Shown here: in pieces, positions 1 through 64,000 of the stretch
How positions within the stretch are numbered: position 1 is the stretch's first letter
Layout of the letters: every line of letters begins with the position of its first letter
Assembly: GCA_009911715.1 (NCBI GenBank)
Contig: CP047880.1
Span: 248,001-312,000 of the forward strand
Source of the DNA: Methanomassiliicoccaceae archaeon DOK
GTDB lineage: Archaea; Thermoplasmatota; Thermoplasmata; Methanomassiliicoccales; Methanomethylophilaceae
DNA: 64,000 nucleotides
Direction of reading: 5' to 3'
The notes under the pieces: model-generated
Databases searched by the model: none
What the model was told of the DNA's origin: nothing
The model's input: the letters and a program-made list of their open reading frames with translations, nothing else
Program-made: the position numbers and the translations under genes

Positions 1-219
1 GACGGTCTCAGGGCAGAGGTCAGGTCCGTGGTCTTCATGGGCACCTACTGGAGGGTCCGCACCATGGCGGAGAGCCGTGATTTCGTCGATTTCAATGTAT
101 CCGCAGACGAGGACGTCCCGGAGGAGGGCGATGTCGTCTATCTTGTTTTCAATAAGAAGGCCGTCGTAGTATTCGAGAGGCCGAGCGGCGGAATAGAGGA
201 GGAGATTAAACTTGAGTGA
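1..219 (+). CDS. C-terminal end of ABC transporter ATPase (TOBE-like domain), partial
   Basis: An open frame runs in from the left edge without a start and ends in TGA. The 72 visible residues have the pattern of a TOBE_2 domain of PotA/MalK-type importer ATPases: a short strand with VVFMG, then EEGDVVYLVF and a closing VVVFE strand. The ATPase domain would lie outside the window, so the substrate cannot be judged. The next gene starts inside the last codons, so the two are probably co-transcribed. Family assignment rests on pattern alone. Confidence 0.55.
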   Translation, partial: DGLRAEVRSVVFMGTYWRVRTMAESRDFVDFNVSADEDVPEEGDVVYLVFNKKAVVVFERPSGGIEEEIKLE

Positions 220-892
220 GGATGCGAAGGGACTTCTGGGATGGTTCGGCAAGAGGAAGGAGGATGTGATCCAGAACGGGATGCGCGCGCACGCGCTGTC
301 GGTTCTGGACTGCGTCACGGAACTGGGGGCCGCCATGCGCTGCATGGAGAACGGGGATGGCCAGGCCGCCCTGAAGGCGATCGAGAGGCTGTACGCCTCG
401 GAGCACGAGGCGGACGCCCTGGAGGACAGCCTGTGCAATCAGATGAGCATAGGGGAGCTCGGCCCTCAGGAGAGGGAGGACTTCATGCACTTCGTCAAGA
501 AGACGGACAGCATAGCCAACTGGTGCAAGGAGGCCGCCATCCACCTGCAGCTGGTCCTGGACACAGGGGCTGCGATACCGATCAACGTATGGGGCATGTT
601 CTCGTCCACGGTGTCGGACCTGGAGTCAGAGGTCAACGGCCTGATGAACGCCATCAAGGTCCTGGGGACCGACGGGGTGGGTATCGACGAGTGCATCCAG
701 GGGGTCAAGGACCAGGAGCGCAGGATCGATGCGGCATACATGTCCGTGATGAAGGAGATCCTGACAGCCGACATGGACCACAAGGCGGTCATACTCTCAC
801 TGAGGATGCTGGATTCGCTCGAGGAGGCAGCCGACACCTGCAAGGGCTGCGCCGACACGATAAACATCCTTTTTTACGCGAAGAGGGTTTGA
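212..892 (+). CDS. PhoU-like DUF47 family protein
   Basis: The 226-residue all-helical protein matches the TIGR00153/DUF47 family: an N-terminal LLGWFGKRKEDV segment, a conserved EHEAD metal-site-like motif near residue 72, and a C-terminal LEEAADTCKGCADTI helix. Family members are PhoU relatives that usually accompany phosphate permeases and are thought to regulate phosphate uptake. The start is TTG, overlapping the stop of the upstream gene, with an AGAGGAGGA ribosome-binding site just before it. No permease is visible here. It would lie upstream if present. Confidence 0.8.
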   Translation: MSEDAKGLLGWFGKRKEDVIQNGMRAHALSVLDCVTELGAAMRCMENGDGQAALKAIERLYASEHEADALEDSLCNQMSIGELGPQEREDFMHFVKKTDSIANWCKEAAIHLQLVLDTGAAIPINVWGMFSSTVSDLESEVNGLMNAIKVLGTDGVGIDECIQGVKDQERRIDAAYMSVMKEILTADMDHKAVILSLRMLDSLEEAADTCKGCADTINILFYAKRV

Positions 893-899
893 CCGTCCG

Positions 900-2246
900 A
901 TGACACTCTTCGGGATCAACGGCGTGAGAGGCACTGCCAACAGGGACCTCAGTCCCGAGAAGGCCCTCCAGATCGGCAAGGCCATCGGGAGGACGTACGG
1001 CAGGAGGATAGCCCTGGCCACGGACGCCCGCGATTCCGCGGACATGCTGAAGAGTGCGGTGTCGGCAGGCATAATGTCGGTCGGATGCGACATCGTCGAC
1101 CTGGGCATTCTCCCGACGCCGACTCTCCAGTACTACGTCAAGACACACGACGACATCACGGGGGGCGTCGTCATCACGGCGTCCCACAATCCCCCGGACT
1201 ACAACGGTTTCAAGTTCATCCGCGAGGACGGGATCGAGGCGACGCGTGCGGAGGAGCAGACGATCGAGAGTTTCTGTTCCACCGACATCGCCCCTGCGGA
1301 GTGGTCGGAGATCGGGGAGATGACCAAGGGCACTGGAGCCATCATCGAACACGTGGATGCCGTCGTCTCCCATGTGGATGCCGATGCGATCCGTGCCGCG
1401 AAGCTGACGGTCTGTATCGACTGCGCGAACGGTGCCACATGCATCGCGACCCCACTGCTTCTGAAGAAGCTCAATGTCAAGGCCTTCACCATCAATGCCG
1501 ACCCCCAGAGCGAGAGTCCCGGTCGCAGCAGCGAGCCGACGGAGGAGAACATCGCTCCGCTGATGGCTCTGACCGCACAGGTCGGGGCGGATCTGGGTGC
1601 CGCCCATGATGGGGACGGGGACCGCACGATCTTCGTCACCGAGAAGGGGGACTACGTCATAGGCGATGTGAGTCTGGCACTGATTGCCAAGGCCATGCTC
1701 CAGGAGCACAAGGGCAAGGTCATCACGCCCGTCAGCTCCTCGGCCATAGTCGAGGATGTGGTGGAGGGCAACGGCGGTCTTCTGAAGTACACCGCTGTCG
1801 GTTCTCATGTGGTCGTCAAGAAGATGGAGGAGAACATGGCCGTCTTCGGAGGGGAGGAGAACGGGAGCATGGTCTTCCCGGAGATCCAGCTCTGCAGAGA
1901 CGGTCTCATGACCCTCGCCAAGATGCTGGAATGCGTCGCCAAGAACGGCCCTCTCTCGGAGCAGATGTCCGCCTTCGAGAGGTACCATAACGTAAAGCGC
2001 AACGTCCCGTGTCCAGACGCCATGAAGTCCAAGCTTCTGGACCACTTCTCCGATGGGGTCGCGGGTAACCGTGTCGAGACCGTGGACGGTCTGAAGATCT
2101 ACTTCGACGACGGATGGATCCTTCTCAGGCCCTCGACGACGGAGGAGCTCTTCAGGATATATTCGGAGTCCAAGGACGAGGCGATAGCCCAGAGCAGGGC
2201 CGAAGAGTACGAGTCCGAGGCTCTGTCATTCCTCGGTTCCTCGTGA
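900..2246 (+). CDS. glmM: phosphoglucosamine mutase / phosphomannomutase family protein
   Basis: This is an alpha-D-phosphohexomutase of 448 residues, the usual length. It has the phosphoserine loop TASHNPPDYNGFKF near residue 97, the Mg-binding DGDGDR motif near residue 239, the sugar-binding GGEENGS near residue 318 and the C-terminal phosphate-binding RPSTTEELFRIY. It interconverts hexose 1- and 6-phosphates for UDP-sugar and glycan synthesis. Archaeal members can be GlmM, ManB or both, so the symbol is tentative. It starts 7 bp after the DUF47 gene and is probably in the same transcript. Confidence 0.85.
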   Translation: MTLFGINGVRGTANRDLSPEKALQIGKAIGRTYGRRIALATDARDSADMLKSAVSAGIMSVGCDIVDLGILPTPTLQYYVKTHDDITGGVVITASHNPPDYNGFKFIREDGIEATRAEEQTIESFCSTDIAPAEWSEIGEMTKGTGAIIEHVDAVVSHVDADAIRAAKLTVCIDCANGATCIATPLLLKKLNVKAFTINADPQSESPGRSSEPTEENIAPLMALTAQVGADLGAAHDGDGDRTIFVTEKGDYVIGDVSLALIAKAMLQEHKGKVITPVSSSAIVEDVVEGNGGLLKYTAVGSHVVVKKMEENMAVFGGEENGSMVFPEIQLCRDGLMTLAKMLECVAKNGPLSEQMSAFERYHNVKRNVPCPDAMKSKLLDHFSDGVAGNRVETVDGLKIYFDDGWILLRPSTTEELFRIYSESKDEAIAQSRAEEYESEALSFLGSS

Positions 2247-2255
2247 CGGTCCGTC

Positions 2256-3119
2256 TCAGTTCCTGAGGTTCTTGGCGTGGACCGCCATGACCTCGTTGAT
2301 GTACCTCGCGGCGAGAATGGATGTGATCCCTGCGGGGTCGGCGGGGGGACACACCTCGACGACGTCGAACCCGGCGAGTCTGTCACCGATGGCGTTGATG
2401 ACCTTCTTCACATCCATGGGCATGAGCCCGAACGGTTCCGGTGTGCCGGTGCCCGGCGCATAGGCGGGATCGATTCCATCGATGTCCAGAGTCAGGTAGA
2501 TGCGCTCGTTCTTGATGCTTTCGAGGGCCTTGCCGATGGCCCACTCGATGCCTCTGTCCATGATGTCGTAGGAGCTTATGAACGGAACCACATCGTCCCT
2601 GTCCAGTTCCTCCTCCCCTATCGCCCTGGCGCCCAGGACGAAGACGTTCTCCAGCCCGAGGTGCTCGGCAGCCCTGCGGGTTATGCAGGCGTGGCTGTTG
2701 GGTGTCCCGAGGTACTCGTCTCTGGAGTCGAGATGGGCGTCTATCGAGATGAGCGCGATGTCGTCCTTCTCGAAGTTCCTGATGATGGGGATGTTGACGG
2801 AGTGCTCTCCTCCGATGGCAATCGTGAACTTGCCGTCCCTTATCGCTGGACCCACGGCGAAGTCGACCTCCGCGAACATGTCCTCGGGGAGGACGAAGTC
2901 ATCGCAGTTGCCGTAGTCGCAGACCTCGAGATGGGGCTGGTGGATCCCATGCTCGAAATGGATCTCCTCAAAATTGTAGGAGGCCCGCCTAATGGCGGTC
3001 GGGGCCTCCCTGGCGCCTGCCTTGAAGCAGGCGGTGTGGTCGTACGGGATGCCGAAGATGACGACATCCGCGTCGTTGTAGTCAGCTTCGGCACCGGCGT
3101 AGCCTATCCCGTACGACAT
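2256..3119 (-). CDS. speB: agmatinase (ureohydrolase)
   Basis: The 287-residue ureohydrolase carries all Mn-ligand motifs: GGEHSVN (His106), SIDAHLD (Asp127, His129, Asp131) and LDIDGIDPA (Asp212, Asp214). It hydrolyses agmatine to putrescine and urea. The gene lies 12 bp downstream of aIF5A on the same strand, a linkage seen in other archaea that fits polyamine supply for hypusine on aIF5A. The partner enzyme, pyruvoyl arginine decarboxylase, is at 55.7-56.1 kb. Confidence 0.9.
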   Translation of the reverse strand: MSYGIGYAGAEADYNDADVVIFGIPYDHTACFKAGAREAPTAIRRASYNFEEIHFEHGIHQPHLEVCDYGNCDDFVLPEDMFAEVDFAVGPAIRDGKFTIAIGGEHSVNIPIIRNFEKDDIALISIDAHLDSRDEYLGTPNSHACITRRAAEHLGLENVFVLGARAIGEEELDRDDVVPFISSYDIMDRGIEWAIGKALESIKNERIYLTLDIDGIDPAYAPGTGTPEPFGLMPMDVKKVINAIGDRLAGFDVVEVCPPADPAGITSILAARYINEVMAVHAKNLRN

Positions 3120-3131
3120 TGGTTTCAGACC

Positions 3132-3509
3132 TCACATGATCTTGTATCTGCCCATCGCGACGATGTACAGGAGCTCGGCTCCCTCCTCGACGGGCTGCTC
3201 GTGGTCGGGGTTGATCTCGATGGGGATCTGCTCGAAGGTCTCGAGGTCCATGATGAGGGCCTCGTTGCCCGTGATGGAAAGGACCTGACCCTTCCTCTTG
3301 TCGATCATGGGGACCTGCACCTTGGTGCTCACGGGTCCCACGATGGACTTCTTGGCTCCGGTGAAGATGCTGACGGCGTCGATGTTCGCCTTGGCGGATC
3401 CATGCTTTCCGGGCTTGGAAGTCGTGATCTTGATGATTTTGCAGGGTTCGTCGTCGACGTTGACGTACCTTCCCTCTTTCAGCTCTCTGATCTCTTTCAT
3501 CTCCCACAT
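3132..3509 (-). CDS. eif5A: translation initiation factor aIF5A
   Basis: The protein has an N-terminal SH3-like domain with the hypusination loop SKPGKHG (modified Lys35 with the chosen start) and a C-terminal OB fold ending in AMGRYKIM. It helps ribosomes through difficult peptide bonds and termination. I chose the ATG giving MWEMKEIREL (125 residues) because GAAGGTAG lies 6 nt upstream and family members start this way. A GTG 12 codons further upstream is also open. A TATA-like element around 3640-3655 implies a leader of about 100 nt. Confidence 0.92.
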   Translation of the reverse strand: MWEMKEIRELKEGRYVNVDDEPCKIIKITTSKPGKHGSAKANIDAVSIFTGAKKSIVGPVSTKVQVPMIDKRKGQVLSITGNEALIMDLETFEQIPIEINPDHEQPVEEGAELLYIVAMGRYKIM

Positions 3510-3689
3510 AGGCACTACCTTCTTTATTGGATGTATTCCCGACACTCACGGCCGGAAGTTCACTCCCCCGAGGGAAGTGTTGATGCGCAGGTCGAACTCA
3601 GTTGCAGACCTCATGCTATCTGGCAACCCCATCGGCCCCTTAATTATATTAATTTAATCGAAGAAGCCCGTCGCAGGACTGTGCCAGCA

Positions 3690-4778
3690 TCAGTGCTGGC
3701 GGCCTCTGCCGCCCTTGCCTCTGCGGGCCTTCTTGGACTTCTGGGGCTTCTTAGGGGGGTCCGGGTAGCGCCTCTTGATGTCCTCCACGCGTCTCATGAA
3801 CTCGTCGTTGAGTCTGTCGCCGGCGAAATCTCCGTGGTACTGGTCGATCTTCGCGGCTATCAGGACCTTGCCGGCGAGGGCGCGCGCGATCTTGCCGCGC
3901 TGCCAGTACGGCGACCTGTGGACCTCGGGATGCTGGTATATCACACCGTGCTTGGGCCCCTTCTTCCCGGACTTGAGGTGCCTGAACATGGCTTTCTCCG
4001 CGCCCAGCAGCTGGACGGTGGACGACGGCAGCGATGCCAGCCTCTCCAGACCTCCTGCGAGGGACACTATCCTGGCCGCCAGCGGGGCCCCGAGAACGGC
4101 GCACATGTTGGGGCAGGTCTCCTCGACGATGCCCTGGATGTACTCCTCTGTCCTCTCCTTGTCGTCATACAGGCGGCTGAGCGTGTCGGCCAGGTCCCTG
4201 ATTGCTCCGATGTCCGCCGGGTCCATGTCGGCCCCTATCGATTCGATCTCTATCCCCAGTTCCTCGATGACGCCCTCCCTCTCGCCGTTCATTGCGATGA
4301 GCTGGGCGTATCTGGCGTCGCGAGCGTAGTCGGCGAGCTCCGGGAAGTGCATGCCGTACCACTCGTGGAGCCTCTCGTTGTAGAGGTTGATGGTCGCTAT
4401 CTGGTCGTCCAGGCTCCTGATGGCCTGGACGAGGCTTCTGTCGCGTGGGATGGGCTCGGACGTCCTCAGCTTCCCCAGGCCGATCATGACCTCGTGCATG
4501 AACTCCCCGTCGTAGCCGAACCTCTCCGGCGTGATGGACGAGGAATCGAACATCTCGGGCTTGCCGAGCTCCGACTGTCTGCGGTCGGCGACGGCCAGTT
4601 TGCCGTCGACGGTGGCGGCCAGCTCGCGCTCCTCGTCGAGGAGGGATCCCCTCTGGACCGAAGCAAGCTTCTCGGCCACCGCATGCGGGTCCTTCGGCAT
4701 CAGGCGCTTGTCCAGGATCTTCCCGGACTTCTCGTCGCAGAGGAACACCCCGAACCATTTGGTCACGAGTATCGTCAC
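3690..4778 (-). CDS. nop5: Nop5/Nop56-like C/D box snoRNP core protein
   Basis: The 362-residue protein has an N-terminal fibrillarin-contacting region, a central coiled-coil helical part (about 95-200) and a Nop domain with the conserved CPNMCAVLGAPLAARIVSLAGG and QLLGAEKAMFRHLKSG segments. It ends in a basic Lys/Arg/Gly tail. It scaffolds fibrillarin and L7Ae on C/D box sRNAs that guide 2'-O-methylation of rRNA and tRNA. Fibrillarin, often adjacent in archaea, is not here. The gene follows the aldolase gene by 4 bp on the same strand. Confidence 0.93.
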   Translation of the reverse strand: MTILVTKWFGVFLCDEKSGKILDKRLMPKDPHAVAEKLASVQRGSLLDEERELAATVDGKLAVADRRQSELGKPEMFDSSSITPERFGYDGEFMHEVMIGLGKLRTSEPIPRDRSLVQAIRSLDDQIATINLYNERLHEWYGMHFPELADYARDARYAQLIAMNGEREGVIEELGIEIESIGADMDPADIGAIRDLADTLSRLYDDKERTEEYIQGIVEETCPNMCAVLGAPLAARIVSLAGGLERLASLPSSTVQLLGAEKAMFRHLKSGKKGPKHGVIYQHPEVHRSPYWQRGKIARALAGKVLIAAKIDQYHGDFAGDRLNDEFMRRVEDIKRRYPDPPKKPQKSKKARRGKGGRGRQH

Positions 4779-4782
4779 GGGA

Positions 4783-5388
4783 TCACATCCTGGACAGCTT
4801 CTCGACCTCGTCCGCAGGGAGGTCCTGTGCGTCTCCGACCATGAGCTGGAGCCTCGCCTGGAACTCGAGTTCCTCCATCCTATTGTACGCCTCCTCGAGC
4901 GTTCTGCCCTGGGTGAGTGCGCCGTGCCTCTCCATGAGCATCGCCTTCGCGTGCCCTTCTGCGGCCACCGCGTCTACCAGCTCCTGCGAGCCGGGTGTGT
5001 AGTAGGCGATCATGGGGACGTGTCCCAGCAGCATCGCGCCCTCGGGCGTGAGGTTGCATCTGATCGGTTCGTTCCTGACGGCCAACGCGACGCAGTTGAG
5101 CGGATGGCAGTGGACGACGGCCCCGGTTTCCGGGTTCATCCTGTACAGAGCCAGATGGAACCTGTGCTCGATGGACGGCTTCCCCTCCGAGAGTACTTCC
5201 CCGTCGATGGACACCTTCACCATGTCCTCGGGCTCCAGGAGACCCTTGTTCCTGCCGGACGGGGTTATTATGACCTCCCTCTCGTTGATGCGCACGCTCA
5301 TGTTGCCTCCCGCGGATACGGTCAGGCTCCTGTCGTAGAGCATCCTGCAGAAGTCCGCCAGCTGCTCCCTGGCGTATCTCTCGTTCAT
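4783..5388 (-). CDS. fucA: class II aldolase (fuculose-1-phosphate aldolase-like)
   Basis: The 201-residue protein is a class II aldolase/adducin-type enzyme. It has SAGGNMSVR phosphate-binding near residue 26, the catalytic Glu near residue 73, zinc ligands in VVHCHP and the MERHGALTQG segment. Such enzymes split ketose 1-phosphates into dihydroxyacetone phosphate and an aldehyde. It sits one base after the MTR-1-P isomerase gene, so the natural substrate is probably a 5-deoxyribulose- or methylthioribulose-1-phosphate rather than fuculose phosphate. That substrate is inference. MtnB dehydratases share this fold. Confidence 0.82.
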   Translation of the reverse strand: MNERYAREQLADFCRMLYDRSLTVSAGGNMSVRINEREVIITPSGRNKGLLEPEDMVKVSIDGEVLSEGKPSIEHRFHLALYRMNPETGAVVHCHPLNCVALAVRNEPIRCNLTPEGAMLLGHVPMIAYYTPGSQELVDAVAAEGHAKAMLMERHGALTQGRTLEEAYNRMEELEFQARLQLMVGDAQDLPADEVEKLSRM

Positions 5389-5389
5389 C

Positions 5390-6388
5390 TCAGTCCCTCA
5401 TCAGGTGTATCTCGTCGGGTCTGAGTATCCCCTTCTCGGTGATGAAGCCGGTGACGAGCTCCGCGGGGGTGACGTCGAACGCGGGGTTGAGAGCCTGCGA
5501 CTTCTCCGGAGCGATCCTGACGCCGTTCATCATCGTGACCTCCTCCTGGGATCTCTGCTCGATGACTATCTCGTCACCGCTCTTCATCGAGAGGTCGAAT
5601 GTGGAGATCGGTGCTGCGACGAAGAACGGGATGCCGAAGTGCTTGGCCACGATGGCCTTGTCGAAGGTGCCGATCTTGTTGGCGAAGTCGCCGTTCGAGG
5701 CAATCCTGTCGGCACCGGTGATGATCATGTCCACTCCCTGGCTCATGTAATATGCCGAGGCGCCGTCGGGGATGATCCTGTGATCTATGCCCTCCTGCGC
5801 CAGCTCCCATGCGGTCAGCTGCATGCCCTGGAGGCGGGGACGGGTCTCGGACACGTACACGAAGAAGTCCACACCGCGGGAGTGCGCGTCCCTCATGGGC
5901 GCCAGGGCCGTGCCGACGTCGACCGTCGCCAGGGCGCCCGCGTTGCAGTGGGTCATGAGCTTCATGCCGTCCTTCACCAGCTGCCCCCCGTACTTCCCGA
6001 TGGCAGTGCACTTGTCGACCATCATCTGGGCGTAACCGTCGGCCGTCTCCACGGGGTCGGCGCCATCCTTCAGCCTGGCGTACATGTAGTCGACGGCGTA
6101 GAAGAGGTCGAATGCCGTGGGTCTGGCCGCCTTGATGTCCTTCGCGGCCTTGTCGAGGTCGCAGCCCTTCAGAGCGGCGATGCACATGCCGTATGCCGCG
6201 GTGGCACCTATGGACGGCGCTCCGCGCGTCGTCATGTTCCTGATGGCCTCTGCCACGTCGAGGTAATCGTCGAAACCGACGATGACGATCCCTCCGGGGA
6301 GCTTCCTCTGGTCGATCATCATCACCCTACCGTCCTCGAACCACACGGCACGGATGTCCTTCTGCACACCATTGATCGTGGCTTTCAT
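5390..6388 (-). CDS. mtnA: S-methyl-5-thioribose-1-phosphate isomerase
   Basis: The 332-residue protein belongs to the eIF2B-related sugar-phosphate isomerases. Diagnostic motifs are TRGAPSIGATAAYG near residue 55, THCNAGALAT near residue 147 with the catalytic Cys, and GADRIASNGDFANKIGTF near residue 230 with the catalytic Asp. It converts MTR-1-P, or 5-deoxyribose-1-P in methanogens, to the ketose 1-phosphate. The downstream class II aldolase would then act on it. A TATA-like GTTTTAAAGC about 35 bp upstream (6420-6430) gives a short leader. Confidence 0.9.
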   Translation of the reverse strand: MKATINGVQKDIRAVWFEDGRVMMIDQRKLPGGIVIVGFDDYLDVAEAIRNMTTRGAPSIGATAAYGMCIAALKGCDLDKAAKDIKAARPTAFDLFYAVDYMYARLKDGADPVETADGYAQMMVDKCTAIGKYGGQLVKDGMKLMTHCNAGALATVDVGTALAPMRDAHSRGVDFFVYVSETRPRLQGMQLTAWELAQEGIDHRIIPDGASAYYMSQGVDMIITGADRIASNGDFANKIGTFDKAIVAKHFGIPFFVAAPISTFDLSMKSGDEIVIEQRSQEEVTMMNGVRIAPEKSQALNPAFDVTPAELVTGFITEKGILRPDEIHLMRD

Positions 6389-6536
6389 AATGTCACCTTG
6401 TCACGGCCATGCAGTCCATAGCTTTAAAACAGCGACGTCACCGGGACGTTTGTCCCGGATGCGGTCTGGCTTCGGGACGCTCTAAGCTTCTTCGCGGAAC
6501 CCTTTATTATCTGAATAGGATATCCCTCCGATTGAA

Positions 6537-7295
6537 TTGACCGACGGCCCGCTAACCGATTTCGAACTGTACTATACGAAAAACGGACTCGTTCAGGTGT
6601 CCAACGACGTAAGGCGCAGGATACTTCACGAGCTGACGGACAAGAATCTTTCTCTGACCGACCTGTCCAAGATCACGGGTAAGGCGCAGTCAACGTTGTC
6701 GGTTCATCTGGACAAGATGGTTTCGGAGGGTCTCATCGCCGCACGCGACGATCCGGACGACAGCCGCAGGAAGATCAATTCGCTCGTGTCGGTCATGCTG
6801 GCGTATTCAAAGCCTCCTTCAGACGAGGCGATGACGATGGCGCTCAACTCCCTGACGGACGTCGCGGACGATCCCGTTAAGACGCGCGACACTCTCGCCA
6901 GGTTCATGTTCCTCGGATTCGACGCCATGGGCCTCTCGGTCGGTCCAATGGCATCGATGCTCGGATCCATCCACGCCATGGCGCTCGGTGGGCTGCTGTC
7001 CGGCGATACGATCGAGGACACGGTCGCCAACGCTCGCGACTACTACAAGAAGATGGGGTTCGGGGATGCCAGCGTGTTCTCGCTGAAGCCGTTGACCATC
7101 ATCATAAAAGACGACGTGCCGTTCACAGAGGATTCTGCCAAGTCGCTCGGCTACTACGCGTCCGGGTTCTTCAGCAAGGTTCTGGAGGATGCCACGGGCA
7201 GGACCTACGATATGGTGTCCAACGAGGTCTTTGGCTCCGACTACAACTATTTCCGCTTCGTCCTGGAGCCCGTCGCCAAGAGCACGATCGTCTGA
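6537..7295 (+). CDS. ArsR-like winged-helix transcriptional regulator with C-terminal sensor-like domain
   Basis: Residues 20-75 form a winged helix (RRILHELTDKNLSLTDLSKI, then AQSTLSVHLDKMVSEGLI and a basic wing DDSRRKIN). Residues 90-250 form a separate alpha/beta domain that resembles V4R/4-vinyl-reductase ligand domains in length and spacing, but I cannot confirm this. The start is TTG at 6537. A TATA box CCTTTATTATC at about 6500-6510 puts transcription initiation at the start codon, so it is probably leaderless. It is divergent from mtnA, with an inverted repeat between them. Confidence 0.7.
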   Translation: MTDGPLTDFELYYTKNGLVQVSNDVRRRILHELTDKNLSLTDLSKITGKAQSTLSVHLDKMVSEGLIAARDDPDDSRRKINSLVSVMLAYSKPPSDEAMTMALNSLTDVADDPVKTRDTLARFMFLGFDAMGLSVGPMASMLGSIHAMALGGLLSGDTIEDTVANARDYYKKMGFGDASVFSLKPLTIIIKDDVPFTEDSAKSLGYYASGFFSKVLEDATGRTYDMVSNEVFGSDYNYFRFVLEPVAKSTIV

Positions 7296-7299
7296 TCTT

Positions 7300-7932
7300 T
7301 CAGCGTCTGGGCTCGAAAGTCAGCAGCGCCCCGTTGCCGAGGGTCTCGACGTTGCGGAGCTCCAGCCTGACGCCACCGGGGATGACCCATCCGTCGCCGT
7401 CGCAAGGGGTGGGAGCCTCGGAGCCGCCAATGATCAGCCCGCCCACGAAAACCGTGTAGCGGTCCACGAGCCCAGCTCTGAAGAACGTAGCTATGGTGCG
7501 GCCCCCTCCCTCCACCAGGATGTTCTCGATGCCCATCTCCTCTGCAAGCTCCTCCAGGACGGCCTCCAGGTCGATGGTGTCCTTCCCCTTCCTGATGATC
7601 TCCTCGCAGTCCCACTCGCGGTCGCAGTCCTCGAGGGTGACCATTATGGTCGGCGCTCTCTCGTCCAGGATCTGCGCCTCGTCGGGAGTCCTGCCGTGTG
7701 GGTCCAGAACGATGCGTATGGGGTTGGTGTCGTAGTCAAGGTCCTTGAGGGTCAGGTGCGGGTCATCCGAGACGACCGTTCCCACGCCCACGAGTATGGC
7801 GTCGTACTTCCTGCGCAGGTTCTTCGCACGGGATTTGTCCTCGTCGGACGATATGGCCACCTGGGTGCGGTCGCATCCGGCGATCTTCCCGTCCGCGGAC
7901 ATGGCGCAGTTGACATGCACGAACGGTCTCAT
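7300..7932 (-). CDS. 2,5-diamino-6-ribosylamino-pyrimidinone 5'-phosphate reductase (RibD C-terminal type)
   Basis: The 210-residue protein has the DHFR-like RibD C-terminal fold: VNCAMSADGKIAG at the start, LVGVGTVVSDDPHLT near residue 50, an ILVEGGGRT nucleotide-binding loop near residue 142 and a final GNGALLTFEPR strand. The archaeal enzyme reduces the ribosylaminopyrimidine phosphate made from GTP in riboflavin and F420 synthesis. The ATG overlaps the stop of rtcA by 4 bp, so the two are translationally coupled. A longer open frame upstream of this ATG lies inside rtcA and is not coding. Confidence 0.87.
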   Translation of the reverse strand: MRPFVHVNCAMSADGKIAGCDRTQVAISSDEDKSRAKNLRRKYDAILVGVGTVVSDDPHLTLKDLDYDTNPIRIVLDPHGRTPDEAQILDERAPTIMVTLEDCDREWDCEEIIRKGKDTIDLEAVLEELAEEMGIENILVEGGGRTIATFFRAGLVDRYTVFVGGLIIGGSEAPTPCDGDGWVIPGGVRLELRNVETLGNGALLTFEPRR

Positions 7933-8966
7933 TCCCTCGCCCCCGGTGTGACGCTGAACCTGTAGACGTTGTCCTTCCTCTCGACGCCGAACTTGACGTC
8001 CAGGAACGATTCCAGGGTGTCCATCTGGCTGAGGAGGTGCTTGCTGATCCTGGACACGGAGAAGCTGCTGCAGTCGTCCGCCATCGCCATGTATGGCAGG
8101 AGCTGGTCGGCGGTGTGGACGTCCATCGTGGATCCGCTCTCCATCTCCCTTATCAGGTCGACGGCAGCGTCCTTCCCGCACTTGTCCGGGGGATGGCCCC
8201 TGGACGACAGGGCGTTGCTCCCCAGCATGCCGTTCTCGTACTCCGCGACGAGAACCAGTCCGGCGCCCTGGGAGCCGCCGTCCGTCCTCTGGAGCTCGAT
8301 CTCCACGTCAGCATAGGGCATGAGGGCCTCCTTGCAGCTCTTTATCATCTCCTGCGGGACCCAGTCGGACAGGCGTTGGCAGAAGCACACGCCTCTCACG
8401 GCAACGAGGTCCCCGAGGGCCTCCTGGTTCAGAGGCTTTATCGTGCCGATGGGGTCGAGTGTTGCGATGACGCGTCCGCCCCCCTGGGGATAGAACCCCC
8501 TGTCGATGATCTTGGCGTCCGCGACGATGTTCATGCGGCTCATCATCGGGAAAAGCAGGGTCTGATAGTAATCGATGGGCGGGGCCCACATTACGTTCGT
8601 GCCCCCGCATATGTCGACGGTCAGCCTCTGGGTGTGGTTGCGTGCCGCGAGCAGCATCGCCTGCAGGACGAGACTGATGCTTCCGGCGGAGCTGATGTTG
8701 ACATCGATGTTGTAGATCTGCTCGTCACCCGGGACGAAGAAGAGGTCGCCGGATCCGATCTTGCAGCCCTCGACCTCGGACCCCGTCATGCGGGCCACCG
8801 CGTTGACCGCGGCAACATGCTGTCTCGACAGTCCGTTCGTGGGCCTGTTCTCCCTGATGCGGGTGAGGTGGACCGGGATGCCTGTGACGGTGGACATCGC
8901 CACCGTGGTGCGGACCATCTGGCCGCCTCCCTCTCCGCGGGATCCGTCGATTTCGAGCATGTCCAT
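7929..8966 (-). CDS. rtcA: RNA 3'-terminal phosphate cyclase
   Basis: The 345-residue protein begins with DGSRGEGGGQMVRT, the signature of RtcA. It continues with RPTNGLSRQH, SAGSISLVLQ and FYPQGGGR, and ends with the HTADQLLPYMA motif containing the nucleotidyl-accepting His. It converts RNA 3'-phosphates to 2',3'-cyclic phosphates using ATP. A TATA-like TTTTTAATC at about 8988-8996 lies 25 bp before the ATG, so the message is probably leaderless. Confidence 0.92.
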   Translation of the reverse strand: MDMLEIDGSRGEGGGQMVRTTVAMSTVTGIPVHLTRIRENRPTNGLSRQHVAAVNAVARMTGSEVEGCKIGSGDLFFVPGDEQIYNIDVNISSAGSISLVLQAMLLAARNHTQRLTVDICGGTNVMWAPPIDYYQTLLFPMMSRMNIVADAKIIDRGFYPQGGGRVIATLDPIGTIKPLNQEALGDLVAVRGVCFCQRLSDWVPQEMIKSCKEALMPYADVEIELQRTDGGSQGAGLVLVAEYENGMLGSNALSSRGHPPDKCGKDAAVDLIREMESGSTMDVHTADQLLPYMAMADDCSSFSVSRISKHLLSQMDTLESFLDVKFGVERKDNVYRFSVTPGARE

Positions 8967-9021
8967 GGTCGGTACATGGGCGACGTGATTAAAAACAATG
9001 CCATGAGGATGATGAAAAAGA

Positions 9022-9099
9022 TGGTAGCGAGGGGTCGATTTGAACGACCGGTCTCCGGGTTATGAGCCCGACGGGATATCCTGGCTACCCCACCTCGCT
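9022..9099 (-). tRNA. initiator tRNA-Met (CAT)
   Basis: On the minus strand the gene reads AGCGAGG...CCTCGCT + A + CCA. It has a D arm with GGGTAGCCAGGA, an anticodon arm GGGCTCATAACCC and a T loop GTTCAAATC. The GGG/CCC anticodon stem and the AGC-start acceptor are the hallmarks of archaeal initiator tRNA. CCA is encoded. A TATA element (TTATTTATAC at 9122-9133 on the minus strand) sits about 28 bp upstream. Confidence 0.95.
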
Positions 9100-9173
9100 G
9101 TAATCGACTCTAAACAAGGGGTAGTATAAATAACTATGTGGGATGCAGGCTCTGCCAGGCATCCCGTTTAGTA

Positions 9174-9506
9174 TCAGAAGAGCTTCTTCAGGAACATCAG
9201 ATCGTCGATCTTGCCCTTCACGGCGATCTTCTTGAGGACGTAGGCGCGCATGGGCCTGAGCGTCCCGTCGATGAGTCCCTGCAGGTTCTCGGGGGTGGTG
9301 GTGACGGTCACGTCCGCGTCCTCGAGGAGTCCGGGCTCGAAGTAGTAGATCTTGGCGTCCTTGAGTTTCAGGCTGTAGGACTCGGTTCCGAGGTCGAGGT
9401 TGAAGCTTTTGGTCAGGGGCTCTATCTCCTTCCTGATGTTCTCGTCCTTCTCCATCTTCCTGTGGAACCTGTCGATGACTTCCTGGATCTCCTGCTGCAT
9501 GCTCAT
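9174..9506 (-). CDS. SCP2 sterol-binding-like domain protein
   Basis: This 110-residue, single-domain protein has the SCP2 pattern: an amphipathic N-terminal helix, then LDLGTESYSLKLKDAKIYYFEPGLLEDADVTV strands (about 35-68), the ENLQGLIDGTLRPMRAYVLKKIAVKG segment and a final hydrophobic helix. Such domains bind lipids or hydrophobic ligands. Its target in archaea is unknown. I chose the ATG at 9506 because GGTGA lies 6 nt upstream. A GTG 3 codons earlier overlaps the rnhB stop. Confidence 0.75.
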   Translation of the reverse strand: MSMQQEIQEVIDRFHRKMEKDENIRKEIEPLTKSFNLDLGTESYSLKLKDAKIYYFEPGLLEDADVTVTTTPENLQGLIDGTLRPMRAYVLKKIAVKGKIDDLMFLKKLF

Positions 9507-9511
9507 GTCTT

Positions 9512-10147
9512 TCACCAGTCGCTGATCTTCGTGTTAGCTCTTGCGGACAGCATCTGTCTGACGGGCTCCCAGGAGCACCTCACATGCGGGGGCGCCCTTC
9601 CGTTGTCCCTGATCCATGCCGCGATGAAGTCCATCGTGTAATGGTCGCTGGGGTATCCGCTTCCGATGTTCGTGCCGAATTCAGCGCGGATGTCGTCCAT
9701 CATCCTGTCCCTCGTGACCTTGGCCACGATCGAAGCAGCTGATACTACAGGGTAGGTGTCATCCGCTTTATGCTTTGCTATAATTTCCACATCGGGCACT
9801 AAAGCACCCAGCCTCCTCGAGAAGGAAGCCTCGTTCACGTCGGGGCAGTCGGCGTACACCGTGGCCCCCATGCCCTTCACGGCCTCCGCGAACATGTTCA
9901 GCTCGACATCGTTGAGGGACATCTCCTTGCGGCGGGCGTCCACGTCCGCGGCGGTGGCGATCACGGTTCTCCAATCCGCCACCGATGTGATCTCGTCGTA
10001 CATCCTCTCGCGGGTCCTCGGGGTCAGCTTCTTGGAGTCCTTGACCCCGATGGCAGTAAGCGGCTCGTCTGTCTCGATGAAGACCGCGCCGACGACCAGG
10101 GGCCCCATGACCGATCCCCTGCCAGCCTCATCCACTCCGCAGTGCAT
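9512..10147 (-). CDS. rnhB: ribonuclease HII
   Basis: The 211-residue protein starts with CGVDEAGRGSVMGPLVVGA, giving the catalytic Asp6-Glu7 pair of type 2 RNase H. It continues with VKDSKKLTPRTRE and a VVSAASIVAKVTRD motif. It removes RNA primers and misincorporated ribonucleotides from DNA. The stop overlaps a possible GTG of the SCP2 gene. The gene shares a 64-bp promoter spacer with the divergent mptA. Confidence 0.94.
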   Translation of the reverse strand: MHCGVDEAGRGSVMGPLVVGAVFIETDEPLTAIGVKDSKKLTPRTRERMYDEITSVADWRTVIATAADVDARRKEMSLNDVELNMFAEAVKGMGATVYADCPDVNEASFSRRLGALVPDVEIIAKHKADDTYPVVSAASIVAKVTRDRMMDDIRAEFGTNIGSGYPSDHYTMDFIAAWIRDNGRAPPHVRCSWEPVRQMLSARANTKISDW

Positions 10148-10171
10148 GTCCCATCAACCGAATCAGTTGTA

Positions 10172-10187
10172 GATATAGCTTATTTAA
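10172..10187. promoter_or_regulatory. shared bidirectional TATA box between rnhB and mptA
   Basis: The nearly symmetric CTTATTTAAG lies midway in the 64-bp spacer, about 28 bp from the mptA ATG on one side and about 33 bp from the rnhB ATG on the other. Read on either strand it is a good archaeal TATA box, so one element may serve both genes. Proposed from position and sequence only. Confidence 0.55.
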
Positions 10188-10211
10188 GTCGATGTCGTAT
10201 TTGGACGAACC

Positions 10212-11096
10212 ATGGCTTTGAAATGCGACTTGCAATACGGCAGAGGCGATGCCGGATACAAGCTCACACGTGTAGGCGTCAAAGGCGTCCGCAAACCCGT
10301 GCTCGTCCACAGGGAGGGCAGGGACGGGACCCTCAACAACGCCCTGAACTGCTCCATCGACATCTTCGTGGACCTCCCCGCGGACCAGAAGGGGTCCCAC
10401 ATGTCCAGGAACGTGGAGGTCCTCAACGAGGTCGTCGAGGAGAGCCTCAGGAACCCGATCACCGCCATCGAGGACATGGCCGCGGACATATGCAGGAAGC
10501 TCCTCGTCCACCACGAGTACGCCATGACGGCGGACGTCAGCATCTCTTCGGAGTATTTCCGCAGCTGCAAGACGCCCCTCGGAAAGGACACTTTCGAGAT
10601 GTTCACGCTTCTCGCCGGAGGCCACATAGTCCGCGACGGTCCGCTCACCAAGACCGTCGGGGTCAAGGTCACAGGTATGACGGCGTGCCCCTGCGCACAG
10701 CAGACCGTCACCGAGATGCTGGAGTACAGCGGCGACATGCCCGTCATGTCCCACAACCAGAGGAACGTCTGCACGATCCTGATGACCATGCCCGAGGATG
10801 TGACCATCGAGGCCGACGAGCTCATCGACATCGCCCAGGACTCTTTCTCGTCCCCCACGTTCGAGCTTCTCAAGAGGCCCGACGAGGGACAGGTGGTCAT
10901 CAACGCCCACAGGAACACCAAGTTCGTCGAGGATGTCGTCAGGGGCGTCCTCGAAAGAATCGTCAAGAGGTTCACCGAGCTTCCGGACGAGGTGTTCATC
11001 GACGTCATCAGCGACTCCGAGGAGTCCATCCACAAGCACGACGCCTTCGCGGAGAGGGTGGCGACGCTCGGGGAGCTCCGTCAGGAGAACCTGTGA
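10212..11096 (+). CDS. mptA: GTP cyclohydrolase MptA (type IB/FolE2 family)
   Basis: This is a 294-residue COG1469 protein. Conserved segments are GVKGVRKPV, FVDLPADQKGSHMSRN, the VTGMTACPCAQQTV metal-site motif with the catalytic Cys, and VMSHNQRN. MptA opens GTP to 7,8-dihydroneopterin 2',3'-cyclic phosphate. In archaea this feeds tetrahydromethanopterin, and in haloarchaea also folate and the 7-deazaguanine of archaeosine. RaSEA, an archaeosine enzyme, lies 2.4 kb downstream. A strong hairpin terminator follows. Confidence 0.92.
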   Translation: MALKCDLQYGRGDAGYKLTRVGVKGVRKPVLVHREGRDGTLNNALNCSIDIFVDLPADQKGSHMSRNVEVLNEVVEESLRNPITAIEDMAADICRKLLVHHEYAMTADVSISSEYFRSCKTPLGKDTFEMFTLLAGGHIVRDGPLTKTVGVKVTGMTACPCAQQTVTEMLEYSGDMPVMSHNQRNVCTILMTMPEDVTIEADELIDIAQDSFSSPTFELLKRPDEGQVVINAHRNTKFVEDVVRGVLERIVKRFTELPDEVFIDVISDSEESIHKHDAFAERVATLGELRQENL

Positions 11097-11126
11097 GGCC
11101 ACGTCTAGAATAAACTCATCGGGATC

Positions 11127-11150
11127 CCGGGGCGTGACGACACGCCCCGG
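11127..11150. terminator. bidirectional hairpin terminator between mptA and the convergent gene
   Basis: A perfect inverted repeat, CCGGGGCGTG / CACGCCCCGG with loop ACGA, lies 30 bp after the mptA stop. A run of six T follows at 11161-11166. It separates two convergent genes and can serve both. Confidence 0.75.
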
Positions 11151-11174
11151 CCCCCATTCATTTTTTGAAAAGGG

Positions 11175-11969
11175 TCATCTGGCCGCGGGAGGAAGCTCTG
11201 AAAGCTCCTCCGGGCTGTACTTTCTCAGGTTCTTCTGCATCACGGAGATGTCGCAGACGTACACGTCCTCGGGGCACTCCAGGTCGTCCAGGCATCCGAC
11301 CCAGTAGACGACGAGTCCGGGGCCGAACAGCTTGGTGTAGGGGACGAGCTGCTTCCTGGAGTTGAACCTGAACTCGGTGTTGTCTCCGAAGGACGCCTTG
11401 CTCTCGACCCAGTAGATGGTCTTCCCCTCGTACTCCACGGGCTGGTCGAGGAGGCAGTCGGGGGTCTTGGTGAACTCGGTGTCCCTGAGGTCGTTCTCGG
11501 TCCTGTAGGTCACGCCCTGGCCGTCGAGCCATTCATGGAGCAGTCCCTCACCCCACAGTCCGCGCTCCCTCTGGCGGTCGTTCGCCGCCGGGGAGTAGAC
11601 GATGTCCTGTTCCACAGCCTCCCTGACCTCGTCGGCGGTCTCCTCGGACTCGAGCAGGTCGGGGTCGCGGATGTAGCTCCAGAACTCCTTCTTGGTAGCT
11701 CCGTCCTCGAGGAAAATGAACATCGCGGTCAGGATCGGGGGGAACTTGTACTTCTTCGAAAGGCCCATGATGGACGTGCCCTTGCGCCACTCCTTCAGCA
11801 TCTTCGCGGAGTTCTGCTTCACGACGTAGAAGCGCTTCTTGACCTCCCTGGTGGTCTTCTGGGTGAACAGACTATCCAGCATGCGCATGTCGTACTCCGA
11901 CGAAAGCCTCCTGACGTCATCTGCGGTGCGGAGGCTGTTGTAGAGCTCCTTGTACTCCTCGTACTTCAC
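11175..11969 (-). CDS. CDIN1/C15orf41-like TPD-motif nuclease family protein
   Basis: The 264-residue protein has an N-terminal helical/HTH part (1-100) with FPPILTAMFIF, and a C-terminal PD-(D/E)XK-like domain: GLWGEGLLHEWL (Glu142), KTPDCLL (Thr169-Pro170-Asp171) and WVESKASFGD (Glu189-x-Lys191). The TPD motif in place of the usual PD typifies the family of human CDAN1-interacting nuclease 1, which has archaeal members. It lies 4 bp downstream of the flavoprotein gene. The substrate is not known. Confidence 0.72.
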   Translation of the reverse strand: MKYEEYKELYNSLRTADDVRRLSSEYDMRMLDSLFTQKTTREVKKRFYVVKQNSAKMLKEWRKGTSIMGLSKKYKFPPILTAMFIFLEDGATKKEFWSYIRDPDLLESEETADEVREAVEQDIVYSPAANDRQRERGLWGEGLLHEWLDGQGVTYRTENDLRDTEFTKTPDCLLDQPVEYEGKTIYWVESKASFGDNTEFRFNSRKQLVPYTKLFGPGLVVYWVGCLDDLECPEDVYVCDISVMQKNLRKYSPEELSELPPAAR

Positions 11970-11973
11970 GGTA

Positions 11974-13320
11974 TCACATGTGCCTGCAAAGGTCCTCCAC
12001 CGCCGATATGACGACGTCCTTGACCATGGACGTCGGCGGGCAGTAGGCGTTCTCGGAGCGCATCAGGAAGTCCTCGGCGGTCATCCCGTTGACGATGGCG
12101 GATGTGAGCCAGTCTATGCGGCCGGTCGCCTCCTCTCCGGCGATGATCTGCGCCCCGACGATCCTGTGGGTTGTCCTGTCGGCGATGACCTTGACCCTCA
12201 GCTCCTTCCCTCCGGGGTAGTATCTGGCGCGGGTGAGGCCGCATGCGCTCCCGGTGACGGTGTCGATGCCGTACCACGAGGCCAGTCCGAGGGACAGCCC
12301 TGTTCCGGCGATCTGCTTGTCGCCGATGACGCTGACCCACGGGCTCGCGACGGGACCGAAGAGCATCTTGTCCCCTCCCGCGGCGTTGTTTCCAGCCACA
12401 CGGCCCTGCCTGACCGCTGTGGAGCCGAGCTGGCTCATGGTGGCGCCTGGCATGACGGCGGACTGGCACTGGACGAGGTCCCCGGCGACGTATACGTCCG
12501 GCACGAGCCTGCCCCTCCTGTACGCGTTGAGGGTGGGCGCTGCGACTAGCGCGTTGAGCTGGCCAACGTCCAGTCCGAGGGCCTTGGGGATGTCGAGGTT
12601 GGCACGGACCCCCGTGGCGAATATCATGAGGCCGCAGGGGTACTCCTGTCCGGCAGCAGTCACGCTGCTGACCCTTCCCTCTCCGTTCACAGCCTGGATC
12701 GGGGCCTTCATTACGAACCTGATGCCCTTGGACTCGAGGTGCTCCTGGATCTCGTCGGCCATGTCCTTGTCGGCGATGCGGGGGATGACCTGGTCCATCA
12801 TCTCTATGACCGTGACGTCCTTGCCCATCTCCCTCAGGGCGACCGCGAGCTCGAGGCCTATGACGCCGGCACCGCCGATCACGACGCTGTCGACGTCCTT
12901 CAACGCGGACTGGATGTTCTTTCCGTCCCTCACGGTCCTGATGACGAAGACGTTGTCCAGGTCGGTGCCGGGTATGGGCGGGACGAACACCCTGCCTCCC
13001 GTGGCGATCACCAGGGAGTCGTAGGGATACGTCTGTCCTCCTGCGGTGACAGTCTTGCCGTCCCCGTCGACGGAATCGACCCTCGTTCCCGTGAGCACCT
13101 TTATCCCGCGCTCCTTCTCGTAGAACTCGGGGGTGTGCATGACGATCTCGTCCCATCCGCTCCTGCCCTCTATCCCCCAGGGGATGGCGCAGGGCGAATA
13201 GGCGATGTCCTCGTCCTCTGTGAAAACAGTGATCTGCGCGTCAGAGGATGCCTCTCTGGCTGCCGAGGCGGCGGACATTCCGGCCGCACCCGAACCTATG
13301 ACGATAATTCTCCTTGCCAT
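11974..13320 (-). CDS. FAD-dependent pyridine nucleotide-disulfide oxidoreductase (NADH oxidase / CoA-disulfide reductase type)
   Basis: The 448-residue protein starts with the FAD-binding IVIGSGAAGMSAA. It has a Cys in the SPCAIPWGIEG motif near residue 43, where the family's single redox Cys lies, then a second GGAGVIGLELAVAL Rossmann motif for NAD(P)H near residue 155 and a C-terminal dimerisation domain ending in CPPTSMVKD. Members include NADH oxidases, CoA-disulfide and polysulfide reductases. The exact acceptor cannot be read from sequence. The chosen ATG has AGGTAAG upstream. Confidence 0.83.
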   Translation of the reverse strand: MARRIIVIGSGAAGMSAASAAREASSDAQITVFTEDEDIAYSPCAIPWGIEGRSGWDEIVMHTPEFYEKERGIKVLTGTRVDSVDGDGKTVTAGGQTYPYDSLVIATGGRVFVPPIPGTDLDNVFVIRTVRDGKNIQSALKDVDSVVIGGAGVIGLELAVALREMGKDVTVIEMMDQVIPRIADKDMADEIQEHLESKGIRFVMKAPIQAVNGEGRVSSVTAAGQEYPCGLMIFATGVRANLDIPKALGLDVGQLNALVAAPTLNAYRRGRLVPDVYVAGDLVQCQSAVMPGATMSQLGSTAVRQGRVAGNNAAGGDKMLFGPVASPWVSVIGDKQIAGTGLSLGLASWYGIDTVTGSACGLTRARYYPGGKELRVKVIADRTTHRIVGAQIIAGEEATGRIDWLTSAIVNGMTAEDFLMRSENAYCPPTSMVKDVVISAVEDLCRHM

Positions 13321-13376
13321 GTGGCTTACCTGCATTCCCGTATGTCGTCTTTCTAAAAACACTTGCGACGATTGGA

Positions 13377-13390
13377 CGCGCGCGCACGTG
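13377..13390. other. alternating CG tract in divergent promoter spacer
   Basis: CGCGCGCGCACGTG, 14 strictly alternating pyrimidine-purine bases, lies between the divergent flavoprotein and RaSEA genes. The identical 14-mer occurs on the minus strand within 32613-32629. See findings. Confidence 0.6.
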
Positions 13391-13496
13391 AGCGGGCGGA
13401 CGTCGCGAATCCCGGCATCTGGCACATTTGTTGCCATGACCGAGGGCCCTGTGTGGCGGGTGGAAGGATTAAATCCCTGTCCAGGATAATGGATGC

Positions 13497-14492
13497 ATGA
13501 TGAAGGAGAAGAGGTCGCCTTCCCAGCTGGAGGCACTTTGGAAGGAGAGCGACATGTCGAACGGTCGCAAGGTCGACGCCATGGTCGTGATCCTGCGCAC
13601 AAACGGATGCTGCTGGGTCAGGCACGGAGGTTGCACGATGTGCGGCTACCGCGAGGCATCGCTGACCGACGTGACCGAGGACGACCTTCTGAAGCAGCTC
13701 GAACAGGCGCTGTCCAAGTACAAGGGCGAGCCGTTCGTCAAGATATACACATCGGGCAGCTTCCTGGACGACAACGAGGTGCCGCCGGAGATCAGGAGAC
13801 GCTTCTTCGAGGCGTTCTCGGACTGCGAGCGCATCCTGTTCGAGAGCCGTCCCGAGTTCATAACGCCGGAGTCCCTGGCGGACGTCCCGAAGACGGTCAC
13901 CATAGCCCTGGGTCTGGAGAGCTCAGACCCAGATGTGCTGGAGCGCTCGGTCCACAAGGGGTTCACCCCTGAGGACATACGCAGGGCCGGGACCCTGATC
14001 AAGGAGAACGGGCTCATGGTGAGGACGTATCTGCTGCTCAAGCCCCCCTTCATGACCGAGGACATGGCGATAGAGGACGCAGTGAGGTCCGCGAGGTTCG
14101 CCGACGAGTTCTCGGACGAGATCTCCGTCAATCCCCTGAACGTGCAGAGGGGGACGTACGTGGAGCGGCTGTGGAAGAGGGGCGAGTTCAGGTCGCCCTG
14201 GATATGGTCGCTTATGGAGGTGTTCAGACAGCTGTCTGGCACTGTGCATTCGAGGCTCATGTCGTCGCCCTCGGGAGGAGGTGCGGCGAGGGGCGTTCAC
14301 AACTGCGGCGAGTGCGACCGCAGGGCCCTCGACGCGGTCGAGAGGTTCAGCTACACGCAGGACCTCGGGGACCTGGACGTCGAGTGCGGCTGCAGGGAGA
14401 AGTGGCTGGCGTACAGGGAGTCGGAGGGGATCCTGGGGTCCCCAGCGGACCTGGACCGCGACTTCGAAAACGATTTGATTCTAAGGATGTGA
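13497..14492 (+). CDS. archaeosine synthase radical SAM subunit (RaSEA)
   Basis: The 331-residue radical SAM protein of the TIGR01210/Elp3-like type has an unusual cluster motif (NGCCWVRHGGCTMCGY, cysteines at 38/39, 46 and 49). Further conserved segments are KIYTSGSFLDD, FESRPEFI, ALGLESSDPDVLERSVHKGF and a C-terminal Cys-rich NCGECDRR...CGCREKW segment. RaSEA works with ArcS to turn the lysine adduct on tRNA position 15 into archaeosine. TATA-like GGATTAAATCC 25 bp before the ATG indicates a leaderless message. Confidence 0.85.
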   Translation: MMKEKRSPSQLEALWKESDMSNGRKVDAMVVILRTNGCCWVRHGGCTMCGYREASLTDVTEDDLLKQLEQALSKYKGEPFVKIYTSGSFLDDNEVPPEIRRRFFEAFSDCERILFESRPEFITPESLADVPKTVTIALGLESSDPDVLERSVHKGFTPEDIRRAGTLIKENGLMVRTYLLLKPPFMTEDMAIEDAVRSARFADEFSDEISVNPLNVQRGTYVERLWKRGEFRSPWIWSLMEVFRQLSGTVHSRLMSSPSGGGAARGVHNCGECDRRALDAVERFSYTQDLGDLDVECGCREKWLAYRESEGILGSPADLDRDFENDLILRM

Positions 14493-14496
14493 GAGC

Positions 14497-14823
14497 GTGG
14501 AGTACGACATCAAGAGAGGCTGGTTCAAGAACATCGAGGGCGACCTGCTCGAGCAGATGATGGCCCAGGTCTTCGGCAACGTGAAGAAGGAGGGCGACCT
14601 GCTGGTGTCCACCTACGGCGTCCTGGACAGGATCGAGGTCAAGATCCTCGCCAAGGACAAGCTGGACATAGCCACGGTCAACAAGGAGGGCGCCGCCGCC
14701 AGCGACGAGGCCATCCTCGACAGCAAGAGGCGCCTCAACGAGTTCGCCGAGAAGGCCACGGGATTCGACGCGAAGGCTCGTATGAAGAGGGCCCAGAAGA
14801 AGGCGAAGGAAGGCACCCTCTGA
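14497..14823 (+). CDS. DUF5611-like conserved archaeal protein
   Basis: This is a 108-residue cytoplasmic protein starting at GTG, 4 bp after RaSEA. The N-terminal part (YDIKRGWFKNIEGDLLEQ, then DRIEVKILAKDKLDIAT) is alpha/beta. The tail from residue 70 is a basic helix (SKRRLNEFAEKATG...MKRAQKKAKEG). It resembles a small euryarchaeal family of unknown function that I associate with DUF5611. Its coupling to RaSEA hints at an RNA-related job, but nothing in the protein proves it. Confidence 0.65.
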   Translation: MEYDIKRGWFKNIEGDLLEQMMAQVFGNVKKEGDLLVSTYGVLDRIEVKILAKDKLDIATVNKEGAAASDEAILDSKRRLNEFAEKATGFDAKARMKRAQKKAKEGTL

Positions 14824-14889
14824 GGGCAGTCCGCCGGAACCGAGGCAAACCGTTTCCCTCCTTTCTTATTATAAGGGCGCGAGGGGTTA

Positions 14890-14903
14890 GGTTTATATAC
14901 AAC
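14890..14903 (+). promoter_or_regulatory. TATA box of the ribosomal protein superoperon
   Basis: GGTTTATATACAAC is the strongest TATA element in the 274-bp gap before uL3. Initiation about 25 bp downstream, near 14921, would leave a leader of about 175 nt. Confidence 0.7.
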
Positions 14904-14920
14904 ACCCCTATACAACCCCC

Positions 14921-15097
14921 TTAGATTGGACATAATAGTGTTCGACCAGACGCATCGGGCAATGCGAATGCAACCCATGTCTGCCCCGTCTCCTTCGGGT
15001 TTCTGGGGGCGAATACGGCGTCACGGTCGGAGCATTAAGACGTTCGTCTGATAAAACGCGAGGTTAGCGAAGAGACCCTCGCAGGTATGTGTAAAAT
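14921..15097 (+). promoter_or_regulatory. structured 5' leader of the ribosomal protein operon
   Basis: The inferred leader contains several inverted repeats: GCCCC/GGGGGC around 14983-15010, AGAC-GTTC-GTCT at 15038-15049 and GCGAGG/CCTCGC at 15058-15082 with a 13-nt loop. The last one ends 15 nt before the uL3 ATG, next to the GCAGGT ribosome-binding region. Most genes nearby are leaderless or nearly so, so a long folded leader suggests autogenous control by a ribosomal protein. This is inferred and matches no leader family I can name. Confidence 0.5.
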
Positions 15098-16096
15098 ATG
15101 CCGCAAAGGAGACGTCCTAAGAGAGGATCTAGGGCATTCGGCCCTAGGAAGAGAGCACAGTCGCAGACACCCAGGCTCGACTCGTGGCCCGAGATCAACG
15201 GAACACCCAAGATCCAGGGCTTCGCCGGCTACAAGGCCGGAATGACCCACGCGTTCATCGTGGACAAGAGGGCCAAGAGCACGACCTCCGGAATGGAGAT
15301 CCAGGTGCCCGTGACCGTTGTCGAAGTACCCCCCATGAAAATCGCAGCCGTCAGGTTCTACGAGAGCAGCATCGTCGGTCTCAAGACCGCCGGTGAGGTC
15401 TGGGCCAAAGGCCTGGACCCCCTCCTGGAGAGGCGCCTGAGCGTCCCCAAGAACCACGACGAGGCCACTTTTGCCAGATACGACGGACTGGACATCGAGG
15501 ATGTCCGCGTCATCGCCTACACCCAGCCCAAGATGGTCTCCGGAGTCCCCAAGAAGGTCCCCGACCTCATGGAGCTCAGGATCGGCGGAGGAACCATTGA
15601 GGAGAGGGTCGCCTACGCCAAGCAGATCCTCGGAACCGAGGTCAACTTCACCGACTTCGTCGCCGAGGGCGCCCTCACCGACGTCATCGCCGTCACCAAG
15701 GGTAAGGGATTCCAGGGTGTAACGAAGCGCTGGGGTGTCAAGCTCCTGTCCCACAGGAACAGCAAGCACCGCCGCGGAATCGGTAACCTCGGACCCAAGA
15801 GGCCCGGATACGTCAGGTCCACAGTTCCTGGATCCGGACAGATGGGATACCACCAGAGGACCGAGTTCAACAAGAAGATCATCAAAGTCGGCACCGAGGG
15901 TTCCGAAGTCACTCCCAGGGGAGGATTCCTCAACTACGGAGAGGTCAGGAACACCTACGTCCTGGTCCACGGATCCGTTCCCGGCCCCACCAAGAGGCTG
16001 ATCAGGTTCAGGGACGCCACCAGGATGCCCAAGAAGGCCGACAACGAGGCCGTCGACGTCACCTACGTCTCGACCGAGTCCAAGCAGGGGGCATGA
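15098..16096 (+). CDS. rpl3: 50S ribosomal protein uL3
   Basis: The 332-residue protein is of archaeal/eukaryotic L3 length. It has the basic N-terminus MPQRRRPKRGSRAFGPRKRA, the FAGYKAGMTH strand, the RWGVKLL region, and the central loop HRRGIGNLGPKRPGYVR and TVPGSGQMGYHQRTEFNK that reach the peptidyl-transferase centre. It is the first gene of the superoperon, and its stop overlaps a possible uL4 start. Confidence 0.97.
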   Translation: MPQRRRPKRGSRAFGPRKRAQSQTPRLDSWPEINGTPKIQGFAGYKAGMTHAFIVDKRAKSTTSGMEIQVPVTVVEVPPMKIAAVRFYESSIVGLKTAGEVWAKGLDPLLERRLSVPKNHDEATFARYDGLDIEDVRVIAYTQPKMVSGVPKKVPDLMELRIGGGTIEERVAYAKQILGTEVNFTDFVAEGALTDVIAVTKGKGFQGVTKRWGVKLLSHRNSKHRRGIGNLGPKRPGYVRSTVPGSGQMGYHQRTEFNKKIIKVGTEGSEVTPRGGFLNYGEVRNTYVLVHGSVPGPTKRLIRFRDATRMPKKADNEAVDVTYVSTESKQGA

Positions 16097-16098
16097 GA

Positions 16099-16875
16099 AT
16101 GGCACAGACTAATGTTTACTCTGTAAAGGGAGGAGTCTCCGGCACAGTGGATGTCCCCGCTGCCTTCGAGACCCCCTATAGGCCCGACATCATCAAGAAG
16201 GCGGTCCTCGCAGCCGCCGCCAACAGCAGGCAGCCCTACGGACCCGCCGCAAGGTCCGGAATGAGGCACTCCGTCAGCACCTGGGGCAAGGGAAGGGGAA
16301 CCGCCCGTGTCCAGAGGGTCCACGACGGAAGGAAAGCCACCGAGTCGCCCAACAACGTCTCCGGAAGGAGGGCCCACCCGCCACGCCCCGAGAGGAACTG
16401 GGCACAGAAAGTCAACAAGAAAGAGCTCAAGATCGCCCGCCAGTCCGCTCTGGCAGCCACCGCCTGCGCCGAGTGCGTCAGGGCCCGCGGCCACCAGTTC
16501 GACGACTCCGTCTCCTTCCCCATCGTGGTCGAGGACGACATGGTGTCCCTGAAGGCCACCTCCGAGGTCGTCGAGCTCTTCGAGAAGATCGGAATCGGAT
16601 ACGACCTCGAGCGCGCCAAAGAGGGACGCAAGATCCGCGCCGGAAGGGGAACCATGAGGAACAGGAAGTACCGCACCCCCGTCTCCGTGCTCATCGTCGT
16701 CGCCGACGACGAGAGGAACGCTCCCATCTTCAAGAGCGCATCCAACCTCCCCGGTGTCACCGTCGAGGAGGTCAAGACCCTGAACACGAGCATCCTCGCT
16801 CCCGGAGGAGACGCTGGAAGGCTCACCGTCTACACCAAATCCGCCATCGACGCAATAGGAGGCTGGACTCAATGA
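16099..16875 (+). CDS. rpl4: 50S ribosomal protein uL4
   Basis: The 258-residue archaeal L4 begins NVYSVKGG. It carries the exit-tunnel loop with QPYGPAARSGMRHSVSTWGKGRG, where positively charged residues line the tunnel, and RRAHPPRPERNW. I chose the second ATG (16099), which has the GGGGG of the uL3 end as ribosome-binding site. An in-frame ATG two codons earlier overlaps the uL3 stop. L4 is a known autoregulator in several bacteria. Confidence 0.96.
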   Translation: MAQTNVYSVKGGVSGTVDVPAAFETPYRPDIIKKAVLAAAANSRQPYGPAARSGMRHSVSTWGKGRGTARVQRVHDGRKATESPNNVSGRRAHPPRPERNWAQKVNKKELKIARQSALAATACAECVRARGHQFDDSVSFPIVVEDDMVSLKATSEVVELFEKIGIGYDLERAKEGRKIRAGRGTMRNRKYRTPVSVLIVVADDERNAPIFKSASNLPGVTVEEVKTLNTSILAPGGDAGRLTVYTKSAIDAIGGWTQ

Positions 16876-17153
16876 AGCAGAGCGACGTTCTCATCAGGCC
16901 GTACGTCACCGAGAAATCGATGAACCACATGTCCGGCACGCCGACCCAGAAGTACAAGGACGGCAACAAGATCGAGTTCATCGTCCACAGGAACGCTGAC
17001 AAGCACACCATCAAGATTGTCTTCGAGGAGCGCTTCGAGGTCAAGGTCGAGAAGGTCTGGGTCAGGATCCAGAAAGACGGAAAGCACGCCATCATCAAAC
17101 TGGCCGACGGCTACTCCGCAGAGGATGTCGGATCCAGGGTCGGAGTATTCTGA
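16872..17153 (+). CDS. rpl23: 50S ribosomal protein uL23
   Basis: The 93-residue protein has the L23 signature: IRPYVTEKSMNHM, IEFIVHRNADKHTIK and EKVWVRIQKDGKHAIIKL. It sits at the tunnel exit and is a docking site for SRP and the translocon. Its ATG overlaps the uL4 stop by 4 bp. Confidence 0.96.
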   Translation: MKQSDVLIRPYVTEKSMNHMSGTPTQKYKDGNKIEFIVHRNADKHTIKIVFEERFEVKVEKVWVRIQKDGKHAIIKLADGYSAEDVGSRVGVF

Positions 17154-17165
17154 AGGTGAGTGAAC

Positions 17166-17861
17166 ATGGGTAAGAGATTGATCACACAGAGGAGGGGCAG
17201 CGGAACATCCCTGTACCGCTCTCCCAGCCACAGGCACGTGGACGATGTGAGGCTCCCGGCCATGTCCGAGGGAACCGCAGTCATCAAGGACCTGATCCAG
17301 GCCCCCGGAAGGACCTGCCCCCTCGCGGTCCTCGACCTGAACGGAAGGACCGACTACCAGCTCGCAGTCGAGGGCACCAAGGTCGGCCAGACCATCGTCA
17401 TCGGCGGCACGGACGTCGTCGCCGGAAACATCACCAAGCTGTCCAACATCCCCGAGGGAACCCTCGTCCACAACGTCGAGGCCAGGCCCGGGGACGGAGG
17501 TAAGTTCGTCAAGACTGCCGGATCCTCCGGAACCGTCGTCTCCAGGGGAGACAAGGTCATGGTCCTGATGCCCTCCGGAGCAATCAAGGAGTTCAGCCCC
17601 GACTGCCGCGCCGCCATCGGTGTCGTCGCAGGCGGAGGAAGGGGAGACAAGCCCCTCGCGAAAGCCGGAAAGAACGTGCACACCCTGAGGTCCAGGTCCA
17701 CAGCGGCATTCAAGACCAAGGGAGTCGCGATGAACCCCGTCGACCACCCCCACGGTGGTGGAAGCCACGCCCACGTTGGAGGACCGAACTGTCAGAAGAG
17801 GACCGCATCGCCCGGTCAGAAGGTGGGTTTCCTGCCTCCTAAGAAGAAAATAAAGAAGTGA
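17166..17861 (+). CDS. rpl2: 50S ribosomal protein uL2
   Basis: The protein starts MGKRLITQRRGSGT (231 residues) with GGTGAG as ribosome-binding site. The C-terminal GVAMNPVDHPHGGGSHAHVGG contains the conserved histidine near the peptidyl-transferase centre. It binds 23S rRNA and is required for subunit association. An in-frame GTG two codons upstream overlaps the ribosome-binding site. Confidence 0.97.
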   Translation: MGKRLITQRRGSGTSLYRSPSHRHVDDVRLPAMSEGTAVIKDLIQAPGRTCPLAVLDLNGRTDYQLAVEGTKVGQTIVIGGTDVVAGNITKLSNIPEGTLVHNVEARPGDGGKFVKTAGSSGTVVSRGDKVMVLMPSGAIKEFSPDCRAAIGVVAGGGRGDKPLAKAGKNVHTLRSRSTAAFKTKGVAMNPVDHPHGGGSHAHVGGPNCQKRTASPGQKVGFLPPKKKIKK

Positions 17862-17866
17862 TTGCA

Positions 17867-18334
17867 ATGGCAAAGAAGATTATTGCAGGATCGGCAAAGG
17901 CCTCGAGGAGGAAATCCAGGAAGAAGGCGTCGGCAATCCAGGCGAGGAGGAAGAAGGAGTTCCTCTTCCGTGGATTCACGATGGAAGAGCTCCTCGCCAT
18001 GCCTTTCGAAGAGTTCCTCGGACTCCTCTCCTCGAGGGCCAGGAGGACGTACACCCGCGGTCTGAACTACGAGCAGCAGCTCCTGTTCGACAAACTGAAG
18101 GCCGCAGAGCCCGGCGAGGTCATCAGGACCCACCGCAGGGACCTGCCCATCATCCCCCAGTTCGTCGGCAAGACCGTGAGCATCTACAACGGCCACGAGT
18201 TCAAGGACGTAGAGATCAAGCCCGAGATGATCGGATGCTTCCTCGGAGAGTTCGTGCTCACCAGGAAAGCCCCGCAGCACTCCGGACCCGGAGTCGGTGC
18301 GACCAGGTCGTCCAAGTTCATGCCGCTGAAGTGA
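17867..18334 (+). CDS. rps19: 30S ribosomal protein uS19
   Basis: The 155-residue archaeal S19 has an extended basic N-terminus (ASRRKSRKKASAIQARRKKE), the FRGFTMEELLAMPFEEF helix and the conserved core THRRDLPIIPQFVGKTV...IYNGHEF. The tail has KAPQHSGPGVGATRSSKF. It lies in the 30S head, near the A-site tRNA. It starts 5 bp after the uL2 stop. Confidence 0.96.
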   Translation: MAKKIIAGSAKASRRKSRKKASAIQARRKKEFLFRGFTMEELLAMPFEEFLGLLSSRARRTYTRGLNYEQQLLFDKLKAAEPGEVIRTHRRDLPIIPQFVGKTVSIYNGHEFKDVEIKPEMIGCFLGEFVLTRKAPQHSGPGVGATRSSKFMPLK

Positions 18335-18344
18335 GGTGTCTAAC

Positions 18345-18794
18345 ATGGTTTCAGGATACACAGCAACAGCGGACCCGGACACCACAGCGAAGGCCCTTGG
18401 AAAGGAGATGCCCGTCTCCCCCAAGTTCGCCCGCGAGGTTGCCTGCATGATCCGCGGAATGAAGGTCGAGACCGCCCAGAAAGCTCTGGAGGAGGTCATC
18501 GCGAAGACAAGGCCCGTTCCCCTCAGGAGATACAACAAGCGTGTCTCCCACAAGCCCGGAGTAGGTCCCGGAAGGTACCCCGTGAAGGCCGCCAAGGCCA
18601 TCCTCGGAGTCCTCAACAGCGCCGCATCCAACGCGGAGTACAAGGGACTCGATGTGTCCAACATGGCCATCGCCACAATCTCCGTCTCCAGGGGACGCGT
18701 CATCCCCGGGCACATGCCCAGGGCCCACGGACGCGCCACCGAGTGGAACCAGGACACCGTGAACGTCGAGGTCATCATCCAGGAGGTCGAGTGA
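18345..18794 (+). CDS. rpl22: 50S ribosomal protein uL22
   Basis: The 149-residue protein has the archaeal L22 features: AREVACMIRGMKVETAQKALEEV, PVPLRRYNKRVSHKPG and the tunnel-lining beta-hairpin ending in GRVIPGHMPRAHGRATEWN. The ATG at 18345 has GAGGTG upstream. A GTG three codons earlier is less likely. Confidence 0.96.
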   Translation: MVSGYTATADPDTTAKALGKEMPVSPKFAREVACMIRGMKVETAQKALEEVIAKTRPVPLRRYNKRVSHKPGVGPGRYPVKAAKAILGVLNSAASNAEYKGLDVSNMAIATISVSRGRVIPGHMPRAHGRATEWNQDTVNVEVIIQEVE

Positions 18795-18795
18795 A

Positions 18796-19485
18796 ATGGC
18801 ATCAGAGAGGAAATTCGTAGCTGAGAACATCCGCAGGGTGCTCCTCAAGGAGTACCTGATGAAGGAGGTCAGCCGTGCGGGATTCGGAGGACTGGACGTC
18901 CAGAGGACCCCCATGGGAACCCGTGTCATCCTCACCACCGAGAGGCCCGGGCTCGTCATCGGAAGGCGCGGACAGACCATCAAGAACCTGACCGCAGTCA
19001 TCGAGGACCGCTTCGGATTCGAGAACCCCCAGATCGAGGTCCAGGAAGTCGAGAACGCGAGCCTCAACGCGCAGATCATGGCAGAGAAGCTGGCCTTCTC
19101 CCTCGAGAGGGGCTGGCACTTCCGCAGAGCCGGCCACTCCACCGTCCGCAGGATCATGGACGCCGGAGCCCGCGGATGCCACATCATCGTCGCCGGAAAG
19201 CTCACCGGACAGAGGCACAGGACCGAGAAGTTCAAGGAGGGCTACATCAAGTTCTGCGGAGAGCCGAAAGCCAACTTCGTCGACCACGGATACGCCGTGG
19301 CCAAACTGAAGATGGGAGTCATCGGAGTCACCGTGGAGATCATGGCCAAGGACGCCAAGCTCCCCGCCGACATCACCGTGCTCAACAAGACCGAGGCCGC
19401 CGCACTCCTGCCCGACCTGTTCGCCGCCCCCGCCCCCGAGGCACCCGCCGCGGAGCCCGAGGCACCTGCAGAGGAGGTTCAGTGA
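18796..19485 (+). CDS. rps3: 30S ribosomal protein uS3
   Basis: The 229-residue protein has a KH type II domain (LVIGRRGQTIKNLTAVIEDR, about residues 54-75) and the C-terminal S3 domain (RRAGHSTVRRIMDAGARGCHII, GKLTGQR). It is followed by an Ala/Pro/Glu-rich acidic tail from residue 205, as in other Thermoplasmata. It forms part of the mRNA entry channel. Confidence 0.96.
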   Translation: MASERKFVAENIRRVLLKEYLMKEVSRAGFGGLDVQRTPMGTRVILTTERPGLVIGRRGQTIKNLTAVIEDRFGFENPQIEVQEVENASLNAQIMAEKLAFSLERGWHFRRAGHSTVRRIMDAGARGCHIIVAGKLTGQRHRTEKFKEGYIKFCGEPKANFVDHGYAVAKLKMGVIGVTVEIMAKDAKLPADITVLNKTEAAALLPDLFAAPAPEAPAAEPEAPAEEVQ

Positions 19486-19486
19486 G

Positions 19487-19690
19487 ATGGCCGCACTCAA
19501 GACCGCAGACATCAGGAACATGAGCGTCGAGGAGCGCAACCAGAAACTGAAAGAGCTCCGCGACGAGCTGATGCACGAGAGGGGAGTCTCCGCCATGGGC
19601 GGTGCCCCCTCGAGCCCCGGCGCAATCCGCGCCCTCAGGCTCAACATCGCACGCATCCTGACCGTCCAGAAGGAGGAGGAAGAGATCTGA
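19487..19690 (+). CDS. rpl29: 50S ribosomal protein uL29
   Basis: This is a 67-residue two-helix protein with the L29 pattern: IRNMSVEERNQKLKELRDEL, then PGAIRALRLNIARILTVQKEE. It lies near the tunnel exit, next to uL23. It starts 1 bp after uS3, and its final TGA overlaps the aIF1 start. Confidence 0.93.
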   Translation: MAALKTADIRNMSVEERNQKLKELRDELMHERGVSAMGGAPSSPGAIRALRLNIARILTVQKEEEEI

Positions 19691-19989
19691 TGGCCGAGAT
19701 CTGCCCAGTATGCGGATTGCCCAAGGAGCTGTGCATGTGCGAGGAGATCGCACGCGAGCAGCAGACGGTGAGGATCTCGATTGACAGCCGCAGATACGGC
19801 AAGACCGTTACCGTGATCGACGGTATCGATGAGAACGACATCGACATCGGCGATCTTGCAAAGCAGCTGAAGAACAAGTGCGCCGCCGGCGGAACATGCA
19901 AGGACGGACGCATCGAACTCCAGGGCGACCACAAGAAAAGGGTCAAGACTGTCCTGGAGGAAATGGGATTCCGCACCGAGGTCAGATGA
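19690..19989 (+). CDS. translation initiation factor aIF1 (SUI1)
   Basis: The 99-residue protein has an N-terminal zinc-knuckle-like CPVCGLPKELCMCEE and the SUI1 core: GKTVTVIDGID, LAKQLKNKCAAGGTCKDGRIELQGDH and a final LEEMGF. aIF1 monitors start-codon selection on the 30S subunit. Its place between uL29 and RNase P component 1 is standard in archaea. Confidence 0.94.
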   Translation: MAEICPVCGLPKELCMCEEIAREQQTVRISIDSRRYGKTVTVIDGIDENDIDIGDLAKQLKNKCAAGGTCKDGRIELQGDHKKRVKTVLEEMGFRTEVR

Positions 19990-20240
19990 GAGACAATCGC
20001 TTCGTCAGAACTGAACTCATTGGATTGGACGTGGAAGTGCTGTCTGAGCCATTCTCCGGCGTGTCCGGAAAGGTGGTCGACGAGACGAAAAACACGTTCA
20101 CCATCGAATCGGCCGGAACTGAGAGAATGGTACCCAAACCAGGCAATGTGTTCAGGTTCGCATACGAAGGCAGAACCATCGACATCAGTGGATCAGAGAT
20201 AATGCACCGACCAGAGGACAGAATCAAGAAGGTTAGGTGA
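19986..20240 (+). CDS. rnp1: ribonuclease P protein component 1 (Rpp29/Pop4)
   Basis: The 84-residue protein has the Sm-like barrel of archaeal Rpp29: ELIGLDVEVLSEPFSGVSGKVVDETKNTFTIE, then RMVPKPGNVFRF and ISGSEIMHRPEDRIKK. It pairs with Rpp21 to bind the specificity domain of RNase P RNA for tRNA 5' maturation. The ATG overlaps the aIF1 stop by 4 bp, the usual operon position. Confidence 0.93.
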   Translation: MRDNRFVRTELIGLDVEVLSEPFSGVSGKVVDETKNTFTIESAGTERMVPKPGNVFRFAYEGRTIDISGSEIMHRPEDRIKKVR

Positions 20241-20244
20241 AGAA

Positions 20245-20577
20245 ATGACAGCAGAAATCAGAGACATCGGAATCGACGTCGCCTCCCCCAAGATGGAGTG
20301 CAATGACCCCAACTGCCCGTTCCACGGCAGCCTCCCCGTCAGGGGACAGGTCATCGACGGCGTCGTCGCGACGGTCAAAATGAAGAACACCGTCGTTGTT
20401 GAGCGCAACTATCTGAAATACCAGCAGAAGTACGAGAGATACGAGAAGAGGAGCAACAGGTACTCCGCCCACGCCTCCCCCTGCCTCGGCCTGAAAGTCG
20501 GGGACAAGGTCAGGATCGCCGAGTGCCGCCCGCTCTCCAAGACCGTGTCCTTCGTCGTGATCGAGAAGGTGGAGTGA
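20245..20577 (+). CDS. rps17: 30S ribosomal protein uS17
   Basis: The 110-residue OB-fold protein has [20 protein letters not shown], the archaeal S17 N-terminal signature with two Cys and a His. It also has the conserved [12 protein letters not shown] end. It binds 16S rRNA early in 30S assembly. Confidence 0.95.
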
Positions 20578-20578
20578 G

Positions 20579-20977
20579 ATGAAGGGAATCGCTGGAAACC
20601 AGACCAGGGGTCTGCAGAACGGATCCAGGCTCACCGTCATCGACAACACCGGAGCCAAAGAGATCGAGATCATCACCGTCCCCGGATACCACGGCGTCGC
20701 CAGGAGGGTCCCCTCCGCAGGCGTCGGAGACCTCGTCATCGCTTCCGTCAAGAAGGGAACCCCCCAGATGAGGAGGCAGATCGTCTTCGCCGTCATCGTC
20801 CGCCAGAGGCGCCCCATGAGGAGGCCCGACGGAACCATGGTCTACTTCGAGGACAACGCCGCGGTCATCACCACAGAGACTGGTGAGACCAAAGGAACAG
20901 ACATCAAGGGACCCGTCGCCAGGGAGGCCGCCGAGAGGTGGCCCCGTGTGTCCGCGACCGCGTCCACCATCGTGTGA
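20579..20977 (+). CDS. rpl14: 50S ribosomal protein uL14
   Basis: The 132-residue protein has the L14 strands [18 protein letters not shown], the loop [42 protein letters not shown] and a C-terminal [14 protein letters not shown]. It lies at the subunit interface, where aIF6 binds. Confidence 0.97.
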
Positions 20978-20987
20978 GGTGTGAGGT

Positions 20988-21365
20988 ATGGCAGCAAGCA
21001 GCAAAGCAAGGGTTCAGAGGAAGAACCAGGCCAACGCGTCCGCCCACGTCAAGAGGAAGATGCTGTCCGCCCACCTGAGCGACGAGCTCCGCGCCAAATA
21101 CGGAGTCCGCACCGCCAGGGTCTGCAAAGGCGACACAGTCATCGTCGTCCGCGGAAACGAGGACATCAGGAACATCGAGGGAAAGGTCCTCGAGGTCTAC
21201 ACCAAGACCGGTCGCGTCTCCATCGAGGGGATCACGATCAACCAGGCCGACGGAACCGCCACCGAGCGTCCCATCCACGCATCCAACCTCGTCATCACCA
21301 AGCTGAACACCGAGGATGCCTGGAGGGTCGATTCCCTGTCCAAGAACAAGGAGGCTAAAGAATGA
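20988..21365 (+). CDS. rpl24: 50S ribosomal protein uL24
   Basis: The 125-residue protein has the L24 KOW motif (KGDTVIVVRGNEDIRNIEGKV, about residues 45-65), preceded by the archaeal LSAHLSDELRAKYGVR segment. It initiates 50S assembly by binding the 5' end of 23S rRNA. Confidence 0.95.
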   Translation: MAASSKARVQRKNQANASAHVKRKMLSAHLSDELRAKYGVRTARVCKGDTVIVVRGNEDIRNIEGKVLEVYTKTGRVSIEGITINQADGTATERPIHASNLVITKLNTEDAWRVDSLSKNKEAKE

Positions 21366-22069
21366 GCGACCACATGAAGAGACTGGCAGCACCCAGGACC
21401 TGGCCTCTGAAGAGGAAGGTCAGCATCTGGGTCACCAAACAGTCCGCCGGTGCCCACAGCATCGAGGACTCCATGTCCGCCGTCACAGTCCTCAGGGACA
21501 TGGTCGGCGCCTGCGACACAGCCAGAGAGGCTAAGAGGATCATCGGAAACCGTGAGATGTTCGTCGACGGCAAGGCGGTCAAGAACCCCAAGGCCCCCGT
21601 CGGATTCATGGACGTCATCACCATCCCCAAGATGAACCTGGCCTACCGCATGCTCCTCACCGACAAGGGCAAGCTGACCCTCGTCCCCATCGACGAGGCC
21701 GAGGCCGCATGGGAGCTGTGCAAGATCGAGAACAAGACCGTCGTCAAAGGCGGCAAGATCCAGCTGAACCTCAGCGGCGGCAGGAACATCGTCCTCGACA
21801 AGAACGACTACAAGTGCGGTGACTCCCTGAAGGTCGCCTTCGACGGCCAGAAGGTCATGGAGCACTACCCCCTGCAGGACGGCTCCGTCGTCTTCATCAA
21901 AGAGGGATCCCAGGCCGGAGCGGTCAAGACCGTGAAGAGCCTCGAGACCGTCCGTGGATCGGCTTCCAACCTGGTCATGTTCACCGACGGCTCCGAGACC
22001 GTCGCCAGGAACTGCTTCGTCATCGGCACCCAGACCGCAGCCATCAAACTCCCGGAGGCTTCCGAATGA
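21362..22069 (+). CDS. rps4e: 30S ribosomal protein eS4
   Basis: The 235-residue protein has the eukaryote-type S4e layout: N-terminal HMKRLAAPRTWPLKRKVSIW, an S4-like RNA-binding region (AKRIIGNREMFVDGKAVKNPKAPVGFMDVI) and a C-terminal KOW domain with IKEGSQAGAVKTV. It has no bacterial counterpart. The ATG overlaps the uL24 stop. Confidence 0.96.
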   Translation: MSDHMKRLAAPRTWPLKRKVSIWVTKQSAGAHSIEDSMSAVTVLRDMVGACDTAREAKRIIGNREMFVDGKAVKNPKAPVGFMDVITIPKMNLAYRMLLTDKGKLTLVPIDEAEAAWELCKIENKTVVKGGKIQLNLSGGRNIVLDKNDYKCGDSLKVAFDGQKVMEHYPLQDGSVVFIKEGSQAGAVKTVKSLETVRGSASNLVMFTDGSETVARNCFVIGTQTAAIKLPEASE

Positions 22070-22575
22070 ACGCCATGAGGGATGTCCACGTGGACAAGGT
22101 CGTCGTCAACATCGGTGTCGGCGAGGCCGGTGAGAGGCTGGTCAAGGCCCAGAAGGTCCTCGAGATGGTCACCGGACAGAAGTCCGTCGAGACGATCTCC
22201 AAGACCGTCAACAGGGACCTGGGTATCCGTAAGGGGATGCCCCTCGGATGCAAGGTCACCCTCCGCGGGGAGACCGCCGAGGAGTTCCTGAACAAGGCCC
22301 TCTCCATCAGGGAGAGGCGCGTCCCCGAGTACTCCTTCGACAAGGAGGGCAACATGTCCTTCGGTATCTCCGACTACACCGACTTCGAGGGAATGAAGTA
22401 CGACCCCGAGATCGGTATCTTCGGAATGGACATCAACGTCGTCCTGAGGAGGCCCGGAAACAGGATCACCCAGAGGGCGCTCCTCAAGAGGAGGGTCCCC
22501 AAGAAGCACCGCGTCGACCGCGACGAGGCGATCCAGTACATGAAAGACAAATTTGAGGTTGAGGTGGTCCAATGA
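22066..22575 (+). CDS. rpl5: 50S ribosomal protein uL5
   Basis: The 169-residue protein has [23 protein letters not shown], the L5 signature [32 protein letters not shown] across residues 45-75, and [24 protein letters not shown]. It anchors 5S rRNA and contacts the P-site tRNA. It overlaps eS4 and uS14 by 4 bp on each side. Confidence 0.97.
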
Positions 22576-22718
22576 AGCCCAAGAAGCAGTTCGGAAGGTC
22601 TGTCGGATGCACACGCTGCGGACGCAGGAGAGGAATCATAAGGAGGTACGGGATGCACCTGTGCCGCCAGTGCTTCAGGGATATGGCCCCGGAACTCGGA
22701 TTCAAGAAGTATTCGTGA
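22572..22718 (+). CDS. rps14: 30S ribosomal protein uS14 (zinc-binding type)
   Basis: This small gene has only 48 codons. It fills the gap between uL5 and uS8 exactly: the ATG overlaps the uL5 stop by 4 bp, and TGA lies 10 bp before uS8. The product has a zinc ribbon with two CxxC pairs (CTRCG near residue 15 and CRQCF near residue 32) and ends LGFKKYS, as archaeal S14 does. It sits in the 30S head. Confidence 0.95.
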
Positions 22719-22728
22719 GGTGTCATAA

Positions 22729-23118
22729 ATGCAGAGCGATCCACTCAACGACGCCATGTGCGTCATCAAAAACGCAGCACTCAACGGTAAGAGCGAGTGC
22801 ATGATCCAGCCCTCATCCAAACTGATCGGCCGTGTGCTGAAGGTCATGCAGGACCGCGGCTACATCAGCCAGTTCGAGTACGTCGAGGACGGAAAGGCAG
22901 GCAAGTTCCGCGTCATGCTGGACGGGGCCATAAACAACTGCGGTGTGATCAAGCCCAGGTACTCCGTCAAAGTGGCGGATGTCGAGAAGTTCGAGGCGAG
23001 GTTCCTCCCCGCCCAGGACTTCGGACTCCTGATCATGTCCACCACAGCAGGTGTCATCACCCAGGACCGCGCCAAAGAGCTCGGCATCGGTGGCAAACTG
23101 CTGGCATATGTATACTGA
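22729..23118 (+). CDS. rps8: 30S ribosomal protein uS8
   Basis: The 129-residue protein has [31 protein letters not shown] and the C-terminal [29 protein letters not shown], all typical of S8. It binds helix 21 of 16S rRNA and often regulates the spc operon in bacteria. Confidence 0.97.
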
Positions 23119-23127
23119 GGAATAAAG

Positions 23128-23679
23128 ATGACAATAGCAGGGAAAATCGAAAGCACCATCGCTATCCCCGGCGGTGTGACCGTGTCCTTCGACGGCAACG
23201 TCATGAAGGTCAACGGACCCAGGGGAGAACTTAGCAGAAACTTCGCGCACCCTGGCATAGATATTGCCGTCGGAGAAGGAGAAGTCAGCGTCAGCTGCGA
23301 GTACCCGAGGATCAAGGACAAGGCAATGGTCGGAACCTACGTCGCCCACATCAACAACATGATCAAAGGCGTCACCGTCGGTTTCACCTACCACCTGAAA
23401 ATCGTGTTCTCCCACTTCCCGATGAAAGTCACCGTCAAAGGCGACCGCGTGGAGATCAACAACTACATGGGAGGACACGCCCCCCGCTACGCCAACATCA
23501 TGAAGGGTTGCACCGTCAAGGTCAACGGACAGGATGTCACGGTGGAGGGCAACGACATCGAGGCCTGCGGCCAGACCGCCGCCAACCTCGAGAGGGCCAC
23601 ATCCAGGCTCGGATTCGACAAGAGGACGTTCCAGGACGGAATCTACATCGTCCAGAAATCGCACAAGGTGAAAGAATGA
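23128..23679 (+). CDS. rpl6: 50S ribosomal protein uL6
   Basis: The 183-residue, two-domain protein has VTVSFDGNVMKVNGPRGELSR, VGTYVAHINNMIKGVTVGF, KIVFSHFPMKV and RFQDGIYIV-like end motifs of archaeal L6. It sits near the sarcin-ricin loop. The stop overlaps the eL32 ATG. Confidence 0.97.
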   Translation: MTIAGKIESTIAIPGGVTVSFDGNVMKVNGPRGELSRNFAHPGIDIAVGEGEVSVSCEYPRIKDKAMVGTYVAHINNMIKGVTVGFTYHLKIVFSHFPMKVTVKGDRVEINNYMGGHAPRYANIMKGCTVKVNGQDVTVEGNDIEACGQTAANLERATSRLGFDKRTFQDGIYIVQKSHKVKE

Positions 23680-24344
23680 CCGTGAAAGCACTCACAGACC
23701 TCCAGGGTCTGAAGGACAAGAACGTCGAGGAGCTGAAGGCCATCGGCATCAACAACGTCGCGGAACTCGCCGAGGCGATCAACGACGATGAGAAGGTCAA
23801 GGAGGTCATCAAGTCCCTGTCCGGAGTCGGTCCCAAGACCGTCAACGGATGGAAGGCCGCGCTCGCCGACGCAGACGTCGAGGAGGCTCCCGCAGAGGAG
23901 GCCGCTTCCGAGGTCGTCGAGGCCGCCGCAGGACAGTACGTCGTCAAAGCCAAGCCCGAGCTGGACGAGGCAACGACCGACGCTCTCGCCAAGAGGGCCA
24001 TGATCTCCGGAAGGAGGCCCGCCTTCAAGAGGCAGGAGTGGTTCAGATACTCCAAGCTCGGCGAGAAGTGGAGGAAGCCCAAGGGTATCCACTCCAAGAT
24101 GAAGAGACAGCTCAAGAGGCGCCCCCCGATGGTCGACATCGGATTCAGGGGACCCGTCGCGGCTAGGGACCTGCACCCCTCGGGATTCGAGGAGGTCCTC
24201 GTCTACAACGTCGACGGACTCGAGGGCATCGACCCCAAGAAGCAGGCGGTCCGCATCGGCGGAACCGTCGGAACCAAGAAGAGGATCGCAATCGAGGACA
24301 GGGCCGACGAGCTCGGTATCAGGGTCCTCAACAGGATGGTGTGA
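23676..24344 (+). CDS. rpl32e: 50S ribosomal protein eL32 with N-terminal helix-hairpin-helix extension
   Basis: The 222-residue protein is much longer than a typical eL32 of about 130. Residues 1-65 form a helix-hairpin-helix unit (LKAIGINNVAELAEAI and LSGVGPKTVNGWKAAL). Residues 66-90 are an Ala/Glu linker. The eL32 core from about residue 105 has RRPAFKRQEWFRYSKLGEKWRKPKG and FRGPVAARDLHPSGFEEVLVYN. The extension may add an RNA or DNA contact. The start overlaps the uL6 stop by 4 bp. Confidence 0.94.
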   Translation: MTVKALTDLQGLKDKNVEELKAIGINNVAELAEAINDDEKVKEVIKSLSGVGPKTVNGWKAALADADVEEAPAEEAASEVVEAAAGQYVVKAKPELDEATTDALAKRAMISGRRPAFKRQEWFRYSKLGEKWRKPKGIHSKMKRQLKRRPPMVDIGFRGPVAARDLHPSGFEEVLVYNVDGLEGIDPKKQAVRIGGTVGTKKRIAIEDRADELGIRVLNRMV

Positions 24345-24346
24345 CC

Positions 24347-24808
24347 ATGGCAGACCTGAGAAACCAGAGAAGGATGGCCGCAGAGATCCTGAAATGCGGC
24401 GAGAACAGGGTCTGGATGAACCCCGACAGGCTCGACGAGGTCGAGGACTGTATCACCCGCGCGGACATCCGCACGGCTATCGACTCCGGACTCATCAAGG
24501 CTAAGGCCAAGAACGGCACCTCCAGGGCTAGGACCAGGTACGTCGCCGGCCAGAAGGCCAGCGGAAAGAGGAAGGGACCCGGATCCAGGAAGGGAACCGC
24601 CAACGCACGTGTCCGCGACAAGGAGCGCTGGATGGCCACCATCAGGCCCATCCGCGACGAGCTGAAGACCCTGAGGGACGAGGGCAGGATCACACCCTCC
24701 GTCTACAGGCTCTACTACAGGAAGGCCAAGGGAGGCATGTTCAAGTCCCGCAGGCACCTCAAACAGCACATGGTCGCAGCCGGCCACCTGAACGAGGAGG
24801 AGATCTGA
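24347..24808 (+). CDS. rpl19e: 50S ribosomal protein eL19
   Basis: The 153-residue protein begins LRNQRRMAAEILKCGENRVWM. It has DIRTAIDSGLIKAK, KGPGSRKGTANAR, and a long C-terminal helix with YRLYYRKAKGGMFKSRRHLKQH. It is an archaeal/eukaryotic-only protein that forms an intersubunit bridge. The ATG at 24347 is 3 bp after the eL32 stop. Confidence 0.96.
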   Translation: MADLRNQRRMAAEILKCGENRVWMNPDRLDEVEDCITRADIRTAIDSGLIKAKAKNGTSRARTRYVAGQKASGKRKGPGSRKGTANARVRDKERWMATIRPIRDELKTLRDEGRITPSVYRLYYRKAKGGMFKSRRHLKQHMVAAGHLNEEEI

Positions 24809-25308
24809 TGGCAACCGGACCTAGATACAAAGTAGCATTCCGCAGGAGAAGAGAGAACCGCACCGACTACTACGCCCGCCGCAGGCTCCTTTCGGGCCAG
24901 GAGGCAAGGGCCGTCGTCAGGAGGTCCAACAAGAACGTCACCATCCAGATTGCCGAGTTCGGCATGGAGGGAGACAGCATCCTCGCCGCGGCTTCCACCA
25001 GGGAGCTGAAGGCCATGGGATGGAACCACTCCTGCTCGTCCATACCCGCCGCATACCTGGTCGGGTACCTGGCCGGTAAGAGAGCGATTAATGCAGGAAT
25101 CGAGTACGCAGTCCTCGACATCGGCATGCAGAAGGTCCAGCACGGCGGAGTCCTCTTCGCCACTGTGGCCGGAATGTGCGACGCCGGTCTCGAGGTTCCC
25201 CACGGTGAGGACGTCCTCCCCGACGAGGACAGGATCCTCGGAAAGCACATCGATGAAGGCATCGAGGCTGATTTGAACAGCCTCAAAGAGAAGATGGAGG
25301 CTGAGTGA
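24808..25308 (+). CDS. rpl18: 50S ribosomal protein uL18
   Basis: The 166-residue protein has FRRRRENRTDYYARRRLL, the archaeal L18 start, then CSSIPAAYLVGYLAGKRAI and VLDIGMQKVQHGGVLFATVAGMCDAGLEVPHGE. It binds 5S rRNA with uL5. It overlaps eL19 by one base. Confidence 0.96.
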   Translation: MATGPRYKVAFRRRRENRTDYYARRRLLSGQEARAVVRRSNKNVTIQIAEFGMEGDSILAAASTRELKAMGWNHSCSSIPAAYLVGYLAGKRAINAGIEYAVLDIGMQKVQHGGVLFATVAGMCDAGLEVPHGEDVLPDEDRILGKHIDEGIEADLNSLKEKMEAE

Positions 25309-25309
25309 A

Positions 25310-25987
25310 ATGGCTGACTGGGTTCCCAAGACAAGGCTCGGACAGATGGTCCTCAACGGAGAGATCACCACCATGAGCGACGCCCTGGCCACGAAGCTGC
25401 CCCTCCGCGAGCCCGAGATCGTGGACATCCTCCTCCCCGACCTGAAAGACGAGGTCATCGACCTCAACATGGTCCAGAGGATGACCGACTCCGGAAGGAG
25501 GGTCAGGTTCGCCGTGACATGCATCGTCGGAAACGGCGACGGATTCATCGGCATCGGCAGGGCCAAGGGAAAAGAGGTCGGACCTTCTATCAAGAAGGCT
25601 ATCGACAACGCGAAACTGAACATGATCGAGATCAAGAGGGGATGCGGATCCTGGCAGTGCGGATGCGGCCAGGCTCACAGCCTGCCCTTCGAGGTCGCCG
25701 GATCCACAGGATCCGTCACCGTCACCCTGAAGCCCGCACCCCGCGGTGTCTCCCTGGCAGTCGGTGATGTGGCCAAGAGCCTCCTGACACTCGCCGGCGT
25801 CCGTGACGCATGGGGTTTCGCCAGAGGAAACACAAAGACCAAGGTCAACTACGCCATGGCAACGTTCGAAGCGCTTAAGATGACTTCCCGCATGAGGGTC
25901 ACCGACGAGCAGGCCCAGAGCCTGAACATCGTCTCCGGACCCACCGGAATCACCTACGCCGAGACCGACGTCGACCAGGAGGAGTGA
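25310..25987 (+). CDS. rps5: 30S ribosomal protein uS5
   Basis: The 225-residue protein has the S5 double-stranded-RNA-binding domain (DSGRRVRFAVTCIVGNGDGFIGIGRAKGKEV spread over residues 60-92) and the C-terminal GVSLAVGDVAKSLLTLAGVRDAWGFARGNT. It lies at the mRNA entry site with uS3 and has a role in decoding accuracy. Confidence 0.97.
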   Translation: MADWVPKTRLGQMVLNGEITTMSDALATKLPLREPEIVDILLPDLKDEVIDLNMVQRMTDSGRRVRFAVTCIVGNGDGFIGIGRAKGKEVGPSIKKAIDNAKLNMIEIKRGCGSWQCGCGQAHSLPFEVAGSTGSVTVTLKPAPRGVSLAVGDVAKSLLTLAGVRDAWGFARGNTKTKVNYAMATFEALKMTSRMRVTDEQAQSLNIVSGPTGITYAETDVDQEE

Positions 25988-25989
25988 GA

Positions 25990-26454
25990 ATGGCATACGC
26001 TGTTATCCGTGTACGTGGACAGCCCGACGTGAACCGCGACATCGAGTTCACCATGGGACTCCTCGGACTCAACAGAGTCAACCATTGCGTCGTCGTCCCC
26101 GAGAACGCGTCCACCAAGGGCATGCTCCAGGTCATCAAGGACTACTGCACCTGGGGAGAGGTGAACCAGGAGACCCTGGCCGCCATGATCCGCGCCCGCG
26201 GTAAACTCGCCGGGGACAGGGACATCACCGACGACTACCTCAAGGAGAAGTCGGAGTTCGCCTCCGTCGACGACATGGCCAAGGCCATTATCGAGAACGA
26301 CTACAAGATGAGGGATGTCGAGGCCGCCAAGCCCGTCTTCCGCCTGCACCCGCCCGTGAAGGGATACGAGGGCAACAAGCGCTCGTACCAGAACGGCGGA
26401 GCACTCGGATACAGGGGAGAGGCCATCAACGACCTCATCAACAGGATGCTGTGA
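25990..26454 (+). CDS. rpl30: 50S ribosomal protein uL30
   Basis: The 154-residue protein is the long archaeal form: YAVIRVRGQPDVNRDIEFTMGLLGLNRVNHCVV, then WGEVNQETLAAMIRARGKLAGD and the tail FRLHPPVKGYEGNKRSYQNGGALGYRG spread over residues 118-145. The ATG at 25990 follows the uS5 stop by 2 bp. A GTG two codons earlier overlaps that stop. Confidence 0.95.
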   Translation: MAYAVIRVRGQPDVNRDIEFTMGLLGLNRVNHCVVVPENASTKGMLQVIKDYCTWGEVNQETLAAMIRARGKLAGDRDITDDYLKEKSEFASVDDMAKAIIENDYKMRDVEAAKPVFRLHPPVKGYEGNKRSYQNGGALGYRGEAINDLINRML

Positions 26455-26463
26455 GGTGGAGAG

Positions 26464-26886
26464 ATGCCAAGCAGAACCAAGAAATTCAGGGGATACAGGA
26501 CCCACGGACGCGGAAAGAAATCCGGACGTGGAGCCGGTATCATCGGCGGTCACGGAAAGGCCGGATACGGCAAGACCGGAAAGATCGGGATGCTGAAATA
26601 CGAGCCCGACTACTACGGCCGCCACGGCTTCAAGAGACCCCAGTGCATGGTCGAGGCCAACCGCACGATCAATGTCGGGGAGCTCTCGGAGCAGATCGAG
26701 AGGTTCGTCTCGATGGGCTTCGCCAAGAAGGAGGGGGACGCCTACAGCGTCGACCTCACCGAGGCGGGCATCGACAAACTGCTGGGAACCGGCAACATCG
26801 AGGTCGCAGTCAATGTGACCGTCGCCGAGGCCTCCGAGAAGGCCCGCGAGAAGGTTGCCGCCGCCGGCGGTTCAATTGTCGAGTGA
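26464..26886 (+). CDS. rpl15: 50S ribosomal protein uL15
   Basis: The 140-residue protein starts with the glycine- and arginine-rich rRNA-binding segment (KKFRGYRTHGRGKKSGRGAG, HGKAGYGKTGK) and ends with the LGTGNIEVAVNVTVAEASEKAREKV domain. It is a late assembly protein of the central 50S. Confidence 0.95.
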   Translation: MPSRTKKFRGYRTHGRGKKSGRGAGIIGGHGKAGYGKTGKIGMLKYEPDYYGRHGFKRPQCMVEANRTINVGELSEQIERFVSMGFAKKEGDAYSVDLTEAGIDKLLGTGNIEVAVNVTVAEASEKAREKVAAAGGSIVE

Positions 26887-26911
26887 AAGAATAAAGGAGA
26901 GGTAGATAGGG

Positions 26912-28447
26912 ATGGAAGATACACCAAGCCTGTTGTACAAGATCAAGCCCTTGGCCGACAGGCTACCCTCCGTCAAACGTCCTGAGGGGCATGTCCACTT
27001 CAGGACCAAGATGATGTGGGTAATCGTCATATTGGTTCTCTACTTCGTAATGACCAATGTGTACCTGTATGGCTTGGACCAGTCCGAATCCCTGGACTTG
27101 TTCGCACAGTATAGGACCATCATGGCAGGAGCCTCGGGATCGCTGCTGCAGCTCGGTATCGGACCGATCGTCACAGCGTCGATCATCATGCAGCTCTTCG
27201 TCGGTGCGAAGATCATCAAACTAGACCTCTCCAAGCGTGAGGACAAGGCGTGCTATCAGTCTGTCCTCAAGCTTCTGGTCATCGTAATGATCGTCTTCGA
27301 GGCGATCCCCCAGGTCTTCGGGTACCTCGTCCCCTCCGCAGGGGCCGAGTCCCTCCTGGGCAGCGCGGGGGCCAAGCTGCTGCTGATAGTCCAGTTGTTC
27401 GCTGGTTCGTACATCATCTTCATGATGGACGAGGTGGTGTCCAAATGGGGTATCGGCAGTGGTATCTCGCTGTTCATCGCGGCGGGTGTGGCACAATCGC
27501 TGTTCACCGGAGCTCTGAACTGGAACCCGATAGACATGTCTGCGGACATGAGTTTGGAGAATCCGCCTGGCGGTACGATACCAAGAGCTCTCTACTACAT
27601 CTTCACGCTGTCCCCTGAGGAGATGGCGAGCGGAGGATACGAGTCGCTGTTCCTGGGTCAACCCAACCCGATGATAGCACTCGTAGGAACGTTCGTGATC
27701 TTCCTGCTGGTGGCGTATCTGGAATCCACAAGGATCGAGCTGCCTCTGTCCCACGGAAACGCCCGTGGTGCGAGGGGAAGGTACCCGATCAAGCTGATGT
27801 ACGCGAGCAATATCCCGGTCATCCTGATGTCCGCCCTGCTGGCCATCGTCAGCATGGTCACGCTGCTCCTGTACAGCAACGACTTCCTCAGCCAGATTCC
27901 CGGAATCGGCGGGAACTCGTCCATCGGGTACTTCGAGGAGGGATCCACGACGGCCGCGGGAGGTATCGCATGGTACCTGTCCGCACCGCAGGGTCTGACC
28001 GACTGGCTCATGCCGATACTAGATCCAGCACAGTACGGTAACGGACACAACGCGATACAGAACATAGCGCACGTCGCCATCTACTTCACGGTGATGGTGA
28101 TGGGTTCGATCCTGTTCGCGAAGTTCTGGGTTGAAACGACCAACCTGGGACCGGAGTCCGTCGCCAACCAGATCCAGAGGAGTGGAATGCAGATCCCCGG
28201 ATTCCGTCGTGACCCGCGTGTCCTGAAGCGCGTGCTCGAGAGGTACATCCCCACGATCACGATCCTGTCGGGAGCAATGGTCGGAGGTCTGGCGGCTTTC
28301 GCGGATATGGTGGGAACGACCGGAAACGCAAGCGGTACCGGAGTGCTGCTGTGTGTCGGTATCCTGATCCACTTCTACGAGGCCCTGGGCCGCGAGCAGA
28401 TGATGGAGATGAATCCCGTCATGAGGGGATTCTTCGGATCGGAGTGA
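26912..28447 (+). CDS. secY: protein translocase subunit SecY (Sec61 alpha)
   Basis: The 511-residue membrane protein has about ten hydrophobic segments, starting with MMWVIVILVLYFVMTNVYLYG after a cytoplasmic N-terminus. It has the archaeal plug/TM2 motif GSLLQLGIGPIVTASIIMQL, GIGSGISLFIAAGV, and cytoplasmic loops with LSHGNARGARGRYPIKLMY and MQIPGFRRDPRVLKRVLERYIP. It is the protein-conducting channel. SD GGAGAGGTAG lies upstream. Confidence 0.97.
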   Translation: MEDTPSLLYKIKPLADRLPSVKRPEGHVHFRTKMMWVIVILVLYFVMTNVYLYGLDQSESLDLFAQYRTIMAGASGSLLQLGIGPIVTASIIMQLFVGAKIIKLDLSKREDKACYQSVLKLLVIVMIVFEAIPQVFGYLVPSAGAESLLGSAGAKLLLIVQLFAGSYIIFMMDEVVSKWGIGSGISLFIAAGVAQSLFTGALNWNPIDMSADMSLENPPGGTIPRALYYIFTLSPEEMASGGYESLFLGQPNPMIALVGTFVIFLLVAYLESTRIELPLSHGNARGARGRYPIKLMYASNIPVILMSALLAIVSMVTLLLYSNDFLSQIPGIGGNSSIGYFEEGSTTAAGGIAWYLSAPQGLTDWLMPILDPAQYGNGHNAIQNIAHVAIYFTVMVMGSILFAKFWVETTNLGPESVANQIQRSGMQIPGFRRDPRVLKRVLERYIPTITILSGAMVGGLAAFADMVGTTGNASGTGVLLCVGILIHFYEALGREQMMEMNPVMRGFFGSE

Positions 28448-28453
28448 TGAAAG

Positions 28454-29182
28454 ATGCCTAACCCGGGCAGTCCAGAAAGCATGCAGCAGGTTCAGAACCA
28501 GGCACCGCCGATGTCTAGCAAGACGATGATCGGCATGTTCCTGGTCCTGATCATCATGATGGTGGTCATGCAGTTCAGGTCCCAGATCGGAGGGGCACTG
28601 GACTACGTCTTCCAGTACATCGCCTTCGACGGGCAGTACCCCGTACTGACCCTGATCATCGCGGGACTGGTCATGATCACCATCAGCACCATCGTCAGGA
28701 GTCTGATGTCGGACCCCATCGAGATGGCCAAGAACCAGCAGATCCAGAGCGACTTCAACAAGGAGTTCCGCCAGGCAAGGATGGAGAACAACCTGTTCAA
28801 GATGAAGAAGCTCCAGGAGATGCAGCCCCAGATCATGGCCATGTCCATGCAGGCCAGCACCCAGCAGATGAAGGTCATGCCGGTCACGATGATATTCCTG
28901 CTCCCCATGTACGCTTGGGTTTGGTACTTCATCAACCCCGCGGACGGAGCCATCCCCGGAGGAGACTACTTCGCGGCAGGAGAGGCGCTCGCCCACCTGC
29001 CGTGGTCCGCGAGCTTCGACCTCAACACGATGCTCGTGGGATTCTTCCCCGCATGGATCATCATCTACACCATGGTCAGCATGCCCATAGGACAGATCGA
29101 GAACAGACTGCTCAGGTACTACTTCCTGAGGAAGCACCTCAGGCAGCTGGACCTTGAGGTCAAGAGAGCTGAGATCGAATGA
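28454..29182 (+). CDS. DUF106/EMC3-like membrane insertase (Oxa1/YidC superfamily)
   Basis: The 242-residue protein has a Gln/Pro-rich N-terminus and three to four membrane segments (about 25-45, 65-85, 135-152 and 190-210). Between the second and third lies a charged coiled-coil (NKEFRQARMENNLFKMKKLQEMQPQIM). This layout is that of archaeal DUF106 proteins, related to EMC3, TMCO1 and YidC, which insert tail-anchored and other membrane proteins. The position right after secY is conserved in archaea. Confidence 0.88.
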   Translation: MPNPGSPESMQQVQNQAPPMSSKTMIGMFLVLIIMMVVMQFRSQIGGALDYVFQYIAFDGQYPVLTLIIAGLVMITISTIVRSLMSDPIEMAKNQQIQSDFNKEFRQARMENNLFKMKKLQEMQPQIMAMSMQASTQQMKVMPVTMIFLLPMYAWVWYFINPADGAIPGGDYFAAGEALAHLPWSASFDLNTMLVGFFPAWIIIYTMVSMPIGQIENRLLRYYFLRKHLRQLDLEVKRAEIE

Positions 29183-29718
29183 GAATAACCATAAGCGGTC
29201 CGCCCGGTTCGGGAAAGACGACCGCCTGCAGCAAGCTCTCGGAGGCACTCGGCCTGGAGGCCGTCGTCTTCGGGAAGATCTTCCGCGAGCTTGCTGCAGA
29301 GAAAAACCTTACTTTGGGTGAGCTCGGTGCGATAGCCGAGAAGGATCCGTCGATTGACAAGATGATCGACTCCAGGATCCTGGAGATCGCCAGATCCCAC
29401 CCGGACATCATTCTGGAATCCAGGCTGTCGGCGTACATGCTGACACGCAACGGAATACCCGCCTTCAGGATCCTTCTGGAGGCGAGCCCCGAGATCCGCA
29501 TGGCGAGGGTCGGTGTGCGCGAGGGTGAGACGCTGGAGGAGGCAACCGCCAAGACCATGGAGCGTCAGAACTCAGAGGCGAAGAGGTACATGATGTACTA
29601 CGGCATCGACATCCAGGACCGCAGCGTCTACGACCTCGTCATCAACACCGACGACATGACCCCTGATGAGGTCCTGGAGACGATCCTCGAGGGAGTCCGT
29701 GGTTGGAATGCTGACTAA
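29179..29718 (+). CDS. cmk: cytidylate kinase
   Basis: The 179-residue P-loop kinase has ISGPPGSGKTTACSKLSE at the N-terminus, VFGKIFRELAAEKNLTLGEL for CMP binding and LESRLSAYML. It phosphorylates CMP and dCMP. The ATG overlaps the upstream stop by 4 bp. It is one of two genes in the window ending in TAA. The eL34 and eL14 genes that flank cmk in many archaea are absent. Confidence 0.92.
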   Translation: MRITISGPPGSGKTTACSKLSEALGLEAVVFGKIFRELAAEKNLTLGELGAIAEKDPSIDKMIDSRILEIARSHPDIILESRLSAYMLTRNGIPAFRILLEASPEIRMARVGVREGETLEEATAKTMERQNSEAKRYMMYYGIDIQDRSVYDLVINTDDMTPDEVLETILEGVRGWNAD

Positions 29719-30706
29719 GGATCCCAAGGCAATCCCTGACAAGTGGGGCAAGAGGCCGTCGGACCGTACCATAGGCGAGCTTCTGCAGGGCGGAGTCATA
29801 ATCCTCGACAAGCCGTCGGGGCCCACGTCCCATCAGGCAACGGCCTGGGTCCGCGATGCGCTGAAGTGCGACCGTGTCGGCCACGGGGGCACGCTGGACC
29901 CGTATGTCAGCGGAGTGCTGCCGATCACCCTAGGCAAGGCGGTCCGTCTCACCGACGTCGTCCTCTCGTCCGACAAGGAGTACATCTGCCTGATGCGTCT
30001 CCATGCCGACCGTCCCGAGAAGAGGGTGAGGGAGGTCATCTTGAGGTTCGTGGGGAAGATCTACCAGTTGCCGCCTGTGAGGTCCGCCGTCAAGAGGCAG
30101 GTCAGGATCAGGACCATACACGAGATCGAGATCCTGGACATAAGCGGCAGGGACGTCCTTTTCAGAGTTCGTTGCGATGCCGGTACATACGTCAGGACGC
30201 TCTGCGTCGACATCGGCGATCTCCTGGGATGCGGGGCGAACATGGTGGAGCTCAGGCGCACCCGTTCCGGCAAGATGACGGAGGATCGGGCGCACAGCCT
30301 GCAGGACATGCGCGACGCATACATTTTCTGGCAGCAGAACGGTCGCGGGGAATGGCTGAGAAGCATGCTTCTGCCGATGGAGGTCCTCGTGGAGCCTCTC
30401 CCCAAGGTGATCGTGAAGGCCACGGCTGTCGACGCCGTGTGTCACGGTGCGGACCTCAACGTCCAGGGCGTCCACATGCTCGACGAGGACATTAGGAAGA
30501 ACGCGCTCGTGGCCATGATGACCGCCCGCGGGGAGCTCATAGCCCTGGGCAGGATGTCGATGTCCACGCCCAAGGTCATGTCCGCGACGACCGGCAGAGC
30601 CGTCGAGACGACCAGGGTCTTCATGGAGCCGGGTCACTATCCGAGGATGTGGAGGTACTCCACAGACCTGGAGGAGCTCTCCGTAGAGCCAGCGTTCCCG
30701 GAGTGA
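29708..30706 (+). CDS. truB: tRNA/rRNA pseudouridine synthase Cbf5 (TruB family)
   Basis: The 332-residue protein has the catalytic motif GHGGTLDPYVSGVLPITLG (Asp near residue 65), VRSAVKRQVRIRTIHEIEILD, the CDAGTYVRTLCVDIGD motif and a C-terminal PUA domain (VCHGADLNVQGVHM...VAMMTARGELIALGRM). It is the catalytic subunit of H/ACA RNPs. The ATG chosen lies 11 bp inside the end of cmk. It is the last gene of the superoperon. Confidence 0.94.
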   Translation: MLTKDPKAIPDKWGKRPSDRTIGELLQGGVIILDKPSGPTSHQATAWVRDALKCDRVGHGGTLDPYVSGVLPITLGKAVRLTDVVLSSDKEYICLMRLHADRPEKRVREVILRFVGKIYQLPPVRSAVKRQVRIRTIHEIEILDISGRDVLFRVRCDAGTYVRTLCVDIGDLLGCGANMVELRRTRSGKMTEDRAHSLQDMRDAYIFWQQNGRGEWLRSMLLPMEVLVEPLPKVIVKATAVDAVCHGADLNVQGVHMLDEDIRKNALVAMMTARGELIALGRMSMSTPKVMSATTGRAVETTRVFMEPGHYPRMWRYSTDLEELSVEPAFPE

Positions 30707-30753
30707 GAAGATTTCTTTAAGGCACAGGGGCATTACCCCGCATTGGTGATCCG

Positions 30754-31092
30754 ATGTCCTTGTTCGAGAAGAGGGAGCAGGTTTACGGACCCGAGGTTGT
30801 CTCGGTGGGTGATTTGGATCTTACGGTCGACGGTGGCTACCGTAATGTGGTGACCATCCCGCTGGACGTGAAGCCCAAGAGGATGCTCACTGTCCGCGTC
30901 TCCTCCGACTTCCCGGTGGACGTCGTCGTAGCCAACGAGAAGGGGGCGGCCGTCGGCCACAAGGAGGGCGTCAGAGATGCCACCCTGGGCCCGTACAGCA
31001 CTGGAAAACTGAAGAGCATGGGCATATTCCTCGGGCTCTACCCCGGGGACAAGGCCAAGGTCAACGTCGAGGCCTGGATGGAGAAGGAGTGA
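30754..31092 (+). CDS. conserved hypothetical protein
   Basis: This is a 112-residue soluble protein I do not recognise. Alternating short hydrophobic strands (VVSVGDLDLTV, NVVTIPLDV, MLTVRVSSDFPVDVVVA, KAKVNVEAWM) suggest a small beta-sandwich. A TATA-like TTCTTTAAGG at about 30712-30721 provides its own promoter after cbf5. Its stop overlaps the ATG of the following membrane protein, so the two probably act together. Confidence 0.6.
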   Translation: MSLFEKREQVYGPEVVSVGDLDLTVDGGYRNVVTIPLDVKPKRMLTVRVSSDFPVDVVVANEKGAAVGHKEGVRDATLGPYSTGKLKSMGIFLGLYPGDKAKVNVEAWMEKE

Positions 31093-32138
31093 TGGCACCG
31101 AAAGTGGATCTCTCGGGGATCGGCAGGGCTCTGTCATTCAAGGACGCGGACAGGGTCGCAGTGTACCTGTTTCTCATCCTGCTGGCCGCGTCCGTCGTGG
31201 CAGCTGTGGCCGTCGCCTCTTTCACCGACCACAGCTCTTTCGAGGTGTTCCCCGTTCTGACGCTGCCGTTCACGGCCGTCGGTCTTCTGAGCTATCTGTA
31301 CCGCAGGCACTGGATCCCGTTCATCGTCATCGTCCTGATATGTGTAATCCTCTACGTCGTGAGTCCGACGGCCGGCATCATCGCAGTCTATCTGCTGGTG
31401 TGCACCCGCGGAATAGCCGTGATGGCGTCCATACTGCAGAAGCGTGCCCTCCCCACGGTGCTCGACGGCATCGGCCGTTCGCGGCTGGCCGGGAGGAGGT
31501 CTGCCGGTGAACGTCTGGCACAGTTCGTGTTCGGCATCCCGTCCAACATCGACACGAGGGTGTTGAGGGTGGAGCCCGCCGTCAGGAGGAGGGGCCTTCC
31601 CTGGTCCGACCTGCTTGGCACGATGAGGGTCGCGCTGGTGCCGTGCCTTCTGATGTGGGCCGGGTTGTTCACCCTGTTCGTCTTCCATTTCTCCGTCGCT
31701 GTCGCCTACACGAGCGTGTTCACGGTCGTCGTCTACATCGCCGCCTTCGCACTGCCCTGGCTCATACTGAGGTCTCTCGATGTCCGCGTGGGCTCCGAGG
31801 GCGGGGGGATGCCTGTTTACGAGGGCCTCCTGGGGACGTGCACCCGCATGTCCGTGGCCCTGTTCGTCATGCTCCTCGTCGCTGCGGCTGCGCTATACAC
31901 CGGGGTCAACACGTTCTGGTACATCCTCGCCTCCGCCGTCATGGCGGTCGGTGTGATCGGCGTGTCCACTGCCTTCTATCTTCTGGAGTATGAGCACGGG
32001 ACGGTGGAGGCCGTGATGTCCGATGACCTGGTCCGCGGATGCGTCGCGGAGGGGAGGTCCGGCGCCGGTGCTCGTCTCATTGACGATGTCCCCGGTACGC
32101 CGGAGGGGAGCAGGGAAGCTCCCGGTCAGAGGTACTGA
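31092..32138 (+). CDS. multi-pass membrane protein of unknown function
   Basis: The 348-residue protein has about eight hydrophobic segments: two near 22-45 and 55-68, a pair at 75-110, then after a basic loop (RRSAGERLAQF) further ones at about 178-197, 198-235, 255-275 and 280-300. The N-terminal 20 and C-terminal 45 residues are soluble. No catalytic motif is visible. Its last 13 bp overlap the end of the convergent gene. Confidence 0.6.
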   Translation: MAPKVDLSGIGRALSFKDADRVAVYLFLILLAASVVAAVAVASFTDHSSFEVFPVLTLPFTAVGLLSYLYRRHWIPFIVIVLICVILYVVSPTAGIIAVYLLVCTRGIAVMASILQKRALPTVLDGIGRSRLAGRRSAGERLAQFVFGIPSNIDTRVLRVEPAVRRRGLPWSDLLGTMRVALVPCLLMWAGLFTLFVFHFSVAVAYTSVFTVVVYIAAFALPWLILRSLDVRVGSEGGGMPVYEGLLGTCTRMSVALFVMLLVAAAALYTGVNTFWYILASAVMAVGVIGVSTAFYLLEYEHGTVEAVMSDDLVRGCVAEGRSGAGARLIDDVPGTPEGSREAPGQRY

Positions 32139-32569
32139 TTGCTGAAGTAGGGGTTCATCCTGCCGGGACCGTCGAGTCCCTGTATGATGGGCTTGAAGAC
32201 CTCGCCAGACGACATGCCGGGGGTCTTGTTCTTGCCGATGATCTCCGGCTCGTGCCAGTTGGTGATGATGACCTGGTACTTCTGCCTGACCCCTTCGACC
32301 TCGATGCACGGGCTCTCGGAGTTCTTCAGGATGTCGAGGGCGACGTCCGCCAAATCCTGAATCTCCTCGGGGGTGATCTCGTCTGCTAGTCTGATGAAGA
32401 AGGTGTGCTCCTCGGTGGTCCCGTTGAGCATGTATGTGACCTCGGACTTCCCGACGATCTCCCTGAACTTCTCGGCCTTCTCGCCTTCGCCGGAAAGCTC
32501 CAGCATGCGCTTCTTCCAAACGTCCGGGATCTCCACGTAAAGGGCGTCCTGCCCGAGTATCTTCCACAT
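32126..32569 (-). CDS. conserved hypothetical protein
   Basis: This is a 147-residue acidic cytoplasmic protein without recognisable motifs. It starts MWKILGQDALYVEIPDVWKKRM and ends with GLDGPGRMNPYFSNQYL. The middle (KSEVTYMLNGTTEEHTFFIRLADEITPEEIQDLADVAL across 45-80) looks alpha/beta. A TATA-like TTTTTACTAA at about 32590-32600 lies 25 bp before the ATG, so it is probably leaderless. It is divergent from trpS across a CG-tract spacer. Confidence 0.55.
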   Translation of the reverse strand: MWKILGQDALYVEIPDVWKKRMLELSGEGEKAEKFREIVGKSEVTYMLNGTTEEHTFFIRLADEITPEEIQDLADVALDILKNSESPCIEVEGVRQKYQVIITNWHEPEIIGKNKTPGMSSGEVFKPIIQGLDGPGRMNPYFSNQYL

Positions 32570-32612
32570 GCAGGCGTCATCGTCGCTCCCTTAGTAAAAA
32601 GTTGGCTTGGAA

Positions 32613-32629
32613 CGCACGTGCGCGCGCGC
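32613..32629. other. 17-bp alternating CG-rich tract upstream of trpS
   Basis: CGCACGTGCGCGCGCGC is strictly alternating and lies directly before the AT-rich trpS promoter (AATAAGTTAAAG at 32631-32642). Its reverse complement contains the same 14-mer as the tract at 13377. See findings. Confidence 0.6.
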
Positions 32630-32676
32630 CAATAAGTTAAAGACGACTCCGACATACGGGCGGATGGGTACTAGAC

Positions 32677-33798
32677 ATGCCGGAAGATTTCAAAGTCACC
32701 CCCTGGGAGGTCACCGGGGAAATAGACTACGACCTGCTGCAGCAGAGGTTCGGGACCACCCCGATCGACGACGCCCTACTGGAGAGGCTCGCCGGGTACG
32801 GGGACCTGCATTACATGCTGAGGCGCGGCATATTCTACTCGCACAGGGACATGATCCCCCTTCTCGACGAGTACGACAAGGGTAACAGGTTCGTCCTCTA
32901 CACCGGGAGGGGCCCTTCCGGGAACACCCACCTGGGACACATCATGCCGTGGATCTTCAACAAGTGGGTCCAGGACACATTCGGTGTGGACATGCTGTTC
33001 CAGCTCACCGACGACGAGAAGTTCCTGTTCAAGGACCTCACCCTGGAGGAGACCGGGCGCATGGCGTACGAGAACGCCCTCGACTTCATCGCCCTTGGGT
33101 TCGATCCGAAGAAGACGAGGATCATAGTCAACACGAAGAACGTGGACAAGCTGTACCCCGTCGCCCTGAAGGTGGCGAAGAAGGTCACGTTCTCCACAGC
33201 GAAGGCCGTGTTCGGTTTCGAGAACTCCACGAACATCGGCTCGATATTCTACACCACGATGCAGTCCGTGCCGGCGTTCCTGCCCACGGACGAGGCCGGG
33301 AAGCAGGTCCCGGTCCTCATCCCCTGCGGCATCGACCAGGACCCCCACTTCAGGGTCACCAGGGACGTCGCACCCGGTCTCGGATACCCCAAGCCCTCGC
33401 TCATCTACTGCAAGATGTGCCCTGGACTGGCCGGAGGGGACAAGATGTCGTCCTCGGACGAGAACGCCACCATATTCACCACCGACACTCCCAAGGCGGT
33501 CAAGAAGAAGGTCGGAAGGGCGTTCACGGGCGGATGCGTCTCCGTGGAGGAGCAGAGGCAGAAGGGCGGGAACCCGGAGGTCTGCTCCGTCTTCAAGTAC
33601 AACTACTTCCTCTTCGAGCATGACGACGGCAAGATCAACGAGCTCGCCGAGAAGTGCCGCAAGGGGGAGATCCTCTGCGGTGAGTGCAAGATGTGCCTCA
33701 CCGAGAGGATAAACGTCTTCCTGGAACAGCACCAGGACAAGAGGGAGAAGGCGAAGGACGTCGTGGCGGACATGACCTACGACGGATTCGAATGGTGA
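32677..33798 (+). CDS. trpS: tryptophan-tRNA ligase
   Basis: The 373-residue class I synthetase has the archaeal/eukaryotic TrpRS HIGH-like motif GRGPSGNTHLGHIMPW near residue 80, QLTDDEKFLFKD, and IPCGIDQDPHFRVTRDVA. The KMSSS loop is GGDKMSSSDENATIF near residue 253. The C-terminal part has a CGECKMCL motif. It lies 5 bp upstream of pheS. Confidence 0.95.
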   Translation: MPEDFKVTPWEVTGEIDYDLLQQRFGTTPIDDALLERLAGYGDLHYMLRRGIFYSHRDMIPLLDEYDKGNRFVLYTGRGPSGNTHLGHIMPWIFNKWVQDTFGVDMLFQLTDDEKFLFKDLTLEETGRMAYENALDFIALGFDPKKTRIIVNTKNVDKLYPVALKVAKKVTFSTAKAVFGFENSTNIGSIFYTTMQSVPAFLPTDEAGKQVPVLIPCGIDQDPHFRVTRDVAPGLGYPKPSLIYCKMCPGLAGGDKMSSSDENATIFTTDTPKAVKKKVGRAFTGGCVSVEEQRQKGGNPEVCSVFKYNYFLFEHDDGKINELAEKCRKGEILCGECKMCLTERINVFLEQHQDKREKAKDVVADMTYDGFEW

Positions 33799-33803
33799 TT
33801 CCC

Positions 33804-35321
33804 ATGGGCATCGAGGAAATTCTTGAGGGACTTAGCTACAACGAGAAGAGGCTGCTCCTGGCCTTGAACGGGAGGGGAGGAACCGCCTCCCCGGCGGAAC
33901 TCATAGCGGACGGGGCGTTCAGCCTCGAGGTGGAGGTCATGGGGGCCGCGTCCTGGCTCGAATCCAAGGGTCTGGCGAAGCTGTCCGAGAGCTCGGAGAG
34001 GTTCTACGTTCTGGCGGACACGTCCGTCGTCGACGGGCTTCCCGAGAGGGTAGCCGTGAACCTGATCTCCGAGGCGGGCGGCTCCATGGACATGGACGCC
34101 CTCGCCCAGGCCATGTCCGGCGGCATGGACAAGGTCGCCGTCGGATGGCTCAAGAGGAAGGGTCTCGCCGACATCGTCAAGGACGGCGACAGGAAGAACC
34201 TGGTGCTCACCGACAAGGGGAGGGCCGTCCTGGGCGAGAGGATGCCCGACGAGGAGCTCATCCAGAGGATGTCCTCTGGGCCGGTCCCGGAGGCCGATGC
34301 GGACCCGAAGGTCGTGAAGGACCTGAAGGGCCGTCAGGGCATGATCGCGGAGAAGGTCGTCACGGCCAGGTCCGTCTCGCTCACCGACCTCGGTAAGGAG
34401 GCCGCGTCCTCGGGCATCGAGCTGAAGCCCCAGATCACCGACATCACCGACCGCATAATCCAGAGCGGCGAGTGGAGGGACGCCGAGTTCAGGAAGTATG
34501 ACATCCAGACCTTCGCGCCCTCGGTCTACGCTGCGAAGAAGCACATGCTCTCCAGGCTCGAGGCCCAGGTCAGCAGGATCTTCACCGAGATGGGATTCAC
34601 CGAGATGTCCTCCGAGTACGTCCAGCCCTCCTTCTGGAACATGGACGTCCTCTACACGCCTCAGGACCATCCGGCGAGGGACCTCCAGGACACTTTCTAC
34701 CTGGAGCATCCCGCGAGCATCCACATCGACGACGAGGAGATGGTCGAGACCATCAGGAACATCCACGAGAACGGCGGCGACACCGGATCCACGGGATGGG
34801 GAGGTCACTGGTCCAGGGAGAAGGCCGAGGCGGCGATCCTCAGGACGCACAGTACCGTCAGCAGCATCAAGTTCATCGCGGAGCACCCGGACGCCCCGCA
34901 GAAGGCGTTCTCCATCTCCAGGATATTCAGGAAGGAGTCCATCGACTCGACACACCTGCCGGAGTTCACCCAGATCGAGGGGATCATCATCGACGAGAAC
35001 GCGAACTTCGACATGCTCATCTCGCTCATCCGCGAGTTCTACTCCAGGATGGGGTTCGACCAGATCCGCATCAGGCCCGCATACTTCCCGTACACCGAGC
35101 CGTCCCTGGAGCTGGAGGTCTTCTTCAACGGCAAGTGGATGGAGCTCGGTGGCGCCGGCATATTCAGGCCGGAGGTCGTCGCGCCGTTCGGGGTCAAGTA
35201 TCCAGTCCTCGCATGGGGATTCGGCTTCGAGAGGCTCGCCATGCTCAAGTGGGACATAAAGGACATCAGGGACCTGTACATCTCAGATATGGACACCCTG
35301 AAGACCAACGCCGTCCTCTGA
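33804..35321 (+). CDS. pheS: phenylalanine-tRNA ligase alpha subunit
   Basis: The 505-residue archaeal-type PheS has N-terminal winged-helix domains (residues 1-190). The class II catalytic core has FTEMGFTEM motif 1, RDLQDTFYLEHP, motif 2 KAFSISRIFRKE, FTQIEGIIIDE and motif 3 AWGFGFERLAMLKW. The ATG at 33804 gives MGIEEILEGL. Another lies 4 codons earlier. The beta subunit gene is not in this window. Its last 39 bp overlap the convergent regulator gene. Confidence 0.95.
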   Translation: MGIEEILEGLSYNEKRLLLALNGRGGTASPAELIADGAFSLEVEVMGAASWLESKGLAKLSESSERFYVLADTSVVDGLPERVAVNLISEAGGSMDMDALAQAMSGGMDKVAVGWLKRKGLADIVKDGDRKNLVLTDKGRAVLGERMPDEELIQRMSSGPVPEADADPKVVKDLKGRQGMIAEKVVTARSVSLTDLGKEAASSGIELKPQITDITDRIIQSGEWRDAEFRKYDIQTFAPSVYAAKKHMLSRLEAQVSRIFTEMGFTEMSSEYVQPSFWNMDVLYTPQDHPARDLQDTFYLEHPASIHIDDEEMVETIRNIHENGGDTGSTGWGGHWSREKAEAAILRTHSTVSSIKFIAEHPDAPQKAFSISRIFRKESIDSTHLPEFTQIEGIIIDENANFDMLISLIREFYSRMGFDQIRIRPAYFPYTEPSLELEVFFNGKWMELGGAGIFRPEVVAPFGVKYPVLAWGFGFERLAMLKWDIKDIRDLYISDMDTLKTNAVL

Positions 35322-36503
35322 GGACACCACGTCCACGCGGTTCCTGAGCATCTCCGTCACACCGGGGTCCTTGGCCGAGCAGTACGCGGCCTCCAGCAGA
35401 TGCAGCGCGAGTTCCGGGTTCCCTAGCGACAGGTACGACTCCGCCTCCCAGCGGAGGGCCTCGTCCAGCCTGAACAGGCATCCGGACTCGGTCATGCAGC
35501 GCCTCGCCTTCCTCAGGTAGACGACAGCCTCGGCGTGCCTGTCGTTCGCCGCCATGCACTTCCCGAGGACGAGCGCGGTCCTAACATCCGCACAGTAGAC
35601 GTCCAGCGCACGCTCGAGGGCCGCCGACCTCCTCCCCTCGGCCAGGAGGATCTCCGCCATCATCGCCCCCTTCAGACAGACGCTGTCGTCGCTGATGCGT
35701 CCGGCGGCCGACCTAGCCTTGTCAAGCATCCCGAGTCTCAGGTAGGAGAAGGCTGCCACCTCCGCCAGGTCGTCCATGCCGGGGTTGCGCGATATGAGGT
35801 CGAGCGCGTCAACCGTCCCGGGGTCGGGCGAGTCCATTATGGCGTACCTGTTGCTGCCGGCAAGCTTCGCGGCCTCGCGGATGCGCTCTGCGCCCACAAG
35901 ATGCAGGATCCTCTCGTCCAGGGGGCCGCTGTTGTCCGCGCACCAGTCAGCCGCGACGCTGTGCCATCTCCTGAGTGTCTCCGCGTCCGCTCTGCCGGTG
36001 TACAGCTTCCTCGTCCTCCTCCTGATGGAGACGAATCCGCTGGGGTCCACCGGGAGCAGCGGCACAGACCTTCCTCCCGGGACCTGCCTGTGATGGACGG
36101 GGACCTCGATGAGCATCAGAGCCCCGAGGATGTCCCTGTCCTCCCGACCGAGGGCGTCGAAGCAGTCGGTGCGGCAGTGGTTGATGTTCCTCGGTAGTAT
36201 GTCGTCCGGGTCCTTCCCGTCGATCAGGGTCCTGCAGCGCTCTTCGCCCTTCGAGCTCAGGAGGTAAACCTTGCGCGGGTTCCTGCCGGCGTCGTCGGCG
36301 ATGGCCAGCCGCCCCATGCGTATCAGTCCCTCCTTGCCCATCCTCCCGACTATGAGCGAGGCGTACGACCTGGATATCCCGAGCGCCTCTCCGATGCCGT
36401 CCTGTGTAAGCTCGAACGGCGCCACCTTCTCCGCATCCATGTTGAAGAACCTGTACCTGTACAGGTGCATCATGGTCCTCTCCGATTGGGTAAGCTCCTT
36501 CAT
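35283..36503 (-). CDS. MarR-like HTH regulator with C-terminal helical repeats
   Basis: The 406-residue protein has an N-terminal winged helix (ELTQDGIGEALGISRSYASLIVGRM near residues 31-56, with wing RNPRKVYLLSSKG). The C-terminal half (about 170-395) is made of TPR-like helix pairs rich in Ala, Leu and Arg (MDDLAEVAAFSYLRLGMLDKA, AYCSAKDPG). The layout suggests a signal-sensing transcription factor whose ligand is unknown. Its 3' end runs 39 bp antisense into the end of pheS. Confidence 0.65.
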   Translation of the reverse strand: MKELTQSERTMMHLYRYRFFNMDAEKVAPFELTQDGIGEALGISRSYASLIVGRMGKEGLIRMGRLAIADDAGRNPRKVYLLSSKGEERCRTLIDGKDPDDILPRNINHCRTDCFDALGREDRDILGALMLIEVPVHHRQVPGGRSVPLLPVDPSGFVSIRRRTRKLYTGRADAETLRRWHSVAADWCADNSGPLDERILHLVGAERIREAAKLAGSNRYAIMDSPDPGTVDALDLISRNPGMDDLAEVAAFSYLRLGMLDKARSAAGRISDDSVCLKGAMMAEILLAEGRRSAALERALDVYCADVRTALVLGKCMAANDRHAEAVVYLRKARRCMTESGCLFRLDEALRWEAESYLSLGNPELALHLLEAAYCSAKDPGVTEMLRNRVDVVSSEDGVGLQGVHI

Positions 36504-36549
36504 GGATGTTCACACGGGCGGTGTACTTAAGTCACGAGCGGTGGAACAT

Positions 36550-36556
36550 CGCGCGC
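36550..36556. other. short CG tract in divergent promoter spacer
   Basis: CGCGCGC lies between the regulator gene and the DTD2 gene. It is a shorter example of the tracts at 13377, 32613, 43865 and 50128. Confidence 0.4.
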
Positions 36557-36613
36557 TAAAACTTAGAGCATGGACCGAAAACGGTTAATCGGAGCCATTC
36601 CAATCATCGTCGC

Positions 36614-37456
36614 ATGTCAAGACTCCTGGTGTGCAGCGAACCCGATCTGCCGTCCGTCAACATGAGGGCGGCTCTCATGAAGATGCATCGCTGGGAGGAC
36701 CTCGGGGAGAAGGACGGCGCCCGTTTCAGCGTATGCGGCGACACCTACATGGTCTCCATCGACGACATGCACATACGCCACGACGACATCGACCGCCAGG
36801 CGGAGGATTTCGGGATCAGGGTGGACGATGTGGTCGTGATGTCCAAGCATTCCGCCAAGAGCGGCAAGCCCGCGCTCACGGCCCACCCCATCGGAAACTA
36901 TCACGGCAACGAGTACGGTGGAAGGGCGGAGACCCTGGTCAGACCCTCGCCGGCGCTGATGTCTGACGCGCTGAGGAGGATCGTCGCATACAACGACGTG
37001 CCCGGGATACAGACATGCTTCGAGGTCACCCACCACGGGCCTTGGATGGAGAGGCCGACGTTCTACATCGAGATAGGAAGCGACGAGTCGCATTGGGGCG
37101 ACATCCATTCCGCGGAGGTCCTCGCGAGGGTCATCACGGATATGGAGCCCCATGATGAGTATCCCACGGTCGTTGGTGTCGGCGGCGGGCACTACGCCCC
37201 CAGGTTCACGGATCTGGTACTCTCGCGCAAGGTCAACATGGGCCATATGCTGCCGGTCTACCAGTTCGAGGGAAGGGACGACGAGGACTTCCTGCGCATG
37301 CTCGATGACGCATGCAGGGCAACAGGCACAGACCAGGTGTACATCCACAGGAAGTCCATGAAGGGTCCCGAGGAGCACAGGGTGAAGGGGCTGGTGCAGT
37401 CCGCGGGTTACGACACGCCCAAGTCGGCGGACTTCGAGCCGCTCAATGGGAATTGA
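36614..37456 (+). CDS. dtdA: D-aminoacyl-tRNA deacylase (DTD2/GEK1 type)
   Basis: The 280-residue protein has the DTD2 motifs VVMSKHSAKSGKPALTAHPIGNY, EVTHHGPWMERPTFYIEIGSDESHW and VGVGGGHYAPRFTDLVL. This zinc enzyme hydrolyses D-aminoacyl-tRNA, and in plants and archaea also aldehyde-modified tRNA. TATA-like CGGTTAATCGG at about 36583-36593 gives a short or absent leader. Its end overlaps the convergent UMP kinase gene by 14 bp. Confidence 0.92.
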   Translation: MSRLLVCSEPDLPSVNMRAALMKMHRWEDLGEKDGARFSVCGDTYMVSIDDMHIRHDDIDRQAEDFGIRVDDVVVMSKHSAKSGKPALTAHPIGNYHGNEYGGRAETLVRPSPALMSDALRRIVAYNDVPGIQTCFEVTHHGPWMERPTFYIEIGSDESHWGDIHSAEVLARVITDMEPHDEYPTVVGVGGGHYAPRFTDLVLSRKVNMGHMLPVYQFEGRDDEDFLRMLDDACRATGTDQVYIHRKSMKGPEEHRVKGLVQSAGYDTPKSADFEPLNGN

Positions 37457-38135
37457 CGAACGTTCCGTCGAACCTCTCGCCCAGGATGGCCTTCCTGAGT
37501 TCGTCCAGGTTCCTGCCGTCGACGATCATGATGTCGATGCTCTTCTCGGCGGCTATCTTCACGCCCAGGGGGTCGAAGACGCTTGACTTGGACGCTCCGT
37601 GCTCCTTATACACGATCTCGCCCAGCCTCTCTATCGTCATCTCGGGGATCCTGACGGCGTCCGGATTGCTGCGGGGGTCGTCGGTGTACACCGCATCCAC
37701 GGAAGTGGCGTTGACCACCCTGTCGGCGTCCATGCAGGACGCGACCATCATGGCGACGGCGTCCGTAGTGTGTCCGGGCTCGGTCCCGCCCATGACGGCG
37801 ATCCTTCCAACCTCGGCCCTGGATGCGGTCTCCTCGGCAGTCTCAGGCACCTTGTCGGGCATGTTGCCGAGGGCGAGTGCCAGCAACTGCGCGTTGAGCC
37901 TGGTGGCGCCTATGCCGAGGATGTCCAGCTGATAGGTGTCGCCTCCGAGCTCGCGACCGGTCTCGGCGTAGTACCTGGCGGTCTTCCCGCCTCCGCAGAC
38001 CACTGCGAGTCTGACGCTTCCGGACAGCTCCTTCAGCATCGACGCAAGTCTGGCTATGTATTCGGCATCGTTGTTCCCGGGAACCAGAATGGACCCGCCT
38101 ATCGAGACGACTACGCTGTCCGTTTGACCACACAC
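37443..38135 (-). CDS. pyrH: uridylate kinase (archaeal PyrH)
   Basis: The 230-residue amino acid kinase fold protein has VVSIGGSILVPG, LAVVCGGGKTARYY, MGGTEPGHTTDAVAMMVA, and VNATSVDAVYTDDPRSNPDAVRI. It phosphorylates UMP. I propose the GTG at 38135 (start MCGQTDSVVV), since no ATG precedes the first strand. A TATA-like TTTTTATG about 30 bp upstream supports this. A TTG one codon earlier is also possible. Confidence 0.88.
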   Translation of the reverse strand: MCGQTDSVVVSIGGSILVPGNNDAEYIARLASMLKELSGSVRLAVVCGGGKTARYYAETGRELGGDTYQLDILGIGATRLNAQLLALALGNMPDKVPETAEETASRAEVGRIAVMGGTEPGHTTDAVAMMVASCMDADRVVNATSVDAVYTDDPRSNPDAVRIPEMTIERLGEIVYKEHGASKSSVFDPLGVKIAAEKSIDIMIVDGRNLDELRKAILGERFDGTFVNSH

Positions 38136-38184
38136 CAATATGTTAAATAAGAATGGGACTTGACATAAAAATGTTGGTGAAGTC

Positions 38185-39414
38185 ATGGGAGAAACCAATT
38201 CAGAGGACAAAGCCAGATACGACTTCAAGAAGGATATGCAGGAGATCACCAATTACAGGGGCAGGGGAACCGAGCTCATCTCGGTCTACATCCCCGGCAA
38301 CAAGCAGATCTCCGACGTCATGGCGTATTTGAGGAACGAGCAGTCCCAGGCGTCCAACATCAAGTCCAAGACTACGATGAAGAACGTCACCAGCGCCATC
38401 GACTCGATAGCGGCTCGACTCAAAACGTACAAGGCACCGCCAGAGAATGGTGTCGTGATTTTCTGCGGGGAGGTCCCCAGGGCCGGCGACCAGACCAAGA
38501 TGGTCCAGTACGTCATCAATCCGCCCGAACCCATCACCGCGTTCCTCTACAGATGCGATTCGACGTTCTTCACAGACCCGCTCCAGTCTATGATGCTAGA
38601 CAAGAAGTGCTACGGGCTCATAACCATCGACAGGTCCGAGGCCACGCTGGGTCTGCTCATGGGAAGCAGGATCCAGGTCCTGAAGCACTTCGATTCGCTC
38701 GTCCCCAGCAAGCACCACCAGGGAGGTCAGTCCTCGGTCCGTTTCGAGAGGCTGATCGAGATCGCGGCCCACGAGTTCTTCAAGAAGGTCGCGGACAACG
38801 CCACCGAGGTCTTCCTCAACAGGCCCGAGCTCCTGGGCATCCTCGTGGGAGGGCCCGGGGCGACGAAGGACTTCTTCGTCAAGGAGGAGTACCTGCACCA
38901 TGAGCTCAGGAAGAAAGTCGTCACCCCCCTCGTCGACACGGGGTACACGGACGAGTCCGGTCTCAGGGAGCTGGTGCAGAACGCCCAGAACATCATCACC
39001 GACATGCAGCTCACGAAGGAGAAGGAGTACATGCAGCGCCTCTTCACCGAGATCAGGAAGACCGACGGAGGTCTCTCCTGCTACGGGGAGGACGAGGTCC
39101 GCAACGCGCTGGACATGGGCGCAGTGGACATGCTCCTGATCTCGGAGTCACTCAGCAAGAGGAGGGTCACTGTCCAGTGCCCCTCCGGACACGAGCACGA
39201 GCTCACTGTGAAGGACCCGGACGAGAGGATCGCCTGTCCCGAATGCGGTGCCACGGCGACTGTCGTCAAGGACGAGGACCTCATCGACGACTTCTTCATG
39301 AGGGCGGACGCGTTCAACACCCGCGTCCAGATCATCTCCCCCGACTCGGAGGAGGGTGACATGCTCCTGAAGGCCTTCGGAGGTATCGCGGCGATTCTCA
39401 GGTACAGGGTGTGA
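38185..39414 (+). CDS. prf1: peptide chain release factor aRF1
   Basis: The 409-residue protein has the stop-codon-recognition motifs N58-IKS and YRCDSTF (YxCxxxF near 122), and the catalytic GGQ at 180-182 in SKHHQGGQSSVRFERL. It also has a zinc-type CPSGHEHEL...ACPECGA insert near 335-355. aRF1 reads UAA, UAG and UGA. This matters here because no gene in the window uses UAG, which fits amber being reserved for pyrrolysine. It is followed by argS with an overlap-type junction. Confidence 0.95.
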   Translation: MGETNSEDKARYDFKKDMQEITNYRGRGTELISVYIPGNKQISDVMAYLRNEQSQASNIKSKTTMKNVTSAIDSIAARLKTYKAPPENGVVIFCGEVPRAGDQTKMVQYVINPPEPITAFLYRCDSTFFTDPLQSMMLDKKCYGLITIDRSEATLGLLMGSRIQVLKHFDSLVPSKHHQGGQSSVRFERLIEIAAHEFFKKVADNATEVFLNRPELLGILVGGPGATKDFFVKEEYLHHELRKKVVTPLVDTGYTDESGLRELVQNAQNIITDMQLTKEKEYMQRLFTEIRKTDGGLSCYGEDEVRNALDMGAVDMLLISESLSKRRVTVQCPSGHEHELTVKDPDERIACPECGATATVVKDEDLIDDFFMRADAFNTRVQIISPDSEEGDMLLKAFGGIAAILRYRV

Positions 39415-39419
39415 ATGAA

Positions 39420-41183
39420 ATGTCCGTAATGAACGAGTTCGAGAACCAGGTCCGCGCGAAGGTCGCGGACGCTCTGGCAGCAATGGGCGCGGACGTGCAG
39501 TTCGTGACGGAGCTGCCGTCAGTGGACACAGCCGATCTGGCGGTGCCCTGCTTCACGATGTCCAAGGCCCTGAGGAAGGCCCCTCAGGCGATCGCAGACG
39601 AGCTGGCGGCGGCCATCGAGCCTTCCGGGCTCGTGTCCTCCGTCTCGTCGTGCAACGGCTACCTCAACTTCTGCATGGACGGCGCGGCGCTCGTCAAGGG
39701 AGTGCTCGACGACATCATCGCGTCCGGCGAATGCTTCAACGCGGAGCCGACCGGGCAGAGGGTCAATGTGGAGCACACATCCACCAACCCCACCGGGCCC
39801 ATCCACGTGGGCAGGGCCAGGAACCCCATCATCGGGGACACCCTGGCGAGATGCCTGAAGAGATGCGGCCACGAGGTCACCACCGAGTACTACGTGAACG
39901 ACGTGGGGAAGCAGGTCGTCATCCTGACGTGGGGCGTCAACAACGTCTCCGACGAGGTCGCCGAGGCCGAGGCCGAGGAGCACGCCAAGAACGCCGGCCA
40001 CGAGAAGGAGAGGGACAAGACAGACCACAGGCTGGTCGCTAAGTACAGGGTCGCCAACAGGATGATGGAGAGCGATCCCGGCGTCCAGGCGCAGATCGCC
40101 GACATGCTCAGGAGGTTCGAGGCCGGGGACCGCGAGGTCATCGACACCGTCCGCCACACCGCCGAGATCATGCTCGGAGGCCTGAGGGAGACCCTGGCGA
40201 ACATCAACGTCACGCTTGACAGGTACACATGGGAGTCCGACTTCATCGCGGACGGCTCCGCAAGGGATGTCGTCGAGAGGCTCAAGGTCTCGGATTATGC
40301 CGGACAGACCGACGACGGTGCGTGGTACGTCGATCTGAAGGACTTCGGCATCCAGGGGAAGAACACCAAGTTCACGTTCACGAGGTCCGACGGAACCACG
40401 CTGTACACGACCCGTGACATCGCGTACCATCTGGACAAGTTCTCCAGGTCCGACCGCGTCATCGACGTGCTCGGGGAGGACCAGAAGCTGGGTTCCAAGC
40501 AGCTCTGCTCCGTTCTGGAGATCCTCGGACACGACAAGATGCCCGAACCCCTGTTCTACTCCTTCGTCTCCCTCCCAGAGGGGAAGATGTCCACCCGCAA
40601 GGGTGTGGTCGTCTATCTCGACGACCTCATCGACGAGGCCGTGGCCCATGCCTACGACGAGATCAAGTCGAGGGTGGAGACCAGGAACTCGGACATGACC
40701 GAGGAGAGGATGAGGGAGATAGCCCGCATCGTCGGAACCGGCGCGATCAGGTACAACATCGTCCGTGTCCAGCCCGAGAAGCAGCTGGTGTTCAAGTGGA
40801 GCGAGGCGCTCAACTTCGACGGCAACTCCGGACCGTACCTCCAGTACGTCCATGCCAGGGCATGCAGCATGCTGAGGAAGGCCGGGGAGTACCAGCGCGA
40901 CACCGATCCCAGCAAGCTCACCGACCCTATGGAGGTCAACCTCGTCAAGAAGCTCGCACGCTACGGGGAGGTACTCAGGGAGGCCGGTGACGGCAAGAGG
41001 GTTCACATGCTCCCTGCATACGGACATGAGCTCGCCGTAGCCTTCAACCAGTTCTACGCTGCCGTGTCCGTTCTCGACGCCGGTCCCCGCAGGGATGCCA
41101 GGCTGACCCTGGTGGAGTGCACCAAGACCGTCCTGGCGGATGTCCTCGACTGTCTGGGCATGGGCGCTCCCGAGGAGATGTGA
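39420..41183 (+). CDS. argS: arginine-tRNA ligase
   Basis: The 587-residue class I synthetase has an N-terminal Add-1 domain, then VNVEHTSTNPTGPIHVGRARNPIIGD carrying the HVGH-like HIGH motif, and YYVNDVGKQV. The catalytic region has DGTTLYTTRDIAYHLDK and SLPEGKMSTRKGVVVYLDD, and the DALR anticodon domain ends the protein. I chose the ATG at 39420 (MSVMNEFENQV). The frame is open 3 codons further upstream to a GTG overlapping the prf1 stop. Confidence 0.95.
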   Translation: MSVMNEFENQVRAKVADALAAMGADVQFVTELPSVDTADLAVPCFTMSKALRKAPQAIADELAAAIEPSGLVSSVSSCNGYLNFCMDGAALVKGVLDDIIASGECFNAEPTGQRVNVEHTSTNPTGPIHVGRARNPIIGDTLARCLKRCGHEVTTEYYVNDVGKQVVILTWGVNNVSDEVAEAEAEEHAKNAGHEKERDKTDHRLVAKYRVANRMMESDPGVQAQIADMLRRFEAGDREVIDTVRHTAEIMLGGLRETLANINVTLDRYTWESDFIADGSARDVVERLKVSDYAGQTDDGAWYVDLKDFGIQGKNTKFTFTRSDGTTLYTTRDIAYHLDKFSRSDRVIDVLGEDQKLGSKQLCSVLEILGHDKMPEPLFYSFVSLPEGKMSTRKGVVVYLDDLIDEAVAHAYDEIKSRVETRNSDMTEERMREIARIVGTGAIRYNIVRVQPEKQLVFKWSEALNFDGNSGPYLQYVHARACSMLRKAGEYQRDTDPSKLTDPMEVNLVKKLARYGEVLREAGDGKRVHMLPAYGHELAVAFNQFYAAVSVLDAGPRRDARLTLVECTKTVLADVLDCLGMGAPEEM

Positions 41184-41185
41184 GC

Positions 41186-41683
41186 ATGGATATCCGTCCC
41201 GTCAGGATCAGGGACATCGAGAAGGTCCGCGAGCTGGAGCTCTCCTGCATCCGCGAGTACTTCGCCGAGACGCTGGAGAACAAGTGGGAGGACCTCCCGC
41301 AGGAGTGGAAGGACAACCTCGGGGCCAGCAGCAGGAACCACTTCAAGGCGTACCTCGACAGCGGCCTCAGTCTCGTTGCCGAGGAGGACGGGGAGATCGT
41401 GGGATTCATCTTCGCCCAGATGCTCCACCACATCGCCGACGAGGACAACCTGCTCTGGATCGAGAACATGGGGGTCCATCCGTATTTCCGCAGGAACATG
41501 GTCGGATACCAGCTCCTCAGGGAGTGCGTCAGGCTCGGTCGCGAGCAGGGCGCCGGTGTGGCACATGCGATGATCCAGCCAAACAACGCCCCCTCCATCC
41601 TCATGTTTAAGAAGCTGGGCTTCTTCATGGACAGGCGCGAGGTCGCGCTGATGGACCTGAACGATCCCAATCTCAAACTCTGA
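41186..41683 (+). CDS. GNAT family N-acetyltransferase (RimI-like)
   Basis: The 165-residue protein has the GNAT order: RPVRIRDIEKVRELELSCI, LVAEEDGEIVGFIFAQM, IENMGVHPYFRRNMVGYQLL (the acetyl-CoA loop, R/G spacing modified) and PNNAPSILMFKKLGFFM. It resembles archaeal N-terminal acetyltransferases of the RimI/Ard1 type. The substrate is not proven. It begins 2 bp after argS and closes that operon. A hairpin terminator follows at 41787. Confidence 0.83.
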   Translation: MDIRPVRIRDIEKVRELELSCIREYFAETLENKWEDLPQEWKDNLGASSRNHFKAYLDSGLSLVAEEDGEIVGFIFAQMLHHIADEDNLLWIENMGVHPYFRRNMVGYQLLRECVRLGREQGAGVAHAMIQPNNAPSILMFKKLGFFMDRREVALMDLNDPNLKL

Positions 41684-41786
41684 ACAAACGCCGTGCCGAC
41701 GTTCTCGTCGGCGCGGCCATCTTCCTTTTCGATATCTCGGAAGACTGCAGGATTCCGGGAAACTGTGAAACGAAGACAAAAAAGAT

Positions 41787-41806
41787 GGACGGGGCGCACC
41801 CCGTCC
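41787..41806. terminator. hairpin terminator between convergent genes
   Basis: A perfect stem GGACGGGG / CCCCGTCC with loop CGCA lies between the GNAT gene and the oppositely oriented membrane protein gene. It can end either transcript. Confidence 0.65.
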
Positions 41807-41821
41807 GGTTTCAAGGGAGGA

Positions 41822-42652
41822 TCACTCCTGCTCCTTCTTCTTCCTCTTCTCCTCGAGGTATCTCTCCCTCTCGGATTTGTCCGAGGACTTCTTCTTCTCC
41901 TTGTCGGCGGCCTTCTTGGCCTTCTCAGCCTGCTTCTGGGCCTCGAGCTCCTCGAAGGTCATCTTGGGCGCCTTCTCCTTCCTCTCCAGGAGTCTGGACT
42001 CCTTGACCTTCGGCTCCTCCGCGACCTTGGGTTCGGCCGCTTTGGGCTGCTCCTCGGACTTGGCGACGTACCTCTTCCTCTCGGTGGTGGGTGCGGGCGT
42101 CTTCTCCTTCTTCTGCTTCTTGTCGGCCTTGGCGGCCATCTCCGCCTTCCTCTGGGCCTCGAGCTCCTCGAAGGTCATCTCGGGCTTCACCTTGGGGGTG
42201 TCGCGCATCTTGATGTATGCGAAGATCACGATGATGATGACGACGACGGCGATGGCTCCGTAGACGGCCCAGTTGGACAGGATGTTCTGGGTGACCTCGA
42301 CGTTCACGTTGAACCCGTGTCCTCCCTCCATCTCGTTCGCAGGTGTGCATTCGACCCTGATGGTGTGGTTGCCGACCGAGGTCATCATGCCGAGGTCGAC
42401 GTGGATGACGTTCTCTCCGGGGGTGACGTTGAAGGTCTGCACGGAGAGTTCCCTGCCGTTCTCGGTGATGGTCACCGTGAGTTCGAAGCTGTTGTCGCTC
42501 TGGAGGGTGAAGTCGAATCCCCCTCCGTTCATGTTGTCGACCTCGACGGTCCCGCTGGGGCTGTTCTCGATGGTCGCGGCATCCGCGACGGGCACCAGCA
42601 TCAGGGCGAAGAGGACGACCGCCGAGACGGCGATGATCTGTTTGCAGTTCAT
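41822..42652 (-). CDS. secreted/membrane-anchored protein with charged repeat-bearing cytoplasmic tail
   Basis: The 276-residue protein has a signal peptide (residues 1-25, ending in ADA) and an extracellular beta-rich domain (27-123) with threonine- and asparagine-rich strands like a fibronectin or CARDB fold. One transmembrane helix (about 129-148) is followed by a 128-residue tail rich in Lys, Glu and Ala. The tail carries MTFEELEAQ twice (159-167 and 231-239). The function is unknown. It lies 9 bp downstream of purP on the same strand. Confidence 0.7.
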   Translation of the reverse strand: MNCKQIIAVSAVVLFALMLVPVADAATIENSPSGTVEVDNMNGGGFDFTLQSDNSFELTVTITENGRELSVQTFNVTPGENVIHVDLGMMTSVGNHTIRVECTPANEMEGGHGFNVNVEVTQNILSNWAVYGAIAVVVIIIVIFAYIKMRDTPKVKPEMTFEELEAQRKAEMAAKADKKQKKEKTPAPTTERKRYVAKSEEQPKAAEPKVAEEPKVKESRLLERKEKAPKMTFEELEAQKQAEKAKKAADKEKKKSSDKSERERYLEEKRKKKEQE

Positions 42653-42661
42653 GTGCTCGCC

Positions 42662-43819
42662 TCAGGTGATGATCTCCTCGACGCGCTCCTGCTCTATCGC
42701 CTTGCGGATCTCCATCGACAGTCTCCTTCCGGAAGACATGTTTGTCCTCCACAGGGTGTTCCCGTAGGGGTGTCCGACGGACATGTGGACGTTGGTTCCG
42801 CCTCCGATGCGGGGCGCCACATCGTAGATGTAGAAGTTCAGGTCCTTGTCGACGCAGGTCTGCAGGCAGAACGGGCCGATGATTCCGGGATCGTAGAACT
42901 TCTTGGTGGCGGCCACGTACTTCTCAGCGAGTCCGAAGGCCTTGTCCAGGAGGGACTCCCTCAGGGTGGCGGAGTTGTGTCCGCACACGGTGTATTCGGG
43001 GATGATCCCGTCCTCCTCCAGCTCCACCTGCTGTTTGCCGGGGAGCCTGCAGTATCCGTCGAGGGAGCTCTCGAACCTCCAGTCGATTCCCAGGAGCTCG
43101 ATCTTCTCGCCCTTCTCCTCGAGAGGGGAGTAGAAGAAGTCGAGGTTGAACACGGGTCCGATGATGTACTGCTCCATCCTGGCGTGCTCGAGGAAGTTCT
43201 CCTCGATGACGCCCTGGGCGATGAGCTCGTTGGACTTCTCCACGAACTGGTCGTAGTCCTTGGCGGTGAAGAATCCCCTCTCGAGCTTCTTCACCTTGTG
43301 GTGGACCTTGATGATGGTGAGGCCGTCGATGTCCTCGGGCTTCTCGACCTTCTTGGGGAAGGGCATCCCCGCCTGCTCCAGCAGCCAGTAGTAGTCGCGC
43401 TCGTCACCCCTCTCCTCGGACCTCAGGAGGTTCCTGCTTCCGACCATGGGGACGGCGAAGTCGTTCTCGACGGCGTCGATCCCGCAGTAGGAAACGAAGG
43501 ACCTGTTGGGGACGAAGAGGACGTTGTTGTCCATCAGGCTCCTCTGCACATCGGGTTTGAGGATGCTGTTGAACTTGTCCAGAACCACGGGCTCGTCCAC
43601 GACGCCCCTGATGAGGTTGCCCTGGGCGTCCCTCTGGGACCTGAAGTACTTGGAGAACGTTGCGTCCCTGCCCTGCTGGCAGACCGCGACGGTCCTGAAT
43701 CCCTCGGAAACGGCTCCGTCGCAGGTGTCGAGGGCAGAGTGGGAGGCGATTACACCTACTTTGGCCTCCTTGAGGTTGTACTTCTCAAGGTTGCCGAGTA
43801 CCTCGTCTCTGCTGATCAT
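42662..43819 (-). CDS. purP: FAICAR synthetase (5-formaminoimidazole-4-carboxamide ribonucleotide synthetase)
   Basis: The 385-residue ATP-grasp enzyme starts with ASHSALDTCDGAVSEGFRTVAVC. It has VVDEPVVLDKFNSIL, YIIGPVFNLDFFYSPL, and the C-terminal YDVAPRIGGGTNVHMSVGHPYGNTLW, matching archaeal PurP. It uses formate and ATP to formylate AICAR in purine synthesis, replacing folate-dependent PurH. TATA-like TTATTATT at about 43852-43860 lies 35 bp upstream of the ATG. Confidence 0.94.
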   Translation of the reverse strand: MISRDEVLGNLEKYNLKEAKVGVIASHSALDTCDGAVSEGFRTVAVCQQGRDATFSKYFRSQRDAQGNLIRGVVDEPVVLDKFNSILKPDVQRSLMDNNVLFVPNRSFVSYCGIDAVENDFAVPMVGSRNLLRSEERGDERDYYWLLEQAGMPFPKKVEKPEDIDGLTIIKVHHKVKKLERGFFTAKDYDQFVEKSNELIAQGVIEENFLEHARMEQYIIGPVFNLDFFYSPLEEKGEKIELLGIDWRFESSLDGYCRLPGKQQVELEEDGIIPEYTVCGHNSATLRESLLDKAFGLAEKYVAATKKFYDPGIIGPFCLQTCVDKDLNFYIYDVAPRIGGGTNVHMSVGHPYGNTLWRTNMSSGRRLSMEIRKAIEQERVEEIIT

Positions 43820-43864
43820 GTTGAATCACTGGCTAGGCCATCTACTCCGTTGTAATAATAACTT

Positions 43865-43874
43865 CGCGCGCGCG
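43865..43874. other. CG tract between purP and ubiA promoters
   Basis: CGCGCGCGCG directly follows the AT-rich purP promoter region in a divergent spacer. See findings. Confidence 0.5.
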
Positions 43875-43945
43875 GGACAGCATGCCTGTCGGTTTTCGGA
43901 GGCGTCTGCAAGTACCTACAAATACATCGAGGCACTGGCGACGCC

Positions 43946-44917
43946 ATGGACCAGCCGAGCATGGACGAACTGTCGATGCTGACGAGGGTGAATCTGATCT
44001 TCAGGTTCAGTTACACGATCCCGTTCCTCCTGGCATCCGTGTGCGGTGTCGTCTACGCGGTGCCTTACGACGTACCCTGGCACATAATGGTCCTGATACC
44101 CGTGGCCGTCCTTCTGCTGGCACTGTTCGTGAACTTCTCCAACGACTATTTCGACCACAAGTCCGGCGTGGACAAGAAGGTCAACGACCGGAAGTCCAGG
44201 ACAAGGGACAACCTGATGACCTCAGATGCCGTGAAGAGGGTGTACTGGGAGGGCAACCAGTTCGATACCGGTCTGGTGACCGAGAGGCAGGGGAAGGCGA
44301 TCATGGCCGCCCTTTTGGTCCTGATTGTCATCGTCGCACTGCCGGTGATCGCCTACGGCGGATGGTCCGTCGTGGTCCTGGGGCTCATAGGTGCCGCCCT
44401 GGCATTCTTCTACACCGCGCCTCCCGTGAACCTGGGGGCGAGGGGCCTGGGCGAGGTCTCCGTGGCGATATCGTTCTTCATGATGTGCTTCTGCTCGTTC
44501 TACGTGGCAACCGGCACGTTAACCGTGGAGATCCTTCTATTCTCGGTCATGATCGGGATCATCGTGGGTCTGATGCGCCTCATCGACTCGATGTCGGCCA
44601 ACGACGTCCATCTAGAGATGCACGAGGTCAACATGTCCATCAGGCTCGGGACGGAAGGCACCGTGAGGGCGATCAAGGCGGCGGTGGTCATCGCGTACGT
44701 GCTGGCGGCGCTGATGTGCTACTACAACCTGCTGAACGTCCTGCTCTTCGCGACCCTTCTGATTACCGTCAAGATGGTCAGGGTGATCGACGCCCGCAGG
44801 GAGCACTGGGATGTCGCCATTATCCCGTTCTCGTTCCTGTTCTCGCTGCTGACGGAGGTTCTCTTCCTGGTCGTCACGCTCTGCACGATGGCGGTCGGCC
44901 CCGTCGTCTTCTGGTGA
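43946..44917 (+). CDS. UbiA family prenyltransferase
   Basis: The 323-residue protein has about eight to nine membrane helices and the first Asp-rich motif, NFSNDYFDHKSGVDK, near residue 64, similar to MenA-type enzymes. The second acidic motif (LIDSMSANDVHLEMHE near 214) departs from the classical DxxxD. UbiA enzymes attach prenyl chains to aromatic or lipid acceptors, and in archaea they also make digeranylgeranylglyceryl phosphate. A TATA-like ACAAATACA at about 43917-43925 places initiation at the ATG. Confidence 0.82.
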   Translation: MDQPSMDELSMLTRVNLIFRFSYTIPFLLASVCGVVYAVPYDVPWHIMVLIPVAVLLLALFVNFSNDYFDHKSGVDKKVNDRKSRTRDNLMTSDAVKRVYWEGNQFDTGLVTERQGKAIMAALLVLIVIVALPVIAYGGWSVVVLGLIGAALAFFYTAPPVNLGARGLGEVSVAISFFMMCFCSFYVATGTLTVEILLFSVMIGIIVGLMRLIDSMSANDVHLEMHEVNMSIRLGTEGTVRAIKAAVVIAYVLAALMCYYNLLNVLLFATLLITVKMVRVIDARREHWDVAIIPFSFLFSLLTEVLFLVVTLCTMAVGPVVFW

Positions 44918-44920
44918 GTG

Positions 44921-45847
44921 TCAGCTCTTGGATTTGGCGAAGACAGGGAACATCTCCAGGATGGTGGCTGGGGAACCACGGTCGATGAGGTAGTACTCGC
45001 GGACGGCGTCGTAGCCGCAGTGCCTGCACGATTCGGTTCCCTCCGAGGGGCATCCGTTCTTCCTGGAGCCGTCTGGCATGGTGAACGCTGACAGGTACTT
45101 GGGGCATCTGGATCCCCAATCCTCCTCGGCCAGGAGCTTCAGGCCCTTCTTGGAGTTCAGGATCGGGAAGCCCTCCTTCTTGAGCGAGGCTATCTCGTCG
45201 ATGGCCCTCCTCTTCTCCTCGGGGGTCGGGAGGAGTTCGTACGGCGGCGGGGTGATGAAGTTGAATACGATGCCCGCGAGGCGGGGGTTGGATTTGACGA
45301 TCTCCACAATCTCGCGAATATGCTCGAGGTTGCCCTTTTGCAGGACCATGTTTGCGTACACCCTGCCGGAGAATTCGAGGCCGGAGAGGGTGTCCATGAG
45401 CTTGTCGTATGCTCCATCGCCGCGGACGTAGTCGTGAACGGCCTTCGGACCGTCGAGGCTGACGGAGATGACGTCGGAGTTAGTGAAGATCCTCCCCGTG
45501 GTCCCGTTCGTGGTGTATCCCACGTTGTAGTATCCGATGCTCTTGGCAGCGTCTATCAGGTCGCCGAGGTCCTTGTCGCCGTCTCTCCAGATGGTGGTCT
45601 CGCCGCCCTCGAAATACGCTATCCTGGCACCGGACTCGTACCTCTCCCTAAGGTCGGTGACGATCTCATCGTACGTCTGTGCGGCCTTGATCCCGGGATT
45701 GGCCTTCAGCATGGAGTCTATGTGGCAGTGTCTGCATCTGAGGTTGCAGGCGTAGCCTATGCCCATGGTGATGACAAGCGGGTTCTTCCTCCCGCATTTG
45801 GACAGAATCCACCATTTAGCATAGCCCGTGAACTGCTTGACGGCCAT
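44921..45847 (-). CDS. radical SAM protein with C-terminal Cys-rich (SPASM-like) domain
   Basis: The 308-residue protein has the CNLRCRHC cluster motif near residue 35, YFEGGETTIW, VISVSLDGPKAVHDYVRG and a C-terminal set of cysteines (RCPKYLSAF, NGCPSEGTESCRHCGY) likely to bind an auxiliary Fe-S cluster. The substrate is unknown, and HpnH-type or peptide-modifying enzymes are possible relatives. It ends 3 bp from ubiA, tail to tail. The ATG at 45847 has a TATA-like CCTAAATACGG about 25 bp upstream. Confidence 0.78.
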   Translation of the reverse strand: MAVKQFTGYAKWWILSKCGRKNPLVITMGIGYACNLRCRHCHIDSMLKANPGIKAAQTYDEIVTDLRERYESGARIAYFEGGETTIWRDGDKDLGDLIDAAKSIGYYNVGYTTNGTTGRIFTNSDVISVSLDGPKAVHDYVRGDGAYDKLMDTLSGLEFSGRVYANMVLQKGNLEHIREIVEIVKSNPRLAGIVFNFITPPPYELLPTPEEKRRAIDEIASLKKEGFPILNSKKGLKLLAEEDWGSRCPKYLSAFTMPDGSRKNGCPSEGTESCRHCGYDAVREYYLIDRGSPATILEMFPVFAKSKS

Positions 45848-45917
45848 GCCGGTGTGATTTTGGGAACCGTATTTAGGGTTTTGCGATGACACGCAGACAC
45901 TTAGTAGGGAGAAGAAA

Positions 45918-45993
45918 TGGTAGCCTCGCCCAGATTCGAACTGAGGTCGCAGGATCCAGAGTCCCGCATGATTGACCACTACACTACGAGGCT
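45918..45993 (-). tRNA. tRNA-Gln (CTG)
   Basis: On the minus strand the gene reads AGCCTCG...CGAGGCT + A + CCA. It has D arm GTGTAGTGGTCAATC, anticodon arm CGGGA-CTCTGGA-TCCTG (anticodon CTG) and T loop GTTCGAATC. CCA is encoded. It lies 70 bp upstream of the radical SAM gene on the same strand. Confidence 0.93.
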
Positions 45994-46057
45994 ATCGAAT
46001 CATCCGCATTCTGTTATCGTTCTTAAAATTATCGGCGTTCGACGATGCATGGTTTCA

Positions 46058-46408
46058 TCAATCGGTTTTCGAGTCCATCTCGTCGCAGATCCTCTCGACG
46101 ATCTCTGCGAATCCGTCCTCTCCGACTTCATATCTGCCTTTCAGGGTCATATCCATTATCAGGAGCAGATTCGACACGAACTTCCCTCTCGGGGACAGCC
46201 TGTATTTCATCACCATTCTGCCGTCCCTCACAAGGCGTTCCTCTACGAGACCGCCCTCTCTCAGGAGGTCGACCCGGTCCCTGACCATCTTCCAGTTGGA
46301 GATGTACTCGTTGAGTTCACTCTGGGTCATCTCCTCACTCATGCGGAGTTTCAGCAAGGAGGTTATCACATGTTTCCTTCCCAGAATCTCCTCAGCGCCT
46401 AGTGCCAT
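46058..46408 (-). CDS. small winged-helix transcriptional regulator
   Basis: The 116-residue protein has a winged helix over most of its length: HVITSLLKLRMSEEMTQSELNEYI, then WKMVRDRVDLLREGGLVEERLV with a basic wing (RDGRMVMKYRLSPRGK). A C-terminal helix (about 82-112) may dimerise. It faces a second winged-helix gene across a low-GC spacer holding tandem inverted repeats. The target is unknown. Confidence 0.7.
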   Translation of the reverse strand: MALGAEEILGRKHVITSLLKLRMSEEMTQSELNEYISNWKMVRDRVDLLREGGLVEERLVRDGRMVMKYRLSPRGKFVSNLLLIMDMTLKGRYEVGEDGFAEIVERICDEMDSKTD

Positions 46409-46451
46409 ATCGGGGGCATCGGGTTATGTCTATGATTTCAGTTTTCTGAAC

Positions 46452-46468
46452 TTAAATTATTTATCTAT
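46452..46468. promoter_or_regulatory. AT-rich TATA region between divergent regulator genes
   Basis: TTAAATTATTTATCTA can act as a TATA box in both directions. It is about 45 bp from the minus-strand regulator ATG and about 30 bp before the inferred plus-strand initiation site near 46490. Confidence 0.5.
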
Positions 46469-46490
46469 CAAATCGTTAGGTTTCTCACCA

Positions 46491-46523
46491 TTCGTCTACG
46501 AAATGGACGTTTGTAGATACAAA
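46491..46523. promoter_or_regulatory. tandem inverted repeats, probable regulator operator
   Basis: There are two related palindromes: TTCGT-CT-ACGAA (46491-46502) and TTTGTA-GA-TACAAA (46510-46523), each followed by ATGG. Their centres are exactly 20 bp apart, two helical turns. They cover the region where the plus-strand transcript should begin. A site for one of the two flanking regulators is likely. Confidence 0.6.
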
Positions 46524-46562
46524 TGGATAGGACGATACATCCAACTCAGAAGGCGAAGACGT

Positions 46563-46844
46563 ATGATGTTAGATTCGGGAGCCCCAATCGATGTTCTTGA
46601 GGAAAAACATGCCATATCGACCATGATATACCTTCTAGACAACGACGGATGTCGGAAGTCGGACATCTACAGAGATGTATCACGCAACCCCCGGATGCCC
46701 GAGAAGCTGGATCTCTTGGAGAATCGCGGTCTCATCGTGCAGAGCCCCATCGATGAGCGCAACTCCGTAAACATCCATCTGACGGACATGGGGAAGGATG
46801 TCGCCCTGGCGCTCAGGGACATCGCCGCCAGGATGACCCAGTGA
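46563..46844 (+). CDS. small winged-helix transcriptional regulator
   Basis: This is a 93-residue MarR/PadR-like winged helix: LEEKHAISTMIYLLDNDGCRKSDIYRDV, the recognition helix PRMPEKLDLLENRGLI, the wing SPIDERNSVNIHL and a last helix. I prefer the ATG at 46563. An in-frame ATG at 46503 would place the palindromic operator inside the gene. It is similar in size and layout to the divergent gene at 46058. Its stop lies 1 bp from the end of the next, convergent gene. Confidence 0.68.
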   Translation: MMLDSGAPIDVLEEKHAISTMIYLLDNDGCRKSDIYRDVSRNPRMPEKLDLLENRGLIVQSPIDERNSVNIHLTDMGKDVALALRDIAARMTQ

Positions 46845-46845
46845 G

Positions 46846-47259
46846 TCAGTACTCGCATCCGCCGTTGACGATTCCGATTATGTCGTCGACGTATCCGGCC
46901 GCTCTGTCCTCCATCCTGAGGTCCAGGTCGGACAGTCCGCGCCTGTACGCGTCCATGACCGCGCGCGGGACGGGTGTGAAGTCCGTGTTCATGGCGGGCC
47001 CGATCTCAGCCATCTCGGATTCGAACCTGTCCCTAGGGATCGAGAGGATGTAAGCGACCGTCTCGTAGACGATGCGATCCTCGTCGAGATACTTCAGGAG
47101 GGCACCCTGGTTCCTCGTGGGTTCGTCCTCGCCTATGGCAAGTCTCAGCTCGGCGATCTCCACAGCCTTCCTGGCAGCGACCGCCCTTATGACGCCGTCG
47201 TCGTACTGTCTGAGGACCTCGTACATGTGTGCGAGTCCGGGGTCGTTCTCCATCTTCAT
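46846..47259 (-). CDS. conserved hypothetical protein, helical
   Basis: This is a 137-residue soluble protein predicted to be all helices (LAHMYEVLRQYDDGVIRAVAARKAVEIAELRLAI, LKYLDEDRIVYETVAYIL, VPRAVMDAYRRGLSDLDL). No motif is recognised. A TATA-like TTTTAAAAAA at about 47282-47291 lies 25 bp before the ATG. Confidence 0.5.
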   Translation of the reverse strand: MKMENDPGLAHMYEVLRQYDDGVIRAVAARKAVEIAELRLAIGEDEPTRNQGALLKYLDEDRIVYETVAYILSIPRDRFESEMAEIGPAMNTDFTPVPRAVMDAYRRGLSDLDLRMEDRAAGYVDDIIGIVNGGCEY

Positions 47260-47331
47260 GCGGAGCCGATGGGCATGGACGATTTTAAAAAATGGGATGA
47301 CAGCGCGTTGCCGTCTATTTCGGTAAGGGTG

Positions 47332-47350
47332 GCCGGGGCGTCGCCCCGGC
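47332..47350 (-). terminator. hairpin terminator after adk
   Basis: GCCGGGGC / GCCCCGGC with a 3-nt loop lies 8 bp past the adk stop on the minus strand. No T run follows, so the call rests on the stem and position. Confidence 0.5.
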
Positions 47351-47357
47351 TATTTGA

Positions 47358-47984
47358 TCACTGGACTGCCTTCTCGACCTTGGCGAAGATCTCGTCGATG
47401 CTTCCGACACCCTCGATGGTGACGAGGGTTCCCTTCTTCGCGTAGTAGTCAATGAGAGGCATGGTGTTCTCGCGGTAGACCTTGAGCCTGTTGAGGACGG
47501 TCTCCTCCTTGTCGTCGTCCCTCTGGTAGAGCTTGCCTCCGCACTTGTCGCAGACGCCCTCCTGCTTCGGGGGGTTGTAGATCAGGTGGTAGACGGCGTT
47601 GCAGTCGGGGCAGGAGCGCCTCTTGGTGAGCCTGTTGATGAGCTCCTCATCGGCGACGTCGAGGTTGAGGGCGAGGTCCACGTCGAGCTGCTCGGCGAGT
47701 GCGTCGGCCTGCTCCACGGTCCTGGGGAACCCGTCGAGGATCACTCCGCCCTTGGCCTGGGCGATCTTCTCCTTCATGAGTCCGATGATGAGGTCGTTGG
47801 GCACGAGGGCGCCGGAGTCCATGTACTCCTTGGCCTTCTTCCCGAGGTCGGTTCCGTTCCTGACGGCTTCGCGCAGCATGTCGCCGGTGGAGAGCCTGGT
47901 GTACCCGAGCTCGTCGCTGAGTTTCTCGCCCTGGGTTCCTTTTCCGGATCCCGGGGGTCCAAGAAGAACGATCGTGGATTTCAT
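47358..47984 (-). CDS. adk: adenylate kinase
   Basis: The 208-residue protein is the bacterial-type long-lid adenylate kinase: P-loop LLGPPGSGKGTQG, STGDMLREAV, LDGFPRTVEQADAL, and a zinc lid with CPDC (about 128-131) and CDKC (148-151). It interconverts ATP, AMP and ADP. In many archaea an adk gene sits between secY and the DUF106 gene. Here it stands alone, which suggests relocation or replacement. Confidence 0.94.
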   Translation of the reverse strand: MKSTIVLLGPPGSGKGTQGEKLSDELGYTRLSTGDMLREAVRNGTDLGKKAKEYMDSGALVPNDLIIGLMKEKIAQAKGGVILDGFPRTVEQADALAEQLDVDLALNLDVADEELINRLTKRRSCPDCNAVYHLIYNPPKQEGVCDKCGGKLYQRDDDKEETVLNRLKVYRENTMPLIDYYAKKGTLVTIEGVGSIDEIFAKVEKAVQ

Positions 47985-48075
47985 GGAGGCTCGGAGTTCT
48001 TCATAATATATCAATACGAGGGAGGGGGACGGAATCCAATTAAATCCAGGAGTGTTCCTCAGAAAGGGGCTTCGG

Positions 48076-50067
48076 ATGAAGATCGGATTGGGAATGGACA
48101 CGGGTGGCACCTACACCGACGCTGTGATAATGGATCTGGACACGGGGAAGGTCCTGGACAAGGCTAAGTCCATGACGACCCGCGAGGACCTGTGCATAGG
48201 AATAAGGGGAGCCATCGAGGGCATAGGCGAGGAGTACCTGAGGGACGTCACCGTCGTCGCGCTGTCCTCCACTCTGGCGACCAACTCGGTCGTGGAGGGG
48301 AAGGGGTGCAGGGTCGGTCTGGTCTGCATAGGAGGCGATTACAACAGGGCCGTCAATGCCGACTACTCCGTCAGGGTGGCGGGCGGTCACGACTACCACG
48401 GGGACCCGAACGAGCCCCTGGACGTCGACGCGGTAAGGGGCTTTCTGGAGTCCGTCCGCGGGAGGATCGACGGTCTGGCCGTGTCGGGGTACCTTTCGAT
48501 ACGCAATCCGGAGCACGAGGACGCGGTCCGCGAGATGGCCAAGGACATCCTCGGGGTCCCGGTGGTCTGCGGGCACGAGCTGTCATCCAGTCTGGGGTTC
48601 AGCGAGCGTACGACCACCTGCATCATGAACAGCAGGCTGATCCCGGTGATGGACGGTCTGATACGCTCGGTCGAGGCGGTCCTCGGGGAGAAGGGCGTCC
48701 ACGCACCCCTGATGATTTTCCGCGGGGACGGCACTATGATGAGCGGGGCCGTGGCGAGGGAGAGGCCGGTCGAGACGATCCTCTCGGGACCCGCCGCCAG
48801 CCTCATGGGCGCCATGCACATGACCGGCATCAGGGACGCGGTCGTCATGGACATGGGCGGGACGACCACCGATATCGGGGTCCTGCGCGACGGAAGGCCC
48901 AGCCTGGATCCGGAGGGGGCCATGATCGGGGGCAAGAGGACCAGGGTCATGGCCGCCCAGATCGCCACATCCGGCATCGGAGGGGACAGCCGCATCGTCG
49001 TCAACCAGGGACGCATAGTGCTTACATCGCTCCGCGTCATGCCGCTGTGCGTTGCCGCCAGGAGATGGCCACATGTGGCCGAGTCCCTGTCGTCGGTATA
49101 TGCGAACCTCCCGACGCGCTACATGAGGCCTGTCAACGTGGAGAACAAGGTGTTCAGGACGGAGTTCCTCCGTACGATAGGCCGTCCGAGGGATCCCTCG
49201 ATGGTCACGGAGGCCGACAACGAGCTTCTCGAACTGGCTTCGTCCAGACCGTACACCGTGAGCGGGGCGGCAATGGAGCTGCGCCGCGACGAGTACGAGT
49301 TCAACATCCCCTCCCTCGAGAGCTACGGTTTCATACAGAGGATCGGGTTGACGCCCACGGACATCCTCCACGCTGACGGGACATACACGGAATTCGACGC
49401 TGACGCATCCAAAGCGGGTGTGGCGTACATGGCCGCCCTCGCGGGCATGTCGCCCGAGGCGTTCATCGCAAAGGCCCGTGACGCCATCCGCAACAAGCTG
49501 GCACTGGAGCTGGCGAAGGTCGTGCTCACCGAGGACTCCGGAGAACTGGACCTCGGGAAGACCGGCATGGACATGGTCATGAAGTCCATCACGGGCACGC
49601 CCGGGAAGGACTTCCACTGCACCCTGACCCTGGACAAGCCGATCATCGGGATCGGGGCGCCGTCCGGAGTCTACATAAGGTGGATGGCGGGGGTGTTCGG
49701 CACGGATGTGATCATCGACGGGGACTCCGACGTGGGCAACGCCGTAGGGGCGATAACGTCGTCCGTTTCGGAGTCGATAGACATCCTGATCAGGCCCATG
49801 CTGATGGTGAAGGCCAAGGGGGAGTACGAGGCGTTCTCCAAGCTGGGCAGGTTCAGGTACGACAGCATCGAGGAGGCGATCTCGGACCAGGAGGCCAGAG
49901 CCAGGGAGTACGTGGTCGCGGCAGCTGAGAGGAGCAACGCGGAGAACGTGTGCGTCTCAGTCGACTCCGACCGCCATCTGTACATGACCCTCCCGGGAGG
50001 ACGCGACCTGGACGAGGTCGAGATGCGCATCACCGCCGCCGGAAAGCCGAAACAGTTCCTCCGATGA
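48076..50067 (+). CDS. hydantoinase/oxoprolinase family protein (HyuA-like)
   Basis: This is a 663-residue ASKHA-fold protein. The N-terminal phosphate-binding loop is MDTGGTYTDAVI, and VVALSSTLATNSVVEGKG, GPAASLMGAMHMTG and VVMDMGGTTTDIGVL follow. It aligns over its length with the A subunit of N-methylhydantoinases and oxoprolinases, which open cyclic amides with ATP. No HyuB partner is adjacent, so the reaction is open. The ATG at 48076 has AAAGGGG upstream. Confidence 0.82.
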   Translation: MKIGLGMDTGGTYTDAVIMDLDTGKVLDKAKSMTTREDLCIGIRGAIEGIGEEYLRDVTVVALSSTLATNSVVEGKGCRVGLVCIGGDYNRAVNADYSVRVAGGHDYHGDPNEPLDVDAVRGFLESVRGRIDGLAVSGYLSIRNPEHEDAVREMAKDILGVPVVCGHELSSSLGFSERTTTCIMNSRLIPVMDGLIRSVEAVLGEKGVHAPLMIFRGDGTMMSGAVARERPVETILSGPAASLMGAMHMTGIRDAVVMDMGGTTTDIGVLRDGRPSLDPEGAMIGGKRTRVMAAQIATSGIGGDSRIVVNQGRIVLTSLRVMPLCVAARRWPHVAESLSSVYANLPTRYMRPVNVENKVFRTEFLRTIGRPRDPSMVTEADNELLELASSRPYTVSGAAMELRRDEYEFNIPSLESYGFIQRIGLTPTDILHADGTYTEFDADASKAGVAYMAALAGMSPEAFIAKARDAIRNKLALELAKVVLTEDSGELDLGKTGMDMVMKSITGTPGKDFHCTLTLDKPIIGIGAPSGVYIRWMAGVFGTDVIIDGDSDVGNAVGAITSSVSESIDILIRPMLMVKAKGEYEAFSKLGRFRYDSIEEAISDQEARAREYVVAAAERSNAENVCVSVDSDRHLYMTLPGGRDLDEVEMRITAAGKPKQFLR

Positions 50068-50127
50068 CATGTGCCAGATGTCTGTCCGGCACCATCATCG
50101 GGTCGTCTAAACCTCACTGAAAACAAG

Positions 50128-50142
50128 ACGCGCACGCGCGCA
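50128..50142. other. alternating CG-rich tract upstream of the glcD-like gene
   Basis: ACGCGCACGCGCGCA directly precedes the TATA-like CCTATTAAAGC at 50143-50153. It is the only member of this set not in a divergent spacer. See findings. Confidence 0.5.
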
Positions 50143-50194
50143 ACCTATTAAAGCATGGGTCGTCATCGTCCCCCAGTTCAGAGAGGTGTCCATC

Positions 50195-51627
50195 TTGGAT
50201 CAGAGCATCATCGACCAGATCGAGAAAGTCGTCGGAAAGGAGGGCTACTCCGTCGAGCCCGCCGTCCTGTACACGTACGGTTTCGACGCATCCATTTTCC
50301 ACAACACCCCGGACATCGTCGTCCAGCCCAGGACGACTGAGCAGGTTTCCGAGGTCATGAAGATCGCATACGCCAACAAGATCCCCGTCACCCCGCGCGG
50401 AGCGGGCACCGGGCTCTGCGGGTCGGCCGTCCCCATCAAGGGCGGCATAGTAATGGCCATGCAGAGGATGAACAAGGTGAAGAAGGTCAGCGTCGCCGAC
50501 CTCTGGGTCGATGTCGAGGCTGGGTGCGTCTACAACGACCTCAACGAGGAGCTCGCCAAGTACGGCTTCTTCTTCCCCCCGTCCCCCGGTTCGGCCGAGG
50601 CCTGCCAGATCGGAGGCATGGTGGCGAACAACGCATCCGGCATGCGCGCCGTCAAGTACGGGGCGACCAGGGACTTCGTCATGGGACTCACCTTCGTCAA
50701 GGCAGACGGGGAGATCGTCCGCTGCGGGACCAGGACCATCAAGGACTCCTCGGGATACCAGCTGGCGCGTCTGATGTGCGGCTCCGAGGGAACGCTCGGT
50801 ATCATCACCGAGGTCACCCTGAAGCTGACAACCAAGCCCAAGAAGGCGGCGAACTGCCTGTGCTGCTTCAACACGGTCGAGGACGCCGGCAGGTGCATCT
50901 CGGCCATCATCGCCAAGCCCCTCATTCCCTCGTCCTGCGAGCTAATGGACAGCGTCAGCATAAGCGCGGTGAACAAGGCACGCGGGAACCCCTCCCGGAC
51001 TGCGGTGCGCTGTGCATCGTCGAGGTCGACGGAGAGACGGACGAGATCATAGACAGGGACCTCGCGATTGTCGAGGAGATCGCCAAGGAGATCGGAGCGA
51101 TCGAGGTCATCCCCACAAAGGACAAGAAGCTCATGGCCCAGTGGACCGACGCTAGGAAGTCCGTCATGACATCGCTCTCCGCGCTGAAGCCCGGCTACGC
51201 CTGCGTCTCGCTCGCCGACGACATGGGCGTCTCAGTGTCCCAGGTCCCCAAGGCGGTCAAGGCGTTCCAGGAGATAGCAGAGAAGTACGACGTGACCATC
51301 GCGACCTACGGCCACGCCTCCGACGGGAACCTCCACACCAAGATGGTCATCGACGTCTACGACAAGGACCAGTGGGAGAGGGGTGTCAAGGCCGTCGACG
51401 AGATCTTCGACGCATGCATCGAGCTTGGCGGAACGGTCACCGGGGAGCACGGTGTCGGAATCTCAAAGGCGCCCAACTTCCAGAAGGAGAGGGCATCCGA
51501 GATGTCCAGCATCAGGGCCATCAAGAAGGCCATGGACTCGGAGAACATCCTCAACCCCGGCAAGCTGGAGCAGTGGGAGGGAGGCATCCTCAGGAACCTG
51601 AGGTACCCCTGCCCAGACTTCATGTGA
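50195..51627 (+). pseudogene. glcD: FAD-linked oxidase (GlcD/D-lactate dehydrogenase type), frameshifted near 50990
   Basis: The frame from 50195 encodes the FAD-binding half: IVVQPRTTEQVSEVMKIA, VTPRGAGTGLCGSAVP, FFPPSPGSAEACQIGGMVANNASGMRAVKYG and CGSEGTLGIITEVTLKL. It ends abruptly after about 285 residues at TAG (51050). The C-terminal half (ALCIVEVDGETDEI, YGHASDGNLHTKMV, TGEHGVGISKAPNF, ENILNPGKLE) continues without loss in the -1 frame. One extra C in the CCCC run at 50989-50992 restores a 477-residue enzyme. It is either a true mutation, slippage or a sequence error. TTG 50195 has GAGAGGTG upstream. Confidence 0.82.
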
Positions 51628-51638
51628 TTCTAAACCCT

Positions 51639-51653
51639 GGGGGCTATGCCCCC
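51639..51653 (+). terminator. hairpin after the glcD-like gene
   Basis: GGGGGC-TAT-GCCCCC begins 11 bp after the stop. No clear T run follows, so it is a moderate candidate. Confidence 0.45.
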
Positions 51654-51778
51654 GACCCCCTTCTCAATCGATGCAGGTCTGAGTTCCAGCGTATCAGTCC
51701 ATCGATGGATCCGCCTGCCCGCTCCGGATTCCCGAGACGAAAGCCAGCTGGATCTCCGCACCACGCATCGGTCTGCCA

Positions 51779-52504
51779 TCAGGCGAACGGGTTGGCGAAC
51801 GCATAGTAGGAGATGTCGAACGCCATGTAGACGCAGACGACCTCTATGATCGCGATGGCGAACATGGCGATCCAGATGCCCTTGTTCCACATCAGGATCT
51901 TGCCGCCGTCGAGGGGGCCGATGGGTATCAGGTTGAACAGCGCCAGGAACGAGTTGAGCGATGCCAGCATCACGAAGACCAGGATGACCAGGAACATCGG
52001 GTCGTCCAGGAAGTACGGGCTGTCGTTCATGGTCATGACAGCCGCGATCCCTATGGCCGCCAGGACGATGTTGACGATCGGTCCGGCCATGCTGATCCTG
52101 CCGTTCTTCTCGATGTCGGCGTATCCGCGGATGTAGACGGCTCCGGGCGCCGCGAAGAGGAACCCGAGCATCGACGTGATCAGCGTGAGGATGAGTCCCA
52201 TCGGGTAAAGCCTGAACTCGGACCACATGCCGTATTTCTGAGCCACGAACTTGTGTCCGAACTCGTGCAGGAGGAACGAGAACACCACGAGGACCAGGCA
52301 TATCGCGAAAAGCCCCGCCCATCTGCCGGTCTCACCCAGGTGGTATTCCAGACATGTCATGATGGTGTTGTTGCGGTACAGGATGAGGAACGCGATCGAG
52401 AGGATCACGATGGAGACGAATATGTCTCTGAGCTCCTCGCTGCTGAACCTCTTCTTCCCGTATCCGGGGTTGACATGGATCTCGTAGTCGTACGGGTCCT
52501 GCAT
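51779..52504 (-). CDS. M50-type (site-2 protease) membrane metalloprotease
   Basis: This is a 241-residue integral membrane protein with about six helices. The HExxH motif HEFGH (His80-Glu81...His84) lies in a membrane segment, and the second metal motif is NLIPIGPLDGGKIL near residue 210. Family members cut substrates within the membrane. The ATG at 52504 is chosen because a TATA-like TTTATATT centred at 52532 puts initiation at about 52507, so the message would be leaderless. It is divergent from the PAPS-reductase fusion. Confidence 0.86.
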   Translation of the reverse strand: MQDPYDYEIHVNPGYGKKRFSSEELRDIFVSIVILSIAFLILYRNNTIMTCLEYHLGETGRWAGLFAICLVLVVFSFLLHEFGHKFVAQKYGMWSEFRLYPMGLILTLITSMLGFLFAAPGAVYIRGYADIEKNGRISMAGPIVNIVLAAIGIAAVMTMNDSPYFLDDPMFLVILVFVMLASLNSFLALFNLIPIGPLDGGKILMWNKGIWIAMFAIAIIEVVCVYMAFDISYYAFANPFA

Positions 52505-52527
52505 GATCTGTCGATACAGGCTCACCA

Positions 52528-52537
52528 ATATAAAGAT
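52528..52537. promoter_or_regulatory. shared TATA box between the M50 protease and PAPS-reductase-like genes
   Basis: AATATAAAG on the plus strand reads CTTTATATT on the minus strand. It is about 25 bp from both start codons, which are 52 bp apart. Both messages would be leaderless. Confidence 0.55.
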
Positions 52538-52556
52538 GAAGCAGAATCCTTCGACG

Positions 52557-54482
52557 ATGGCTCAGAACATAGCCCACGGCAAGGAGGTCTACAGATGGTG
52601 CGACAGCTGCGGCACCCTCCTCCTGGGGGAGGCCTGCTCCGTCTGCGGTTCCTCAGGGAGGGAGTTCAGGGTCAACAGCCCCGGGGACATCAGGCCGTGC
52701 ATGGGCGATAGCGTGGACATGATCCTGAGCCTGTTCCGCGAGGCCTTCGGCACCGACGCCCCCCTCAGGGGGAAGTCGATCTGGCTCAACAAGGTTCCCG
52801 GAGAGGACCGCACCGACGAGGTCATCGCCGACGGCTCCGTACTGGGCGTCGCGAGGTTCGACATGCGCTTGGACAGAATGGTCCTGGAGATCAGGCAGCC
52901 GGGCGCCGAGATGTTCAATCCCGTGGCGACCAAGAACGTGGTCTGGTTCTGGGGCATGTCGGGCCATCTGAAGGGCAAGACGATCCCGGGGGAGAACCTC
53001 AACGACGTCGTCGGGGAGTTCTCCAGGGGCGATTCCCTGATCCTCAGAAAGGGCCAGAGAATAGGCGTCGGCATCGCTCTCGAGGACAGTTCCTCACTCA
53101 AGTCCGCCGAACGCGCAATAAAGATTCGTGACATAGGCCAGCCGGCCCCCGCCCGCGAGGTGAGGGACGCCGACCTGTCGACGTTCACCGCCTGCAACCG
53201 CGACCATCTCAGGCGCATGCAGAGGCGCGCCGTGAAGGAGATCAGGGTGTTCCTCGCCGAGAAGAACCCGAAGGGCCTTCCCGTGACCGTCTCGTTCTCC
53301 GGCGGCAAGGACTCGCTGGCGGCCTACGGTCTGGCGTCCCAGGCCGCCGAGGGGGTCGAGCTCATGTACATAGACACCGGTCTGGAGTTCCCCGAGACCG
53401 TGGAGTACGTCAGGGGATTCGCCCGGGATCACGGCTGCAGGCTGCACGTCGCCTCCGGAGGGAACGGGTTCTGGGACAACGTGGATGCCTTCGGACCGCC
53501 CGCCAAGGACTTCCGCTGGTGCTGCAAGGTCTGCAAGCTCGGACCCATCACCGACATGATCGCCGACGAGTTCCCGGATGGGACGGTGACGGTGGAGGGG
53601 AACCGCTGGCTGGAGTCGTACGCCAGGTCGGGCATAGGGTTCGTTACCAGGAACCCCTTCGTTCCGAACCAGGTCAACCTCAATCCCATCCGCTCATGGA
53701 CGGCCGCCGAGGTCTGGCTGTACATCCTGTCCCACGGGCTCCGCTACAACCCGCTGTACGACCGGGACTTCGAGAGGATCGGGTGCTACCTGTGCCCCTC
53801 CTGCCTGTCGAGCGAATGGAGGAACACGGGGAGGATCCATCCGGAGCTCTACTCCCGGTGGGAGGACCATCTGCATAGGTACGCCGAATCCAGGGGTCTC
53901 CCGGAGGAGTACGTGGACTCGGGGTTCTGGCGTTGGAAGGTCCTTCCGCCCAAGATGGTCCAGCTGGCGGAGGAGATGCGTCTGGACCTGAGACCGAAGA
54001 ACGCGTCCGGACCCGCCATGAAGATGCTGAAGGGGGCCTCGTCCTGTGCCGCGGGGGGTTACTCCATGGAGGCCGTGGTCACGATCCCTCGCGCCAGGGA
54101 CTTCTCGTACGTGGCCGACGCCCTCCGCACGGTGGGGGACGTGAGGTACGACGCCGAGTACGAGATCGCGCTGCTGAGGCTGCCCATCGGCAGGGCGAGG
54201 CTGTTCGGCGGCGGCCAGGTGTCCGTGAACGCTCCTGACGAGGGCAACGTCAGGAGGATCTTCGAGAGGTCGGTGAAGGCCCTCATACGCGCCCAGATGT
54301 GCACCGAGTGCGGGATCTGCGAGAAGGGCTGCCCGAGGAGAGCCATCCGCATATCCGGCGGCATGAGGGTGGATCCGGAACGCTGCAACTCGTGCGGCAG
54401 GTGCGAGAGGTCGTGCATGGTCGTCCATTACTACGACAAGCTGATGGACGGGGTGTCCGATGGGTCCTCCCGCAAGCATTAA
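52557..54482 (+). CDS. PAPS-reductase-like protein fused to zinc ribbon and 2[4Fe-4S] ferredoxin domain
   Basis: The 641-residue protein has an N-terminal zinc ribbon (C15xxC18, C27xxC30) and a PUA-like region (about 145-180). The PAPS reductase/adenine nucleotide hydrolase domain has the PP-loop SGGKDS at 248-253. Additional Cys pairs follow (RWCCKVC, GCYLCPSC). The C-terminal ferredoxin domain has cysteines 582/585/588/592 and 610/613/616/620. Similar fusions occur in methanogens without known function. Ribbon and PUA point to an RNA substrate, possibly sulfur transfer. The stop is TAA. Confidence 0.8.
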   Translation: MAQNIAHGKEVYRWCDSCGTLLLGEACSVCGSSGREFRVNSPGDIRPCMGDSVDMILSLFREAFGTDAPLRGKSIWLNKVPGEDRTDEVIADGSVLGVARFDMRLDRMVLEIRQPGAEMFNPVATKNVVWFWGMSGHLKGKTIPGENLNDVVGEFSRGDSLILRKGQRIGVGIALEDSSSLKSAERAIKIRDIGQPAPAREVRDADLSTFTACNRDHLRRMQRRAVKEIRVFLAEKNPKGLPVTVSFSGGKDSLAAYGLASQAAEGVELMYIDTGLEFPETVEYVRGFARDHGCRLHVASGGNGFWDNVDAFGPPAKDFRWCCKVCKLGPITDMIADEFPDGTVTVEGNRWLESYARSGIGFVTRNPFVPNQVNLNPIRSWTAAEVWLYILSHGLRYNPLYDRDFERIGCYLCPSCLSSEWRNTGRIHPELYSRWEDHLHRYAESRGLPEEYVDSGFWRWKVLPPKMVQLAEEMRLDLRPKNASGPAMKMLKGASSCAAGGYSMEAVVTIPRARDFSYVADALRTVGDVRYDAEYEIALLRLPIGRARLFGGGQVSVNAPDEGNVRRIFERSVKALIRAQMCTECGICEKGCPRRAIRISGGMRVDPERCNSCGRCERSCMVVHYYDKLMDGVSDGSSRKH

Positions 54483-54506
54483 AATACCCCCACACATCCC
54501 AATCAT

Positions 54507-55223
54507 ATGGATTGGATATTCGGCCTCGCGATGCTGCTGGGCATAGGTCCCGCGTTGATCCTCATGTACCTGGGGGTCCGCAACTACACGTATCCGAAGG
54601 TCGAGCAGCCGTTCTTCAGCGATCCCACGTTCTTCATATTGCTGGTCGTCGGGATGATCGCCGGATCGATCCTGTTCTTCGCGATGATCGCCATGGGCTT
54701 CGCGTCCAACGTGGTGTACATGGTCATCCTCGCCGCGATAGAGGCGATGGTCCTGGTCGTGGTGATGAACCTGAAGCGCTTCAGGGGGAAATCGGACTCC
54801 ATGTTCTACGGCTACGCCCTGGGCCTCGGCATGTCCTGCGGGCTGTCCACGGGTATCGTGTTCGTCACGGCCAGCACGGTCGAGACGTTCGACGCCTCCG
54901 TCATCGTGCTGGTGCTCATCTCCGTGTCCATGTCCCTGATGCTCGGAGCGTGCGGGACGACCGTCGGAGAGGGCATCGCCAGGCACAGGGTGATGGAGTT
55001 CGCCCTTCAGGCGATGATCCCGCTGATAATCTACAACATCCTCCTGACCGTCCTCCTCCAGGGAGGGGAGCTGGGGGGAATGGTCGCGTACTACGTCTGC
55101 GCCGCCGTGGCGCTGGTGTTCGGCGCGGTGCTGTACTACCGCACGATGCTCATCCGCCTCCCCCAGATCGTCAGGGAGGTCCTCAAGATGGAGGGCAAGA
55201 AGCGCGACGACCTTCCGAAGTGA
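54507..55223 (+). CDS. multi-pass membrane protein of unknown function
   Basis: This is a 238-residue protein with about seven hydrophobic helices, a PrsW-like outline (WIFGLAMLLGIGPALILMYLG, SMFYGYALGLGMSCGL) but without a clear EExxK-type active site. The TATA-like TTAAAATA at 54479-54486 overlaps the stop of the upstream gene and lies 25 bp before the ATG, so it is probably leaderless and separately transcribed. The function is unknown. Confidence 0.6.
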   Translation: MDWIFGLAMLLGIGPALILMYLGVRNYTYPKVEQPFFSDPTFFILLVVGMIAGSILFFAMIAMGFASNVVYMVILAAIEAMVLVVVMNLKRFRGKSDSMFYGYALGLGMSCGLSTGIVFVTASTVETFDASVIVLVLISVSMSLMLGACGTTVGEGIARHRVMEFALQAMIPLIIYNILLTVLLQGGELGGMVAYYVCAAVALVFGAVLYYRTMLIRLPQIVREVLKMEGKKRDDLPK

Positions 55224-55658
55224 TCAGGCCCTGTAGACGCCGACCCTGACCTCGGAGATGATGCAGCGGTCCAGCATGGCCGAGACCATCTTCTCGGCGC
55301 GGTCCCCTGCGACCTCCCTAACGTCGTCCAGCGTGAACGTGCCCTTGATCGCCGTAAGGCCCTCGGCGAGGATCGTCATCTTCTCTTCCAGGTCGGAGCA
55401 GTGCTCGTACCTGTAGACCATGGTGGAGTAGGGGTCCGCCTCGGCTATCCTCTGCTTCTTCTTGACCATGTCTGGCGGCACGAACCCGGTCGCCTGGGAG
55501 AGCGCCTCGCGGACCACGTCCTGGTCGGGGGACTCGAAGTAGAACGACAGGTCCTTGGTCTTCTGGACGCAGTTGCAGTACGGGCAGGTGGATTCCGATT
55601 TCGATCTGTCGACGATCCTGGGTCTCCTGCACACCCCGCAGAGCGTGAGCCCGTACAT
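55224..55658 (-). CDS. zinc-ribbon/winged-helix-like protein of unknown function
   Basis: The 144-residue protein has an N-terminal zinc ribbon (CGVC near residue 7, CPYC near residue 25, as in DUF1922) and a helical middle. A C-terminal winged-helix-like part follows (FTLDDVREVAGDRAEKMVSAMLDRCII, then VRVGVYR). It may bind nucleic acid. Its ATG overlaps the stop of pdaD, so it is co-translated with that gene. Its end abuts the convergent membrane protein gene. Confidence 0.6.
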   Translation of the reverse strand: MYGLTLCGVCRRPRIVDRSKSESTCPYCNCVQKTKDLSFYFESPDQDVVREALSQATGFVPPDMVKKKQRIAEADPYSTMVYRYEHCSDLEEKMTILAEGLTAIKGTFTLDDVREVAGDRAEKMVSAMLDRCIISEVRVGVYRA

Positions 55659-56131
55659 CAGCGGTACTCCGTGAAGACGAGGGCTGCCACGCAGCAACCG
55701 TAGTGGTCCAGGGGGATCTCCAGCTCCTCCGTGGCGAACTGGATCTCCTCGAACTCGACGCCGCGGATCTCGGACATCTCGTTCATCTTCCAGGTCAGGA
55801 TTTCTTTCAGGGAGTCCGCGGAGCCGTGGATGTGCCCCTCGGCGACGTATCCTCCCTTCCCGTCCTTCCTGTAGGCGTAGGCGATCCCGGCGGCGATGGT
55901 CTCGCCCTCGGTGCCCCTCATCTGGGCCAGGACGCAGTGGGTGACGGCCCCCATGGGCATCTCGCAGATCTCGACGCGTTCGGCGTTCTTGGGTATGACG
56001 GAGGACACGGACACGAGGTTCTGCTCGCCGATCCCGGCGGAGATGAGCGCTCTGTCGAACGCGTTGAGGTCGGATGTCCTGCTCACCGCCGAGCTGTGCG
56101 TGATGAAGAATCTGGAGGGTACGAGTTCCAT
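55658..56131 (-). CDS. pdaD: pyruvoyl-dependent arginine decarboxylase
   Basis: The 157-residue proenzyme is of archaeal PdaD type: PSRFFITHSSAVSRTSDLNAFDRAL, then GIGEQNLVSVSSVIPKNA and PMGAVTHCVLAQM. Self-cleavage is expected between Ser43 and Ser44, the latter becoming the pyruvoyl group. It converts arginine to agmatine, which the agmatinase at 2.3-3.1 kb turns into putrescine. Agmatine is also needed for agmatidine in tRNA-Ile2. Confidence 0.92.
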   Translation of the reverse strand: MELVPSRFFITHSSAVSRTSDLNAFDRALISAGIGEQNLVSVSSVIPKNAERVEICEMPMGAVTHCVLAQMRGTEGETIAAGIAYAYRKDGKGGYVAEGHIHGSADSLKEILTWKMNEMSEIRGVEFEEIQFATEELEIPLDHYGCCVAALVFTEYR

Positions 56132-56181
56132 GCCCGTCCCTATCCGGGTTCCCCGATAAATTGATGACGTCGGTCGGAGGC

Positions 56182-56916
56182 TCACCCGTACAGGTTCCCC
56201 GCGACCTCCTCCTCCTGCCTCTCGGCGGCCTCCTGGTCGGACTGTATCTTCTTGCGGATCTCCTCCGCCTCGCCGAGGAGCGGTTTGGTGCTGAGCCTCA
56301 GTCCGGGGATCATCGAGGATATTGCGGGTACGAACTGCGCGGCGGAGCCGGGGTCGGGCAGGTTCGGGTTGGCCGGCACCATGATGGATGTGATCCCCAT
56401 CCCCCATGTGGGCGCCTCGTAGAGCATCACGCCGGTGATGCCCTTGACCATGCCGCCCTCCATCAGGGCGAATTTGGATTTCTTGATCATCTTGTCGCTG
56501 CCGGGGCCAACCCCGCAAACGACGGGCACATCGTCCTCCGACATCCTGGCCGTTCCCTCCAGGCATACGATGTCGCGGCAGCCAGCGTAGTTCAGGTACG
56601 ACAGGATGGCCTGGACTACCTCGTAGCAGTCCTCGGGCTTAGGCGCATACTCCGACAGGCAGACGATCAGATCCCTCCCGGTCTTGGTGGTGTGCTTCCT
56701 CCCGTAGAATCTCACGGGCGGATACGCCACCCCGCGGTGGATCAGGCAGTACGGCGGCATGGTGGGCGACGATAGCCCCGCGATGGCCCCCATCTCGAGC
56801 TGGCCGACCATGTAGTTGGCCATGATTGAACTGACCAGCCCGACGCTCGGGAACCCTATGATTGCGACCGGGTTCTCCAGGCCCATGTCCGCGTATCTTA
56901 TGGTCTTGACTGCCAT
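56182..56916 (-). CDS. PAC2 family protein (proteasome assembly chaperone-like)
   Basis: The 244-residue protein has the PAC2 pattern: PVAIIGFPSVGLVSSIMANYMV, SPTMPPYCLIHRGVAYPPVRFYG, a GTARMSEDDVPVVCGVG-like stretch, and GVMLYEAPTWGMGITSIMV. A C-terminal charged helix has a QEAAERQEEEVA end. Archaeal members relate to eukaryotic 20S proteasome assembly chaperone 2. The gene lies 50 bp upstream of pdaD on the same strand. Confidence 0.84.
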   Translation of the reverse strand: MAVKTIRYADMGLENPVAIIGFPSVGLVSSIMANYMVGQLEMGAIAGLSSPTMPPYCLIHRGVAYPPVRFYGRKHTTKTGRDLIVCLSEYAPKPEDCYEVVQAILSYLNYAGCRDIVCLEGTARMSEDDVPVVCGVGPGSDKMIKKSKFALMEGGMVKGITGVMLYEAPTWGMGITSIMVPANPNLPDPGSAAQFVPAISSMIPGLRLSTKPLLGEAEEIRKKIQSDQEAAERQEEEVAGNLYG

Positions 56917-56937
56917 GCCTCCGGGTAAAGGCGTTAA

Positions 56938-56950
56938 CCTTTTTAAGAAG
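56938..56950. promoter_or_regulatory. shared near-palindromic TATA box between PAC2 and M16 genes
   Basis: CCTTTTTAAGAAG lies midway in a 53-bp divergent spacer, 20-30 bp from both start codons. Both transcripts would be leaderless or nearly so. Confidence 0.55.
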
Positions 56951-56969
56951 TTCTATTCTATCCGAATCC

Positions 56970-58244
56970 ATGAGCGGTAGCACCATCACCTCGTCCAGCA
57001 CCTCCGGCGGAGTCCCGGTGGTCGTGGAGAACATCCCCGGAAGCCAGAGCGCTGCATTCATGATCGGCGTCGCCACCGGGTCCAGGGACGAGCATCCGGA
57101 GATATTCGGTCTGTCGCACCTCCTGGAGCACACGGTTTTCAGGGAGACCGAGACCAGGGACTCGTACCAGATGGCTAAGGAGATGGAGGGGGCCGGTGGA
57201 GAGCTCAACGCGTTCACCGGCAGGGAGATGACCGCGTTCTACGGGATCACGATCAAGGAGACCGCGCCGACTGCCATGGACATGGTCGGGGACATAGTCG
57301 CCCATCCCAAGATCAACGAGGAGGACACCGAGCTCGAGAAGAAGATCGTCCTGCAGGAGCTGAGCATGATCCGCAACGAGCCGGACAGCTACATACACGA
57401 CCTCTTCGAGTCCACGCTCTGGAGGGGCCACGCCCTCTCCCAGGACGAGGGCGGCGACGAGAAGGTCGTCGCGGGGCTGACGTCCGCGGACCTCCGCGCC
57501 TACTACGAGGAGAAGTACCTGATCCCCAACCTGGCGGTCTACGCTGCCGGCGCCATAGACGTCGACGAGACGGTCCGCTGGGCCGAGGAGGTGCTGGATC
57601 CCATGAAGGGAGGCGCCAGGAACACCCGCAGCGCCCCGCAGACCCCGAACTCGGAGTACCGCTTCGTCAAGGGCGATGCCGAGCACTGCCACGTCGCCAT
57701 GGGGTTCCCGTCATACGGCGCATCCCATCCGGACAGGATGGCCGCCTCCATGCTGAGCGCGGTCCTCGGATCCGGCACGAGCTCCAGGCTGTTCCAGAAC
57801 GTCAGGGAGAAGAAGGCCCTGGTGTACTCGATATACACCACGGTGTCTCAGAACAGCGACGCCTCATCGCTTACATCCTACATGTCGTGCACGGACGGCA
57901 ACGTCATAGAGGCGATGGAGACCGTCGCATCGGTCATTTCCCAGTTCCTGAGGGAGGGGTTGGAGAAGGGCGAGCTGGAGAGGGCGAAGAGGCTCATCAA
58001 GGGAGCCAACGTCCGCAGCATGGAGTCCACGGAGCACAGGCTCTACAGGCTCGGGGTCAACCACATGCTCAACGGTGCCACAGAGACCCTGGAGGAGCGT
58101 CTGTCGAGGATAGACGCCGTCACGGAGGATGACGTCATGCGCGTAGCCGACGACCTTCTGAGGGCGGACCGCCTGAACACGGTCGTCCTCGGCAAGGGGA
58201 ACAGGGAGATCAGGAAGTACGACGCCTCGGCGCTGACCCTGTGA
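56970..58244 (+). CDS. M16 family zinc metallopeptidase
   Basis: The 424-residue protein has the inverted zinc motif HLLEH (His50, Glu53, His54) and a third ligand Glu130 in KKIVLQELSM, 76 residues later, as M16 requires. It also has GELNAFTGREMTAFYG and a second, non-catalytic half with SSRLFQNVREKKALVYSIY. The length fits one subunit of a processing-peptidase-like dimer. M16 enzymes are common in bacteria and patchy in archaea. It overlaps the convergent hydrogenase protease gene by 35 bp. Confidence 0.9.
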   Translation: MSGSTITSSSTSGGVPVVVENIPGSQSAAFMIGVATGSRDEHPEIFGLSHLLEHTVFRETETRDSYQMAKEMEGAGGELNAFTGREMTAFYGITIKETAPTAMDMVGDIVAHPKINEEDTELEKKIVLQELSMIRNEPDSYIHDLFESTLWRGHALSQDEGGDEKVVAGLTSADLRAYYEEKYLIPNLAVYAAGAIDVDETVRWAEEVLDPMKGGARNTRSAPQTPNSEYRFVKGDAEHCHVAMGFPSYGASHPDRMAASMLSAVLGSGTSSRLFQNVREKKALVYSIYTTVSQNSDASSLTSYMSCTDGNVIEAMETVASVISQFLREGLEKGELERAKRLIKGANVRSMESTEHRLYRLGVNHMLNGATETLEERLSRIDAVTEDDVMRVADDLLRADRLNTVVLGKGNREIRKYDASALTL

Positions 58245-58719
58245 GCTCCTCCATTATGTGGAGCACCGCCCTGCCGGCGCTTTCCACGGAGCCCTCCACC
58301 TCGGGGGTCATGGTTTCGGTGACCGTCTTGATGTCCTGGACCTCGATGGCGACGAACCTGACCTCCTCAGGCATTATGTCCGGGTCCATCTGACGGCCGA
58401 TCTTGATCGCCGTGGGTAGGTTGACGTCATGCGACGCCGCATGGGCGATGGCCTCGTCGAAGTCGCGCTCGGAGAACAGCATGACCGTCCCGGGGCCGTA
58501 GTTCCCGGTCTGGATGGCGTCGACTATAATGGCGTACCTGTATCCGTGTATTACGGGCAGGATGTCCAGCCCCCCGACCGCCTCCTGGCAGCAGTCCACG
58601 TTCTCGAGGCCCATGGCCTCGATCGCCTCCGAAACGCGGAGCCCGACGGCGTCGTCGCACATTATCGGGCTTCCGAGTCCCACGACGACGATCTCTGCAT
58701 CTCTGTCCACGCCTGTCAC
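58210..58719 (-). CDS. hydrogenase maturation protease (HycI/HyaD family)
   Basis: The 169-residue protein has IVVVGLGSPIMCDDAVGLRVSEA, the family N-terminal motif with the acidic Ni-sensing residues. It also has AIIVDAIQTG with a conserved Asp, and SHDVNLP, which places the His ligand. It would cut the C-terminal tail of a [NiFe]-hydrogenase large subunit after nickel insertion. No hydrogenase is in the window. The start is GTG with a perfect GGAGGT ribosome-binding site. Confidence 0.86.
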   Translation of the reverse strand: MTGVDRDAEIVVVGLGSPIMCDDAVGLRVSEAIEAMGLENVDCCQEAVGGLDILPVIHGYRYAIIVDAIQTGNYGPGTVMLFSERDFDEAIAHAASHDVNLPTAIKIGRQMDPDIMPEEVRFVAIEVQDIKTVTETMTPEVEGSVESAGRAVLHIMEELTGSAPRRRTS

Positions 58720-58869
58720 CGGGGTACCTCCTTCGCAAATCGCATCGGTGGGCGTGCGGCAGCGCCGTCCCCGCCCATCCGTGGGTCTGCCATCCCCGTT
58801 CTGATACTTTTCGGCTTCGTCGGTCAGCGGCCGTCCGCGACGCCCAACACCCCATGCGATACTCCGCAG

Positions 58870-58891
58870 GTGTTATCTCCGAGGATAACAC
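58870..58891. promoter_or_regulatory. perfect inverted repeat before the LysR-like gene, probable operator
   Basis: GTGTTATC-N6-GATAACAC has perfect 8-bp arms and ends 11 bp before the regulator's ATG. It shares AGGATAACAC with the repeat upstream of hdrC. Autoregulation, probably repression given the position at the transcription start, is inferred. Confidence 0.65.
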
Positions 58892-58902
58892 TGCTATGCG
58901 GC

Positions 58903-59703
58903 ATGGACATAACGGTCCGGAACTCGCAGACCATCAACGGTAAGACGATCACCACCCGTCAGCTGGAGGCCCTCCTCGCGGTACAGGACACGGGGAGCCA
59001 GACAGCCGCCGCGAGGAGGCTGGGGATATCCGTGCCTGTCCTCCACAAGTACATGCGCGTCATCGAGGAAGCGGTCGGCGAACCGGTCCTCAAGACCACG
59101 CCAGGGGGGTCGACCCTGACCGAGCAGGGGGAGAGGATTGCGTCCCTGGCACGGTCCATGGACCATCGCTGCGAGACCGAGAGGGGGTTCACCGTGTGCT
59201 GCAGCCCCGTCACCGAGGACCTGACGATGTCCGTGATATCGTCTCTGAAGATCCCGGGGGCGAACATAGTGGTCTCGGACGACCAGTACAACATCCGCAT
59301 GATGCGCGAGGACCGTGCGGACCTGGCGATCATCGACGATCCGCTGTACCTCTTCGACGCGGAGGAGTTCCAGATGGAGGAGATCGGATACATGGGCATG
59401 GTGCTCGTCGATAACGGACCCTCGTTCATCCGTTACAAGTACGGTGCGCAGAGGGTCGCGTTCATGTATCTGGATTCGGAGGACAGGCAGTACACGATCG
59501 ACTCCGAGACGTTCTCCCTCCCGGAGCTCCTCGGGTCGAACAAGAGCTTCTTCATCGACGAGTTCATGCTGACCAGGAGGAACCTCAGGCTGAAGAGCGC
59601 TGTGGATCCTAAGATGCTGCGCCATGCCATAACGGCGATCTACCGCGAGGAGACGAGGACCGTGTCCAGGGTCATAAAGGCGCTGATAGCCAGGAACATC
59701 TGA
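58903..59703 (+). CDS. LysR/ModE-like transcriptional regulator
   Basis: The 266-residue protein has an N-terminal LysR-type winged helix: TRQLEALLAVQDTGSQTAAARRLGISVPVLHKYMRVIEE over residues 18-56, then EPVLKTTPGGSTLTEQGERI. A shortened substrate-binding-like domain from residue 90 has VCCSPVTEDLTMSVI, ADLAIIDDPLYLF and FSLPELLGSNKSFFIDEF. It lies just upstream of hdrCB on the same strand. Related inverted repeats precede both its own gene and hdrC. Confidence 0.75.
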   Translation: MDITVRNSQTINGKTITTRQLEALLAVQDTGSQTAAARRLGISVPVLHKYMRVIEEAVGEPVLKTTPGGSTLTEQGERIASLARSMDHRCETERGFTVCCSPVTEDLTMSVISSLKIPGANIVVSDDQYNIRMMREDRADLAIIDDPLYLFDAEEFQMEEIGYMGMVLVDNGPSFIRYKYGAQRVAFMYLDSEDRQYTIDSETFSLPELLGSNKSFFIDEFMLTRRNLRLKSAVDPKMLRHAITAIYREETRTVSRVIKALIARNI

Positions 59704-59707
59704 TCCT

Positions 59708-59733
59708 GGTGTTTTATCCAATAGGATAACACC
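59708..59733 (+). promoter_or_regulatory. inverted repeat upstream of hdrC, probable operator
   Basis: GGTGTTTTATCC-AATA-GGATAACACC contains the symmetric core TTATCC/GGATAA and shares AGGATAACAC with 58882-58891. It ends about 20 bp before the hdrC TATA box, the position expected for an activator. Confidence 0.62.
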
Positions 59734-59753
59734 ATTGCGGCATTAACTGTCCA

Positions 59754-59763
59754 TATTAAATAT
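59754..59763 (+). promoter_or_regulatory. TATA box of hdrCB
   Basis: ATTAAATATC lies about 33 bp upstream of the hdrC ATG, directly downstream of the inverted repeat at 59708-59733. Confidence 0.6.
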
Positions 59764-59791
59764 CATCAAACAGGTTTCTGCGTCGATAACT

Positions 59792-60286
59792 ATGGTAACG
59801 CCCAACCCCGATTTCGCCAAAGAGATCGCCGCAGCCGGCGGCGAGGAAGTCAAGATGTGCTTCCAGTGCGGAACCTGCACCGCCGGATGCCCCTCCGGAA
59901 GGAGGACATCCTACAGGGTCAGGAAACTCATGAGGATGGCTCAGCTCGGAATGAAGGAGGAGATCGTCAACAGCGAGGAGCTGTGGGAGTGCAGCACCTG
60001 CTACACCTGCGTCGAGAGGTGCCCCAGGCAGGTTCCCATCGTGGACATCATCATCGCCCTCAGGAACATTGCAGTCGCCGAGGGTCACATGTACGAGAAC
60101 CACAAGAACACTGCCAAGAACCTGGCCAAGTACGGACACACCGTCTCCGTCCAGGACAAGATCACCGCCCTCAGGGAGCAGATCGGACTTCCCGGCATCC
60201 CGCCCACCGTTCTCTCCAACGACAAGGCAAAGGCCGACCTCGACAAGATCCTGACTCTCACGGGATTCGACAAGATTACGGAGTGA
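59792..60286 (+). CDS. hdrC: heterodisulfide reductase subunit C
   Basis: The 164-residue iron-sulfur protein has two [4Fe-4S] motifs: CFQCGTCTAGCPSGRR near residue 23 and CSTCYTCVERCPRQVP near residue 69. HdrC passes electrons from HdrA to the HdrB active site that reduces the CoM-S-S-CoB heterodisulfide, the last step of methanogenesis. HdrA is not in the window. In hydrogen-dependent methylotrophs it works with the Mvh hydrogenase. hdrB follows after 5 bp. Confidence 0.94.
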   Translation: MVTPNPDFAKEIAAAGGEEVKMCFQCGTCTAGCPSGRRTSYRVRKLMRMAQLGMKEEIVNSEELWECSTCYTCVERCPRQVPIVDIIIALRNIAVAEGHMYENHKNTAKNLAKYGHTVSVQDKITALREQIGLPGIPPTVLSNDKAKADLDKILTLTGFDKITE

Positions 60287-60291
60287 TTCTC

Positions 60292-61137
60292 ATGGCAAAA
60301 TACGCGTTTTTCCTCGGATGCATCGCACCCCTCAGGTACCCTGGAATCGAGAAGTCCACGAGGGAGGTCTGTGCCGCCCTCGGAGTCGAGCTCGTCGACC
60401 TCCAGGATGCTAGCTGCTGCCCCGCCCCCGGAGTCATCAGGGCGTTCAGCAAGAAGACCTGGCTCGCAGCTGCCGCCAGGAACCTGGCCCTCGCCGAGAA
60501 GCAGGGTCTCCCGATCCTCACCATCTGCAACGGATGCTACGGATCCCTGTTCGACGCCGCCCACGAGCTCGCTCACGACGAGAAGCTCCTGGCCGAGGTC
60601 AACGAGGTCCTGAAGGAGATCGGAATGGAGTACAAGGGAACCACCAAGGTCTACCACTTTGCCGAGGTCCTGTACAGGGAGGTCGGAATCGAGGGAATCA
60701 AGGCCAAGATCACCAACCCTCTGTCCTATCAGGTTGCTGCCTTCTACGGATGCCACTTCCTGAAGCCCAGCAACATCAAGGGCGTTGACGACCCCGAGGA
60801 CCCCAAGATCCTGGACGAGCTGATCGAGGCCACCGGTGCCAAGAGCATGCCCAGGAAGCAGAAGATGCTGTGCTGCGGAGCTGGAGGAGGACTCAAGGCC
60901 GCCTTCGGAGACGTCGCCAAGAAGTTCACCGAGACCAACCTCGAGAACATGAAGGAGTCCGGTGCCCAGTACATCATCGACGTCTGTCCGTTCTGCCACC
61001 TGCAGTTCGACGGAGTGCAGAAGGAGCTCGGATACAACATCCCCGTCCTGCACCTGTCCCAGCTCTACGGACTGGCCATGGGAATGACCGCAGAGGACCT
61101 CGCTCTCTCCGCGCACGTCACCCCCGTGACCCTCTGA
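60292..61137 (+). CDS. hdrB: heterodisulfide reductase subunit B
   Basis: The 281-residue protein begins YAFFLGCIAPLRYPG. It has the two cysteine-rich CCG-type motifs that bind non-cubane [4Fe-4S] clusters: ASCCPAPGVIRAF with ICNGCYGS, and GCHFLKPS with LCCGAGGGLKAAF and CPFCHLQFD. This subunit reduces CoM-S-S-CoB. The ATG at 60292 follows the hdrC stop closely. A strong hairpin terminator comes 18 bp after the stop. Confidence 0.95.
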   Translation: MAKYAFFLGCIAPLRYPGIEKSTREVCAALGVELVDLQDASCCPAPGVIRAFSKKTWLAAAARNLALAEKQGLPILTICNGCYGSLFDAAHELAHDEKLLAEVNEVLKEIGMEYKGTTKVYHFAEVLYREVGIEGIKAKITNPLSYQVAAFYGCHFLKPSNIKGVDDPEDPKILDELIEATGAKSMPRKQKMLCCGAGGGLKAAFGDVAKKFTETNLENMKESGAQYIIDVCPFCHLQFDGVQKELGYNIPVLHLSQLYGLAMGMTAEDLALSAHVTPVTL

Positions 61138-61155
61138 TAAACCCCAATCAACCCA

Positions 61156-61175
61156 GGAGGGGCATCCGCCCCTCC
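61156..61175 (+). terminator. terminator of hdrCB
   Basis: GGAGGGGC / GCCCCTCC with loop ATCC is followed by a run of five T at 61179-61183. Confidence 0.75.
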
Positions 61176-61355
61176 ACATTTTTCCTCGCTTCTCCGCCTG
61201 TTTCCATCCGTCTCCCCGTCATCCCCGGTGCCCTGTCCGTGGCGTTTCAACTCTTAGAAAATTCAGGTTAAATTCAAATATAAGCGGTACTAATCCAATC
61301 AGGATAAATAATTCCTTTATATGATAAGTACAGAATGTCTGGCTATGTGTGTTTT

Positions 61356-61373
61356 TGAGTGCGCTCATTTTTT
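61356..61373 (+). promoter_or_regulatory. small hairpin plus T run in the eS1 upstream region
   Basis: TGAG-TGCG-CTCA followed by six T lies between two TATA-like elements: CTTTATATGA at 61315-61324, and CTTTTAATACA at about 61388-61398, which gives a short leader for eS1. A transcript from the upstream promoter could end here. The 301-bp gap between hdrB and eS1 is AT-rich and holds no gene that I can support. Confidence 0.4.
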
Positions 61374-61438
61374 CACTCTCCAGCATAGCTTTTAATACAA
61401 TCATCGAATCCCAACGTCCAGTAAAAGGAGTCATAGAA

Positions 61439-62191
61439 ATGGCACCCGCAAAGAAAGTCAAGGCCGCAGCAGGCCGCAAGGTGAAGGACAAGTGGAAGGC
61501 GAAAGAGTGGTACAAGATCCACGCTCCCCGCATGTTCAACGAGTCCGAGATCGGAGAGACCCCCTCTGCAGACCCCGAGTTCGTCATCGGACGTACCGTC
61601 GAGGTCACCGTGCAGGACCTCACTGGGGACTTCTCCAAGATGCACATCAAGCTGAAGTTCAAGGTCACATCCGTCGACGGACACGACGCCAAGACCGCAT
61701 TCATCGGCCACGACCTGACCAGCGACTACGTCAGGAGGCTGACCCGCAGGAGAAAGACCAAGACCGACCACGTCGTCGACATCGTCACCAAGGACGGGTT
61801 CACCTACAGGATCAAGACCATGTCCATCGCCGACAGGCGCATCCAGTCCTCCCAGGAGGACGCCATGAGGAGGGTCATCGGAGAGACCCTCGTCGCCATC
61901 GGACAGGAGAGGACCCTCTCCGAGATCGTCAAGGACATCGTCTCCGGAGACCTCGCCAAGGAGCTGGCCAGGGCCTGCCGCATCATCATCCCCATCAAGA
62001 GGATCGAGATCCGCAAGTCCGAGGTCCTCGCCGTCGGAGAGGGAGAGCCCGAGTCCATCATGCCAGCCGCCGATGTGCAGCCCGCTGAGGACGAGGAGTC
62101 CGAGGAGGCCTCTACTGAGGAGCCTGCCGAGGAGCCCGCCGCCGAGGCAGAGGAGCCCGAGGCCCCCGCTGAGGAGAAGGCCGAGGAGTGA
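61439..62191 (+). CDS. rps3ae: 30S ribosomal protein eS1
   Basis: The 250-residue protein has the eS1 start KDKWKAKEWYKIHAPRMFN, LTGDFSKMHIKLKFKV, GHDLTSDYVRRLTRRRKTK and RRIQSSQEDAMRRV-like segments. It ends with a 35-residue acidic Glu/Ala/Pro tail. It belongs to the mRNA exit region of the 30S subunit. The ATG is preceded by AAAGGAG. Its own promoter and terminator make it monocistronic. Confidence 0.95.
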   Translation: MAPAKKVKAAAGRKVKDKWKAKEWYKIHAPRMFNESEIGETPSADPEFVIGRTVEVTVQDLTGDFSKMHIKLKFKVTSVDGHDAKTAFIGHDLTSDYVRRLTRRRKTKTDHVVDIVTKDGFTYRIKTMSIADRRIQSSQEDAMRRVIGETLVAIGQERTLSEIVKDIVSGDLAKELARACRIIIPIKRIEIRKSEVLAVGEGEPESIMPAADVQPAEDEESEEASTEEPAEEPAAEAEEPEAPAEEKAEE

Positions 62192-62198
62192 TCCCAGG

Positions 62199-62214
62199 GG
62201 GCCCTTCAGGGCCC
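62199..62214 (+). terminator. terminator after eS1
   Basis: GGGCCC-TTCA-GGGCCC begins 7 bp after the stop. The flanks are partly complementary too. The downstream stretch is A/T-rich. Confidence 0.6.
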
Positions 62215-62314
62215 TCCTGAAAACATCTTTCCATCATTCTACACATCATCCTGGTCGGACGTTTCTCGCCTGACAGAAACCAATATAAACTACAAGCCAA
62301 TCCACCCGTCTAAG

Positions 62315-62423
62315 GCCGGGGTGGCTCAGCCTGGTGGAGCGTCGGACTCATAGGGTTCTGGTCATATAGACCTCTTCCAGGGAAATCCGAAGGTCATGGG
62401 TTCGAACCCCATTCCCGGCACCA
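62315..62423 (+). tRNA. elongator tRNA-Met (CAT) with 32-nt intron
   Basis: The mature exons fold into GCCGGGG / TCCCGGC + A + encoded CCA, D arm GGCTCAGCCTGGTGGAGC, anticodon arm TCGGA-CTCATAA-TCCGA and T arm ATGGGTTCGAACCCCAT. An intron at about 62353-62384 interrupts the loop after position 37, the canonical archaeal site. It contains the hairpin GGTC-ATATA-GACC and should form a bulge-helix-bulge for the splicing endonuclease. A TATA-like AATATAAAC at 62282-62290 lies upstream. Confidence 0.9.
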
Positions 62424-62575
62424 TCTTCCATTTCTTCGCATGTCTGGCTTTCGTTGTAGGGCTGTTCTATACCCTCCGGGTTCGGAACGAGGGCACTGTA
62501 ATCGAAGGTCTTGCGGGTATTCAAAGAGGAACTGGATGCAGGCGTCAGACAACCTTAAATAAAAAGCAGACAACT

Positions 62576-62634
62576 GAATTGATGAGGATAACGGCCCCGA
62601 GGAATCGGGACCGGACGTCTTAGGGGCATCAATC
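62576..62634 (+). ncRNA. candidate small structured RNA (plus strand)
   Basis: TATA-like CTTAAATAAA at 62554-62563 is followed about 25 bp later by a stretch closed by ATTGATG (62578-62584) and CATCAAT. Inside are GGCCCC/GGGGC and the hairpin CCCGA-GGAA-TCGGG with a GNRA-type loop. No open frame spans it. Position and pairing suggest an RNA gene, but no T run marks the end and no family fits. Confidence 0.35.
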
Positions 62635-62721
62635 CATCACAACCCACTTTATGACCAATCGATCACGACGGTCAATCCGCCGATTGTGATCACAAGCCGG
62701 AACCCGCCGCACGGGTACCGG

Positions 62722-62833
62722 AAAAAGGAAAACATACTTTCCCTCCTGCCGGAGCCTCGATGGGCATATTCGGTTCCACGGTTCACCAGGCCTGTCAATC
62801 CACGGGAACCCAGGACTGACCTCACCGGCAGGG
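62722..62833 (-). ncRNA. candidate novel structured RNA with its own promoter and terminator
   Basis: On the minus strand, TATA-like TTAAGTATAT (62848-62857) would start transcription near 62830. The RNA opens with CCTGCCGG, perfectly complementary to CCGGCAGG about 75 nt later, which gives a closing stem. Nested inside are GGTTCC and GGAACC. Right after the closing stem a GGAAA/TTTTCC hairpin is followed by five T near 62722, like an intrinsic terminator. It lacks SRP, RNase P and tRNA signatures. Confidence 0.5.
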
Positions 62834-63377
62834 GGTCAACATGGTTGATATACTTAATTGCGATTGTGCAACGAGCCTGCCACGTCCATCCTGCAGACAT
62901 GTCCCTTTTCACGACGATTGAATCCAGGCCATGCCCCGACCTCGAGGAGGGCATACATCCGGCACCTGTCCGCACCATCTTCTGATTGATGGTTCAACCC
63001 CAGCGTCTGATTCCACTTGGTCTCTGGCGTGGAGCACTGCGGGGCGGACATGGCGAGCACAACTCGGTGTATTCAGAGTTGAGCGCAGAGATGGAGTTTG
63101 ATGACGAGTACAAGCAAATGGGATTGTTTGGATCTCGGCTCAGTGCATGCTGTGTCGCGATAACTTTTTTCCTTTCTTTGCTCAGAGAATTATGTGCTCC
63201 AGGTGAGGATCTCTTGGCCATTTTTCGTGACCTGGCCGTTTAATGATAGTGTTTGTCAGGTTCATTGTTCTTTGATATGATTGAAATTGTCTGGAATCGG
63301 CATGTCGGGATGCAGTCCCGGGGACGGCGGACGATTTCCAATCTGATTTTAAATAGGGCTTCGTCAGTCATCGAATC

Positions 63378-64000
63378 ATGAGGCTCATCATCTACACAGG
63401 CAAGGGCGGGGTCGGGAAGACCTCCACCTCCGCGGCCACGGCATACAGGCTCTCCGAACTCGGATACAGGACCCTTCTGATGAGCACCGATTCCGCCCAC
63501 TCCCTGGGGGACTCCCTCGACATGGACCTGGGCACGGACATCAAGAACGTAAGGCCCAACCTGGATGCGCTCGAGATAGACATCATCCACGAGATGAGGA
63601 CGAAATGGAAGGACATCCAGAACTACGTCGCCGCGTTCATGCTCTCCCAGGGAATGGGCGAGATATCGGCAGAGGAGATGGCCATCATGCCCGGCATGGA
63701 GATGATCTCGGCGCTATTCTACGTCAACCAGTTCGAGGACGAGGGCAAGTACGACGTCATCGTCATGGACACCGCGCCGACCGGCGAGACTCTCAGGCTG
63801 CTCAGCTTCCCCGACGTGACCAACTGGTACCTGGACAAGGGGTTCGGTATGATCAAGAAGCTGCTCCACATCGCGAGGGCCACCGTCGGGAAGATCATGG
63901 ACATGCCCCTGCCGTCCGACGAGGTCCTGGAGAGCGTCGGTGACATCAAGGACAACATGGACCGTGTGAAGATCCTGCTCGAGGACCCCAATAGGACGAC
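63378..64000 (+). CDS. Get3/ArsA family ATPase, partial at right edge
   Basis: The frame starts at ATG 63378 and runs off the window after 207 codons. The deviant Walker A P-loop is YTGKGGVGKTSTSAATAY. Switch I follows with LMSTDSAHSLGDSLD, and DVIVMDTAPTGETLRLL is switch II. This is the Get3/ArsA family, which targets tail-anchored proteins or drives arsenite export. Archaeal members are mostly Get3-like. A TATA-like TTTTAAATA at 63346-63354 suggests a leaderless message. Confidence 0.9.
   Translation, partial: MRLIIYTGKGGVGKTSTSAATAYRLSELGYRTLLMSTDSAHSLGDSLDMDLGTDIKNVRPNLDALEIDIIHEMRTKWKDIQNYVAAFMLSQGMGEISAEEMAIMPGMEMISALFYVNQFEDEGKYDVIVMDTAPTGETLRLLSFPDVTNWYLDKGFGMIKKLLHIARATVGKIMDMPLPSDEVLESVGDIKDNMDRVKILLEDPNRT

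Follow-up and report, generated by a model that had tools for sequence, protein, structure and literature searches.

In the window, by which we mean the whole 64,000-nucleotide stretch of the Methanomassiliicoccaceae archaeon DOK contig (CP047880.1) that was analysed here, a gene for a LysR-type regulator is directly followed by hdrC and hdrB, and related palindromes stand before the regulator and before hdrC. The features of the locus are listed below.

58210..58719, minus strand: hydrogenase maturation protease (HycI/HyaD type), divergent; TIGR00072, 87.7 bits against a cut-off of 47.45
58870..58891, unstranded: putative autoregulatory operator-like dyad GTGTTATC-N6-GATAACAC (spacer TCCGAG) at the regulator's own start
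58903..59703, plus strand: LysR-type regulator, 266 aa, with a winged HTH at the N-terminus (about residues 18-77) followed by a compact effector domain of LysR type
59711..59732, unstranded: putative activator site, operator-like dyad GTTTTATCC-AATA-GGATAACAC, upstream of hdrC
59755..59762, plus strand: hdrC TATA box ATTAAATA, 22 bp past the dyad end and 37 bp before the hdrC ATG
59792..60286, plus strand: hdrC, CoB-CoM heterodisulfide reductase subunit C; TIGR03290, 189 bits against a curated equivalog cut-off of 160
60292..61137, plus strand: hdrB, CoB-CoM heterodisulfide reductase subunit B; TIGR03288, 402 bits against a curated equivalog cut-off of 345

The regulator had been described as LysR-like in the initial annotation, and this identity was borne out by the Pfam domain HTH_1 (PF00126; 5.3e-13, 49.1 bits against a cut-off of 26.6), which assigns the protein to the LysR-type transcriptional regulators (LTTR), by an AlphaFold2 model built from 53 orthologues (mean pLDDT 94.6), and by the PDB matches to this model, which were full-length LysR proteins (best E 4e-16), with CcmR in complex with 2-oxoglutarate and CbnR as the first. 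The regulator sequence gave no Pfam match to the LysR substrate (effector) domain; since the best PDB matches were full-length LysR regulators, the C-terminal part was assigned by its fold as a compact LysR effector domain of the periplasmic-binding-like type. The strongly conserved residues of this part (D127, D145-D146-P147, G181, Q183-R184, S215, and F217) probably mark a pocket. A metabolite or an oxyanion had been suggested earlier as the signal. Judged from the LysR fold, a small ligand is likely, whereas an oxyanion was not specifically supported: the ModE-like match (TIGR00637, 28 bits against a cut-off of 98.5) was far under the cut-off and covered the DNA-binding domain only, and with an effector part of LysR fold the identity as ModE was rejected. 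A direct thiol switch was weighed as well, but the cysteines near residues 90, 99, and 100 show no conservation within the order, which speaks against it. The segment of the recognition helix (PVLHRY-like) is conserved to the same degree as the core of the dyad described below. We also noticed that where residue 50 of this segment is His, the left arm tends to read TAACC rather than TTACC, a tendency confounded by relatedness, and this pairing is possibly a change of specificity.

Both palindromes of the window are of one 22-bp dyad type, GTRTTAYC-N6-GRTAAYAC. The first has perfect 8-bp arms and ends 11 bp from the regulator ATG, and the second is best parsed as a 9-4-9 dyad with one mismatch in the arms. 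They have in common the 10-mer AGGATAACAC, which occurs twice in the 64 kb, precisely at these sites, while 0.06 occurrences would be expected and none of 100 shuffled sequences contained two copies. The initial annotation was thus right in placing a palindrome with 8-bp arms 11 bp before the regulator ATG, a related one upstream of the hdrC TATA box, and an identical 10-mer in both; only the longer left stretch that it gave to the second palindrome (GGTGTTTTATCC) was not retained, since the 22-bp register gives the two sites equal architecture. A genome-wide search for the motif, proposed along with it, showed that the core TTAYC-N6-GRTAA is rare, with exactly four copies in the whole 1.89-Mb genome, two of them being the sites at the regulator and at hdrC. 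Such scans are pattern-based, and loose cores give many chance matches in AT-rich genomes, which we did not take as a regulon.

The regulator is present as a single orthologue across the order Methanomassiliicoccales, in 59 of 60 sampled genomes (that of the window included) and in all 18 genera. It is nearly always located directly before hdrC-hdrB, and these two genes follow it wherever the contig reaches far enough. The divergent upstream position of the HycI-type protease gene is also kept in most members of the order; no evidence was found for control of this gene by the regulator. When 54 hdrC promoters were scanned with a consensus derived from the same promoter set, at least 12 of the 16 consensus positions were matched in 52 of them and at least 13 in 49, in comparison to 12% and 2%, respectively, of shuffled promoters. 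Of 104 promoters, which represent 86 distinct sites and include related and some duplicate genomes, 102 have a gap of 20-22 bp between the end of the dyad and the TATA box. The distance from the TATA box to the hdrC start varied over the same promoters, mostly between 36 and 54. A fixed gap on one side of the TATA box together with a free distance on the other matches the need of a regulator acting on the core promoter. In one genome (G047, L043), two tandem operator-like dyads were observed between the regulator and hdrC, each followed by a TATA-like box, and an upstream ATG lies there in frame with hdrC.

On the basis of these results, we consider it probable that the product of the gene at 58903-59703 is a LysR-type regulator dedicated to hdrCB, and that it acts through the 22-bp dyad, activates hdrC, represses its own gene, and is controlled by a ligand. 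A LysR dimer, alone or as one dimer of a tetramer, would most likely bind the dyad, whose centre at hdrC would lie about -63 from the transcription start if the TATA box is placed near -30. The bound regulator would then help TBP/TFB at the hdrC TATA box, so that transcription goes up, and a small ligand, which most likely exists, would be held in the LysR effector domain and govern the activity of the regulator. Activation of hdrC, although most likely, is suggested by promoter geometry, which makes it plausible, and a dyad upstream of the TATA box also allows repression. We find it unlikely that the regulator binds both dyads yet represses hdrCB, by bending the DNA or by blocking TFB or RNA polymerase, until the ligand releases it. 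Although the positions of both dyads suit binding of this kind, the hdrC dyad stands well clear of the TATA box at its fixed distance, whereas repressor sites in archaeal promoters usually overlap the TATA/BRE elements or the transcription start. As for precedents, HrsM, a LysR-type regulator of Methanococcus, is a repressor (PMC11097638), but the nearest functional precedent, HdrR of Methanosarcina barkeri, activates its target (PMC11218639).

Full-length orthologues of the regulator were also found in three further families of the same class, Thermoplasmata (f8, f24, and f20). In f8 and f24 its gene likewise stands ahead of hdrC-hdrB, with the dyad at the usual distance from the TATA box. 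An S3ae-like ribosomal protein gene follows hdrB both in the window (61439-62191) and in f8 (L081:76-1065), which indicates that the neighbourhood is conserved beyond the order. At the f8 loci (L078-L087; e.g. L081:4480-5301) the operator overlaps the final codons of the regulator gene, lying within them, and the TAA stop of this gene is a part of the right half-site (CTT TAC CCT AAA AGG TAA CGC), and the stretch from the operator to the TATA box is also strongly conserved. In the f20 genome G084, the regulator gene lies at 4.55 Mb and one hdrCB pair at 0.40 Mb on a contig of 5.16 Mb, about 1 Mb apart if the contig is circular, and a perfect dyad (16/16) still precedes the TATA box of this distant hdrC; the second hdrCB pair of the same genome has no dyad. 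No operator was found at the second hdrCB pair of another genome either (G033, L177), where a different dyad, AGTATC-TTTT-GATACT, stands directly before the TATA box, and this pair may have its own regulator. HdrB was above the cut-off in 59 of 200 genomes of the class. In families f19 and f23, represented by eight genomes with hdrC-hdrB, there was no full-length regulator, and the dyad was found in none of the eight hdrC promoters (best 9-11/16). The sampled genomes are related, so that counts of genomes are not independent; at the family level, the regulator and the dyad occur together in nine families and are both missing in two (Fisher p = 0.018). Of all the evidence, this joint presence and absence speaks most strongly for the neighbouring regulator as the reader of the dyad. 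Together with the synteny across the order and the conservation of the site at a fixed spacing, it supports the proposal of the initial annotation that heterodisulfide reductase has a dedicated regulator; the conservation upstream of hdrC in relatives, on which that proposal depended, extends across Methanomassiliicoccales.

Alternatively, the dyad could belong to another transcription factor, with the LysR protein as a mere neighbour, but we regard this as very improbable. It would be consistent with the lack in the dyad of a conserved column pair forming the canonical T-N11-A box, which is typical though not obligatory for LTTR; the dyad is of even length, and its symmetric pairs are T-N14-A and T-N12-A, with the half-sites (columns 4-8 and 15-19) one helical turn apart. 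A mere neighbour would, however, hardly share the family distribution of the dyad, nor would the hdrC dyad be expected to persist in G084 with the regulator elsewhere in the genome, and two of the only four exact cores in the genome of the window lie at the regulator and hdrC.

The two arms of the dyad covary beyond shuffled arms at columns 2, 3, 5, and 7 (none of 2000 shuffles reached the observed value, relatedness being ignored). At columns 7/16, the pair where the core varies most, C-A mismatches (14) outnumber T-G (8), so that RNA wobble is not favoured and the dyad is likelier a DNA site than a hairpin. An RNA element, such as a hairpin downstream of the regulator gene that serves in termination or processing, is hardly credible and was rejected: an inverted repeat just past a stop codon could indeed fold as a hairpin, but another copy precedes the regulator's own start, the fixed spacing to the TATA box would have no reason, and the almost invariant T of column 4 and A of column 19 are what base-specific reading predicts.

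McrA was found only in genomes of Methanomassiliicoccales and in none of f8, f24, or f20; several of these genomes are incomplete, so the absence was judged for each family as a whole. The unit of regulator, operator, and hdrCB may be an old circuit of Thermoplasmata that is independent of methane formation, with a ligand reporting a thiol, redox, or electron-carrier state common to methanogens and non-methanogens, a reading to which we give slightly less than even chances. If it is true, HdrBC would be controlled also in lineages without methyl-coenzyme M reductase, the signal would not be an intermediate of methanogenesis, and the regulator would represent a LysR activator of archaea that is held at a constant distance from the TATA box.

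The dyad at the regulator's own start has a narrower distribution. About 20 genomes of the genus of the window, and G035, carry it with its end 7-11 bp upstream of the start codon; most other lineages lack it. Self-regulation looks like a lineage-specific addition, and the hdrC site is the widely conserved one. If the leader is short, as expected for this genus from the distance between TATA and start at hdrC, the TATA and start region of the regulator would lie under the dyad, which fits self-repression. Binding of the regulator there would most likely repress its own gene, as is plausible from this geometry. Self-regulation combined with activation of a neighbour is a common habit of LysR proteins.

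We also looked for the dyad at other sites. At the mvhD/flpD loci, which stood in for the hdrA-mvh operon, no convincing dyad was seen (best 13/16), thus control of hdrA-mvh by the regulator was not supported. A third dyad (15/16) was noticed in the genome of the window, in an intergenic position upstream of an alpha/beta hydrolase gene (G000:632995; L062:1499-1520), with the TATA box of the divergent small gene about 230 bp away. The closest relative, G023, has it as well (L101:1202-1223), and it is absent in the relatives G014, G015, G027, and G019.

Heterodisulfide reductase is the enzyme with which the methanogenic cycle closes, and among the methanogens of the gut and rumen the Methanomassiliicoccales are important. 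In the open-licence literature searched, we found no description of how the transcription of hdr genes is controlled in this order, and neither the regulator family, nor its operator, nor their spread is described there. A comparative genomics study of the order reported that hdrB and hdrC are adjacent and that hdrA stands apart beside mvhDGA, and the word "regulator" is absent from its main text (PMC4153887). A regulator present in one copy, with a single and sharply delimited operator, offers a directly testable control point, and a clean case for how a LysR protein of bacterial type works at an archaeal TATA promoter. That relatives without methyl-coenzyme M reductase also have it raises the question of which signal ties HdrBC expression to general metabolism.

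The kind of system is already known from HdrR and HrsM. HdrR (MSBRM_RS03855) activates hdrBCA of Methanosarcina barkeri and binds a conserved palindrome in the promoter, and its loss lowers transcription; it is annotated as a hypothetical protein, and its authors liken it to two-component regulators (PMC11218639). Compared by description, HdrR and, as proposed, the regulator of the window are both dedicated to soluble heterodisulfide reductase genes with a promoter palindrome. As with HdrR, genomes that have the regulator show a conserved palindrome in their hdr promoters, to judge from synteny, operator conservation, and joint presence. HdrR differs in belonging to another archaeal group and in its operon, hdrBCA, with the regulator gene located past hdrA and one further gene, according to locus numbers. 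A pattern-based scan of GTDB genomes for the regulator family returned records from Thermoplasmata and Methanomassiliicoccales, and none from Methanosarcina. HrsM resembles the regulator of the window as a LysR-type protein of a methanogen whose targets belong to the hydrogenase and heterodisulfide reductase branch: it binds between frc and vhc and represses the genes of selenium-free isoenzymes under selenium sufficiency (PMC11097638). Unlike the activator proposed here, it is a repressor and is not described as a neighbour of hdrCB. With the bacterial LysR regulators CcmR, CbnR, BenM, and OxyR, the regulator of the window shares domain order and fold; it differs from them in a compact effector domain that escapes the LysR substrate model of Pfam, in an operator that is an even 22-bp dyad in place of one with a conserved T-N11-A box, and in its setting at an archaeal TATA promoter.
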